Of a DNA stretch of 64,000 nt, positions 1 through 64,000 are shown one piece after another. How positions within the stretch are numbered: the first letter of the stretch is position 1; each line of letters begins with the position of its first letter. This DNA is from Owenia fusiformis (lineage: Eukaryota; Annelida; Polychaeta; Sabellida; Oweniidae), in the NCBI GenBank assembly GCA_903813345.2, contig CAIIXF020000009.1, positions 27,874,740 through 27,938,739 of the forward strand. Reading direction: 5' to 3'. The notes under the pieces are model-generated. The model worked only from the letters and a program-made list of their open reading frames with translations. It had not been told where the DNA came from and made no database searches. The position numbers were made by a program, and so were the translations under genes.

Positions 1-370
1 GCGTAGACAAGACTTTACGTGCAAGATTTTAAGACGGAAAATCCAAAATGGCTGCCTTGACATTTATCCAGAATGCCGTAAAAATTATCAGATCTAGATT
101 TTCATACTGAGAATCATCCCTGAAAATTTGAAATTGATCTACCAAACGGTTCACCTGAAAATGCGTAGACAAGACTTTACAGACACGATTTTAGGACGGA
201 AAATCCAAAATGGCTGCCTTGACATTTACCCAGAATGCCCAAAAACTAATCAGATCTAGATTCTCATACTAAGAATCATCCCTGAAAATTTGAAATTGAT
301 CTACCAAACGGTTCACCTGAAAACGCGTAGACAAGACTTTACAGACAAGATTTTAGGACGGAAAAATCCA
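1..370. repeat. 162-bp tandem repeat, cut by window edge
   Basis: Units start at 1, 163 and 325 with GCGTAGACAAGACTTTAC and carry CCAAAATGGCTGCC. The third unit decays near 370. The sequence resembles other arrays here that contain AAAATGGC-type words. Confidence 0.85.
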
Positions 371-966
371 AAATGGCCGACAATAAAAAAGTGATTATGA
401 GTTTTTGCTGAAATCTTTTTACAAAATTATCACATATACCTACTGTTAACAATAACATAAGCTTTTACAACAAAGTACACCTGAAATTATTTATAAAGCT
501 ACTAAAAAGTTAAAGCATGAAAACTGAAAAACACCATTCAATATGATACAAAGTATTATCGTGCGCTAACTTTTCTTAAAACATTCAAAATGGCTGACAT
601 GACTGAGCTAACAGGTCCAAAACCTAATCAGATCTAGAATGAAGTGAGCTGAACAAGATGTTAAAGTTTTAAAAGCAACTGTGAAGCCGTTTTTCTTAAA
701 GTTTGCAGACAAGGATTTTAGCATTTGACTTCAAAATGGCCGACAGGAAGTAGGAATCGAGTTAATTTTTTTTCATCCACATCTGCATGCACTCATAAAT
801 TATCCCTGAAAATTTGAAGGTGATATCTGCAGCGGTTTTGGAGAAAACTCCCGGACGTACGGACGGACAGACAGACGGACAGACAGACGGACGGACAGAC
901 GGACGGACGGACAGACGGACGCGCCTAGGCCGACAATATGGCCCCACACTATGTGGTGGGGACATA
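371..966. repeat. Decayed array units ending in a GACGGACA tract
   Basis: From 371 to 837 lie single, degenerate relatives of the 162-bp unit (AAAATGGCTGACA, AAAATGGCCGACAGG). From about 851 to 920 is a low-complexity run of CGGACAGA words. A hairpin, CCCCAC...GTGGTGGGG, lies at 942-961. The same order of parts recurs at 6640-7217. Confidence 0.7.
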
Positions 967-1787
967 ATAAAAACTAATGAACTTTGATTTTTTGAAATTG
1001 ATATTATATAGCATATCAAAAACAAATACAGCATTAGTGGATTTAACAATTCTTGCTCCTTAAAGGGAGACTGTTGCCTGGGTTTCTCCAATGGATAATC
1101 AGTGATGTCCCATTATAATTGCTCAAAAAATATCTCACATACCCTAGATATATCCTGAGAACAAATAATTCGCACAGTATCGCTGAAATATTGAGAAAAT
1201 CAACAGAACAACCAACCATCAGAAGGAAAGCAATTAGTATAGTCTAAGCCACAAATAATGGTTTTATCTACAGTGTATCTATTAAAACACTTAAAAAATA
1301 TAAAAGTATGCTTCTATCTCAGTATCTATTATTTAAAAATGATCAATCATAAAGTGCGTCGCAAAAAACGCAACAAGCAAAAACATTGTAAAACCATGAT
1401 GGTTATATCAATTCCATTTATTTTACCATGAAGCCATGTGTCTCCTCTTTGTTACTTGTCTGTGAACAATAATCAAGGTGATACTGTTAACAAATCAGAT
1501 GAACCATCAAGGTTGGCAAGTACTTATATTTATTAATAACATCTTTTAACGCCAAAATATAGAGGGGTACAATCTAATTGCGCTTCTATCCAACAGTATC
1601 TTTAATATGTTATAAAGTTGAAGTTTCTTGAGTGAGAGTCAAATTATATAGCTTTAAAATATAAGATAAGTTTCTTAATACTGAACTAATTCATATATTA
1701 CCTTTTTCAATCATTAAAGTCATAAAGATGGAAAATCTGTTGCTTTGTTTTCTTGACTCGGTTAAGGTAGATCTCCACAGTAGGAAT
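967..1787. other. No recognisable feature
   Basis: This is AT-rich sequence with stop codons in all frames. I see no repeat, hairpin or splice-supported exon. Confidence 0.5.
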
Positions 1788-2335
1788 TTTTATGTAAATT
1801 CATGATAACAATTTCAAATAATTAATGAAATATGTATGCCTAATATCTTCACATTTTTCAGTGAATTCATGATAACAATTTCAAACAACAATTAATGAAA
1901 TATGTAGGCCTAATATCTTCACATTTTTATGTAAATTCATGATAACAATTTCAAATAATTAATGAAATATGTATGCCTAATATCTTCACATTTTTCAGTG
2001 AATTCATGATAACAATTTCAAACAATTAATGAAATATGTATGCCTAATATCTTCACATTTTTCAGTGAATTCATGATAACAATTTCAAACAATTAATGAA
2101 ATATGTAGGCCTAATATCTTCACATTTTTATGTAAATTCATGATAACAATTTCAAATAATTAATGAAATATGTATGCCTAATATCTTCACATTTTTCAGT
2201 GAATTCATGATAACAATTTCAAACAATTAATGAAATATGTATGCCTAATATCTTCACATTTTTCAGTGAATTCATGATAACAATTTCAAACAATTAATGA
2301 AATATGTAGGCCTAATATCTTCACAATTTTCTGTG
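1788..2335. repeat. 67-bp minisatellite, 8 units, with higher-order pattern
   Basis: The core is AATTCATGATAACAATTTCA. Units begin near 1796, 1863, 1933, 2000, 2067, 2134, 2201 and 2268. Linkers alternate between TTTTTATGTAA and TTTTTCAGTG types. Confidence 0.9.
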
Positions 2336-4080
2336 GATGTTTATGTAAGGGTAAATAATAAATGGTATAAGTACAATACAATTATTTCAATTTAATGTTG
2401 AAATTACATTTCCTGGAATTACTTTTTTTTACTTTTTTTAAAGAAAGTGGGGAACTACCTTAATACTGAAATTAATAATACTGACAAGAACTTGTGGGGA
2501 ATCAGATTACTTAGTATCTTACATCCGTTGTCTGTCTGGTTATCCACCTCTGCATCAGCTGCCATTCTTCCAAAAATAGACATGCAAAATGTCACAAGCT
2601 GCAATTTGTTACAGACACCAAACTCTGACTACCAACCACCGAACACTGTCCATGAAAAAGTTGGAAACTATAACGACATACAAATCAAGAAATGAAATGA
2701 TTGATAAACCTTTCTAAAAATTGACCAATTAACTAATTATATGTTTGAAATGAACGACTGATTTTCTAACAGTTACATGATATCAGAATTTATATAAATT
2801 CTTAAATATGCGTAAACATTATAAATTGCCCACAATGGGGCAGGTCCAACCAATATACAGCTACGCACTGATGAATACATTTCCTTGAGCTTTCATTCAT
2901 GTATAATGCCTATTATAAACAGGCATTAAAATGCTATTAATCTGAAGCGAATCGAGATGAAAATTGGAGAAAATGAGCAATTTACAGTAGTATGTATTCT
3001 ACTTTTCATACAGTCAATTGTATCATATTTAATCGATATTTAAGAAGGATCATTTATTTAATGATTTTGAATCTTGGTTCTACATGTATATGATAAATAT
3101 CCAGAAAAATCCTTGATGTCTATGATGTATCATGATAGGTCTTAAATTGTGACAATTTGTAAAAACTGTAAACCCAAGGCTGAATAAAATGTATTTGAGT
3201 TATCAAAAATTATATTTCTAACAGAAAAAGGTGGCCATTTTGAATCAGGTGGCCATACTGGAAAATCCTTCGATAATTAAAGTACATATGCTCATAAGAC
3301 ATCAGTCTATAAAGTTTAGACCAAATTCAATTACCGGTATTCTTGTTATATTTTTTGTTTCTAAAAAATGGTGGTAATTCTGAATTAGCTACCAGCTTTT
3401 AAAATTTCTTCTTGAGTAGATTTTCTATGCCCATATACTTTAATAACATGATGAGGCTCATAAATTCAAACCAAATCCATCAAATAAATATTTGAGTTAT
3501 CATCTATAAAGATGGGTGTCATGGTTGCCATTTCTTAAGTACATGGTATGAAATCTGATCTGGGGGGGCACAGAAAATATATCTATACTGAGAACTCTTA
3601 CATCCAACTATGAGCTATCCTTTATGATCTTGCTTCGCTGGTGACACGTGGAAAGAAGTGAAATACCCATGAACCATCCATGGACGTGAGCTAAAATGTC
3701 CACTGTGCTAATACTGGCTAGCTAACCTGAGTGCACTCTCTACCTAAAGCCTAAGAACAATCATACTTAGCATGTTGTTATCAAGCTAATGGTTTATAAG
3801 GTAGCAAATTATGAAGAATGAAATGATGAATTATTATCTGACTATCACTTTTGACTTTAGGGGTATTACTAGTGAAGACCCTTCAACTTAATGGTATTTA
3901 TATTAAGGATACTTTGGAAAGTTAAATGAGGGAAAATTACCGTTGGTAAACGATGTTCGCTTGAGTAACTAAAAAGATGCCTAAGTTAAAAATTGCAAGT
4001 TATATTAAATCTGCAAATAAAAGTGCAAATACAGTGATATTTGTGTACAGGCTAATTTTGTTTTATATTCTTTAAGACCA
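2336..4080. other. No gene; one degenerate repeat relative
   Basis: From 3220 to 3560 there is a decayed relative of the array at 6640 (GGTGGCCATTTTGAATCAG, TGGCCATACTGGAAAATCC). The rest shows nothing I can name. The 82-codon open frame at 2447-2695 lacks splice or family support. Confidence 0.45.
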
Positions 4081-4082
4081 GG

Positions 4083-4310
4083 GTGCATGTTCGGAATTTT
4101 TTGCATTCCTCAATTGAGTCACATGTAATTTTTCAAAAACTCCTTCCCAACATTGTCTACATCTTCCAGTTTTGCACAAAAAGTGCACTTATGTTCCTAG
4201 AAAAGACTGGTGAGAAGAATATTTTGATAAAATGTATAAAAACAAGAAAATTCAGTGAAAATAATTTGGAAATTTTCTGAATTTTTTCACTGAATTTTCT
4301 CATTTGTTAT
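4083..4310. repeat. Partial copy of the MITE at 31091-31378
   Basis: It shares GAGTCACATGT, AGTTTTGCACAAA-AGTGCACT and CAGTGAAAA...TTTTCACTGAATTTTCT with the element inside FERRY3 intron 8. Its right terminal repeat is not recognisable. Confidence 0.6.
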
Positions 4311-5690
4311 ATACACCCAGAACATTTTGCCCATAAATATTTATTTTCAAGACCATGATATGCGCTATGTCATCATACTATTTATTTTTGATGTTGCGTT
4401 ATGTAGTTAATTGTATTGGTTTTGACAGAAATTTGATCAGAAAACTGAAATATTTCTAGCAAATTTCGAAAACAAACTAACTGCAGATTTTACTTCCTAC
4501 TCATGAAAACTTGAAGACACTCCATAACATGGCGAAGAGTATAATAAATGTAAAAATTCTAATATAAACTATTTTCTCTGACTTAAAGCCTTTAGATTTT
4601 GACTTGGGAATTGCCTTTAATTTCCAATATGGCAGCTTAAACTAACAAACAGTTATTTTTAATTCTATATGTTTTTGTCAACTTTTTTTTATAATTAGTA
4701 GCCATGTGCAACAAAATCAAATTAAAACCAGATAATTCATATCTCTATCCAATGTACCAGTATAATATCAATGAAAAAACTCATGTTCTATCATCTCTTT
4801 CGTTTGTTACAATACAATACAATATAGATTAAAATCTACCATATCTGGACTTTTAATCTGTACTGTCCCTCGTGATTTATCATGATGCTTACATGTCAAT
4901 AGTAATGGTGGGTTCAAGGACAAAGAGCAGAATAATTGCCCCGGATAAATGACAAACAACCTCCACAACATGTGTCTGCATTTTTAAAATTGAAAACCAT
5001 TGGTTAAAACGGTTATAGACACTTGCTATATCAAATTGTAGATTCATACCATAATTAACTGTATATGTATTTACATAAAGTCTATTTCAAGCAAACTTAA
5101 TAGTTTAGAGCCTTATAATTAAATCTTATCATTATTCACTCAGACTAATGTGTTATGCCAACTCAAGAACAACAAGAACAAAAACAATGAAATGCATAAA
5201 ACAAACAACTTGTGTCATGACAGGTGAAAAGTCTTCACCTATTCATTTATACAGTCAATGATTCATTTCATTCTGTGGTTCTATGGGTTGAAAAGAGGTT
5301 GAAAAGAGGTTGAAAAAGCCATTCACCTGTTTCTGTGCTAGGTCAGGTCAGGTGAATAGAACTCACATGAAATTAAAATAAATATTGATTTTATACTGAT
5401 ACACAAATACAATTATTTTTATGACTGATTTCATTGAATATTCAGTAAATTACATTGTTAAACCTCAATGAGGTGAATCTATCTTTTACAAAAACAATTT
5501 GCTTGGATTTGGGATTTTTTAATTTAAAGATGTGAATTAATATAAAAGAATCAAAGGAGCAAGGCTCTTGCTGATTTGCTGTTTTGAACATTTTGGTGAA
5601 TTGCAATATTACAATGCACTAATTGTACTAATTTGCAAGGTACTAAAATTACTGGGGAATTTGGTGGCTACTTAATTTGACGGATCCACC
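4311..5690. other. No gene; short 16-bp tandem triplet
   Basis: Around 5288-5325 the phrase TTGAAAAGAGG is repeated three times. Otherwise this is AT-rich sequence with no exon or repeat I can support. Confidence 0.4.
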
Positions 5691-6120
5691 AAATTAAAAT
5701 GGCTGCACATATGGAAAACCTTTTCTGACATTAGGTATAGCAATAGACCCAAATTTTAGGATCTGGTATGAGAATGTCCCCCTTCCCAAATAATGACTTT
5801 TGAGATATGGCAATGATGGGATTTTCATACTTTCTGGTATGAGAATGGTTAGGGAAAATATAGTACCTTACACCTCAGTGGCGTAGCGTGTGTATTTTGT
5901 GAGTGTAAGTCACGAGTGAGCGAAGGGGGGTTTGGGGTTGGGTTCTTCCCAAGAAAATTTGAAAATGAGATTGAAGTCGAAAAAAATATAAAATATGAAA
6001 TTCCAACAAATATTGACTAACAAAATGTAAAATATTGGAAACATTTGACAGATTCGTATGGGAACATATTGATATCTGGGGGTTCAGCCTAGGATCTCGC
6101 CAAATTGTGTATATATTGAA
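5690..6120. repeat. Dispersed repeat, inverted copy at 56490-56900
   Basis: GGGTTCAGCCTAGGATC, TATGGGAACATATTGATATC and CTGGTATGAGAATG appear here and, reverse-complemented, near 56500-56880. A CAGTGGCGTAGC word typical of transposon ends lies at 5876. Confidence 0.7.
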
Positions 6121-6639
6121 CCCTCGGAAGCATCAGCAACAGCAGCAACAGGTCTTATGGTATTGAAAGACTCTCCCCATATAGCTCAGTGCGAGAGCAT
6201 GTACTACAAGGTAATTATGCAGTTGGTCATGAATTTGAGCAAGAATAATTTACTTGTTGCATAAAATATATCAGGTTGTTCGACTGAGTGGTCCCCGACT
6301 CATAAAAAGGCTGTGATGTACTTACACAGTATGCTTATGCATGAGTATACATAAAAGAACAAACAGGACTCCTTCAAGGAGCGGTTTCTGGGTCTTTCTT
6401 CCAGGATTACTTGCGTAAATTACGACTGTGCATATATGGGGGCTATAGGTTAATATGTTTGAGATGGAACACTCTTTTTATTTCAAAAACCATCGCTTAT
6501 TTATTAAAAGAATAGTAAGAATACCACGGAGTAGCAAATCCCACCGAACAAAACATATTATGCTTATTATAGCTAGGTGTAAATGTTGAAGTGTTTGTGC
6601 ACTTTGTGATAGAAGCATGAAAGGCACAAAGTTAGTTTA

Positions 6640-7217
6640 TACCATTGTGGACTAGGCATCATCATATAAAATTTGAACCAAATCCGTTCACTGGTATATG
6701 AGTTATCAAAGATTACGTTTTTTATGAAAATTGGCCGCCATCTTGAAAATTATTTCTTGAACAGAGCTACTGTGTCCCTAGGCATAATCATATAAAATTT
6801 CAACCAAATCTGTTCACTGGTATTTGAGTTATCAAAGATTACGTTTTTTACGAAAAATTGCCGCCATTTTGAAATTAAGTGGCCATCTTGAACATTTTTT
6901 GTCAAACATAGCTACTGTGTCCCTAGGCATCAGCATATAAAATTTGAACCAAATCACTCAACTTGTATTTGAGTAATATCAACGATTACATTTTTTACGA
7001 AAAATGGTGGCCATTTTGAATTGAGCGGCCATATTGAAAATTCCTTCTCGAGCAGAGATCCTACACTCATAAGGCATAAGCCTATTAAATTTAAACCAAA
7101 TTCGTCAACTGGTATTGGAGTTATCGCCCGGACACACAGACAAACGAACGGACGGACAGACGGAAGAACGGACGGACGGCTTCTCTATATCCCCCTCAAA
7201 CTTCGTTCGGTGGGATA
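6640..7217 (+). repeat. About 125-bp tandem array with GGAC tail and hairpin end
   Basis: Four degenerate units share TTTGAACCAAATC...CACTGGTAT-TGAGTTATC. They are followed by a GAACGGACGGACAGACGG run at 7145-7180 and an imperfect hairpin at 7188-7217 (TATCCCCCTCAAAC / GTTCGGTGGGATA). The same end lies at 48007-48037 in reverse orientation. The RTDG-rich open frames here are artefacts of the repeat. Confidence 0.75.
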
Positions 7218-7974
7218 ATAACAAAATGATATGCTATTACCACTTAAGCTACTTACCAATATGTTCCACGACCCCACGCAACCTAGGTTGCCTAGTGAAA
7301 TCAGTCAAACATGCCAAGTGGATCGAAAAAATATTCTATTTGTCGTCGAAATCATTGTGCCTCATTACTACATGAGTTTCCATATCCATCCATTTTGCCA
7401 TAATTTTGTGTAAAATGAAACATTTTTATTATGAAATTAGCGATGTAGGTCATAAATAGGTTCTACGTAGGCAAGTTTATTTCGCACACCTCATGCCTGG
7501 AGGTTCACTCTGAATAATTTGGGTAGGTATATGTGTTATTCAAGTCTCTAGCCAATTCTTGGCTGAAGCAATTTTATCTGAAACACCTTGAACTATTGTA
7601 AAATTTCGAGCGGGGGTTTAATAAATTTAAGTAATATTCTAAAAACTGCCATGTTAATAATTCATGAATTGAAATGCTAACAGATTGTCTTGTTGAGATA
7701 TTGAACGTTTTCATTTAAAATAGAAGTCGTCCAGTTTTTATCTGTCTTCAATATGCTGACATATAGATGGTCCTAATTGACAGGAAGATGGTGGAAATCG
7801 GAGAAATTTTATTTCACGATAAAAAGAAATAAATATCATGCGAGGTAGACGATTTGATAAACTAGGACTACGTGTAAAGATCGATGAAGGTGAGTTTATT
7901 ATTTCTACATCAATAAAAATAACCCGACCAGGAAATTTAAAGGCAAATTCAAAACAACAAACGGTATCTTATTT

Positions 7975-8009
7975 ATATTCTATGGCCACACTCAATGGCC
8001 ATAGAATAT
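7975..8009. repeat. Perfect 14-bp-arm hairpin
   Basis: ATATTCTATGGCCA, a 7-base loop, then its exact reverse complement. Confidence 0.85.
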
Positions 8010-9245
8010 GGTAAGGTATGTGAGGCAAGGCCAATTTTTACTTTGGGCACAAACTATGCAAACTCCAGACAGGAATTAAACATGGACACCTTCAATCTTG
8101 AGTGGAGATTGACATGGAAAAATGCTTGTAAAGGGGGCCTTTGGTGTGGCACATAGGTATTGAGATGTATACTGGAGTGAAACCCCCGGGACGTCATGTT
8201 GATTTTTTTTTTTTTTTTTAACAACGTCATGTTGATATAAATTGGGAGAAAATGTGACCTACTTTTGAAAATAATAATTTTCGTGTATCGTACATAATAA
8301 TCACTAGACTGTTTATAAAATTTATATTTCAAATATAATAGATACCTTTTGTTACAAACATATTCAAGCAAGTGTGTAAGAAAATGCCAGAAATAAGTGG
8401 CAAAAGGGATACTGACATTTTATCCTAACCTCTTTATTGGAAAGTCCACGTGACTATTTAGGTCCCGGGAACATAAAAATCGGCAATAAAAGTAAAATGA
8501 GGCACGATTGTTCTGAACAAACTGCTGGGTGATTTCGAGGAAGTGGAAATATTTTTTCGATTCAATTTTTCTTCCTGCGCTACTGCCTTCACTGTCATGT
8601 TTGGCTGATCTCATAATACTACCTAGGGTTGCCAGAGGTCGTGGTACAACCTCAATTCTAGTATTTAGATACTGTATATCCTTGGTGATGCTATGAACTT
8701 ATTGTAGTAGTCTCGGTATATTTCACAAAGTATATCGTCTAATATTAGCTTTTTTGATTTTTAAAAAAATCATCATGATTTTACCACCAAAATTCACGTC
8801 CAAGAAATGATCATTCAAGTAATCTGGCCATTAAAAAATCAAAACTTAGCAGGTTTGTGATAAAACAAATTAAATAAGTGTGAGAATGTAAAATCAAAAG
8901 TGTAATTTAATTAAATAATATTAATTAATAACTGCTGTGATTTGATTGGTCGACTGCACAGACATCTTTCAAGTAAACAAGATGGCGATTGACAGCTAAA
9001 AGTCAGCTGGACACAAATCCTAGATATTGACAGCTATTAACAAGCAGATTATTTCGTCAATAAGATATTTATGTACATAATCTGAATATTTTAGAGACGA
9101 TCATTGTACATATGGTGAGATTGAGCTGTTAGAGTAGAGATTTGGATGTTGGCGAAGTGAGCATGTCTTTTTTCCTACATTATGCGAGAGTGGGGGGTTA
9201 AATCTTATTCCTGGGACTATGCATATACAAAGTTAGTTCAACGTT

Positions 9246-9307
9246 GTTAAACTCAATAACGGCGTTCTTTACTATTAGGAATGTTCTTGTCCGTTATTGA
9301 GTTTAAC
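9246..9307. repeat. Perfect 17-bp-arm hairpin
   Basis: GTTAAACTCAATAACGG and its exact reverse complement flank 28 bases. It may be a very short MITE remnant. Confidence 0.8.
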
Positions 9308-9966
9308 CTCCTTACTATTCTTTCTATTGCAAGTTCTGAATACTTTCAGACAAGAATATAAAAAAATACATAACATCAAGCGATTTAACAAATATTGTGT
9401 TAAATGTTCATTTATAATGGTATAATGAGGCTACACTTACCAATCTCTAAAATGACATTTCCGCATGTCTGTCATTGTGTCTGTTCATCCGTGGGTGTCC
9501 CGGGTTTAAATTAAACTATTAGCGAAACGAAATTGTTGTCAAATAGATTGATAATTATTATCGCGATGACTCTGGATAAAAAGATCAATTTTGAGGATAA
9601 CAGGTATCTTTGATTGATTTATATAGCGCATGTTTACACGCAAATGGTTATTAATTGCAAACCTACTGTTTGTTAATGCAGTGCCGCAATGACGGTTAAT
9701 TTCTGATACGATTTGCAATTTCGATGTTAACAGAACTGACCGACATTTTCGTTATAGTCCAAGCCTGTCTCCAATATTTTCGTAATTATGCGTTAATAGG
9801 GTCTAAGGGGGATACGGGATGGTGCGCATGTATTCATAAGGTATACATGCTTGAATCACATTCTTTATGCAATATTACCATGTTTTCAGGATTTAATTAA
9901 TTCCGCTTGTCGAAACCTGTGGAACAATTGAATTAACACATCAAAGGCAAAATGATCATGGAGGTA

Positions 9967-10023
9967 AGACCTAGCCAGGGCCATAAGACATGTCAAATAA
10001 GAAACGAGGCCCAGGCTAGGTCT
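9967..10023. repeat. Imperfect hairpin
   Basis: AGACCTAGCC-AGGGCC and GGCCCA-GGCTAGGTCT pair across about 25 bases. It sits just outside the left end of the next element. Confidence 0.7.
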
Positions 10024-10050
10024 AATGTTGTTGGACTAATACGAAGTCTA

Positions 10051-12330
10051 AAGATAAAACACTTATTCTAGTGAGAAGTTCATATGGTTAAAATAACGAA
10101 ATAATAAAATGTTACCATGTATCTACTTAGCAGTTTGTTTTATGTCATCCCTCCTCCCAGGTTACATTGTGGAACGCAGCCAAACACGACAATGAAGGCA
10201 ACAACATATCGATATTGATCTTAGCAGAATTTTGGGAAATTTAGATCGTCCATTTTGCAAGCTCACGTGACTGATCATGTGACACGTGTCTAATCACGTG
10301 ACTAGTTACTGTATCAAGTGACTTAATGACGTGTCACCCAACCATGTCTTCAAGGAAAACGGTAGTAAATATTTTGGAAAATGTTTTGCGAGCATTTGCT
10401 ACTGATTATAGAAGGTCCAATTACGCAATGAACGAAATTGAAAAATAATAAAGATAAAACACTTATTCTAATGAGAAGTTCATATGGTTAAAATAACGAA
10501 ATAATGAAATGTTACCATGTGTCTACTTAAGCAGTTTGTTCTATGTCATCCATCCTGCTAGGTTACATTGTGGAATGCAGCCAAACACGACACTAAAGGC
10601 AGTATTCTGAGGTTATAAAATCTAAATCTAAAAAAATTCCCATTTGCAGCCCCTTGGAGATTTCCGGAATTGAACAAAGTAGCGAACGTTGCGATCTTTC
10701 AACTTAAGTTCGTTGTTTTTCACCACTTTATGTGTAGTATTTTCATTTAGGAGGCGGTCTTATTTGAATGCATCATTTCAGGTCTTTATGAATCAATAGA
10801 TCAATAAGCAGACTAAAAATACAATTTAGCAGTTTCTTTCGTTGCGTACTGGGCCTATTAGGCATGAAATACAATTTAGCAGTTTCGTTCGTTGCGTAAT
10901 TGGGCCTTCTATAATCAGTAGCAAATGCTCGCAAAACATCAGAGATCACGATAGTTGAAAAAACTTGTTAGCCATTGTGGTTTATTCTTCCAAAAAATTT
11001 TAGCCAACCAAAATATGAATTTGCCATTTTGACCGAAAAAAATTAAACAATTCTAATGACTGTTTTCCTTTTAAAAAATGGAATAAAATACTCACAGACT
11101 TTGCGTTTAAGATTGTTAGGGTATGAGGTTCCATATCCATCCGCCAAAAGGTATGACCCCTATATAGTCCATTTAAAAACTTGTGGTTTTGTTCTAAATA
11201 ACGCCATAGTTGGCTTCTAGGGTACCTAGTATGCCACTATTTGGTATCAAAATAAAGAGGAGGAGTTCAACGTTCATTTGAATTACGAAAATAGCGATGT
11301 AGGTCAAAAATAGTTCCGACGTGAGCATGTTTATTACGCGTTTGCCCATCATATCAGAATTGAGGAAGTGGTAGCAAACGCGAGTCACAATAAATGGACG
11401 CTGATATCTCAAAAAGTAACCTGACTCCCTATAATTTGATGTAGATCAATCGAACCCCTATATGAACAGGTACATTTTGATATATAACACTATGGGGGGT
11501 AAGCGTTTTATAGTTGGTCACGAACGCCATATGTGCAAAGTATTGTTATGAATTTTCGAATTTGGTGTTGGATTACGGTACTCATACCTTAGGCATTTTT
11601 GAAGGATACAACTACCCCGAAGTGAATATACAGATACATGATGACGCGCCACAATACTGATAGGGTTCTACTGTGAAATAGCATAGTATGTAAAATTAAT
11701 ATATGTCGCGTCATGAGTGACCAGAAATCTATTTTTCCGAAAAAGTTTTCTTCTGAAAAGTCGTTCAAATTCAACATTTATGAAGTTGTTTGGTGAGTAA
11801 ACCGTAAAAAAGCGAATTCGCCATAACTGTGAAATACCTTTACATATTTTTCGCCACCTCTTTTGAAAATTCGCGATTGGCAAATGGCAAACATCTACCG
11901 TGATCTCTGCTAAACATTTTCCAAAATATTTACTACCGTTTTCCTTGAAGACATGGTTGGGTGACACGTCATTAAGTCACATGATCGATACAGTAACTAG
12001 TCACGTGATCAGACACGTGTCACATGATCAGACACGTGTCACATGATCAGACACGTGTCACATGATCAGACACGTGTCACATGATCAGTCACGTGAGCTT
12101 GCAAAATTGGGACGATCTAAATTTCCAAAAAATTCTGCTAAGATCAATATCGATATGTTGTTGCCTTCATTGTCGTGTTTGGCTGCGTTCCACAATGTAA
12201 CCTAGCAGGATGGATGACATAGAACAAACTGCTAAGTAGACACATGGTAACATTTCATTATTTCGTTATTTTAACCATATGAACTTCTCACAGTAGAATA
12301 AGTGTTTTATCTTTAGAATAAGTGTTTTAT
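10051..12330. mobile_element. 2.3-kb DNA element with about 370-430-bp inverted arms
   Basis: The left arm (10051-about 10420) begins AAGATAAAACACTTATTCTA. The right arm (about 11890-12313) is its reverse complement and repeats the terminal 15 bases once more up to 12330. A second partial copy of the left end starts at 10449. The right arm carries a 19-bp CACGTG array. No transposase is readable, so it is non-autonomous. Confidence 0.8.
12007..12097. repeat. 19-bp CACGTG/TGATCA tandem array
   Basis: The unit GATCAGACACGTGTCACAT starts at 12007, 12026, 12045 and 12064, plus a partial unit at 12083. Six CACGTG palindromes lie within 12002-12096. Confidence 0.85.
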
Positions 12331-12857
12331 ACTGTACAAACGTTTTGTACCTTTCATATGAATGTATTTTTCCACGTAATATTGCAATTTAAAACAGGAC
12401 AAACTATCATTGTATAAAACGGGTATACCCCAGTTGTCCGAAACCCAGTTGTCCGAAACCCAGTAGTCCGAAACCCAATTGTCCGAAACCCAATTCTCCG
12501 AAACCCAGTTGTCCGAAAAATATAGTCATACTTTACCAGAGAAAAGGGGACATACTTAAGCTTAGGCCAATTTCATGCCATGTATTTGGCCAAATTAATG
12601 GGATGGACACATTTTGATGTTCATAGATCTCTCCCCTCACTTTGAATTGCATCCATTACGGCGTTAGCAGAATGGCAGGAACGGACGATTTATTCTACAT
12701 TGTGATTCTAAAAAAAGGTTACTAAAACACAATATATATATTACGGAACAGTTTATCTTATCTTCTCAAATCTCTTTTATGTAGGCAAAATAAAATGAAA
12801 CATTTTGAAACAGATAAAATAAGTTAACGCATAGAACTTTAAGAATAAAACAGTATA

Positions 12858-13929
12858 CGAGGGTTGTCCCAGAAGTAATGCACTATATGCTCTTACTTTA
12901 TCAATAATTGATATTTTTCCATGAGATTTTCAGTAAATGTTCCTTAGAGACATTTTGATTATTCTACAAATTTTTATGTTGACTGATAAAACTATATTGA
13001 TGTTATAATAAAATCAAGTTGGTGAGTTTGGGTAGGGTGGGGCAGGTTATACAGTCACGTCAAAATGAATAAAACATTGAAAATATGAAATAATTAATCA
13101 AGAAATAACATTTTGTGTAGCTATTAGAAGTTGCTCAAAAATACATTTCAAGATACTAAATTACTATGAGCACATCCTAGATTTAATAGATATATATTGC
13201 ACAGTGTCCCATTTCACGTTTTCTCAAAATATTGCCCTTTGCATGTCATGAACTTTTGATGCCTGTCAGGAAAAACACTCTTGGCAATTTCTTCCACTGT
13301 GACTTGTGGAGTTTTTGCCTCCCATGTTTGGAGTTGTCATCCAGGGTCTAGTCTTCTCTTTTGAATCTCTTCTGCCATCTCATAAGTGTAGTTCTATCTG
13401 GTATATACATGTACTCATTTTATACTTTCTTCATGGTAGCATCAGTTTTGCGTGGCTGTGAGTCCAAGTGAAGTATGAAATTAGGCCACCAAACGCAATA
13501 GGCCTTCTGTTATCAGGTGAGAATTGCAGCCATTTTGCAATTCTGTATTTGAATTTGTGACTATTGAACTGTGGTATTATGACATGACAGTGCTAAATGT
13601 CATTATTTGTACTTGGTAAACATCATGCTGAATAAATTTAACAATTTCCGAAACCTTTTATCATTTAAAAGAAAGAAATATTAATAAAATAACACTTTGG
13701 ATCTTTTCATAATTAGAAAAACTGGTACCTGCCCCGCCCACCCCTACCCCCATGTTGCTATAGCAACCATATTAAGACCTAATATTAATATATATACTTA
13801 ATAATATATATAAAACTTCAGGATATAATAGATAAAACCTCAATTGTTATATACACAACATTTCAGCTGAATTGAAGAATATTAAAGAAAGTTAGAGCAT
13901 ATAGTGCATTACTTCTGGGTCAACCATCG
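12858..13929. mobile_element. Mariner-like element nested in the 12420 element
   Basis: The inverted ends are CGAGGGTTGTCCCAGAAGTA and, in reverse, CGATGGTTGACCCAGAAGTA, flanked by TATA on both sides, which fits the TA target of Tc1/mariner elements. A minus-strand remnant at 13220-13396 resembles the N-terminal helix-turn-helix part of mariner transposases. Confidence 0.65.
13220..13396 (-). pseudogene. Mariner transposase fragment (decayed)
   Basis: Reverse-strand reading gives MRWQKRFKRE, then LDDNSKHGRQKLHKSQ after an in-frame break, with further stops downstream. The spacing resembles the WFxRFKxGxxSxxDxxRxGRP region of mariner transposases. It is clearly inactive. The family assignment also rests on the terminal repeats and TA target. 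Confidence 0.4.
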
Positions 13930-14683
13930 TATATATTACGTTGTCATATTTCGTCACCTTTAATTTCTTAGTCTCTGTCTCTTATCAAATCGTAAAAGAA
14001 CAAAACATTCTAAACTTAATCACTTGGGATTTATTTTTCGGCATTCGTTTCCGGCATTTGTTAAATGTTCTTCTCCTGAAATGTATTTGTTTGACAATAA
14101 TCAGAGAAAGTGCGTTTACGTATAAATTTACGTTGCATATTCTGTCACGCAAACAAATGGGTGTGACTTCAATTTCTTGTCTGTCTGAGGACGTATTAGG
14201 AACGAGGTAGAATTAAAGAATTCTTATGAACGAGTCATGCAAGATACTAGAACTAGTAATGTATTGGATAAGTTAATTTCTGATGGATCTGGATAAAATA
14301 TGTTTCAAACTTTGTCAACAGTAGATAACTACATTTAGGCAGATATAGTATCTTGATATATTTGGCTATCATGCGTTTAAAATACGTTCCTAAAACTATG
14401 AAGACGTTAGGTGAGAAATATTGCTATTGTACGTTCGAAAAGTATTTGGTCGTATTTCGTAGGCTAAACATTAAATAATTAACGTCTTGACTTAGCATAT
14501 TTAGCCTAATTTTGCAATGATGTCAACGTGATTCCAATGTTATGCTGTCATGATTCGCAGAGGTTGCGACAGTTTCGTTTAAGAAATCGTATTTTTTAGA
14601 TAAGATCCCCTGATTTTCGGAGAACTGGGTTTCGGAAGACTGGGTTTCGGAAAACTGGGTTTCGGACAACTGGGTTGACCCCG

Positions 14684-15795
14684 TGTAAAACATCACTAGT
14701 CAAGATAGAGAGTACCATTCTACTGATGTTTACATGTTTACTGTCTCGGACTGGAAAGTACAAACTTGTTTACAGAAAACTTGACCTATTTTTTCACCAG
14801 TAAATTTCTAGAAAGCTCCAGCATTTCGGACTGATACTTACATTTATAAGAAATTTCAGACTTGATTCAGCCACATTTATATTGTTCAATATACAAGGGA
14901 TATAAATAACAAAAAGTAAAATGAAAAAAATAACTTACCACGGGTGTTTTCTATTGATTTTGGAGTTGACCGATTTATATCTTCCATCATGTTCAAGGTT
15001 GACCCAGTTTATTATTTTCCCAGCATGCAACATTCAAAATGGAGATTTCGCTGCAGGAAAATATTGAAATTTTGCTTTAAAAGTGAACATTGCCTGAATC
15101 ACAGTTTGTAGGTACATTATTAGGTATGTATAAGCATGTTTAAGGTATTCTCCATGACTTTACGAGGTTTGGTTGTCTCATTTTCCGAATTTGATGTCGA
15201 AATGAAGCTAACACTGAAATGTTTTGCAGAAACAAATGCAAAGCAAACTGAAACAAAGTGAAACTGCAAAGCATACAGTGAGCACTAGTATGTATCCAAC
15301 AGACCGAATATAATATTCGGTCTGTTATGATTCATACCCTTCGCATGAAAATCGCAGCGATATTTTGTGCACATAAATTTCTCGTTTATTACAAGAATGT
15401 TCACCTTGAAAATTGGTGAATATGTTGTAGAGATGTTCATCTAAACTGAGACTAACATAAGGCAGGAACAAGTTGATATAAAATAATGAAATGTTCAGAC
15501 TCACCAAAACTTCAGGATGTGTTCTCATAAGTAGATCGCGAAATCAATGTCAAGCATGTGTGAGTTCACAAGATCCAAACGAGATATGCAAATTTTTGAA
15601 CTTTGACTTTTAACTTCAAACACATGACCACTTGATTACCTCGGTCTTTGGAGTCAGTTTATCAATAAATATCACATGTCATACCTCAAACGATGCGTAC
15701 TGTTGTTAGCTTCATCTCCAATCACTAAAACCACACATTCAAGAAAGCGTCTGTTGATAAAAACATAAAATAAGCGAGCGTATATTTAATGGAGT
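14684..15795. other. No gene; one perfect hairpin
   Basis: A 29-base perfect hairpin lies at 15298-15326 (AACAGACCGAATAT, one-base centre). Nothing else is recognisable. Confidence 0.45.
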
Positions 15796-16737
15796 TACAC
15801 GGTACTAACTCACCGGGTCGTATTGAAACCAAAACGCCCCGCAAAACCGTTAATTTGAATTTCAAATCTACCTGTCTTTGGAAAATCAATGATTGTGAGT
15901 CTCACACTACACTGTTTTTCTTCAAACTTGTTCCATTAAAACCTTCACAGAAATACCTTTCAGTCGGGACATTGCTTTTGTTTACAAAGTCCCTCGTTTT
16001 AGCGGTGTTTTGGTGATCAGATGTGAGAAGTTGCAAATCCTCAGACTCAGAGATTTCAACCACAATCCTTGATATCTCGCCAGTTCTTCTATCACTCTCC
16101 CCCATATTCTGCGCAAGGACTCCCATTACAACCCTCCATCGCTGCATCAGCATGTTTATTACATGAAATGCAGCAATTCTGAAAAGTCCTATGCAACTGT
16201 TCGAAATTGACCAAAACACCCCGTTGTCTTCCAAAACGGCCCGCAGAGTCTATGACTACAAACGTGTAGTTTCAAGGTGTATAGATCCAACGGGGCGTTT
16301 TGGAAGAGAACGGGGCGTTTTGATCAATTTCGAACAGATACATAGGACTTTTGGAAATTGCTGCGTTTAATGTAATAAATATGTTGATGCAGAGCGAGAT
16401 GGAGAGTTGTAATGGGAGTCCTTGTGCAAAATATAGGGGAGAATAATAAAAGAACTGGCGATATATCAAGACTTTTGGCTGAAATCTCTGAAGATTTGCA
16501 TCTTCTCACATCTGGGGACCAAAACGCAGCTAAAATGAGCGACTCTATATGCAAAAGCAATGTCTCGAGTGAAAGGTATTTCTGTGAAGGTTTTAATGGA
16601 ACAAGTTTGAAGAAAAACGGTGTACTGTGAGACTCACAATCATTGATTTTCCAAAGAAAGGGTAGGTTAAAAATTCAAATTAACAGTTTTGCGGGGCGTT
16701 TTGGTTTAAATACGCCCCGGTGAATTAGTACCGCGTG
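15796..16737. mobile_element. 942-bp foldback element with GGGGCGTTTTGG motifs
   Basis: It is almost wholly palindromic; arms of about 450 bp meet near 16265. The outer ends read ACGGTACTAA. A GGAGT direct repeat at 15791-15795 and 16738-16742 is a likely target duplication. CCAAAACGCCCCG or its complement occurs near both ends and several times at the centre. The open frames inside are mirror images of each other and not genes. Confidence 0.8.
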
Positions 16738-17616
16738 GGAGTGCTTCGGCTATTTTCGTTGTTCAAATGTTTATTCCCGAAGTCAAATGTATTTTCTGAG
16801 AAACCTTAAAATCAAGGTAACATGTTTATATACATGTTTTGTATACTGCATTCACACTTGGCTAATAATGCTCTTTGAGCCTAGCCAAATTGTATTAATT
16901 ATTGATTTTTGTGAAAATAAGATAAACTATAAATGAAAAAAAAAATTTCGGAGAATGTGACGCCACTTCGGATGACGTTTGTTAAGCTACGAGATCCATT
17001 ACTTTCATTGGCTGTTTGTTGCGATGTGAAGTAATTTGAGAGACGAACAACATCGGACTCTGCCAGAAATTACCGAAGCACTCCATTATCTTTACGCTCT
17101 GAAAATTTTATAAATGTCCCAGGAAAATTCCATTTAAAGCGTCAATAATTGATATCATGCAACCATTCAAACTAATACATAAAGAAGAGATTACAGGGTA
17201 AATATTGATCACTCAGTATTTGAGAGATGGAAAAGATAATGGTCAGTACAAGCGTCATTTTGGGTGGTGATTTTTCAGATGTACCATTTTTGACTTGTGT
17301 CTTATCTTCCCATTTATTCTTTGAGCCTACTACCAATAGGGGCTGGATCTGGCTCCGGACCTGTGTCGAAATTGTAAAATGATGATTGTGCAGCCATTTC
17401 TGAAAAATATGAGACAAATCATACCTCATTCAAAGCGTCTTGTTATTCTTTTTTATCCCTAATGAACGTTATTCACGCAATACTGCTTTGATAAGAAGCC
17501 AAAATAGTGATATTTTATCGCCTGGTTCATGTCTGTCCAAATCTGAATGGTGCTCCTGTGATTCCAGAAATGTGACGTCAGAATTACAATGATATTTGGA
17601 CATACAAGAGCCCGGA
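16738..17616. other. No recognisable feature
   Basis: The open frames at 17172 and 17459 (minus strand) have no splice support or family resemblance. Confidence 0.4.
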
Positions 17617-18106
17617 TTACCGGATTTTCTCGCATATACGCCCCCCTAAATTTAGGCCCATGGGCCAAAAATCGAATGTAGTACGCTTATACGCCCATGG
17701 GCCTGTAAAAATGACTATTTATAGATTTTTTCAATAAATTCAAGAGTATTTTGTCACTGGCAGATCGTTCTGTCGTTACTTTGTTTCAACATTAAGTTCA
17801 ACACTGTGCCGTAAGTGGCAGTGGTGGATAGTTCTGTTGTTACTTTGTTTCAACATTAAGTCCAAGGTTGCAGGTGACATTTCCTTTATAATTCTTACAA
17901 AACATGCGGTAGGACTACAACAGTAGGTACGGTAGTCTTTGAGGAACCATTGTATCAGCTCTTCTCACCTTTATGCCCACTGGGCCAAAAATCGAAAGTA
18001 GTACACTTATATGCCCATGGGCGAAAAATAAGAGGTAAAATAACAGACAAAATTACCCCTTCTTTCAGTTATACACCCAGGGCTTATATGCGAGAAAATC
18101 CGGTAA
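17617..18106. mobile_element. 490-bp MITE with TTACCGGATTTTCTCGCATA ends
   Basis: TTACCGGATTTTCTCGCATA at 17617 is the reverse complement (with one change) of the right end at about 18087-18106. GCCCATGGGC palindromes recur inside (17657, 17693, 18016), as does GGGCCAAAAATCGAA. No coding capacity. Confidence 0.8.
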
Positions 18107-18976
18107 GTGAAAAATATTTGCCATACTAAAACTCAAATTACTGTGTCCATAGGTTATTTAATCGAACCAAACAAGTAGAAATAGAAAGATGATGATCTCA
18201 GCTGTAAATTAAGTGCATTCATCTGCCATGGGGAAGCAGGTACCATTTTGTATAACGAATGTTTTGAAAGGTGGTCACTTTTTTGAAATTTTCCAATTTG
18301 GTGTCTCATCTTCTGAATTATTCTTTGAGTCTATGAGATCCTACTGCAAAAAGATCTGGCCAACATCTATGTTTCTGATGTATTTTTAAGTTTAATTGTT
18401 GTTAAATGTAGCCATATCCATACGCTTCAAGAAAATAGAAGAAGACTTGTTAAACTTAATGTCATGCCGATGGCTCAGAAAAGGTAAAATTTTGCAAAAG
18501 TTCTCTCTGCAGACCTTGTTGCACCTTTAAACCATAGCAAGATTCACTTGTAAATCATAGATATTGAGATTGAAGCACAAATTTCTTTCTTATTTGGGCC
18601 AATTTGTCCTTGATTCTTCTTTATGAACAACATGACACAAGAGGTCTAGAATAGAAACAATAATTTCCAAAAATTCTGACTGTCACTATGCTCCCAAAAT
18701 TGTCTAGATACTTGATTTACAAAGATGTTTTTTACTTTTCCATGTACAGCATACCTAGGCCCATGAACTGTCTGATAAGATCCTGACTGTACCACTACAA
18801 AAAATCTAAAGAAACAAACTTCATAGGTGTGGATTGTACAAAAGAGATAATAGCTAATAATATTGCTTGGATACTTGGATCCTCAAAATATGACTGATTT
18901 GATAAATATGTTTTATTCCGCGGGATATGCTACTTTTGAGAGTTGCTGTTTTCCTAGTTCTCTTATTCTTTTTCAG
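18107..18976. other. Sequence upstream of FERRY3 exon 1, probably 5' intron
   Basis: The acceptor at 18976 implies a spliced 5'UTR, so this is probably intron. I cannot place the promoter or the first exon. Confidence 0.4.
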
Positions 18977-18983
18977 TCTTACA

Positions 18984-19143
18984 ATGTCTGAAAGTGTAGT
19001 GAAGGATTTCAGCTATGTGCTCTCAAGCAAAGAGGATGAGTCCAGATTAACAGTGCCAACTCCGATTCCCTTGAAACAAAATGCAGAAGAGTTTACCCAA
19101 AGGCTTATTCAAGCCCACAACTTACCATGTTATATAGAAAGAG
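18984..19143 (+). CDS. FERRY3: FERRY3 coding exon 1 (residues 1-53)
   Basis: The exon begins after a ttctttttcag acceptor ending at 18976; seven UTR bases precede the ATG at 18984. It encodes [15 protein letters not shown] through LPCYIER and stops one base into a codon at a gtatgt donor. An in-frame ATG at 18927 would add a hydrophobic leader, but that stretch is the intron's pyrimidine tract. Confidence 0.85.
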
Positions 19144-22100
19144 GTATGTCCATGTTGAATGACTTAATTATTAACATACGTACATTTGTTAGGGTTACCT
19201 TTTTTTGGCTCACCCTATCTGATACAACATTTAAATATTGCTTATTAAGCAGCCACCAGGGTCATGAGAGTGAAACAGTTGCCACATATTTGATTAAATG
19301 TTCAAATACATTCATCATTAAAGAGATTGAGTCTTCTAAAAACACAATTAGATTAACCCCCTTATTTTTCATGTTATTTGATGTAAAACAAGATTGTTTA
19401 TCAACTTACCAATGTTGGGGCTTGAATTAATTCATTAACAGTATCAATTTGATGATTGTTCCTAGCCATGAATTTGCATGAGGAATTATATTGGGACATT
19501 ACAGATTGACAGAATAGAAATCTGGACGACTGGATCTCTTTAAATGAAATTGATTCCTTTATTATTATGTGTTAATGACTATTTCATATGACCTTCAAGG
19601 AGAAATGAATCAAAAATGGAGTCTAATTATGACAGTATGAACAAGTGAGAATCACCAGTCTATGAAATTACAATAAAACCTGTCTTAGTGAACACCCCTC
19701 TCTAGTGAGCACCTGTGTTTAGTGAACACCGCTACAAGACACATTTTAAATTGACTCCTGTATAAAATCCCCTCTCTGTATATGAACACTTACCTACAGC
19801 AAACACCTTTTGGTGGCTCTATCAGTGTAGCAGCTAAGGATATTTTCACTCTAGCCAAATTTGACCACTTTGAATTCAGACTCGCCAAAATATTTTATGA
19901 CTGGACATTTTTTTTTTAAAGTTAAGAGACATTGTGAATCGAATTTGCCACTATTTTGCATAGTGCGTAAGCACTTTACAAGAAATGCGAACAAATAAAA
20001 TATGATTTTAAAATTACATGTATGAAACGATCATACGATGACTCGTCTGGGTATTTGTAGGTCGTGAATGCTCAAACTTCTGATTAATACAGCGGTAACT
20101 TCCTCAATTACAGCGTTTATCGAATTATAAATAAAAATTGCAAGAAGACGAAATAATTATTTTGGTTGAATTTATGGAACGGCAAGAATAATTTTGTTCA
20201 TAGTTCAAGCTGTATTATGTATTGCATCGAACGCTTTGATTAGTCCACCACTTAGTTTTAAGCCAATCAAAGGTGCGTTTTCATTGAATTGCGGTCCGGA
20301 ACATAAAAATAAATAAAAAACTTTTTCCTGCTTTTACAAGTATTTTAGCGATTCTAGAGGTAAGATTGACAAACTATTTGTTTAGAAGGTTAACCATATA
20401 TCTGTTTCTCATGGGCTCAATTATCTATCGCCGAAATTGTCGAGACAAATTGCATTTTCCTTCCCCAAAAATTTTTCTGACCCTTGTTTTGGCGTTTTGC
20501 GAGGCCTTAGCTGCCACCCTGTTCCATGAACACGTACCTACAGTGAACACTTTTTGGTGGCTCCATAAGTGTTCATTTTATGTATGTTTACAGTACATGT
20601 GTCAACAAGTTTATTGATTGTGTATAAGACTAGTAACACTCAACACATCATCATGAATTCAAAATATATTAGGTTTATTCAGGATTATTCAAGGATTATT
20701 CAGTATTATTCAGTATTATTCAAGATTTCCAGCTATAAGTCTTTTAAACATAATCATAATCATTTTTATCTAGTTAGATACAGCATCATATTAAAGTGTC
20801 AGATATGGCAGGCATCTCAGATATTCGTTTCATTTATTATTGATTCCTGGTAAATTATAATATGGGAATGTGCATCAGATGTTCTTATAGAGCTTTTCCA
20901 TATAAATAATTCTAGTTCAAAACACTTGCATTTATATTCATATTTATGTTGTGTTATTTATGAAACAACATCATAGTTATGTGTCACGTATGTCAGGTAT
21001 TTTCATCAGACAAATTGTTCTATCTTCATTTGCAGTAAAATCTGTGTACAGTGAACACATGTGGGCCACCCAAATGTGTTCACTGTCTGTAGGTGTTCAC
21101 TACAGAGAGGCAATTTTATACAGAACTCAGTGGAGTATGTACTGAGAAGAGGTGTTTACTAGAAAGAGGTGTTCACTAAGACAGTTTTTGCTGAATCTGT
21201 GACATCATGCAATCATGTGATTTGATTGGTTAATGTAGTACCTAATGATCAAAAAATAGGCACTTTTTTCCATTTATGGAGGAAGTTTTTGTGCTTGACC
21301 CTTAGCATGCCGGTCATCCATGAACTAAAGTTTAAAGTTCCCGACGAGAAATTCTACTTTCCAAAATTTACGTTAGACTTGTTTTATAGATAAGCCTTGC
21401 AAACTTAGAATTGAGTTATAAACATCTTTTTTCCTTGAATAGCTAATAAATAACATAATGCCATTTCATGATGTCTACAGTTTTCTGCTTCCACCATAAA
21501 TTCTATGTCACAGATGGTGGCATGACAGGCCCGTAGCCAGCTTTTATAAAGGGGCGGGTTCACTTTTCAAAAATTTCCAGGTTGTTCAGATTTGACAATT
21601 TTTGCATGAAATCACTCGAAAAGTGCTCATAATGTTAAAAAATGCATGATTCTTGGTCAAGTTGGAGATTTGCTTGTACTCCCTATATCCCCCCTCCCTC
21701 TCTGGCTACAGGCTTCATAAAGAAGTGATATCCTGTAGTTTTCATCATCCTAAGCAGGTGTCCAGAATCCATACCTCCTTCTATTCTTGATTACTTTTGG
21801 AGCCCTGCGTAATGCGTATGGAGGATGGTAGTTTTAAAATAACCAAATTCACAAAATGTTTATTTTTCAGATTTGTGTCAAAAGCTCAATCTGTTTGCGA
21901 AAAATGAAAGTAACATAATATTTGATGAAGAAGCTATAAATGCAGTGAACAGTGTAAAGAATAACATCACCTCCATGGAGGAACTTGTGAACTCATGGAC
22001 CCAGTCTTATAACCAGGTAACAGTCTGCCAATTCATGCACAAACACTAAGACCATAAGCACTTTGTCAAGTTTGTAACTTAACTGCCTTTTTGTCAAACT

Positions 22101-25100
22101 TGTAACTTAACTGCCTTTTTATCAAGCTTGTAACTGCCTTTTAAAGGGTATTTCATCTTTTCATCATTTTGTTATCGTACATATACACAAAAAGGTATGA
22201 TATTGTCAACTTGGTGGTTGACAAGTGGGGACGGGGTGGTGTCTCACTTTTCTTGCATGCACATTTCCAGGTAAACTTTTAGACAGATTGATTTGAAATA
22301 TTCAGCATGCTGGGTAAATTTTAAGGTAGCATTTTTTATATATATAGGTACAGATTGTTTAAATTGTGCCTTGCTTTTGGTTCATATTAGGGGTCCCGCA
22401 ATTGCTCGGATTTGCTCGAGCGCTCGAGCAATACATCACGATACGAGCGTATCGATACTCACCTTGAATATCGGTTAAAAAATTGTATCGTTTTTAACTC
22501 CCCAAAACAGCAAAATCATGCTCCAAAGCAGCTTAAATACGATTGTATCTACCCATTGTCCCGTTTCCATTTTGTTATCCGCCTAGCGTAATCCGGCGAA
22601 GAATGTATTTCCGGTTTCCGGTAAAAAATGGAGAAAAAGAAAGAAATTCAAATTTCTCGAGAACGTAGTTTGTCTACTACTTAAGTTGTCTTGTTAGCAT
22701 ACTTAAGTTGTCTTGTTAACATATTTGTTTTTATTAAATAAATTTATTTGTTACGCACTTACATTGCTCGTATCGTTTGTATCGTATCGTGAGGTAAATA
22801 TCGTTGCTCGTTTCGAAATTGAAGATACTGTATCGTGGGACCCCTAGTTCATATGCAGGTGTTTAGAGGAAACCCATCTTTGCTCTTACCATAAGCCTAA
22901 GACAATTTCTGGCATTGGTACTTGATCTCCACTTCCAATAAAGTTTTACATGAAAAAGTTTAATAACATTGGGACCGTAAGACTGCAATATAAGAGTGGT
23001 TTAACTTTACATAGGGCCTTTAACTCCTTGTGTTCATATATTTTTTCCAGGAGGTTGCCTGTTATGCTAAACCTGATGTAGTCACAGAGGACCAGATGTT
23101 TTCAGAGGTCTATCATACTCTCATTCACTCCCCAGCAATGGAGGCCCTGTTAGACCTGGAACATACATATGCCTTGGCCATTGTGAAGCTGCAGTCTGAA
23201 AGGGAAGCTGACATGAAGCACTTGGAATCGAGGTAAAATGCCATTCTGTTAGTTAAGCATTGAATTCTACATACTGCCATCTGTATATAAGAACACCTCT
23301 CTAATCTGAACATCTACAAATGTGAATGCTTTTTTAGTCCTATTTGTTAATCCACCATAAACTCCCAAGTTCAAATAACCTTGAAATGTTAACACCTATC
23401 AATCGGAACACTGGCTGTTCCAAATGATGTTTGAATTATGCCTTGGTCACATTTGCTCCGATTTTCACGACGGCGCCTGGCCAATTGAGTATTTTGTTCA
23501 AAATTGAATACAATATTGAGCAAAACACTCAATCAGCTGGGCGCCGGCTGATGGATCGGAGCAAATGTGACCCAGGCATTAGACAGGTTATACTGCAGCT
23601 ATATATTTTAACTGACTATTTTATTGGGCAATACTTATTAATCAATTTATTATATGTGTCTAATATATTTTTGCAGGCAACAGGCAGAAATGGAGGACGC
23701 AATAGCTAAAGTTGGCACAATTTATACTGACCAACAAGTGAATCAGCTTGCCCAGAAACATTACGATAACACGCAGCTCATAGAGAGTAAATGGGCTAGT
23801 GAACTTAGCAACTTACAGGAGACCCAAAAAAGACAATATAAGAATCATGTAATGAAACTACATGAAGCTCACATCAATCCTGGAAATGGAGTGCAGTCAT
23901 ATGTGTGAGTATGTTATATGGAGTACAGTCATATGTGTGAGTATGTAATATGGAGTACAGTCATGTGTGTGAGTATGTTGTATGGAGTTCAGTCATATGT
24001 TTGAGTATGTTATATGGAGTACAGTCATATGTGTGAGTATGTTATATGGAGTGCAGTCATATGTGTGAGTATGTTATATGGAGTACAGTAATATGTGTGA
24101 GTATGTTATATGGAGTACAGTCATGTGTGTGAGTATGTTGTATGGAGTTCAGTCATATGTTTGAGTATGTTATATGGAGTACAGTAATATGTGTGAGTAT
24201 GTTATATGGAGTACAGTCATGTGTGTGAGTATGTTGTATGGAGTTCAGTCATATGTGTGAGTATGTAATATGGAGTACAGTCATGTGTGTGAGTATGTTG
24301 TATGGAGTTCAGTCATATGTTTGAGTATGTTTTATGGAGTGCAGCCATATGTGTGAGTATGTTATATGGAGTGCAGTCATATGTGTGAGTATGTTATATG
24401 GAGTACAGTAATATGTGTGAGTATGTTATATGGAGTGCAGTCATATGTGTGAGTATGTTATATGGAGTGCAGTCATATGTGTGAGTATGTTATATGGAGT
24501 ACAGTCATATATGTGAGTATGTTATATGGGGTGCAGTCATATGTGTGAGTATGTTATATGGAGTACAGTCATATGTGTGAGTATGCTATATGGAGTACAG
24601 TCACATGTGTGAGTATGTTATATGGAATACAGTCATATGTGTGAGTATGTTATATGGAGTACAGTCATATGTGTGAGTATGTTATATGGAGTACAGTCAT
24701 ATATGTGATTATGTTATATGGAGTATAGTCATATGTGTGAGTATGTTATATGGAGTACAGTCATATGTGTATGTTATATGGAGTACAATCATATGTGTGA
24801 GTATGTTATATGGAGTACAGTCATATGTGTGAGTATGTTTTATGGTGTACAGTCATATGTGTGAGTATGTTATATGGAGTGAAGTCATATGTGTGAGTAT
24901 GCTATATGGAGTACAGTCATATGTGTGAGTATGCTATATGGAGTACAATCATATGTGTGAGTATGTTATATGGAGTGAAGTCATATGTGTGAGTATGTTA
25001 TATGGAGTACAGTCATATGTGTGAGTATGTTATATGGAGTACAGTCATATGTGTGAGTATGTTATATGGAGTACAATCATATGTGTGAGTATGTTATATG

Positions 25101-28100
25101 GAGTAGTCATATGTGTGAGTATGTTATATGGTGTACAGTCATATGTGTGAGTATGTTATATGGAGTGAAGTCGTATGTGTGAGTAAAAATTTGATTGATT
25201 GCCTTTAAAAACTAAAAAAGTGTGAGTTGTTTTGGAATTTGGAAATTTTAACCATTCTAACTTGGTGGTGATGAGATCATCATCTATAGCCAAACCTAAG
25301 ACTAAGTGAAAGATTGTATTTTCAACATCAGAATCATCTACCAAATCAACAATTTTACATATTTTTGGAGATACTGCCATCTATTTAGATCAAGTGATAT
25401 AACCCATCCAGTGTTCTGCCTGGGAGGTGTTCCACTTACAGAAGTTCATTTATTTAATATTAAGTCGATGGGACATGCAATTATAATTTGTTCCACCTAT
25501 AGAGGTGTTCCACTAGATAGCTCTACTATTTTAAAATCTTAATGTTATTTCAGTCAAAGGGTACGTGCAATGTCTACCTCTGCAGTTTCGACAGAAAGAG
25601 ATCAAATTTGGCAGCCAATAAAGATGGAAGAAAGTTTCACTATTCATTTAGGTATTTTCAGAATAAATTCTGTTGTATTTCTACATGTTTTAGTTCTATG
25701 AACTTTGACATTTGAATAATTTACTAAGAAAACAGATTCATTATTCATGAATTAAAATAACTTAACATAGCCATGACTTATTCATTTGTTCTATATTGCA
25801 GAAGTTCACATCAATAGATGGCGTATACTATGGTCTACAGTTGTTGACCTTGAACTACAAATAGATAGAAAAATCAAGATAAATGTAACTAGATCTTCAA
25901 TTCACCTACTTGCAGTGATCACTTCTCGTACGAACACCTACATAGTTTGTTTTTTTTATATTTCAGGTGCTCAAAAGAAGACGACCCACAATCTGAGATT
26001 ACTGTGTGCTGAAGTGTTGGATCTCTGTAGGAACATTCCAAACATTATTGGGTAGTGAGATTTTACTAAATTCATTCAAAGGGGAAAGATTCACTATCCA
26101 GGATTCATTGTCTCAATTCAAAGTTATTTAGTGAAACATAATGGATGTTACAAATGGAAGACCAAATTGAAAAAAACATTCCAATACTTTTTGCATTGAA
26201 AATAGTTTTGGCACTCAAATTAGATGGCATACTCAGTATCAAATGATGCAGGACAAAAATTCCCCAGTCCCATTGATTTTGATCTTATTGGTCAAAATTG
26301 AATTATGGACCAATGTTATTAAAGAATTGCTGGTCCCCTGAGAATATGTATTGGTAATCTAGTCTAGATATTTTGTTGCATCCTTTCTTTTGTCACCACC
26401 AGAAGTGGTGACATCTTGTTATGTTTCCAACTTTTTTTGAAAAATTTTTGCATGTTAATGCCTTGTTTGTTTTTTGATAACATATAAAGATTTTTATACA
26501 AATCTAATTTATAAGCAGTATTTTATTCCCATTAAAGATAATTATGTTTCCAGTTTCATTAATGTCAAATATTTGAGTTAATTTTTGCTATTAAAATATC
26601 AGTGTCGCTATTATCCCATTTTGTTTAGCCTATTATATGCTAACATGTAATACCATCAAAATATTACCAGATATTATTTACATTTCCTAATTCATTAAGT
26701 TTCAAAGGAAAAATATTCTTCATTGAGTGACAATTTTGTGATATTTTGTTCTTAATCTTTTCTAGTGGAGTAGCAGTTCCCCAGCCTCAAAGATTACAAA
26801 CAGCGATGTCTTTATACTCAAACAACCTCTGTGGGCTCATACTTCTTGTTGACAATAAACTCAACTCATATACTGGATTGAAAAAAGGTAAACCAAGGCA
26901 TCATCACAGTATGGTACAACTTGTCTAAATTTGAATATTATTTGAACCTGTCATAAGTGTTCAAATAAGCAGTTGTTCACATTTCAAGGTTTCTTTATAT
27001 GTGAAATAACGGGATATTACAAAATTGGCACCAAGAAAAATGTTCGGATTAGAGAAAAGGTTGAATAAATAGGTTTGATATACAGTTCAGTGCAGTATGA
27101 CTGTACATGTATGGAATTTAATTTCTTGATGACACAGGTTGAAAATTTTAATATGAAGGGAGTGTAAGTATAAGAAATTGTACGTGAATGTGTAGTATTG
27201 TGAATGACCCCAATAAACAACAACAAGGACCTAATGAAAAGTTTTTTTCCTTGAACCTTTATACTTTATCATTATTTATAATAGAAGATGATATGGCAAG
27301 TCAATTAGAATCAAGAAGGAAAATTCGGATTTAAAGCCTGAATGTTCAGCATGCAAAATTATCCCTAGTGAAATCTTAATTGCTTTTACAGAATTTGCTA
27401 AGTTGTGCCAACAGTCGACTGAATTCCACTTCCCTGATTTAGAAAAACAGTTTCAAGCGATAGAAGAGAATATCATCGCTGGAAATGAGTGGCGTCAAAA
27501 CAAAATTGAAGAACCTGATCAAGTCAGCATAAAAAGTGGAGGAAGCAACTCAAGTGGGGAGGTAAATCACAATCAAAATGAAAATTTGTAAATAATCATT
27601 TCACGATCTGTTACCCTGCGTGCAGAGATTAGTTCTAAAGACAAAGCTCTCTTTTAAGAAGCAAAAACAAATGAATGGAAATGAGTATGATATGTTTGAA
27701 TGAGAAAGAAGTATATAAATCCAATTTAACATGAATTTCTGGATATAGTCCTGTCCCTAGCCTCTCTGAGCTTACTCGGATTTAGAATGAAATAACTTTT
27801 GATTTTCTTTTAGTAGATACCCTGAAGTGTAGGAATCCATAAGTTATTTTTCCAGGTTTGGGTAAAATCAATTTTTATGGCAGGTTATAGTGGCGCCATC
27901 TAGTGATTTTAAAGTTGCAGGGTGATAATCTTAATTAATTTTTTTTTCAGCCAAACCTAATTTCATATTTATTTTCTTGCTTTTTCCTTAGAGACTACTT
28001 CCTAAACTATGCATTTGAATTTTTAGGTGATCCTGGAAGGTCATTTGATGGGTCATTTTGCCTCAAATATACAGAAGCGCCACCTATAATCAAGGGTCTA

Positions 28101-31100
28101 CCTTATAAAGTTTATTGTTCTGAGGCTGTTATGGTAGATAAAATTGTTATTATTGGTGTAATAATTAGAACCATAAAGGGGACATATGATGCAGTATCAA
28201 ATTAATATATGTGGGACATGGGAACTTTAGAAAAAAAATTTTTTGTAAAAGTGGAAGAAATTTGACAAAATATCAGTTTTTACATATTACCAAATACATA
28301 TGCTTTTTTTATTTCTAAGGTAATCCTTATATGATGTAACAAGTACAAACAAATACATTTTGATTTTTGAGAATATGAATGAAGTAATTGTAGGGCTGAA
28401 TTTTGGTTTTGGCCCATTATTATTATTTAATTATTCTGTGTTTGATATACACCCCTTATTATATCAAATACTCAACTTCTGGAAATACAACACGGTACTT
28501 AATGAATGTATGAAAAGCTTTTCCTGAGTTTCTTTGTATTAATAGAGTATAGCATCTATTAATCATATCATTTCCATAAGTGTGCACTTTTAGAATAAAT
28601 TATATTTTATTTTACAGGTAATTTTTGCCAGAAACATTTTGTATAAAATTAGAGCTTCTCAAAAGATGTATCTACACTTTTCAAATAAAAAATGATCCTT
28701 CAATCTATCCCACCCAAATGGAGTTAGATCTAATTTTATATTATATTTATACCATCATAAGTTAATATCAAACTCAAAACTGAAACTCCTGTTAAAAGCC
28801 ATGGCAGCTAATTTTGGGGTAATTTACATCTTATTAGCATGAAGGTTGTTTAAAACAGTAATCCTCTATAATTGACTTATTGACTAACCTCTGTTTTTGT
28901 ATTTAGTATATATTTGAGACTATGTATTGAATTGGTGGAAACAAAATTATTAAAATGTGATTAAAGTAAGTAAGCTTAAGGTTTATTTAAGATATAAAGA
29001 TTGCTCATCTTCGACAAAATAGAAGAATTAAAATTATGATCACTTAGAATGATTCAAATTATTTCTAATATAGAATGTAAGTTGGTGTCTAGGAAAATAA
29101 AACATATGATCACATCCAGCTTTTCTTTGAAAGTCAAATTTCCTTGCATATGGATTAACGAATTAACGTTAATAACTAAAATGAACCCAGTTACATGATA
29201 AACTATGCATGATCCTGAATTGTGACTGTATTTTTTAGACCCAGAGATTAAATATTTTAAAATCACTAACAATCTATTTCTTCTCCAGTTAACTTCCTAA
29301 ATGGCTTCTATAAACTTTGAAACAGGAAAATGTATTATCTGCCAAGATGATTTTAAAGACAGTAACAGCAATGTTGTCAAGCCAACTGTGGGACAAGCAA
29401 GAGGTGTTGCAACCTTGCTTAGAATAAGCAAAATGAAAGATGATGAAGTTTATCAACATATGAAAGTAGCCAAACTTGAAAACGCACCTATTCTATATCA
29501 CATGAACAATGCTTGCTACAGAGTATACACCCAAAAACGGCATACTGAAGAAACCATTGAAGGAATGGTTGGAAACACACCTCATTCCTCAACAGCACAA
29601 CCCAAACAAATGAAATGTTCCCTTCCACAAAGGAATGAAGAAACTGAAACTGATACTGAAAAAACCATTGAAGGAATGGTTGGAAACACACCTCATTCCT
29701 CAACAGAACAACCCAAACAAATGAAATGTTCCCTTCCACAAAGGAATGAAGAAACTGAAACTGATACTGAAAAAACCATTGAAGGAATGGTTCGAAACAC
29801 ACCTCATTCCTCAACAGAACAACCCAAACAAATGAAATGTTCCCTTCCACAAAGGAATGAAGAAACTGAAGAAACTGAAACTGATACTGAAGAAACCATT
29901 GAAGGAATGGTTGGAAATACACCTCATTCGTCAACAGCACAACCCAAACAAATGAAATGTTCCCTACCACAAAGGCCCTCTGTTGAAGCTGTTGATGTAC
30001 CTAAATACCAGAATGTTTGTATATATTGTAATCAGGTCACAAAAAACAAAACATATGAAAAATCCCGAATTTCTGAAGAGAAGAAAGCTACCGAGTTTCT
30101 TGTACAAACCCAACACTTACAGGATGAAGTGTATACCAGCACCTGTCACCTCACTGATGTGAAAGGAGTGATTGAAGCTGATCTCTTATACCATAACTAT
30201 TGTTACAAACAATACAGCCATAAATACCAGAAAAGTACTGATTCAAATTCTATTCATGATAAATCAAATATGTATGATGTATTTAATGATGTCATCAATG
30301 AAATTCAACAAGACTTGAATACAGGAAAAGTCTTCTCTGTATCAGAGATTTACAAAGAGATCGGTGACCGCCTTCGACGTAGCCCTGTTAAAGGGCAACT
30401 TGTCACCAAATATTTGCGTAAGCGATTTGGTGAAGATGTCACATTTATAAAGCACAGCAAGAGGCAGTCTCAGGATTTTCTTCTGGCAAGCAAGATAGAT
30501 GCTGTAAAATTGGTAATTAATCATTTATAATTTAAAAGTACTTATTCAGTGTGTCAAATAAGTCCCGCCCCCCCCCTCTACAGCCAAGACCTTAATAGAT
30601 GGTACCTAGTGTGATATACCATTGGAAAGATCATCCGAAGTTACGTTAACTCACCAACTCTCAAGTATTTTGGATGACATTTATCTATATTTTGATAGTA
30701 TCCTTTATAGTTAAAGAGTTTTCACTATCACTATCACTATCCTCACCCCTCTATTTTCTACACACATAACCCTATCCAGAAATTGGTTGAATTTACAGCC
30801 AAACACAAAATGTTGACATTTTGGGTTCCTTTGACTTCTGATGCCCGATTCTAAAAATCCTGCCTAAAATATGTAAAATTGCCATGTTTTTAGGTCTATG
30901 GTCACCTCAATTGATACAATGTAGCAATTTGTAACATTGATTGACAGGTTTCAGCTATATGCCAATCAATGTAACTTTGGACAATCTATCCAATGATATA
31001 TCACACTTGATACCATATATCTTGGTTTTGGCTGTATAGGGGGGGGGGGACGGGACTTATTTGACACCCTGTATGTTAAGGTAATTCTGTATGATAAAAA

Positions 31101-34100
31101 TTTTGATGCAATCCTCCATAGAGTCACATGTTAATTTTTAGATATCAATCACGCCTTCCCAAAATTGTCTTCATCTTTCAGTTTTGCACAAAGAGTGCAC
31201 TAATGTACCTAGGAAACACTGTTAAGAGATTTTTTTTTGATAAAATATATAAAAAAAACTAGAAAATTCAGTGAGAACATTTTGTGAAAATTTTCTGGAT
31301 TTTCTAACTGAATTTTCTTGTTTATTTAAAAAATAACATGTGACTCTATCGAGGATTGGATCAAAATTTCTATCATAAAGAACAACCTCTATAAATTGAA
31401 TTCTTGTAAAATTAGAAAAATTTATTCCATAAAGTTCATAAAACTGCTCCCATAATTAAGAAGATATCTTCCTATGCATACATTAGCACTGAGAGTTGAT
31501 GAGAATATAAGCAAAGCTTTACCTGCAATTCACTTCCTTACTGGTTCAGATGTTACAAGTAAAGTTGGTACAAAACCTGCAGCATTGAAAGTAAAACCAG
31601 AATACATTCAAGGTTTAGCAACCTTTGGGGAGAACCTAAGTGATGAAAATTGCAGTAAAGCTGAAGTGTTTCTTGTACAAGTTTTGAAATCTGGGTCAAA
31701 ATGTATGACCATGAATAAATTTAGGAACTGGATGTACCATCACTCAAAATCAGCTCAAATAAGCTCATTGCCACCCACATCACACCACAGACCACATAAA
31801 ACGAGCTCACTTAGCCACATATCAAGTCCAGCATGTTCTAGATGAAGAAGCTGTAACACTTGATCCCCTACAATATGGCTACATTAAGGACCCAACAAAT
31901 GATTCTCTTATCCCAAAGCAGGACATAAGGATTTGGCCTGAAGATTTGATAAAGCAATGTACATGCAAAACTTGCAGCCAGGCATCATGTGGATGCAAAC
32001 AGAGTGGGCAACACTGCATATCATTCTGCAAATGCACAAGTTTACAAACAAATAAATGTAAAAATCCCTTTTTAAAAGAGAGTGAACTTTTGGAGGCAAT
32101 GCTTAATTAATGTTTTATGCTGATAAAATGAACTGTTTTAATCAAATATCACAAAACAAATTGAATGTAACAGTTGTTTTCTAGTCTCTTATTTTACAAT
32201 GAATTGGAATTTAGGTAGAATCAGATCAGGGAGCAGTTTTCAAAAATATTTATGTCATATTCGTAATCACATCTATTTTCTAGAAATTCAAAGCAGTGCA
32301 TTCTTTATTAAAAAATAGAGGTATTTCTGTTACTACGTTCAAGTGTTTTGCTGTGGATATATATACTTTGAATCTGAAATATGGTTATATTATTTCATAA
32401 AATAGCATGTATCTATTAGGAGGTACAATATTTGAAATGGTCAGGAAGACTTGGGGAGGCTAAAAGCGCATTTTGCTTTCAATTTTGTCATTGTTCTCTA
32501 TGTTTCTTACTTTGCCTTCAAAAATCATACATGATTTACAAACAAATGAAACTTATAGAAAAATATATTTTCTATAGATGGCGCCTTTTATGCATGGTTT
32601 CATTATGTCTATAATGTATTCATTAATAACCGTAATTGTCAACCATAAGCTTAACTTGTCTAAATATATATTTTTCTACTTGTTACATCATGTTAGGTTT
32701 ACCTTAGAAATAAAAAAGCATATGTATTTGGTAATATGTAAAAACTGATATTTTGTCAAATTTCTTCCACTTTTACAAAAAAAAATTTTTCTAAGTTCCC
32801 ATGTCCCACATATATTAATTTGATACTGCATCATATGTCCCCTTTATGGTTCTAATTATTACACCAATAATAACAATTTTATCTACCATAACAGCCTCAG
32901 AATAATAAACTTTATAAGGTAGACCCTTGATTATAGGTGGCGCTTCTGTATATTTGAGGCAAAATGACCCATCAAATGACCTTCCAGGATCACCTAAAAA
33001 TTCAAATGCATAGTTTAGGAAGTAGTCTCTAAGGAAAATATGAAATTAGGTTTGGCTGAAAAAAAAATTAATTAAGATTATCACCCTGCAACTTTAAAAT
33101 CACTAGATGGCGCCACTATAACCTGCCATAAAAATTGATTTTACCCAAACCTGAAAAAATAACTTATGGATTCCTACACTTCAGGGTATCTTCTAAAAGA
33201 AAATCAAAAGTTATTTCATTCTAAATCCGAGTAAGCTCAGAGAGGCTAGGGACAGGATCAATATATATTGTGGGAGATGATCAGGTTAATATCATTTTTA
33301 TACGAAGGATATATATATTCCCAGATGTTATTCACTGGGAACTGTTGTGTAATAGTATAGATATATGTATATTTTCTTTTAGAAAGACGACAAACTTAAC
33401 AGATTAATAGCTGGTGACTTTTACATCACTCGCCACTCAAACCTCTCAGAGGTCCATCTGGTTTTCCATCTTGTGGTAGATGATAGTTTACGGGACAATA
33501 ACGTTAATTCACGACATCCCGTCATCTTAGGAATCAGAAATATTTTAAAGGCTTGTGTGAGATATGATGTCTTTACGGTCACAATTCCACTATTACTCGT
33601 GCATGAAATGTCAGAGGTAAGATGTTTATGAATAAACATTATTAAGGGGTTAAGTTCTTGACAAATAAGGAATTTTTTTAAATTAATATATTGTTCAGAA
33701 AAAATATAGATGTGAGTTATGTAATAAGTAGCATTTTTATGATATAAGAGAGATTTTGCAACTCACTTATAGCATGTTCATTATTCCCATATAACGTATA
33801 ACTTATGAACTGTTTGATTTCGTCATAATTTATTGTCCAACTCTATAGTATGTCAATAAGTATGTCTTATGTATAGACGACGTTTTATAAGAATATCACA
33901 CTTATGGACACTTATGGACTATATGTGCAATAAATGAAGATGTAATCAAACCTTTATAAGTTACACGTTATATGGGAATAATGAACATGCTATAAGTGAG
34001 TTGCAAAATCTCTTAGTGTTCTCGGCATGTTGGGTAAATAAAATTCTGTCTATTTTGATTTTGGAATTTTTCATAAACAAGTGTGATGTTCATCACTGCG

Positions 34101-35158
34101 TGTGTCCTAAGGTGCATTAATTTCTTTATTTGTAGGAGATGACAATCCAATGGTGCATGAAACGGGCAGAGCTTGTGTTGAAATGTACCAAGGGCTTTAT
34201 GATGGAGTTGTCCACTTGGGGAGGGCACCAATCACGTAATATACAGTTCATGTTGCCAAAGGTAAGGCATAATTGGTTTAGAGTATATCTACTATTGTGG
34301 AATAGTAAATGCCTCATTTAAAACCTGCATTTTCGATGAGTTCCAAAAGTCAAAATCAGGCTGAACCATTTCTAGATTTTGCAGTGACTTGAATGCTGTG
34401 TTTTTTCTATTCAATTTATTCCTTAATAACATTATAACTATACAAAATACATATAACAGAGTTAACAGGTGACATCATTTCTGATGTCCATGCCTGTACA
34501 TGTAAAGCATATAATAATGAATATTAAGACTAAGACCTGGAAAAAACTGATTCTAATGTTTACAACCATAATAATCACTTGAATTGATGAGATATGATTG
34601 CTATGGATCACATGATGGTTGTTTTTATGGTCACACTCCACTCGAGTTCTACAATTCTTGATTCATTTATGATGAACCTGATATGCTAACTAGATGGATT
34701 AAAGAAGCAATGACAATTTTAGAAATATATGAGTATATTTACTGGGAGGTTTTAGATCAGCTTATCTTGAGGGAAACATGTGTATCTTCCTAAGGGATCA
34801 TTAAAACTTACCATACTTATACAAGTGTATATCCCATGTCTACTAGGATTCTAAAATTCTTTTTCAACATTTTTTCAAAACTCTTTTACAGATGGGACCA
34901 GGACAAATATTTCTGTGTATCCTGGATCTAGGAAATGAGATATCAGGACAGATACAGTATATATTCCAACATGTTATCTACATAGAATCTCAGTATGTAT
35001 GGGATACAAGTACTTAGTAATACGTAATCTTACATATACTCATGCATGTAAAATATTTTCTTTTGCAGGGTCTCTCAGACAACATGTTCCTACAAATAAG
35101 TGCAATGATGCCTACAATATTTCGGGTCTCAAACGCTATTGTTGTAAAATCCTCATGA
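18984..35158 (+). CDS. FERRY3: FERRY3 (C12orf4) orthologue, 11 coding exons, 546 aa
   Basis: The spliced model is join(18984-19143, 21871-22016, 23051-23232, 23677-23904, 25554-25651, 25967-26051, 26766-26887, 27392-27561, 33383-33616, 34136-34261, 35069-35158). Every junction is GT-AG, the reading frame closes across all ten introns, and the total is 1641 nt, close to the roughly 550 aa of the vertebrate protein. Recognisable DUF2362 blocks are LPCYIERDLCQKL (about 47-59), [15 protein letters not shown] (exon 3), [14 protein letters not shown] (exon 4) and, most diagnostic, [15 protein letters not shown] with [13 protein letters not shown] (exon 9) and [17 protein letters not shown] (exon 10). 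In vertebrates this is subunit Fy-3 of the five-part FERRY complex, a Rab5 effector that carries mRNAs on early endosomes. Exons 3-4 are charged and helical. There is no signal peptide or membrane segment. The start is the first ATG after a 3' splice site at 18976, so a 5'UTR intron lies upstream. Introns 4 and 8 are heavily invaded by repeats. Confidence 0.9.
19674..21189. mobile_element. 1.5-kb element in FERRY3 intron 1 with TGTCTTAGTGAACACC ends
   Basis: TGTCTTAGTGAACACC at 19682 and its reverse complement at about 21168-21187 bound it. CTACAG-GAACACTTTTTGGTGGCTC phrases recur at 19795 and 20537 on either side of about 700 bases, which suggests a further insertion between them. Confidence 0.65.
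21871..22016 (+). CDS. FERRY3: FERRY3 coding exon 2
   Basis: The exon lies between a tatttttcag acceptor and a gtaaca donor. It encodes [14 protein letters not shown] through NSWTQSYNQ. It enters with one base carried over and leaves in phase 0. Confidence 0.88.
22388..22846. mobile_element. hAT-like MITE in FERRY3 intron 2, 8-bp target duplication
   Basis: The ends are TAGGGGTCCCGCAA and TCGTGGGACCCCTA. GTTCATAT flanks it exactly on both sides (22380-22387 and 22847-22854). The 8-bp duplication and GGGGTCCC end are typical of hAT elements. The interior has repeated GCTCGTATCG words and no transposase. Confidence 0.85.
23051..23232 (+). CDS. FERRY3: FERRY3 coding exon 3
   Basis: The acceptor is ttttttccag and the donor gtaaaa. 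The exon encodes [17 protein letters not shown] and the conserved [20 protein letters not shown] block. It leaves with two bases carried into exon 4 (AG+G gives Arg). Confidence 0.9.
23438..23580. mobile_element. Small palindromic MITE in FERRY3 intron 3
   Basis: ATGCCTTGGTCACATTTGCT and its near-exact complement AGCAAATGTGACCCAGGCAT bound about 140 bases that are palindromic throughout (GGCGCC and its partner inside). Confidence 0.8.
23677..23904 (+). CDS. FERRY3: FERRY3 coding exon 4, ends inside a minisatellite
   Basis: The acceptor is atatttttgcag. The exon encodes [28 protein letters not shown] and [14 protein letters not shown], a predicted helical region, and ends GVQSYV. The donor GT|gtgagt at 23905 and the last 17 exonic bases form the first unit of a 32-bp tandem array of about 40 copies. 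Reading past the true donor meets an in-frame TGA at 23906-23908. Confidence 0.88.
23888..25184 (+). repeat. 32-bp minisatellite carrying the exon-4 splice donor
   Basis: About 40 units of GGAGTACAGTCATATGT then GTGAGTATGTTATAT. The first unit is the end of FERRY3 exon 4 plus its donor. Most later copies keep the TGT|GTGAGT core intact. A few units have small deletions (near 24770 and 25105). Confidence 0.95.
25554..25651 (+). CDS. FERRY3: FERRY3 coding exon 5
   Basis: The exon joins exon 4 as GT+T (Val) and then reads [19 protein letters not shown] and [11 protein letters not shown]. It ends in phase 1 at a gtattt donor. Confidence 0.82.
25967..26051 (+). CDS. FERRY3: FERRY3 coding exon 6
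   Basis: The acceptor is tttatatttcag. The exon encodes [20 protein letters not shown] and RNIPNIIG. Its donor GG|gtagtg is weaker than consensus, but it is the only one that keeps frame with exon 7. Confidence 0.85.
26766..26887 (+). CDS. FERRY3: FERRY3 coding exon 7
   Basis: The acceptor is taatcttttctag. The exon encodes [20 protein letters not shown] and [19 protein letters not shown]. It leaves with one base carried over at a gtaaac donor. Confidence 0.88.
27392..27561 (+). CDS. FERRY3: FERRY3 coding exon 8
   Basis: The acceptor is attgcttttacag. The exon encodes [20 protein letters not shown] through [12 protein letters not shown]. An open frame runs on to a stop at 27589, but the gtaaat donor at 27562 is used because exon 9 restores the conserved C-terminal half in phase 0. 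Read-through would yield a protein lacking residues 398-546. Confidence 0.85.
29301..30530 (+). pseudogene. Transposon-encoded protein, N-terminal part with 37-aa repeats
   Basis: This 409-codon open frame starts [19 protein letters not shown] first Cys/His block (CIICQ ... [11 protein letters not shown]) lies at about 12-75. Four tandem 37-40-residue repeats ([20 protein letters not shown] ...) span about 85-225. A second Cys/His block (CIYCNQ ... [12 protein letters not shown]) and a helical C-terminal part follow. Similar paired C-x2-C ... YHxxCYxxY modules occur in transposon-derived proteins of many invertebrates. It lies wholly between the long TIRs. It ends near a possible gtaatt donor at 30512 and has been cut off from its downstream part by nested MITEs, so it is probably inactive. 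Confidence 0.65.
29553..29975 (+). repeat. 111-bp in-frame tandem repeat, 4 units
   Basis: Units begin at 29553, 29664, 29775 and 29895. The third carries a 9-bp in-frame duplication (GAAACTGAA). Near identity implies recent expansion. Confidence 0.9.
30547..31071. mobile_element. 525-bp MITE with GTGTCAAATAAGTCCCG ends, nested
   Basis: CAGTGTGTCAAATAAGTCCC and, reversed, CAGGGTGTCAAATAAGTCCC bound it, each followed by a C-run. The inverted arms extend about 150 bp inward (TACAGCCAA-ACC; GTGTGATATA-CATTGGA). Confidence 0.85.
31091..31378. mobile_element. 288-bp palindromic MITE, nested
   Basis: TATGATA-AAATTTTGAT and ATAGAGTCACATGTTA at the left are complemented at the right (TAACATGTGACTCTAT ... 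TATCATA). The interior is shared with 4083-4310. Confidence 0.85.
31474..32110 (+). pseudogene. Transposase C-terminal fragment, frameshifted
   Basis: The first part reads [20 protein letters not shown] then [18 protein letters not shown], a nuclease-like LTGxDxTSKxGTK motif seen in many transposon-derived proteins. The frame shifts near 31800; the next frame reads [28 protein letters not shown] and a Cys-rich end ([20 protein letters not shown] then CKC), stopping at 32108-32110. It is the C-terminal half of the protein started at 29301. Confidence 0.65.
33383..33616 (+). CDS. FERRY3: FERRY3 coding exon 9, most conserved block
   Basis: The exon follows a 5.8-kb intron holding a transposon. 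The acceptor is ttcttttag. It encodes [47 protein letters not shown] and [14 protein letters not shown], the strongest match to the C12orf4 family in the gene. Phase 0 at both ends. Confidence 0.93.
34136..34261 (+). CDS. FERRY3: FERRY3 coding exon 10
   Basis: The acceptor is ctttatttgtag and the donor gtaagg. The exon encodes [30 protein letters not shown] and NIQFMLPK. It is 42 codons long with phase 0 at both ends. Confidence 0.92.
35069..35158 (+). CDS. FERRY3: FERRY3 terminal coding exon 11
   Basis: The acceptor is attttcttttgcag. The exon encodes [18 protein letters not shown] and [11 protein letters not shown], then TGA at 35156-35158. The MxPxIFRVS pattern matches the extreme C-terminus of the family. 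Confidence 0.9.
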   Translation, partial: GLSDNMFLQISAMMPTIFRVSNAIVVKSS

Positions 35159-35186
35159 TTTACTTCATCAAACTACAGAGTATCAA

Positions 35187-35412
35187 TGGATCACGATCCA
35201 TTGGATCAAATCATTGTGGCTTATGAGATCAAACAATTGGGATTCATTGGATCAAACCATTCCAAATCATTAGATCAGACCAGTGTAATGCATGTGATCA
35301 AGCCATGGGATCAAAATAATTGAGATCCATTGGATCATATCATTGTGGATCATTGGATTAAACCATTGTAATTCATCAGACCATTGTGATTCTGGATCAA
35401 AACATTTGGATG
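35187..35412 (+). repeat. Degenerate CATTGGATCAAA repeat in FERRY3 3' region
   Basis: At least ten variants of ATTGGATCAAACCATTGTG follow the stop codon by about 30 bases, with spacing of about 22-35. It is probably transcribed as part of the 3'UTR. Confidence 0.7.
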
Positions 35413-36438
35413 CAATGATATAATGACTCTTAATGTTTAAGAATTATTATTCACTGAAACATCATTATCCAATCATATAGAATGGTCAAGAGAACAGATT
35501 AGAGGAACTGATATTGGAAAAGCTGTTTAGTATCTAACAAATGTGCAATACTCAATATATTTTAGATAATAATCAAAATATATTTCACTTAATATAAATC
35601 TCTTTGTTATGTATAGGCAACTCCATGAATGCAATACCATGACTAGGGGACCAGGTTAATATTTCTTCTGTGTTGTGGTGAAAAATTTTCACGACACGAT
35701 ATGATCTTGTGAGGTCAACTATGATCGTCGGCTTATTGACTGCTCTTACACTTGTGCACTTGAACACTGCTTGTACTGTAGCATATTCAGTGGTATTCTT
35801 CATTTGGTTAAGAGATAAGTCAATCACTGGGCAACTCAATCCCTGACCAATAGACAAGCCATCCCCTTGACAATTCAGCCAATGGGCAACTCATCTCATA
35901 CAAATCATCACGCATCACCTAGGCAACACTAAATAGCAAAGTATAGCAACTGAGTTAGTTGTAGTAATCATTACTCAATGCAACAATAAACACTATCTAA
36001 AATACGTCTTTTATGCAAATTACATCATTCTCCTTTAATATTAATATGCAATGAATAAGGCAGAACTCAGATGATCTTGAACTACATTCCACATTTACAT
36101 TCACAATTTCGATAGGCCAGACCTGTGACCCTAGTCTGTTGTGTATTATGTGTGCGTTTTGTATGACTCTTATGGCTGTTACGTAGCTCAGAAAACAACA
36201 TAGATATGATACACTTATAAAAATTTTCTTATCATTTCGACAATATTACGTGGTTAAAAGGTAGAAAACAATGTAAATATGATATACAATACACTTCTGA
36301 TATCATTTTATCAATTCTACGAACAAAACATGATACAACATAAGGAAGCGTTAGATAGGAATAACAGGTAATGAATAAACAAAATAGTAAAAGAACACAA
36401 AATGCTATGATAAGATCGAATTATTATTAATAAGCAAT
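35413..36438. other. FERRY3-chitin synthase intergenic region
   Basis: AT-rich, with no exon recognised. It should contain the end of the FERRY3 transcript and the chitin synthase promoter and 5'UTR, but I see no convincing TATA box or initiator. Confidence 0.4.
35985..35990 (+). terminator. Possible polyadenylation signal of FERRY3
   Basis: An AATAAA hexamer lies 827 bases after the FERRY3 stop and 450 bases before the next start codon. An AATAAT-type variant closer to the stop could be used instead. Confidence 0.3.
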
Positions 36439-37004
36439 ATGTCAAAAAGGTATTTGAAGAATAAACTTTTGACTAAAGAACGCTATTCGCAAGGATTAGA
36501 AGATCTCAACGGGATCGACAATGGAATAGAGACGACTGATGATGGCGCCGATGAAGTACGCAAACTTCGGGAAAGTAGGGAAGTTTCCGATGATCTTAAA
36601 ACGTACGTAGATGTTCTCAAACCAAATGGAATGAGCCGAAACGATGCCAATCCGGTAGACGATCCACAAATCACAATCACTGCTCAAAAAGTGAACGGGA
36701 TAATCCATCATAATTTAGATCCCATTTCCAACAAAGATGCCGACAAAACGAATGCCATAAATGGTGTGGAGACTAAAGACATTGATATATGGCCGTCGGA
36801 TGAAAAAGCCTCAAATGAAGCTCCCGTAGTGACGAGTGGGAAGAAAACAGGGGTGACGTTTATCGAACCTGAGGAAACGGAAGATGATGCATACCATGTT
36901 CCCGATGGTTGGGGACCGGCTGAGTCCGTCAGTCGGCAAGGGAGCGTTGATATTGACGATACAGACGTTATTGAAAGCATGGGAATCACTGAACAGAGCA
37001 GACA
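36439..37004 (+). CDS. CHS: Chitin synthase exon 1, acidic N-terminal region
   Basis: This is the largest 5' open stretch, 188 codons rich in D, E, N and S with no membrane segment (MSKRYLKNKLLTKERY through ESMGITEQSR). It ends two bases into a codon at an ACA|gtgagt donor. No upstream in-frame extension is convincing, so this ATG is taken as the start. This part is poorly conserved in the family. Confidence 0.78.
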
Positions 37005-40000
37005 GTGAGTTTTACAGATCTTACTATTAAAACAAACAAATCAAATCTAAGGAAAAATAGGCTCAAGGTTTCGGAGGTTTCAAATTGTCTTTTCAGCATC
37101 AAAATCGTAACATTATGGTTATGAACTCGAGTCGTACATTGTCTCCATTGTAAAGTACCTTTGTCAGTCAGACAATATAAAACTAAAAACTTCTTGGCCA
37201 AGGCACAAGTGTTTTAAAATGACTCCCATGTTCATACAACCCTACCTCCATTATACTATAGCCTGTATTTCTGAAATAAACGGTACTATCTTCAGAATTA
37301 ACGAACGTCCTTGCAACCTCACTGTTAGCCTGTATCCCTTTTAAAGAAATACAGACTACAGTATGGGGGTATGGTAGTGTGATGTCTTAAAATTACATAA
37401 TTATAATTTACATCATTTTAGGAAACGAGAAAAGGGATGGGATGGATTCAGAGAGATTAAGTATGAGGATGATGATTCGGCGAATACCACGTGTATAGAC
37501 ATGTCAATGAAAATATTTAAGGTACCTCCCTTCAAATTACAAATTGAAATATAAAATATAATGAACACTTCTTATATTATTTCAATAAAAATAACGTCAC
37601 ATAATATATAGATGTAACAAGGTGTGTCCAATCCGAACGCAGTATTTCAGACAACTGCAGCGCATGAATTAACCTACCACCGCATTCAACTCATGCGCAA
37701 CTGTAATCTCAAATCGTTCACACCATCTCTTTATAGTTCGTAGAATACTTGTATATTGAAAGCCCATACACATACCTCAAATCAGAGAATTTCGAGACAC
37801 ACCAGTTGTAAACTAACAGACATGCCATCAAATTCATTTTTACCATGTCCCTAATTGTACTCTTATCTTTCATATCATACTTTCATTATTCGTAGAATAA
37901 TGATTGTACAATACTACATGTAACTGATACTTGTATCTAATAACACATTATATAAGAGGTTGAGACACACCAATTTCAAAATTCCATTTGAACCAATCCA
38001 GTACAATAGAGATATGACATACTGTAGCTCCACTTCCTCATACATATTATTGACTATACGTAAACAATGTTTTTAATATTTCAGACTATTGGGTTACAAA
38101 AATGCAATTTAATTCTGTCTATAATACGATTTGAGTATAGTTTCCAAATAGCTGACTCAAGCTTAATTAATAGATGTCACCCTTGTCATTCATCGTTTTG
38201 CTTGGGCCAGACTGTCATAGCCTGACTGTCATTTTGGTTGTCAAACGAATAAACCAAGGTTTTGAAAAATCTTAGTATTGCATCAATTGAGATCTGGCCC
38301 AATCTTTTTTAAAACGTCATGGAAAATATGTTAAATGACATAACTTTAGTTTTTATTGTAGAAAACTTTTGTCTGACTTCAAATATGCTATTATAAAGAA
38401 CGAAAAGTTAGTTGTTAGAGGTTAAAAGTGCAAATCTCTTAAAATCTCATGAAAAATGAGAATTAACGAAAGCTATATGACTCCTCTATTTAAAACGTAA
38501 AACTATTATTCTGTCAGATTCTGTGCCTCGGAGCTCGCTACGCCCGTTTCAAGTTTCCGATATCCAATGGTTCAAGATACATCTTCGACATGTTGTATAT
38601 AAGTTAAATGTTAGAAGTAATGAAACTTTATGAAACAAAAACAACAGTCTCTAAAGTCTGCTAATGAACCTTAAACTTTAAGGCTCTCTAGCGGTGCTGT
38701 AACGAAATGGGTTACCAAAATGCTGAAGAGTCTCTCTGGCCTCGGCCTATTTGTTTCAAAGATTCTATTTTGTACCCAGGTTGTTGTATGCGGACTATTA
38801 TTCCTTTTAATACTGGGATGTAGTGTTGTCAGCAAAGGGACCTTTCTATTCATGACCTCTAACAGTAGATATGGCATTACACTAAGGTATTTAAGATCTA
38901 TCTATGTTATCATATGTTTCTTTGGTTGATTTCGTAACCGTTGACTTATTGATTGTTCTTCTGATTCATTCATTAATGATTTGTCCGTTTTTGGCTGTAC
39001 ATTGAATGTTGTAAACTACTACATATTTTCAGTCATATTTTGTACGTAACTCAGCAATATCTCATTAACACCATTGGCACTCCAGATTGATATCGTAAAT
39101 ATCGCACAGTTTTAAAATATTGTTATATTGAATAGTTTTTTGTTTTAGCTGTGACAACACGACTCTCGACAAATGTTCAATTCTGAGTTCAAACCAATCA
39201 ATGTTCAGCTCATACTCCTTCTACAAATACTACCTGCCTTTCCCTTGCACAACCATGCCTACAACTGAGCCCACTACGAACGCGGTAACCACCGACGGTC
39301 CTGATTCTAACAGTACTATTATGATAACAACTCAGACACCACCGGAACCGCCTTTCAAGTACATATACAGCGGCAATATTCGATTCTGTGACACAACTAC
39401 CACGCGGTGGATATGGGGGCTGGTTCTAGTGATATGTATACCTCATGCCCTTGTATTCCTGCGCTCTCTGTATAGGGTTATGTTCCGATCTAAACAGACG
39501 CCAACACCAGGGGCATTCATTTTTGTAAGATTTTTCAATTGATCCATGTGAACATTAGACTTAGTGCTTCAATCGAATAGTCAAGTTGGGTTGCCAAGAC
39601 TTTCATAGACTATCTTACCTACATTCATATATAGGCATTTCAACATTTCAAGAACTCGAGATAATTTCATTTTAAAACCCACGATCTAAGTCAACCTTCC
39701 ATTACGGCTACCATAGCAGTTATTTTCAACGTCATCTGTGTACTATTGCTCTTCGCATTCGTTTAACTCAGCTCCGTCTACTGTTACTTTGGGAACAACC
39801 TTTGTAATCAGGGTAGTGTTCTATAAGATTAAGAATACTTGGAATAATTGCGCTCATTTGTTTCAGGTCTTTATCGTTGAGACGCTACATTCTGGGGGTA
39901 TTGCACTGTTCGTGTTCCATATCCTCAGGACCCATAGCGCCACGGAAGGGTTGGTCTTGATGCTCGGACTGGCCACTCTTCCTTCTTTACTACAGCTGGT

Positions 40001-43000
40001 CTGTCGTCCAAGGAAAGAACAATATCGTCCAGTTGTTGTCATACTAGACATTCTTGCCTTTCTAGCTCAGGTTTCGGCAGTAAGCGTTTTGCCAATCCGA
40101 AACAATCTAACTAAAAACTATTCGCATGATATATGGATAATTCCGCTTGCAATGGTGCTTACGTCTTTTGGTTGGTGGGAGAATTTCTTTACCGGTCAGG
40201 TCGGACTGATTTCAAAATGGTTGAAAATACTCAAAAGGAATATAAGAAGATCAAGGAGCAAGACGTATGCTTTTGTGAGCCTTTGGAAAATTGCAGTTAC
40301 CGTTGCAGTAATGATTGGCATTATGGGAGCAGATGGAATCGAGGCTGTCAGACGACTTTTTGTACTAAGTGCTCATGGAAAAATGTGCCCGAGGGGATTA
40401 AATTACACGGATCTATCAGCTGATGACATACATGGCGGCCACTGGCATTGGATGGACGTTTGGCTGGTTCAAATGCTGACCTCATTCCTCTGTTATATGT
40501 TCTCTAAGGTTGCATGCAAAGTTCATATCCAGACCTTCTCATTTGCGATCCCGATGCTGCTCACTACACCCCTCTGCTTTTGTCTCCTTCTCTTTGCCTG
40601 CCAAGTCCAAAGTGATGATCCGGGATATTTCGAGTCAATATTACCCAAGTAAGTCATGAGACCAATTTTACAATTTTTCATTCTGAACCCCCTCTTAACA
40701 CTTGAAATTTAGAAAATCACGGAGTGATAGAATGTCCCCTCCTTTAACTCATATTTGGCTCGCCGATATAATTCACTCATTGGAGTAATCCTAGCTTCAT
40801 CGTACACACCCGGAGACAATACATTTGTGTAGGTCTGTGTTTTAGTATGAGGATCCGATGAGCGTATGGCATATATATAGAGGTATTCATTTCATCATTT
40901 CTTTTAGATTCTTGTTCTTCCATTGCCCGGCAGACTCTCTGTCAATATTGATATTTAAGTGGGAGTTTTGGTTGTTTGTGCCTTGGTGGCTGTCCCAACT
41001 ATGGGTGTCGCGTCACATCTGGATCAACATGAGCGAACGTTTGGCCAAAACAGAGAAGTAAGGTCCTTTTTTAGTTGTAAAATTCGAAATGACTATGATG
41101 TCCATGAAAAATCATATGAGATCTAGTTAGTCAATTCTTAGTCCTTATTTCGTGAAAACTTTGACAAAATAAAATAGGCCCTAAATCGCTCTGCAAGACT
41201 TTACAAAACAATTTCTCATGTTAATGAAAATTCTCGTTAGGTTTTGTAAGGTCAACTCAATTTTTAGTATGTAGATTTATGTACTGAAGACTGTTTATGA
41301 ACGGAATAGCAACGTCTTTTCTTATGGATATGACTCAATTCAGTCTCTCATTGACATGTTTTTGATATTTTGACCCCATGGCGTTCCGCCAACTTGAGTT
41401 AAAAAAGAAACAACTTGAATATTATCCAAATTCCTCCTCTATAAGGTTTTCATTATGTCTGAATAACCCATTTACAAGATTAACAAGTTTCTGGGTTACT
41501 ATTTAAAAGCTATAATTTATACAAAAGTCGGTTCATCCTTTTGTCTAATGACTTTGTACTAAAGGGTACAATCACGAAAAATAAACTGCCAGCTGAACCC
41601 TTTCGGCAAATTCATTTTGCAGCGAATTGCTTAATTTTCATCCTCATCCATTACAATTGCAATATAGATTATTTGTCTTGCCCTTGTACCTTGGGAGCCT
41701 AGTGGAACAATCAATGATATACAACAGACGAAAGGACGAACAGCACTTTAAGTTCTCCGAGAAAAAGAAGGTAAAGACCAATTCCTCATGTCAAAAAACC
41801 GGCACATCCTGGTCCCTTTTACTATATAGTACTCATAAAAAGATGTAAATAGGTCGTCAGTTATCAGGTCATCAGTCCATGATTTATTTTATATGTCTAC
41901 AATGGCGTGTCTTTAATCACGTGTTCTTGATTATCTATACCAAACATGAAGTGTCGTAGTGTCGTGCGTGGATGTTTTCCATTGAATGTTGAAAATGAAT
42001 AAATATGGATTAAAGGAGAATTAAAACGCATCATACTGCATGCGAAAGCTTTTTTGTAGTCTTTGGACATTATTCGAGAAGAGCTGAAAATGGAACATGA
42101 TGATATGGAAGAAGAGAGGAGAACCAGAAAAAGGTATTTGGATTTTTACCACGCACTGATGTTATGTTAGATATGAATGATATTATGAAAATTGCGAGAG
42201 CGAAACTTACTGAGTCACAAATTCCTTTGTAGTAATCATGACCTGTGGTATACAATTGTTAACCTCTTCAGAGGTCAACCGGCAAAATTGTATACCGAGA
42301 CTGTAAACCGAGAAACTACTGTTGACAGAGACCGAAGGTCGAGGTCAACAGTAGTTTCGAGGTTTACAGTCGAGGTATATGATTTTGACGGTTGACCGAA
42401 TGGAGAGGTCTACAATTGTTTTGTTAGTCAGAAGAAACTAATAATACACATATAAACGACAGTCATCAATCATGGCTTCATTTCACAATCTTTTCTCCGA
42501 ACCACGCCAGCAATCATTTTTTAAGAAAATCTTAAGACAGTGGTAGCTAAACTCTCTGTTCTCGGCACATAACTGCGTACTCACTAGTGAATTAATGTTG
42601 ATTTTTCGTTTCTTTTTGTATTTTTGCTATACTTGTCGTCTAGCAAAGTCTGAAAATATCACTTTCATCAACGTTTACGAAATGTCCGTCTACCATGTTT
42701 TTTTCTGTAAACATTATGACGTCATATTCCCCATAATTCACAAGTGTAGTACAGTAACATAAGCGGTCAATAATATGATATCCCATGATGCACAGGTGAG
42801 GTACAGGCAAAAATGTTGACCGCTAATTGACCAATCAGATGCGAGTTTTTACCCTGAGGTACTAACATAATGTAGCATAGTATACAAATTGTTCGGTATA
42901 AATATAATTCATTCGGTTACCGAGCTCTACAGATTTTATCTATTCGTTGTGCATTTTCTATAGTGGTATTTATTTATGTTTTGCGCTTTTTTCTTTCAAG

Positions 43001-46000
43001 ATATGACACGCTGACGAAGCAAAGGGACAAGACGCCCAAGTTGTTAATGTGCGCAACGATGTGGCATGAGAACGAGAGAGAGATGATCCAACTGATGAAG
43101 TCGTTGTTTAGGTAAATTAAGATGATGAATATAGCCAAACAAGTTGTCATTCAGATTGAAGATCTATTTCATTATATCACAACTTATGTTATGGTCTCCA
43201 TTTTTGTGACTGCGGTTGGAGTTGGGCGTCTGACGCTCGGCATCTCTAACAGGTGGTGACAATTTTTATCATTTGTTTTACATGTATTTATGAAATAAGT
43301 TGCTAATGTTACCAATGCAATGCCTATGTCTAGTCATTTCTACGAACATAATTGCATAATTGAATGAAACAGTGCATACACCTGAAAAACGTTGACCTTG
43401 AAATATTGGATGAAGATCTTCCCTTTATCAAATTTTAGAATGGACATAGACCAGAGTGCCAGGAGGAACGCCCAAGAATACTTAGGCGTAACTGACCCCG
43501 ATTACTATGAGTTCGAAGGTACCAGACTAACTTATAGAATCATTTTATTTAAACAAGATATTGATTTGACGAAATGATATTGATGTTAAAAATTGGTTTA
43601 AGGTGGGACTGTTTTTACTATACTTTTCTTTATACAGGACATGGCCTACCTTAAATTAGATTATGCAAAGTTTCAAATGGCAAGTTAAGCAGACATGTCC
43701 AACATCTGTACAACAAATACAGCAAAATACGTAAAAACAAACAAAATAGTTAAGAGTGAAATATGTAGTAGACATACATGATTTCGTGTATATTTTTACA
43801 GCTCATATCTTTTTTGATGACGCATTTGAAGCCCATGGTCTTGATGATGAGTATTTTAAAGTGAACTCATTTGTGAAGCAGTTTATATCAATCATAGACC
43901 TAGCAGCAAGGTACGTATCCTTCCAATTGTTTGATTTTTCTCTTTCAAAAGAGAGCTACATCTATCTAATATTTTTGGTTCTGATATTCAGTGTACTGGC
44001 ACTAGATAAGATTCCAACTTATACGAAAATAGTGCAATTGGTATTCACGGCTTGACAGTAATCAATCATTCTTACCCTACCCCCCCCCTCTTTCTGACAA
44101 TGAATAAGACAGCTAATGGGCAAATAATATCTCAGCTACAGATATGAAATGGTATTTTTAACCTAAAGGAATCAATATAATTTTTTGTTAAATGTATTTG
44201 GACATGTTTTCTCATCAGTAGTGTGAAAATTATTTCACTCTAACGATCGTTATAGCTGCTTAAGAGTATAAACAACACTATTTCTTTAAACCATGATAAT
44301 GTAAATTATTTGATCACTCATAAGTCATCCTCTTGGAGCATAGCCGTAGGGACCAGGGGTTCGATGGGTTCGGACGAACCCCCGGTCGGGATTTCCACAT
44401 ACAAATATTTGTGGAAAAATTAATTGCAATAACCAGAAACATATATTCAATTTATATGACCAGTAGATAAAAACAGTAAAGTTACACTTCTCTCCAAAAG
44501 TTTGGCAACCTCAGGCACGAGGTGGGATTGTCTAATTTTGGGAAGACTCCGGAGCATCATGACATAACGCAAAGAAAAAATATCAATAATTTCGCACAAC
44601 TTATTTTCCAACTTAAAAGCTGCTCAATCTACGGTAAAATAAACCAACTTTGAAGATAAACAGTCTTAATACTGATGAAAACACTTTTTCTTTCAAATCT
44701 GTGCGCATCCGTTTTGTTTTATTTCAAACAAAAAAATTCTTGCTAAGTTACCGGGGCTGATAAGTCCTCGATAGAAACATTTTGAAATGAGTTATTATTA
44801 AAAGCATATATACCATTTATAAACACAGCATTCGATTGAATGGATATTTATTATCAATCACTTTTTAAGGAAAAATAAATCCATTGCGAAAAAATCAGTT
44901 TTTTTTCAGATGCACGTTCAACTCGAAGATCATTTTAAGATTAAATTGTAGCTGTTTCGGTGTATTTAGTAAACGCTCTATTTTCAAGAATATCAAACTT
45001 TAGTGGATCGTGTTAATGTCATTGATTATATGTATATGTATATGTATATGTTTAGCAAATACATGGATTAAAGGGAGGCAATATGTATGTTTCTGGTTGT
45101 AGATACAAGTGTAAGCTAAAATGATACACACATTTACGTGCAGTGGAAATTTCTGTCCAATAAAAAACCCAGATGCAGTCATCTTTTGCTGAGGAAAGCA
45201 AAGGCATAAGGAGGATTATATCAAATAAGTCTAGATTTATTATTTCGAATAAGTATTTTATGTTCACACTTAAGGGAAAAAGTTCATAATAAAAAATATT
45301 TTAAAAAAATCACGTGGTGTACCAATGTCAGTGCATTGCATCCTGATAATCACTTTTTATTTTCTAAAAAACAGATCCACTGATAATCGCCAACGGATTA
45401 TCGAGATTTTTAGACTTCAAAGACCTAATTACAGAGCCCATTGGTTCCTCTTGGTTTACATGGGAATGACGATTTTCAAAAATTCATCAAATTTAGAAGA
45501 AAAAATAGGAAAATTCGGAGGCATTGGAAATGAAGTCAAGTCACATTTTCATCAATATTATAAGTACTTTCCTCCCAGGTTATGTAAATAAAAATTCAAA
45601 TATAGGAGACAGGGAGCTACTGTAAGGTTGTCAAACTTTTGGAGGGGGGTGTATTTGTTAGAAAGACGAAAGGATTAGTTTTCCACAAGTTTCAAATCGT
45701 GTGTCTAAATAGGATTTGACAGCATTCTTTAATAAGATAATAAAGTTATAATGATTTACAAGTTCATCTTAAATTCATTTCTCAAAACTAATGATAAAAA
45801 CAGCGGAACGGTGATAGAAAGGAAAAGAAATGTTTAATGCTAGAGCCTACAGAGCACAGTGGATATATTGTTATTTCAATTTGGTCTTTTTGGAATTTCA
45901 GCCTATGTTTCATTACATTAATACGATACTATTTGTCATCTGTCACTTCTATCGTCAGTACCAATTGAGAGTATTCGTGCAGCCATTACGACTTTTATTG

Positions 46001-49000
46001 TGCACGATGATTAAATAAGTATTACATTCTTCAAAAGAATTTGCTATTGAATATACTTGTATTCGGTAACTAACTGTAAGTTCATGAGGTCATTATGAAC
46101 TCCTTTATTACAAAATGAAATGGCAGATAAAATTATTTTGATTTGGAATCTTCAAAAATCATCTAAAAGTGTGGGAATAGCATGTATCAGAATTTGACAT
46201 ATCTTTGAATGAACTCTAAATATGAATTGGGAATGAGGTAGCGCCCTTAACAAAAGTTGGCTCATTGTATGCTAACCCTTGATTCGGATTTCTTTAATTA
46301 AACAAATGTTATATTAAAATGTATGATTTTGCTACCAGATTTCAATATCTTTTCAAAAAAAGGAGGGGTGTAAATTGTATGTATGACAAATACAAAAAAT
46401 GCTTTATGTGAGGTACACCGATGAAGGGGGAGATTTGTGGATAACATAAAAATGGAACCCCTGGTCATCAATTGCTGGCTACGCCACTGTGGAGGTTCTG
46501 TATTGGAGTTCACTGTACAATTTTAAGCAGCTTTTCAAATAGATTTACGTAAACCCGATGATAGGATTTTAATGATTTTGTAACTGACTATGTTATAAAC
46601 TACTAGTAAGAATAATGTTCTGATTGGAATTCAAGTGCCGTTCATGGGGTCAAGCTTCATCTTCCCCAACCAATGAAAGTGCTGACTCCGTATGGAGGGA
46701 AACTCGAACTGCGGCTACCAGGAGGGAACAGAGTAATAGTTCATTTGAAAGACAAGACTAAAATAAGACATAAAAAACGATGGAGTCAGGTTTGTAAATA
46801 ACTATATTTTTCAAATGGCAGGCTTATCCAATGTAGATATGATATAAGCTGGTTATATGATATAAGCTGGTAATCGAAAACTAAAGGAATGGAGAGTAGC
46901 TGGGATATAAAGGGTGTGTATAGAGAAGATCTATGAATCTGTGGGGAGCAATGGTCATGTAAATAGTGCATGTTCACATTCAAGCACCATCAGATTCGTA
47001 TTTAGGTTGGAAGTTCTCGGTCGATGGATGGCGTCGGGCGTCTGTAACAAATTTTAAATAACTGTTTAGACAAAATCATCTACAAGTTCTTAGAAGTTCA
47101 AATCTGACTAAATAACATTGTGAGGAACTAGGTGGTGACATTTTGTCATGTTTATGCCTTGTTAAAAGGTAGAATTATCTAAGATTCAAATGATGGCACA
47201 CAGGCACATTTGTAGGTGATGTACATGTACTACTTTCTTGGGCGCAATATTTGGGAGAAGATAACAAATCCAAAGAGGAAGCAGGCCGTGGCTGAGAATA
47301 CCTACCTCCTTGCCCTTGATGGTGACGTTGACTTTAAGCCGTTGGCTGTTACCATGCTGTTAGATCTCATGCGTCGTAATATTAAAGTTGGAGCAGCGTG
47401 TGGACGCATACACCCAATAGGAACTGGTAAACTAAATATATGATTAAGGTCCAAGTTAAATGTCACGTTTTATGCCAACACTAGAAGAGGTGACATAAAC
47501 TTTTTTGTGGACGGTGTAAGTTTGTCAGCGTCTGTAACAAATGGCAAGTGGCGACATTTTGCATTTTAATGCCTCGTTGAAAAAAGACTGGCGTTGAGTT
47601 TTTGGTACAATGTACAGTACTTGGTAACGGCTCATTACGCAACACTTATTTTCCCATATCTTCGCTTGATTTAAAAAACATCAATATTTTCTTTCAGGTC
47701 CACTAGTTTGGTATCAAAAGTTTGAATATGCAGTAGGGCATTGGTTTCAGAAGTCAACAGAGCACGTGATTGGTTGTGTATTATGTAGTCCTGGTTGCTT
47801 TAGTCTTTTCAGAGGTTCGGCCCTTATGGACGACAACGTTGCTCGGCGATACACCAAGGTCGCCACCGAACCAATGCACTATGTACAGTATGACCAAGGT
47901 ACGTAAGATAATGATTGGTTAGTTGTGGGTAATTTTCTTGGCCCTTTCTAAATTATGCGGTGTTTATTTGCCCATTAGATCATAGTTTGGGATATTTGGG
48001 ATTTGTTATCCCATCGAACGAAGTTCGGAGGGATATAGGGAACGCCTCCGTCCGTACGTACGTCCGTACGCCCGTCCGTCCGTCCGGGCAATAACTCAAA
48101 TACCGTTGGCCCGATTTTGTTCATATTTTGTACACATATACCCTATGGGGGTAGAAGTTCTGCTCGAAAGCCGATTTTCAAAATGGCCACTCATTTCAAA
48201 ATGGCGGCCATTTTAGTGCCGATTTTACAGTTATTTAGGTGCAATATGTAAAACTGTAATAGCAGTATGTTTTTAATGTAAAAAAATTATAAAGGACATT
48301 AATAAAGCTACAAATGTAGATATTAAAAAAGCACATGGCAGCCATCTTGAAAATTTGCGGCCTTTACTCGTTATTTTACCATTTTTGCTGTAACTCGAAA
48401 AGTAGTGGAGCGATTTTGTTCATATTTGGTATGTGAATACTATAAACATTGCACACTGTCTAAAGACACTTTTGGTAGAAGGCGGCCATTTTGAAAAATG
48501 GCCGCCATTTTAACGTATTTTACTATAACTCGAAAAGGAGTGGAGCGATTTTGTTCATGTTTGGTATGTGAATACTATAAGCATGGCACACTGTCCTATG
48601 ACACTTTTGGTAGAAGGTGGCCATTTTGAAATTTTTTTTGAAAAATGGCCGCCATTTTAACGTATTTTACTATAACTCGAAAAGTAGTGAAGCGATTTTG
48701 TTCATATTTGGTATGTGAATACTATAAGCATGGCACACTGTCTAATGACACTTTTGGTAGAAGGTGGCCATTTTGAAAAATGGCCGCCATTTTAACGTAT
48801 TTTACTATAACTCGAAAAGTAGTGGAGCGATTTTGTTTATATTTGGTATGTGAATACTAAAAGCATGGCATACTGTCTAATGACACTTTTGGTAGAAGGT
48901 GGCCATTTAGAAAAATGGCCCCATTTTAACGTATTGTACTATAACTTGAAAAGTAGTTCAGTGATTTTGTTCATATTTGGTATGTTTCATATTTTATATG

Positions 49001-49155
49001 TGAATACTAAAAGCATGGCGCACTGTCTAATGACACTTTGGGTAGTAGGCGGCCACTTTGAAAAATGGCCACCATTTTTACGTTTTTTACTATGATTGTA
49101 ATTGTGTCTCATAAGCCTTTGGAGGCTGGCCGTATAATTACGGGTGACACTGTAA

Positions 49156-49186
<31 letters not shown>

Positions 49187-52100
49187 ATATAACTTGAAAA
49201 GTAGTGAAGCGATTTTGTTCATATTTGATATCTGAATACTCATGAGCCTTGCACACTGTCTTATGACACTTTGGATAGTAGGCGGCTATTTTAAAAAGTG
49301 GCTGTCATTTTTACATTTTTTACTAAAACTCGAAAAGTAGTGGAGCGATTTTGTTCATATTTGATATGTGAATACTCTAAGCATGGCACATTGTCTAATA
49401 AAACGTTGGGGAGTAGTCAGCCATTTTGAAAAATGGCTACCATTTTTATGTGTGTTATTTTACAAGTACACGTATGCGATTTTTCAAAAATTTTATAGGT
49501 GGCTACTTAAAAGCATATTATTTCTTCTGATGACAACTTGGCGAGTGAGCAACCATTTTGAAAATGGTAGCCTTTCTGGTTTGTTGTTTTATGATATTTG
49601 CTATATATTTCGTTTGTAAAAATGCCAGCCATTTCTGTTCGATGGGATTCGCTACGCTTTGGCGTTGCCGTTGTTCTGGTTCTCCTTATGACTGGTTTTC
49701 TCATAATTTTCCTTTCTCATTGCGTTTTGTGATTCCCTTTGGATCTACCCTTTTGCAAATAGATTCTAATGGTATTATCATTGTCTAATCATTATTATTG
49801 CTTCATATAACGGTCAAGACAAGTAACTTAGTCAACATTCGATATTCGTATGTTCATCAATATTTACTAAGAATGGTGCCACAATTGAAGTAAACCTCTG
49901 GTTAATTATTTTCAATAAACCTATCAGCAAACGTGTAAATGATAATTTTGATGTTCTGTTACATATTGATGAAGCAATCTTTGGGACATGACCTAAATTT
50001 CTGATTTTCCACTGTGTCCCTGTATACCCCTACTTCAAAAGATAAATGTTATTCGTCATTGTTCATTATGAACCAACCATAAATGTATTTTTCTTGTTTA
50101 CATACAGAATGAACTTTCGGTTTTCAAATATTGCAAGACGGTATTGCATTTATTTGTTCAGGATATCGAGCAAACAAATGCGTGTCAAAAACTCACAACA
50201 TGTTTCAAGTTTTTACAATTCTTGGTTAAAAAAAATAGTTTGAAAGTTGTGATTTCGAATGTAATATCCTACTCAATGAAATTTGTTGATATTTGTGAAT
50301 TTTTTCTTTCGAAATGCACATTGCTGGATAACAGAACCTTTCCATTCTCGAGATGCACGAAACGCGTTTTGTTAATACTTGGCGTCGTACGGATATTTGG
50401 ATGTGATTGACGTTTTCGTTAATCTCCTACCACTGTAATTTCCAACTTAATTTTTGGAAGCCTAATGTGATAGTCACGAATTGATATTTAAGTCACACGT
50501 TGATGCATGCATCATGTGTGTGCATTAACTGTCGAATACATGCCAACTTACATTTATATAAATATCCGAAATTAACTCAAATCATCAATTCTCGAAACGG
50601 TTTATTATTTAACCTGGTGAATTGAATGTTTCATTTTGATTCATAATTATGGTATCGGATTTGAGTATGATATAAGTCGAGGCTTAAACAAAGCAATAAA
50701 ATTACGTGAAACCTTTTGTGAAAATTCGAACGATTTTTCAAGAATCCTCCTTCAAAGTGATACCAAAGTGCTCCCCGGGATTGGAAATTTCGTCTTGTGT
50801 AATCAAAATAATAGAGCGGGTGGTTTGAATTTTTGTTTTAGTTTATAGTTTACATCTATAAATTGAAAAACATATCGCCTCATTGAGAGGTACATGCATA
50901 TTTTGGCGATCTATCATTATAAAGGGCTAAATATTGTGCAAAAACAGGAGTTGACACGCTTACATTTGGAAATGAAATTTCCTACATAATCGTCGACTCA
51001 TGTTTAAAAGTCATGAAAACAAGGTTGAACACAAAACATTGACCCAGTTACTGTCTATTCAGCATGGGTTCACTAAGGGAAATATTATTAATGACTTAAA
51101 TCGTTTACAGTTAAATTGTATTCCAAGAAACTTATCAATTTAGAAATGCAAAATGTTCAATTTTGTTTTTCAATTATAAAAAATGACACCTGTAGAGAAC
51201 AACGTTTTCAATTTTTTTTAAAACGGATATATTTACTTACTCAACATTCATTGGCATGTGTCAGGGAGTAAATAGGAAGAATATGCATTTGATTCTATAT
51301 CTTGTTCCCAAAGGAGTTTGTTAAGGAGCTGTATATCTTAACGTACTTTTATCATCCCGAACTCGAACATATCGAATACTTATTTCGAGAACGCTTTATT
51401 GAGAATGGATTCGAGATGTACTCAAAATTAGTGCGTTAAAATGTGTATTATCATCTAAATAACCACCTCACAAATTATTTTGGAAATCAAAGATGTACAA
51501 TTTTTGAGATTTTTATTTTCTAATGTTGACTTACTTACTTGTCTTGACTGATAAGAGAAACTGCTGTGTGGTGTTAGGAGGTTTACCATTTATACCAGTA
51601 TGTTGAGTTAGGTCAAGTTAGGTCAAGATTTTGAGTATTTCTCTATAAAACTTAGATGTATCACCCCCCCCCCCCCCCCCCTGAAAGCAGGGCTCTAGAT
51701 TTTTTCCATTCTTTCCAGGAACAATGTGAATGATGTATGGAGCCCTCAAAGAAGTGAGATGAAGATGTATGAAAATATACTTTTTCAGTTTTTCGTTGAT
51801 TACATTATAGGTGAGGATCGTTGGCTCTGTACATTGTTGTTACAACAAGGGTATAGAGTAGAATATTCGGCAGCTGCTGATGCCCTCACTTACGCCCCTG
51901 AAGGCTTCTCGGAGTTCTTTAACCAGAGGCGACGATGGACCCCTAGTACCCTAGCAAACATTCTTGATCTTTTGATGTCAGCCAAACAAACAACAAAAAT
52001 GAATGATAATATTTCATGGTTATATATGGCGTACCAAGGGGCCCTTTTTGGATCTTCCATATTAGGACCTGGGACTGTTTTCTTAGTTATTGTTGGTGCT

Positions 52101-54608
52101 CTCCAGAATTTGATAACTGCACCGGGTCAACCACCAGACAATATAATTTCTATATCAATTAATGCTGCTCTTGTGGTTGGATTCACGATGGTATGCTTGA
52201 CACTCAAGTCAGAGACTCAGGTGAGAACTAGATCAGTATGTCCAAGCCGATCAAATGAGTCATTTTGGAAATTCCATAAGATGGGCATTATGGGACCAAA
52301 TTTTGGACCTTAATGCACATTGGGTCAGTATGAAAGGGTATGTTTAAGATGTGCCCACCTTGATACTATCTGGCATCAAGAACATTATCAAAGACTTTTA
52401 TTGAGACAGACTAGAATCACTAGATGAACTTATAATCACATTATCATATGGTCTCATATTGACTCCATAAAGAAACATTCCAAGTGTATCCTCCAAAGTC
52501 TAACTAAGTTTGAAAGGTTAAAAGATTTTTAAAACTTGTTTTATTTGTTCATTTTTAGCTGTACATAGCAGCTATAATTTCTACCATATACTCGGTAGTC
52601 ATGATGCTTGTGATGGTAAGCACATTTGCAGCGATAAGAGACAAAGGACTATGCGACGTCAGTACTCTTTTCATGATCGTCCTCATTTCAATATTTGTAA
52701 TCGCTGGTCTAATGCACCCTCACGAGTTTGGCTGCTTGTTGTATGCGTTGATCTATTACATGGTCGTACCGAGTACATTTGTGCTGTTAATGATCTACTC
52801 GCTGTGCAATTTAAACAACGTTTCGTGGGGAACGAGGGAAGTGAAAAAGACGCAATTTGAAGAGGAGAAAGAAAGACTGATCCAGGAGCAGCAGACAAAC
52901 GTACCTGGTGGTTTGAACGGGACATTAGGAGCTATATTTGCTCGTGCTCAACAATATGCAGGAGTTACAAAAGAAGGAATAACTTGTTGTGGAATTCGTT
53001 GTCTATTTGATGCAAATCAACAGGAACGTCAGATGGAGATGAGAATGCGAGCTGCTGCAGAACTGGAAGCAAAACGAGACATTGGAGGTGATAACGTTGA
53101 GCAAATAAATCATGGTGCCAATGGGGAACGCAAGCTTAAAGTGAATCATCTTGGAAACATTGTGTCTGATGGTAAGTAATCTGTACCATTCCGCAAAGGT
53201 GTATTCCCATCTTTATAAGTTGTAAAGTGATCTAAAACATTTAATGATTTCCGATTCTGATGCAGAATCCCCTGAGAATAGACCTTTTGAATAATCCCTT
53301 CAGAAGAGGTTGTAGGTGCAGTATTTACACACCTTAGTCTTAGAGTTTAAAAGGAGCAGCAAGTCCTTTTTGATTGGAAACATTGCTGCCTACATCCTAT
53401 CACTGAGATAACCACGCACATTCGTTCTTGATCTGTCTAACACGAGCGGCAGATTGCAATGACATCATGAATCTAATCATTATACTTTCGTTTCATTGGC
53501 GTGGCAAAGGAGGGGTTATTGGAAAGGTTTGTTGTTATAAACTGATGACCAGACTTTAATGATATTACTCATTGTTCTTGTAGATACCTCCATCCAGGAC
53601 GATATCGATAGCATTGATAGCATAGCAAGCGTCAACAAACCTAAAACGTGGATAGAAGACCAAGATTTAGGAGATGGTATGATTATCGAACTCAATGCCC
53701 AAGATAAAGTTTTCTGGGAAGAAATGATCGAGGCATATCTGAAGCCGATAGATATCAAACCTGAGGACAAAGAGAGAATCGAGCTACAGCTAAAGGAACT
53801 TAGAAACAAAGTCGTTTTCGCTTTTTGTATGATCAATATATTGTACATCACTGTCGTTTACGTCATGCAGATACAAAGGATCAGTTTTAAGATACCATGT
53901 GTACTTCCGTCCACAGGTGCTTCCGTTATTGAAATCCAACCAATTGGCACTGTGTTTGTTATATTTTTCGGGTTCATACTTCTGTTGCAGTTTGTAGGTA
54001 TGATTTTTCACCGCTACGAGACCTTCATGCATATTGTCTCCACCACACCGATTACGTGTGGGACAACGCATTTAAATGACCAATCAGATGAAATACAACA
54101 CGCAATTGCAACAGCCCGCGATCTACAGAAATTAACTCCGGACGACAACGTCAGTATCGCATCAAACATTACCATCAATACGATTGTTGACGAGACTGAT
54201 AATATCAAAGATCGCCTCAAAGAGCGAAGACCAACTACAATGTTGAAACTAGTGAAGGAAGAAGAAAAACAAAAGGAACAGATAGGGACTCTGAGCCTGG
54301 CCTTCGCAAAACGATTCTTAGCCGTTAAAAGACAAGTGGATATCACTAATGATGACCTTAACATCGAGGAACACTTGAAGAATATACCCAAGGAGAAATA
54401 CTCCAAGCGTAGACAGTCCTTGTACTTCCTCAAGAATCGGCCCGATTTGCTTCTCAAACCTGATCTCGAGAAAAGACTGACGTTGCACGTCGAACACAAA
54501 GACTACGATGCTGCTATAAAACTAAGACAACGTCTTGACGAGGAGAACAAGAAGCATGGATCCTTAACAAACTTAGAGATTCAAGGGGATTTTCCCGAAC
54601 AGGTTTAA
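36439..54608 (+). CDS. CHS: Chitin synthase (metazoan type), 17 coding exons, 1723 aa
   Basis: The spliced model is join(36439-37004, 37422-37521, 38780-38886, 39149-39524, 39867-40648, 40908-41057, 41668-41770, 42060-42133, 43001-43111, 43439-43518, 43802-43910, 46636-46789, 47216-47426, 47698-47898, 51811-52220, 52559-53171, 53584-54608); 5172 nt, all phases close. It is a multipass plasma-membrane family-2 glycosyltransferase that polymerises GlcNAc from UDP-GlcNAc and extrudes chitin. Landmarks: a polar N-terminus (1-222); membrane segments with FGWWENF (about 484-490); CATMWHE (770-776); DGDVDF with acidic residues 939, 941 and 943; EDRW (1043-1046); QRRRW (1080-1084); SWGTRE (1267-1272) followed by a charged, probably coiled-coil stretch; a last membrane pair; and a long cytosolic tail. 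No myosin head, as found on some molluscan chitin synthases, is encoded in the window, but further 5' exons cannot be excluded. In molluscs such enzymes serve shell matrix, radula or cuticle; which one applies here cannot be read from sequence. Confidence 0.95.
37422..37521 (+). CDS. CHS: Chitin synthase exon 2
   Basis: The acceptor is catcattttag. The exon encodes QKREKGWDGFREIKYEDDD through CIDMSMKIFK. The GWDxFRE motif just before the first membrane helix is typical of the family. Donor gtacct, phase 0. Confidence 0.85.
38780..38886 (+). CDS. CHS: Chitin synthase exon 3, first membrane helix
   Basis: The acceptor ttttgtacccag at 38779 gives phase 0 and joins MKIFK to VVVCGLLFLLILGCSVVSKG, then TFLFMTSNSRYGIT. 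The open frame extends upstream to about 38675, but acceptors there (38682, 38691) would break frame with exon 2. Confidence 0.83.
39149..39524 (+). CDS. CHS: Chitin synthase exon 4, extracellular loop and helix
   Basis: The acceptor is tttttgttttag. A Thr/Pro-rich, probably O-glycosylated loop with NTT, NQS and NST sequons (PTTEPTTNAVTTDG) precedes FCDTTTTRWIWGLVLV and a helix ending FLRSLYRVMFR. This matches the family's second membrane segment. Phase 0 at the gtaaga donor. Confidence 0.88.
39867..40648 (+). CDS. CHS: Chitin synthase exon 5, membrane domain with GWWENF
   Basis: The acceptor is catttgtttcag. Its 260 codons contain five or six hydrophobic helices, VETLHSGGIALFVFHIL, CRPRKEQYRP and the hallmark SFGWWENF. 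It ends ESILPK at a gtaagt donor, phase 2. Confidence 0.94.
40908..41057 (+). CDS. CHS: Chitin synthase exon 6
   Basis: The acceptor is catttcttttag. The exon encodes FLFFHCPADSLSILIFKWEF, PWWLSQLWVSRHIWI and SERLAKTEK. The W-rich HIW segment is typical of the last helix before the catalytic domain. Phase 2. Confidence 0.9.
41668..41770 (+). CDS. CHS: Chitin synthase exon 7
   Basis: The acceptor is gcaatatag, with a weak pyrimidine tract. The exon encodes LFVLPLYLGSLVEQSMIYNR, then RKDEQHFKFSEKKK; LVEQSxxxNRR is a family signature. Phase 0 at gtaaag. Confidence 0.87.
42060..42133 (+). CDS. CHS: Chitin synthase exon 8, short charged exon
   Basis: This 74-nt exon lies between cttttttgtag and gtattt. 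It encodes SLDIIREELKMEHDDMEEER then RTRK. It is required because exon 7 leaves in phase 0 while exon 9 needs two bases carried in; this exon supplies exactly that and yields RYDTLTKQRDK without a stop. Confidence 0.8.
42247..42420. repeat. Compound palindrome in chitin synthase intron 8
   Basis: Hairpin one (42247-42296) is GGTATACAATT ... AATTGTATACC with an inner GTTAACCTCT / AGAGGTCAAC. Hairpin two (42300-42370) has the arm ACTGTAAACC-GAAACTACTGTTGAC. The sequence after hairpin two (42371-42420) complements hairpin one again. No coding capacity; probably a MITE. Confidence 0.85.
43001..43111 (+). CDS. CHS: Chitin synthase exon 9, catalytic entry CATMWHE
   Basis: The acceptor is tttttctttcaag. 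The exon encodes DKTPKLLMCATMWHENERE and MIQLMKSLFR, the highly conserved start of the family's glycosyltransferase domain. Phase 2 at gtaaat. Confidence 0.93.
43439..43518 (+). CDS. CHS: Chitin synthase exon 10
   Basis: The acceptor is tcaaattttag. The exon encodes MDIDQSARRNAQEYLGVTD then PDYYEFE. MDxDQxARxxAQ is conserved in the family. Phase 1 at gtacca. Confidence 0.9.
43802..43910 (+). CDS. CHS: Chitin synthase exon 11
   Basis: The acceptor is tatttttacag. The exon encodes AHIFFDDAFEAHGLDDEYF, then KVNSFVKQFISIIDLAA. HIFFDDAF is a strict catalytic-domain motif carrying an Asp pair. Phase 2 at gtacgt. Confidence 0.93.
44339..46489 (+). mobile_element. 2.15-kb dispersed repeat in chitin synthase intron 11
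   Basis: It begins CATAGCCGTAGGGACCAGGG with a GGGGTTCG ... CGAACCCCC hairpin and ends GGCTACGCCACTG. The ends are partly inverted (GTAGCC...GACCAGGGGTTC). TGGAG flanks both sides and may be a target duplication. A second copy in the same orientation lies at 57638-60410. No protein is readable. Confidence 0.8.
46636..46789 (+). CDS. CHS: Chitin synthase exon 12
   Basis: It follows a 2.7-kb intron holding a 2.15-kb repeat. The acceptor is tggaattcaag. The exon encodes SAVHGVKLHLPQPMKVLTPY, GGKLELRLPGGNRV and KTKIRHKKRWSQ. TPYGG and RHxKRWSQ match the family. Phase 0. Confidence 0.9.
47216..47426 (+). CDS. CHS: Chitin synthase exon 13, DGDVDF active-site motif
   Basis: The acceptor is cacatttgtag. 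The exon encodes VMYMYYFLGRN, TYLLALDGDVDFKP and VGAACGRIHPIG. The DxDxD cluster is expected to bind the UDP-sugar with a metal ion. Phase 1 at gtaaac. Confidence 0.94.
47698..47898 (+). CDS. CHS: Chitin synthase exon 14
   Basis: The acceptor is attttctttcag. The exon encodes GPLVWYQKFEYAVGHWFQKS, EHVIGCVLCSPGCFSLFRGS and VQYDQG, all strict family motifs. Phase 1 at gtacgt. Confidence 0.95.
48007..49620 (-). repeat. About 136-bp tandem array with GGAC head in chitin synthase intron 14
   Basis: It opens with the hairpin TATCCCATCGAAC / GTTCGGAGGGATA and a GTCCGTCCGTCCGGG run (48045-48090). About nine units sharing GCGATTTTGTTCATATTTGG (48409, 48545, 48692, 48828 and on) follow, each with AAAATGGCCGCCATTTT or a variant. 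It is the reverse-orientation relative of 6640-7217. Confidence 0.85.
49093..49190 (+). mobile_element. Short retroelement tail with (AAAT)n
   Basis: One array unit is interrupted after TTTTACTAT by about 65 bases ending GGGTGACACTGTAAT and a run of eight or so AAAT units, after which the unit resumes as ATAACTTGAAAAG. A 5'-truncated non-LTR element is the simplest reading. Confidence 0.55.
49621..51810. other. Remainder of chitin synthase intron 14
   Basis: AT-rich, with no exon-like conservation. A run of about 19 C residues lies at 51664-51682. The open frames at 50046 and 50144 have no family support. Confidence 0.45.
51811..52220 (+). CDS. CHS: Chitin synthase exon 15, EDRW and QRRRW
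   Basis: It follows a 3.9-kb repeat-filled intron. The acceptor is tacattatag. The exon encodes GEDRWLCTLLLQQGYRVEY, the predicted catalytic base region, then FFNQRRRWTPSTLANI, the product-binding QxxRW motif, followed by membrane helices. Phase 0 at gtgaga. Confidence 0.95.
52559..53171 (+). CDS. CHS: Chitin synthase exon 16, translocation helices and SWGTRE
   Basis: The acceptor is ttcatttttag. Four hydrophobic helices, MHPHEFGCLLYALIYYMVV and NNVSWGTREVKK are followed by a long charged helix (TQFEEEKERLIQEQQ) that is probably a coiled coil, then a second charged helix rich in E, R, M and A. Phase 1 at gtaagt. Confidence 0.95.
53584..54608 (+). CDS. CHS: Chitin synthase terminal exon 17
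   Basis: The acceptor is cattgttcttgtag. The exon encodes FWEEMIEAYLKPID, LKELRNKVVFAFCMINILY and IQPIGTVFVIFFGFILLLQF, the family's final membrane pair, then a cytosolic tail of about 200 residues. The tail ends with a helical hairpin DYDAAIKLRQRLDEENKK (about 1689-1706) that resembles a UVR motif. Stop at 54606-54608. Confidence 0.94.
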
Positions 54609-54815
54609 TCAGTAGTGTAATGTATATTAGCAGAACTAGAAGTAAATGGCCTTACTTGCAAAATGGCATATTTATATACAAGTTGTTAAAGCATCAGCCT
54701 CGTTTGCTGTACATGTGTGAATTTAGGCTTTTGATGATAATGTGATACCCAAGTGCCATACTTTGTATAAAACATATTTTGTATATACACTTGAAAAGAA
54801 GTGCACCTTTCATTG

Positions 54816-54821
54816 AATAAA
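54816..54821 (+). terminator. Probable polyadenylation signal of chitin synthase
   Basis: An AATAAA hexamer lies about 210 bases after the stop codon and about 95 bases before the 8-kb element begins at 54917. It is the first perfect hexamer after the stop. Confidence 0.5.
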
Positions 54822-56489
54822 CAAACTATATTTCCAAACTTAACACAGGCCTTTAACTGAATACCATATTTAGTATATTATTTCATAGTTATCATTATCT
54901 TCTGTTCATGTCATAATAGTGCAGTCAGAATGAGGGTTTAGGCGTTCGTTCAGAGGGATTTTATGGGACATCATTTTTCATGTTGCTAGTATGATTTTAC
55001 ATATTTGTATGGATTATTAGATCTTAGTGTTTCAGCTTTTAGATTTTATGGCCATTTTACCCCCCATGGGCTATAATTTGGACCCCTACTATAAAATTGG
55101 ACTGGGACTCAAAAAATACTCTGTGGAATGTATCCAAATTACTTGGATATATTGGTATGGGCTAACTGAATATATCATAAAAATTTCATGTCACATGGTT
55201 AAGCGGTTGCCATGGAAACAGATAAAACATACCCTTCAGGTGTTGATTTTCAGGCCATTTTTCAGAAATGATAGAGTCATTTCATGCATATTTTGTCACC
55301 ATTGTGTTAGGAAGGGTTAAAGTATGTATAGAAAACTTCTATAATATATTAGCAACAATCTTATATAAAGATTAGTCCACAGGATTTCAGATTTCGGCCT
55401 TATATGGTCCATGATTTATACAGGGGTCTATTTCACAGACTCGATGCTATAACTTTTGAAATAATGGAGATACAGGTCTCATTTTTTCAGATCTTCATAA
55501 ATGGTTGGTCTTTAGTATTGTAGTATACTTTTGGAGCTGGTATGTGATTGGTTGCCATGGTAACCAAGGTTTTATGGAAATTCGGACCCCACATTGGATG
55601 GATGCTATAACTTTTGAAATAAGGGATATACAGGTCTCATTTTTTCAGATCTTCATAAATGGTTGGTTTTAAGTATTGTATTATACTTTGGGAGCTGGTA
55701 TGTGATTGGTTGCTATGGTAACCAAGGTTTTATGGAAATTCGGACCCCCACATTGGATGGATGCTATAACTTTTGAAATAAGGGATATACGTGTCTCATT
55801 TTTTCAGATCTTAGACAATGATTGATTTTAAGGATTGATTCAGACTTTGGGAGCTGGTATTTGATTGGTTACCATGGTAATCAGGGTTTTGTTGAAATTC
55901 AGACCTCCACAATTGATAAACGCTATACTTATACATGCAGATACAAATATCATCTTTTCAGATATAAGATAATAATAAAATGTGTATATTGTATTAGACT
56001 TTGGAAGTTAGAATTTACTTGGTTGCCATGTTAACCATGTTTCACTTTCATGGTAACTGCCGTTTTTGTTTTTAGATTCACCTTCATTCTAGATAGGTCA
56101 ATACATGATATGAAATACCAAATTGCCATTTTATTCTTAATTTTGGGATTTTTTCTATTTTATATGATTTACATGCTCATTAATACTAGAGAGGCAAAAA
56201 TGTTTGGCTCATAAAATATCAAATACTAGTAAACAATACATGTATATTTATATCTGACAATATTGCCTCATTCCATACTACTAGTTCTCACAAATATTCT
56301 GACTCCTAACCTGTTCATTTTTACTCATCATTACTGTTTTCATTTTGCACAATTGCCTCTTGATTTAAATATCAACAGTTTCTGTTGAAATGAAGGTTTG
56401 TTTTGACCATTATGGAGTTGAGGATCCTCAGGGGATTTAGTACATTCATGCAGTACTGGGCTTGGCAGAATGGGTTAAGACTGGTCCCT

Positions 56490-56900
56490 GGGGGTTCACT
56501 GTATATAAAATTTGGCTGGGGTCCTAGGCTGAACCCTCAGATATCAATATGTTCCCATACCAATCTGTCAAATTTGAATGTATTTCCATACCAACCAAAG
56601 TAATGCCCAAAAGTCATACCAAATGCCCAAATATAGGATCAATGCAATATCCAGATATAAAAACATGGCCATTCAAAATGTCTAATGCCCCGAGAAGAAG
56701 GCAGACCTTTGAGGAAAACAACCAAAAACAACTTCACATTATAAAGGATATATACTAGACCAATGCCATACCACAAGTGAGGGGTAACATATTTTCCAAG
56801 ACCATTCTCATACCAGTAAGTGGAAAAATCGGACCATTGCCATACCTCAAGTCATAATTTGGAGGGCATTCTCATATCAGATCTTAAAAGGAGTAGAGTC
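56490..56900. repeat. Dispersed repeat inserted inside the left arm region
   Basis: Inverted copy of 5690-6120: CTAGGCTGAACCCTCAGATA, CCATACCAA and CATTCTCATACCAG are shared. It has no counterpart in the right arm. Confidence 0.7.
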
Positions 56901-57544
56901 CCTATGGAGAGCTTTTTAGAAGGACACAACTATTTTATTCTGGAAGTGATCATAATGAAACTTTAACATACTTTTAGAAATGAGGTGAATTCAGAGATCC
57001 TTATATATTATTCTCAAATTATTAAAACGTGGGTTTGTTGAACGTTTTTTGTGAAGAGTTCATCATTGCATTACATTAGCTGCTATGTAGAATATCTTCC
57101 ATCTTGTATTGATTGCTTACTTCAACATTTAGGATTTGTCATTCATCCTCTTCAAATTTCTATATTGTTTCCTATTATGAAGAAAACAGCTGTAAGAACC
57201 TCAACTGAAGCCTTATTCATAAAGCCAACGTAAATATTTCCATTTACGTCCACGTAACTCAATTACGTTGGACGTAAAAACATCTCTCCGTCGTATTCAT
57301 AAACATATGCGGAAATTGGAGATCTACGTCTAACTTTCTGCAAGGACTTACGCAATGAAAATAATATACTACATACTCCCATATCATGTCCCAATTTTGT
57401 GATCACGTGCATGTACGTATTTGAATATGATTGCATCGTTCACGCACGCGTAATTTGACGCGTTCCTCATTGTCACGGTTGCTCCTTGATTATTTATACC
57501 CCTATATAAAAGCTTATCGTATTCCTTTCGACTTCATTTTCTCA

Positions 57545-57640
57545 TTCATTGATTTACACAAAAGTACTATTGTTTTTGACGATACCTGAATTAATGGTGG
57601 AAGGGCACAGTTCCTCCGTGTTGGGGAACTTATCATGCAT
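57545..57640 (-). pseudogene. Harbinger transposase, next fragment
   Basis: The reverse strand reads SSPTRRNCALPPLIQVSSKT, matching the TxRNxALxPxxQV block that follows the previous fragment in HARBI1-type proteins. It lies on the other side of the 57638-60410 insertion. About ten expected residues between the fragments are missing. The catalytic DDE region is absent. Confidence 0.7.
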
Positions 57641-58384
57641 AGCCGTAGGGACCGGGGGTTCGATGGGTTCGGACGAACCCCCGGTCGGGATTTCTCCCAA
57701 AAAATATTTGTGGAAAAATTCATTGCAATAACCAGAAACATATATTCAATTTATATGACCAGTAGGAAAAAATAGTAAAGGAAGAGGTGCGATTATTGGC
57801 AAATATTCCTATGGTCAAAATGAATCATTCTTAGGTGTAACATGAAGAATAGAATGTCATATAATACTTTGGAAAATATCAAAGTGCTCGGGCACACATA
57901 AGCTGAGTTAGGGATCATTTCGTTCAATAAGGTAGTATTGACTTACATGGGGCTATGCACCATTGACTTAACATGAGGATATCAGCAGATCCCAACAGAG
58001 GCCATTGGTTTCCATTGATTATCACAGAAATACCAAAAATACACTATGACCTGAATCGATTGCAAACTTTATAATTAAACAATATGACACAAATGGTTCA
58101 TTTCATCAAATGTGCAAATATGAAGTTTGCAATCGATTCAGGTCATACTTTAAATTAAAAGATTGTACATTTTTTCATCATTTTTTCCCTACAAAATGGC
58201 TATAAAAAATGCTCTAAAAACATATTTTTATTATCCATCACTTTTTAAGGAAAAATAAATCCATTGCGAAAAAATCAGTTTTGTTTTTGCAGATGCACGT
58301 TTATCTCGGAGATCATTTTAAGATTAAATTGTTGCTGTTTCAGTGTATTTAGTGTTTACTCTATTTCAAGAATATCAAACTTAA

Positions 58385-58888
58385 AGCAGATATGAAATGG
58401 TATTTTTAACCTAAAGGAATCAATATAATTTTTTGATAGATGTATTTGGACATGTTTTCTCATCAGTAGTGTGAAAACTATTTCACTCTAACGATCGTTA
58501 TAGCTGCTTAATAAGCAATATTCGAACTGGTTGTGACGTTATTGGCCCCCACGTGATCTCTCACTGGTCCCCACGTTTTTGTCCATTAGATCATGACGTC
58601 ATAATGCCAAAATGTTTTGTTATTTGTTTACACAACAATCCTATGGTTGCCGTGACGTTGTGATTACTATGGAACCAATAAACCATAGCTATATTTTGTA
58701 TATGACGTTACTAATCACGTGGGGGCCAATTTGATTTATCAGTTAGTTTTATTTCGTTATCTATGACCGTTAGCAGTTATCTAACATTTATTTCATAATG
58801 GCTATCGCAAGAACTCTACGGTGGGCTTACAATGGAGAAAACCGCATTTTTGTAGCTGCAAGTTGAGAAAAGCTATTTCAGTTGTCCT
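58385..58888. mobile_element. 504-bp TTAA-flanked insertion
   Basis: TTAA lies on both sides (58381-58384 and 58889-58892). The intron copy reads straight through at about 44998-45003. Its left part also occurs at 44137-44267. It includes GGCCCCCACGTGAT inverted words (58542 and about 58716). Confidence 0.65.
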
Positions 58889-59155
58889 TTAAGTGGATCG
58901 TGTTAATAATATTAATTATATATGTTTAGCAAATAAATGGATTAAGGGAGGCAATTAGGTGAGTATGTCTCTGGTACTAAATACAAGTGTAAGCTAAAAA
59001 GGTACACACATTACTTGCAGTGGAAAGTTCTGTCCAATAAAAAAAGCCAGTTGCAGTCATCTTTTGCTGAGGAAAGCAAAGGCATAAGGAGGATTATATC
59101 AAATAAGACTAGATTTATTAAGTATTTCGAATGAGTATTTTATATCCACAGTTAA

Positions 59156-59682
59156 AGTAACACATTTATGATGTATCTAAAATCTAAAACCTCAAAAAGT
59201 GATAGATATGACTATATGTTGTATAAAAAGAGATTTTTAAAAAGAAATTGTGTCTGAGAGATAAATAAAAAAGAAAAAACCTTAGTATTGACCGGGAATC
59301 GAACCACCGACAGCTGGATTCAAACTATCAAAACCTTATTCTAGCGCCTTACTCCATTAGGCCACACTAGCATAACAGAAAATTCTAAAGCTATGTTATA
59401 CATTTTAGAAGACAGTCGAATCTATTTCGGTAAATTTTTAAGTCAAAACCAGGATTGATGATGTAAATTCAGTTTTCATTTAGATAATCTATTTCCTGTT
59501 ATGAGTCGTAAAAAAACATGGCTCCGAAAAAATATTTCTTGCATCCAAATTTCAAAATGATATATATCCATGGATCAGTTATTTTTGGCACCTGAACCCA
59601 TCCTAATAGAAAGGTAAGACTATTTTCTTGACTCATATCGCTTAAATTGTCGAAATTCGGCCTAGAATCGTAAATGTGTCAC
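59156..59682. mobile_element. 527-bp TTAA-flanked insertion with tRNA-like segment
   Basis: The inverted ends are GTAACACATTTATGAT and, reversed, GTGACACATTTACGAT. TTAA at 59152-59155 and 59683-59686 matches a single TTAA at 45270-45273 in the uninterrupted copy. TTAA targets are typical of piggyBac-type elements. Confidence 0.75.
59284..59370 (-). tRNA. tRNA-like sequence, probably a pseudogene
   Basis: On the minus strand it begins GCTAGTGTGGCCTAATGG, a good A-box and D-arm resembling tRNA-Arg, and ends with GGTTCGATTCCCGG, a good B-box. The acceptor and T stems pair poorly and the anticodon loop is about 21 bases, so a working tRNA is unlikely unless an intron is present. Confidence 0.35.
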
Positions 59683-60409
59683 TTAAGGGGAAAAGTTCAT
59701 CATAAAAAATATTAGAAAAATCACGTAATGTACCAATATGCATTGCTTCCTGATATACTATTTGTCATCTGTCACTTCTATCGTCAGTACCAATTGAGAG
59801 TATTCGTGCAGCCATTACGACTTTTATTGTGCGCCATGAGTAAATAAGTATCATATCTTCAAAAATATTTGCTTTTGAATATACTAGTATTCAGAAACTA
59901 ACTGTAAGTTCATGAGGTCATTATGAACTCCTCTATTACAAAATGAAATGGCAGATAAAATTCTTTTGATTTGGATTCTTCTCAAAAATCATCTAAAAGT
60001 GTGGGAATAGCGTGCCAGAATTTGACATAATGTATCTTTGAATGATGAATTGGGAATGACGACTTTTTCAATGGTAGCTCGTTAAAAATATGTTCCTTAG
60101 AGATATGTTGTAATTTGCCCTTAACAAAGTTGTCTCAATGTATGCTAACCCTTGATTTGGATTTCATTGAACAATTAAACAATTGTTATATAAAATGTAT
60201 GATTTTGCTACCAGATTTCAATATCTTTCAGTAAAAGATTCACCAAAAACTATTTCAATATAGAAAATCAAATTGTTGCCAAACTTTTGGAGGGGTGTAA
60301 ATTGTATATATGACAAATACAAAAAATGCTTCTATGTGAGGTACACCGATGAAGGGGGAGATTTGTGGATACATAAAAAATCGAACCCCTGGTCACCAAT
60401 TGCTGGCTA

Positions 60410-60600
60410 CTCCAAAATTAAATGCCTCGGTAATCTAAACCTCATAAGAAGCTCCCTATCATCAAAGATTTCGAGGGGATTGCTACGATCCCTAACATGC
60501 CTAAGCAATCGCTCTCGTCTAAGAGACCGTCTTACTGCAAAGATGCGCACATGTACCACAAAAGCCATCTTTGCTTACATGCGTTTGTTCTTTCTTTCTA
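60410..60600 (-). pseudogene. Harbinger transposase, N-terminal fragment
   Basis: The reverse strand reads MAFVVHVRIFAVRRSLRRER, then LLRHVRDRSNPLEIFDDREL and MRFRLPRHLIL. RDRSNPLExFDDxEL followed by RFRLxR is the recognisable N-terminal region of HARBI1-type nucleases. The frame is broken at the plus-strand left side by the insertion ending at 60410. Confidence 0.75.
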
Positions 60601-61099
60601 TTACGTAATGATGACGCATTGGCATTTGAAAATAATTTACGTTGAACGTATATGAAAGATACGTTGCTGTTAACGCTTGGACACCAAGAAATTGATGACA
60701 TTTTCGTACCTGTCTTTGGAACCAGCTAGAAACTTGAAGATGTCAAGCAAATGACAAATCATTTTAACATTACGTATTATATCTAAAACAAGTGTTTCAC
60801 AAAATCTCATGGTAATTGGATACTAAACGTACGAATAAATAGTGTTTTTAAGGCTGGACGTAAAGTTACACGGTGAAGATACTTGACGTAAATATTTTGT
60901 AAGATCCGCAGGACTTTACGTTCATCGTAAAGTTACGTTTGCTTTATGAATACCAAAATAAGTTTCCGTAATACGATACGTTGACGTAAGTCCTACGTTG
61001 GCTTTATGAATAAGGCTACTGATGTGAACTCTGTCCCATTAGATGTCAGAAGCTCAACCAAAGTACTGTGTGAAGCCATATTAGCCTTCAATGCGTTAC

Positions 61100-61490
61100 G
61101 GATCTGAATGATGAGGGCAGCACTGTTTTGGTGAATATCTTATGTGAAACAGCTCATATCGTAATTTATTGATGTCAGTTACAAATGTATTTTTGTAATT
61201 CTGCTGTTCTTTTGCATGTGAACAATTCAACTTTGGATTTTATTGTTACTGGATCTGATCAAAAGTAAAATAAATCAACTGAAGACAAGCAATTCTTGTT
61301 GTTTCCTTCAATAGGAAACAATATAGGAATTCCTGATACCATAAAATCCAAAGTTGAATTGTTCACCTGCAAAAGTACAGCTGAATTACAAAAAAAATAA
61401 CTGCCACTAATAGATTACGAGATGAGCTGTTTCACATGAGATACTAGTATTCTCAAAAACAGAACAGTGCTGCCCTCACTTATGAAGGTG
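61100..61490. repeat. About 180-bp-arm palindrome in the 8-kb element
   Basis: GGGCAGCACTGTT, GTGAAACAGCTCAT and ATGTGAACAATTCAACTTTG on the left are complemented at 61316-61490. It is a separate foldback unit just outside the Harbinger-like element. Confidence 0.75.
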
Positions 61491-63029
61491 TTGACATTTC
61501 AACTCTTTCACATTTGAAGAGGGTGAATTATCAAACCTGTGTATGGAAACATTCCCACCAGCCTAAACCCAGCTCTACCAAACAAAACACTGCATGAATG
61601 AATTATGAATTCCCCGAGGAATCTTTAACACCCCAATGTAGACGTTTTTTTGACCCCAATGGTCAATAGAATCCTTCCTTGCTGAAATTGTTGATATTTT
61701 AAATTATGAGACCATTGTGGAAGATGAAAACTATAATGATGAGTAAAAACAAGTTAGGAGTAGAATATGTGTGAGAACTAGTAGAATGGAATGAGGCAAT
61801 ACTGTCAGACATACATGTAAAAATGCTGAAATTAAGAGTAAAATGATAATTTTGAGCAATTTTGCGTTCTATGTTGTGTCTTGACCATTCTCAAATGAAG
61901 GTAAATCTGAAATCAAAAATGAAGTTTCCATGACAATGAAACATGGTTATCATGGCAACCAAGTAAATTGTAACCTCCAAAGTCTGACACAAGACACAAG
62001 TCTAATTATCTTTTAAGTTCTGAAAAGCTGATATCTGTATCTGCTTGAATTCAAAAGTTATACCATTTATCAATTGTGGAGGTCTGAATTTCAATAAAAC
62101 CCTAGTTACTATGGTAACCAATCAAATTTCAGCTCTCAAAGTCTGATTTAATACTTAAAATCAATTATTGTCTAAGATCTGAAAAAATGAGACATGTATC
62201 ACCCTTATTTCAAAAGTTATAGCATCCATCCAATGAGGGGGTCAGAATTTCCCTAAAACCCTGGTTACCATGGCAACCAACCATATACCAGCTCCCAAAG
62301 TATGATACAATACTTAAAACCAGCCATTTATGAAGATCTGAAAATATGAGACCTGTATCTCCCTTATTTCAAAAGTTATAGCATCCATCCAATGTGGGGG
62401 TTCGAATCTGTGAAATAGGCCCCTGTATAAATCATGGACCCATATAAGGCCAAAATCTGAGATTCTGTGGACTGATCTTTACATAAGATTGTTGCTAACA
62501 TATTATAGACGTTTTCTATTTACACTTCAACCCTTCCTAACACACTGGTGAAAAAATATGCACAAAATGACTCTATCATTCCTGAAAAATTGGCCTGAAA
62601 ATTGACACCCGAAGGGTATGTTTTATCCATTTCCATGGCAACCACTTAACCATGTGACTTGAAATTTTTATCATATATTCAATTAGCCCTTACCAATATA
62701 CCATAGCAATTTGGATACATTCCACTGAGTATTTTTTGAGTTCTTGCCTAATTTTATAGTAGAGGTCCAAATTATAGCCCATGGGGGGGGGGGGTAAAAT
62801 GGCCACAAAATCTAAAAGCTGAAAAACTAGGATCTAATAATTCATACAAATATGTGAAATCATACTAGCAACATGAAAAATTATGTCCCGTAAAATCCCT
62901 CTGAACGCACGCATTTAGGCTCATTCTGACTGCACTATAAGTTTTGTATGGTTATATAGGTGAATCTTTGCACCACTAAGCTTCCATCTTTTTGGCCTTT
63001 ATATAACGTGTACCACTCTTTGTTTCTAG

Positions 63030-63187
63030 TTGTAATAACTGATTCACAAAAGTATGTCGAGTTTTTGCCACAATTGAATCCAGATTCATCATACAATAAG
63101 AATTTTATAAGTCAGGGTTACTTAGAAAGTTTTGAGAATTCTTTAAAGTTACAGTCGTTGGTCATAAAAGAACATTCAGCCAACTAA
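63030..63187 (+). CDS. Candidate terminal exon, unassigned
   Basis: A good acceptor (ctctttgtttctag) precedes a 158-nt open stretch reading VVITDSQKYVEFLPQLNPDS through KEHSAN and a TAA. I recognise no family. It enters in phase 1, which would also fit chitin synthase exon 16, but that would need a jump of about 9.9 kb over the nested transposons. It may be spurious. Confidence 0.2.
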
Positions 63188-63634
63188 ACATTTTACTCCT
63201 ACCAAATAAAACCATAGCTGCATTAGATATTGACAAGTATGTATATTTTATTTTCCACATTGTTTACAAAATCATTACTATTAGGGGATTACCATTAGGG
63301 GATGGTGTCCAAAGGTTGTCAGCAGTGAATAAAAATTAATTTACTATAGTTTCATCAATCCTCCGTTCAAAACATCGTCCATAAATGGATAAGCAATGGA
63401 TCGATAATGGATAAGATAATAGAAAATTAATGAATGATGGATAAGTTAATGGAAAAGTCCATTCTTGACTCACTTTGATAATGTTTCTTTACGATTAATG
63501 TGATCAATTACATTGCAATCCATCTTTTTTCCAAGTAGATATTCATGCAATAAACTTAGGGATGTCCTTTGTTATATGAATGCATTGCACTATATATTCA
63601 CACTAAATGAGTGTCTGTTGTTGATTTCAAATCA

Positions 63635-63840
63635 CTATAGCTGAACACAGCTGTACTCGAACACAAGTGTGTAGTTGAACACAAGTGTAGTTTCACACTG
63701 TAGCTGAACACAATTGTAGTTTCACACTGTAGCTGAACTTTAGTGTAGTTGCACACTGTAGTTGAACTCAGGTGTAGTTGCACACTGTAGCTGAACACAA
63801 GCATATTTGAACATAAGAGTACTTGAATACAACTGAAGCT
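63635..63840. repeat. About 30-bp minisatellite
   Basis: Six or seven variants of CACACTGTAGCTGAACACAAG and GTGTAGTT. It explains the open frames on the minus strand. Confidence 0.75.
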
Positions 63841-64000
63841 GAGTAACCTTAAATGTAAGACTACAGCACATAGTACAATTAACTCGAGGGGCTAATCTCA
63901 ATCTCCAACTTGTTAAACCCATAGACTCTACATCAGACCATCCTTGGTTCAATTCTTCCCATAGCTGATATAGCAGTAAAGCTCGATCTTGAAGGATGCA

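What the first reader, a model, noticed from the sequence alone, without database searches (positions are those of the whole stretch)
23888..25184. A minisatellite that copies a 5' splice donor about 40 times
The last 17 bases of FERRY3 exon 4 plus its donor (TATGT|gtgagtatg) form one 32-bp unit, and this unit is repeated in tandem for 1.3 kb directly downstream. Nearly every copy keeps an intact TGT|GTGAGT core, so U1 snRNA could pair at some 40 evenly spaced sites. Only the first preserves frame: reading on meets TGA at 23906-23908, so use of later donors would give truncated, probably degraded mRNA. The array could tune splicing, serve as a U1 sink, or simply be tolerated because the first donor wins.
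Basis: partly seen in the sequence, partly recalled or inferred. Interest (0 to 1): 0.8.

Follow-up and report, generated by a model that had tools for sequence, protein, structure and literature searches.

The report
Splice-junction minisatellite in an annelid gene
The end of one coding exon together with its splice signal has been copied about 40 times into the neighbouring intron; this fits a little-known class of repeats called 'mirages', and the same thing seems to have happened at the splice junctions of a dozen or more other conserved genes in this worm's genome.

Summary
Window 23886-25185 holds 41 units of 32 bp. Unit 1 is the last 19 bases of FERRY3 exon 4 plus its donor. 36 of 41 units keep GTGAGT. 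Exons 3-5 translate to one ungapped match to Pfam Fy-3, and every later donor would include TGA 23906-23908. A 26-base piece of the unit (up to 2 mismatches) was found nowhere else in the assembly.

Best reading: a junction minisatellite, the kind named 'mirage' in amphioxus. An exon-intron boundary was amplified into the intron; the first donor is productive, the rest are tolerated decoys. Published RT-PCR on amphioxus mirages fits. Later donors show no significant conservation; a U1-sink role has no support.

The genome is an annelid, probably Owenia fusiformis. Of 53 other donor-bearing arrays examined, 14 begin at a homology-supported exon end (an AAA+ ATPase, CCT-beta, SRP72, glucosamine-6-phosphate isomerase, PP2A-B56 and others); 18 more look so by eye; 21 do not. 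Junction arrays are thus recurrent here. Enrichment at real donors is only suggestive (blind exon rule 8/15 against 2/20 single motifs, p=0.008; homology 6/15 against 3/20, p=0.13). Splice-site use itself is untested.

The parts
23051..23232 (+).
   Evidence: Pfam PF10154 match G000:C9:27897787-27897978 = window 23048-23239; splice borders read
23677..23904 (+). FERRY3 exon 4, ends TATGT in phase 2
   Evidence: joined exons 3-5 match Fy-3 70-238 without gap
23905..23910 (+). First donor GTGAGT, the only one of the array that keeps the reading frame
23906..23908 (+). In-frame TGA met if any later donor is used
23886..25185 (+). Minisatellite of 41 units of 32 bp; unit 1 spans the exon 4/intron boundary; 36 GTGAGT
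23982..24013 (+). Unit 4, donor lost (TTGAGT); the same change is present in units 9 and 14
24750..24777 (+). Unit 28, donor deleted (28 bp)
25160..25185 (+). Last, truncated unit: ends just after GTGAGTA and passes into other intron sequence
25554..25651 (+). FERRY3 exon 5 (acceptor TTATTTCAG), completes the codon split at 23904
26770..34261 (+). Further FERRY3 exons (Fy-3 matches at 26770-26886, 27388-27573, 33389-33616, 34133-34261)
   Evidence: coordinates converted

Best explanation
The array is a 'mirage': a minisatellite grown from an exon-intron boundary. A short stretch holding the last bases of FERRY3 exon 4 and its donor was duplicated in tandem and expanded to 41 copies inside the intron, leaving the exon intact at the 5' edge. 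The first donor joins to exon 5 and makes the protein; the other 35 intact donors are decoys that are normally removed with the intron. Any use of them includes TGA 23906-23908 and gives a truncated, probably degraded mRNA. The array persists because the first donor is normally chosen, not because the extra donors are needed. Shown: anatomy, frame, no second copy of the unit found, and recurrence of such arrays at other exons. Inferred: order of events, which donor is used, decay of mis-spliced RNA, lack of function.
For: Exact anatomy. Reading frame and Fy-3 continuity only through donor 1. Donor columns not significantly conserved (P=0.28), and a donor-dead unit type is present three times. 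In two other genes the exon before the array and the exon after it join through the first donor exactly as the protein requires: L038 (glucosamine-6-phosphate isomerase, acceptor TTTGCAG) and L048 (CCT-beta, acceptor TTTCCCAG); the joined peptides match Pfam Glucosamine_iso (82 residues on 82 positions) and Cpn60_TCP1 (59 on 59) across the junction. In 10 of 12 arrays with full sequence no later donor keeps frame ahead of a stop. [quoted passage not shown]
Against: No RNA evidence from this animal. In human IFI6 two downstream repeats are reported as used donors (sentence in PMC4526556), so decoys need not be silent. In laboratory systems competing equal donors often favour the intron-proximal one (recalled). 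The exonic residues involved sit in a poorly conserved stretch of FERRY3, so the coding copy cannot be shown to be the ancestral one from protein conservation.
Confidence: 0.78

Rival explanations
1. Splicing rheostat: a fraction of transcripts uses later donors, and the number of copies sets how much FERRY3 mRNA is lost to nonsense-mediated decay.
For: All later donors lead to the TGA; predicted U1 pairing is equal in 35 of 41 units (-8.1 kcal/mol); IFI6 is reported to use downstream repeats.
Against: No significant constraint on donor columns (P=0.28); a donor-dead unit type is present three times; amphioxus mirages reported not to disturb splicing.
Confidence: 0.12
2. U1 platform: the donors bind U1 to suppress premature polyadenylation or to boost transcription, or act as a U1 sink.
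For: 36 GTGAGT in 1.3 kb.
Against: 36 sites in one intron are few against cellular U1 (recalled, about a million copies per vertebrate cell); donor motifs not significantly conserved.
Confidence: 0.03
3. The array is real but its length is an assembly error (collapse or expansion).
For: Units with identical sequence recur (unit 1 = units 6, 16, 18, 19).
Against: 24 unit types among 41; single locus.
Confidence: 0.05
4. RNA structure of the repeat hides the later donors and leaves the first one open.
For: Local folding gives the first two donors a higher unpaired probability (0.022, 0.035) than most inner ones.
Against: Some inner donors are higher still (0.174 at 24353, 0.043 at 24289) and so is the last (0.20); the median over all positions is 0.025. 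Folding of four units is not clearly stronger than shuffles (z -1.54, 16 of 200 shuffles as good), nor is the exon end (z -0.73).
Confidence: 0.03

Closest known systems
'Mirages': minisatellites spanning exon-intron boundaries in amphioxus Adh3, globins BflGb6/BflGb9, troponin C, PGBD5 (PMC3087553, PMC3902484; passages read)
   Same: Tandem units contain an exon edge plus intron with splice signals in many but not all copies; authentic exon kept at the edge; unit length within the range given for Adh3 (10-72 bp).
   Different: Annelid, not cephalochordate; 41 copies against 6 and 3 in the two BflGb6 haplotypes; no RT-PCR, no allele or somatic variation data here; array at a donor (amphioxus is reported to have both 5' and 3' boundary cases).
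[quoted passage not shown] 1995, title seen in reference lists; paper not held)
   Same: A minisatellite whose repeats carry donors directly after the exon.
   Different: IFI6 is reported to use two downstream repeats as donors (sentence in PMC4526556); here later donors all run into TGA. Its unit is 12 nt (recalled).
Intron gain by tandem duplication of AG/GT sites (discussed in PMC3087553, passages)
   Same: Tandem duplication of splice signals.
   Different: No new intron or exon was seen here; the array lies inside an intron whose borders fit the protein.

Membership tests
Mirage minisatellite | Tandem repeat unit spans an exon-intron boundary of a gene | tested here: met
   Unit 1 = 23886-23917 spans 23904/23905
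Mirage minisatellite | Many but not all copies carry the splice signal | tested here: met
   GTGAGT in 36 of 41 units
Mirage minisatellite | Authentic exon intact, array lies in the intron | tested here: met
   Frame and Fy-3 continuity from exon 4 to exon 5 across the array
Mirage minisatellite | Regular splicing not disturbed (RT-PCR) | not testable with these tools
   No RNA data available
Mirage minisatellite | Copy-number instability between alleles or somatically | not testable with these tools
   One assembly; no second allele seen
Mirage minisatellite | Recurs at several loci of the same genome | tested here: met
   14 of 53 donor arrays examined start at a homology-supported exon end
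IFI6-type multiple-donor minisatellite | Downstream repeats can serve as productive donors | tested here: not met
   No later donor keeps the frame before TGA 23906-23908; actual use not measured

The most novel reading that the evidence does not exclude
In this annelid, junction minisatellites are a genome-wide class that sits behind exons of many conserved genes and arises preferentially at working 5' splice sites, so that something about a transcribed donor (its DNA, an R-loop, or splicing-linked breakage) seeds tandem amplification; and the splicing machinery keeps choosing the first of up to about 40 near-identical donors, typically 20-40 nt apart.
Probability: 0.25. Interest if true: 0.75.

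Novelty: new member of a known kind. Interest (0 to 1): 0.55.

Why it matters
Each array is a natural competition experiment: many near-identical donors in a row, of which usually only the first can make the protein. With tens of such genes in one genome, ordinary RNA-seq can test directly whether 5' splice sites are chosen by order, by distance to the exon start or by distance to the acceptor. If mirages are common in an annelid as well as in amphioxus, they are a general product of genome evolution and a possible source of new introns, not an amphioxus oddity.

Tried and rejected
Conserved-residue test that the coding copy is ancestral: masking the seven junction residues costs about 1 bit (134.7 to 133.6), deleting them 4.6 bits (to 130.1), so the stretch is poorly conserved and cannot decide. 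Selection on donor columns: not seen. Hairpin masking: not above shuffles. Dispersed repeat as the source: no other copy of a 26-base piece of the unit found. Mitochondrial COX1 for taxon: none found. Micro-intron re-splicing inside the unit: 35 YAG in the array, but pyrimidine content before them is low, mean 6.1 of 13; rejected. Excess of donor-like arrays in the genome: AGGTRAGT x3 gives 414 matches against 483 for the mirrored pattern and single AGGTGAGTA 5,144 against 5,918. By subset it is mixed: AGGTGAGTA-led 88 against 48, AGGTGAGTT-led 75 against 22, AGGTAAGT x3 144 against 344. Matches pile up in a few long arrays, so I draw nothing from these totals. Fy-3 in solved structures: no hit.

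The blind exon rule (polypyrimidine, YAG, open frame to the junction) is weak: it misses FERRY3 exon 4 itself and four homology-supported exons (L045, L047, L048, L049), accepts L035, which I judged non-exonic by eye, and fires at 14.9% of 3,000 random window positions.

Full report
WHAT IS THERE. The array lies at 23886-25185 (period 32, 40.8 copies, 91% matches). Split into units it has 41, of which 38 are exactly 32 bp; 36 keep GTGAGT and 35 TGTGTGAGT; units 4, 9, 14, 26 and 28 have lost the donor. Predicted pairing with the U1 5' end is -8.1 kcal/mol in 35 units, -7.1 in the last, -5.3 in the three TTGAGT units and -1.9 in two. GTGAGT is 27.7 per kb in the array and 0.19 per kb on the same strand outside it. 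Of the intron's 1,649 bases (23905-25553) 1,281 are array. A 26-base piece of the unit, with up to 2 mismatches, has 39 matches in the assembly, all in this array. The left flank matches once and the right flank once in full, its other 48 matches being to an interspersed repeat in part of the query.

THE GENE. Pfam PF10154 (Fy-3, FERRY3) has six matches at E up to 0.001 in the genome, all in this window on the + strand. Exon 4 is 23677-23904, exon 5 25554-25651. Exons 3-5 give a 169-residue protein that matches profile positions 70-238 without a gap, E 6.8e-39. The join is phase 2. Among the GT sites printed for 23700-23960, those in phase 2 without a stop are 23896 (a very poor donor) and 23905; every donor after 23908 includes TGA 23906-23908. 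Residues at the junction are poorly conserved, so protein conservation does not tell which copy is original; the inference that the exon is the source rests on the array's edges, which start inside the exon and end right after a GTGAGT.

IS THE DONOR MAINTAINED? Among 38 full-length units there are 19 variant types, 2 of them in the six GTGAGT columns; binomial P=0.28. Unit 1 is identical to units 6, 16, 18 and 19, and there are 24 unit types in all. This looks like ordinary repeat turnover. RNA folding is not clearly stronger than shuffles (z -1.54 and -0.73).

WHICH ORGANISM. The assembly has 498 Mb in 525 contigs. Of contigs C1-C21, whose lengths I saw, C1-C12 are 31.9-62.2 Mb and C13 is 0.66 Mb; the window is 34-35% GC. 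The annelid erythrocruorin linker family PF16915 has three matches over its cut-off. The published Owenia fusiformis assembly is 505.8 Mb with 12 chromosome-scale scaffolds (PMC9977687, passages). An annelid is well supported; Owenia fusiformis is a probable but unproven identification.

A RECURRENT CLASS. I searched the genome for three AGGTRAGT within short spacing: 414 matches, against 483 for the mirrored pattern. I then looked at where such arrays start. Distinct arrays examined: 53 (L003-L014, L035-L049, L079-L106; L007/L035 and L014/L036 are the same arrays). The AGGTGAGTA-led set (88 matches, 15 arrays) and the AGGTGAGTT-led set (75 matches, 15 arrays, two shared with the first) are listed in full. 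The AGGTAAGT set is the listed part, about 100, of 144 matches; its places at C6:14337766, C8:7116370, C8:35934631 and C8:35935741 were not fetched. Six further arrays (L004, L006, L008, L009, L011, L013) come from the head. Peptides ending at the first donor were sent to Pfam or PDB for 37 of the 53; of the other 16, L095 copies L094, L009 and L013 copy the non-coding L006, and the rest had no open frame of 20 residues in what I printed. PDB was searched for six arrays picked by eye. Homology supports an exon ending at the first donor in 14 of 53: L038 glucosamine-6-phosphate isomerase (PDB 1ne7, 7.6e-14), L048 CCT-beta (9.3e-8), L041 SRP72 (7.1e-10), L049 TMEM120 (2e-10 and Pfam 6e-13), L045 PX (2.9e-5), L047 Reeler (1.8e-4), L005 Rieske (4.5e-8), L080 AAA_2 (2e-27), L084 NPHP3 TPR (5e-16, under that family's cut-off), L099 PF15874 (8.1e-9; these three), L100 TPR (1.9e-13), L101 methyltransferase (2.7e-6), L102 ligand-gated channel (3e-9), L104 PP2A-B56 (1.2e-10; these four). 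In 13 of the 14 the match runs to within two residues of the donor; in L101 it stops 13 short. For L079-L106 the first copy was taken as the most upstream GT with at least 15 of 22 bases like the unit; in L101 the next recognised copy is 87 nt on, so its first copy is the least certain. By eye, an acceptor plus open frame ends at the donor in 18 more (L003, L004, L011, L012, L036, L037, L043, L044, L046, L081, L085, L088, L090, L092-L095, L098). Of these, 17 were sent to Pfam without a hit over cut-off (L011, L081 and L088 had weak hits below it), L095 was not sent, and L043 and L044 had no PDB hit. L094 and L095 are near copies of one exon. L004 has a 33-bp unit that reads on in frame and may be coding. 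In the other 21 I saw no exon; L006, L009 and L013 are copies of one interspersed repeat.

CONTROLS. Single AGGTGAGTA sites: 20 taken as every fifth of the first 100 listed of 5,144; 18 had a frame long enough and went to Pfam, and three picked by eye went to PDB. Homology supports an exon end in 3 of 20 (NPC1, TPR, SLC35B1); L069 looks like one but has no PDB hit; L074 has a weak gag-protease match and L070 and L073 weak matches below cut-off. Mirrored-motif arrays: 9 tandem arrays taken, 7 further loci dropped because they look like one interspersed repeat; 0 of 9 pass the exon rule and 0 of the 5 with a long enough frame hit Pfam. The blind rule gives 8 of 15 in the AGGTGAGTA set against 2 of 20 single sites (Fisher p=0.008); by homology 6 of 15 against 3 of 20 (p=0.13, not significant); by eye 11 of 15 against 4 of 20 (p=0.002). 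Enrichment at real donors is therefore suggestive, not shown; five of the 20 single sites look like one repeat family, which lowers their rate.

FIRST DONOR. In L038 and L048 the exon after the array is present behind a good acceptor, and joining it through the first donor gives an ungapped match to Glucosamine_iso (82 residues on 82 positions) and Cpn60_TCP1 (59 on 59). In 10 of 12 arrays with full sequence (11 of the first set plus FERRY3) no later donor keeps the frame ahead of a stop; L045 and L047 have one each. In 11 further arrays with partial sequence, 9 have none; L099 and L100 have one each. Where no homology was found, the reading frame used in these counts is the one I judged coding by eye.

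LITERATURE. 'Mirages', minisatellite-like tandem duplications of exon-intron boundaries, are described in amphioxus Adh3 and globins; the globin paper reports that Adh3 data and its own RT-PCR suggest regular splicing is not disturbed, notes allele and somatic length instability, and proposes a route to new introns (PMC3087553, passages). PGBD5 and troponin C are added in PMC3902484 (passages). The original Adh3 paper and the IFI6 paper are not held. None of the papers listed by my searches was on such arrays in an annelid. Only one search used annelid terms, and it listed 12 of 354 papers; the library holds open-licence papers only. So 'not reported in annelids' is weakly tested.

VERDICT. 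A real, clean junction minisatellite and a new member of the mirage kind, in a phylum where I found no report. The most likely account is passive: the first donor is used and the rest are tolerated. The wider point, that this genome carries many such arrays at conserved genes, makes a question about 5' splice-site choice testable with public RNA data.

Noticed in passing
window 29301-30530 (+): A 409-residue open reading frame with about four 37-residue repeats (111-bp tandem array 29542-29975) lies between two FERRY3 exons; possibly element-derived or a lineage-specific exon.
   Followed up: no
window 23430-23580: Long imperfect palindrome in the intron between exons 3 and 4, like a small inverted-repeat element (seen by eye).
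   Followed up: no
window 55443-55911 and 62050-62401: Two arrays of period about 159 bp whose consensus units look like reverse complements of each other (by eye).
   Followed up: no
G000 C6 14303382, 14336195, 14337766 (L094, L095): The same 37-bp donor array occurs at three places within 35 kb, and the same exon end at the two that I read, so a junction array seems to have been duplicated with its gene.
   Followed up: partly
L004 (G000 C1:5411250-5412450): Donor-like array with a 33-bp unit that reads on in frame after an exon: may be a coding repeat in which later donors would be productive.
   Followed up: no
L059, L064, L068, L070, L073: Five of 20 sampled single AGGTGAGTA sites share the context CCGCAG|GTGAGT and similar open-frame text and appear to belong to one interspersed repeat family that carries a strong donor motif.
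   Followed up: no
L042 (G000 C5:12786340-12789430): A probable exon ends at GTAAGT about 130 nt before the donor array, followed by degenerate copies; possibly an older decayed junction array.
   Followed up: no
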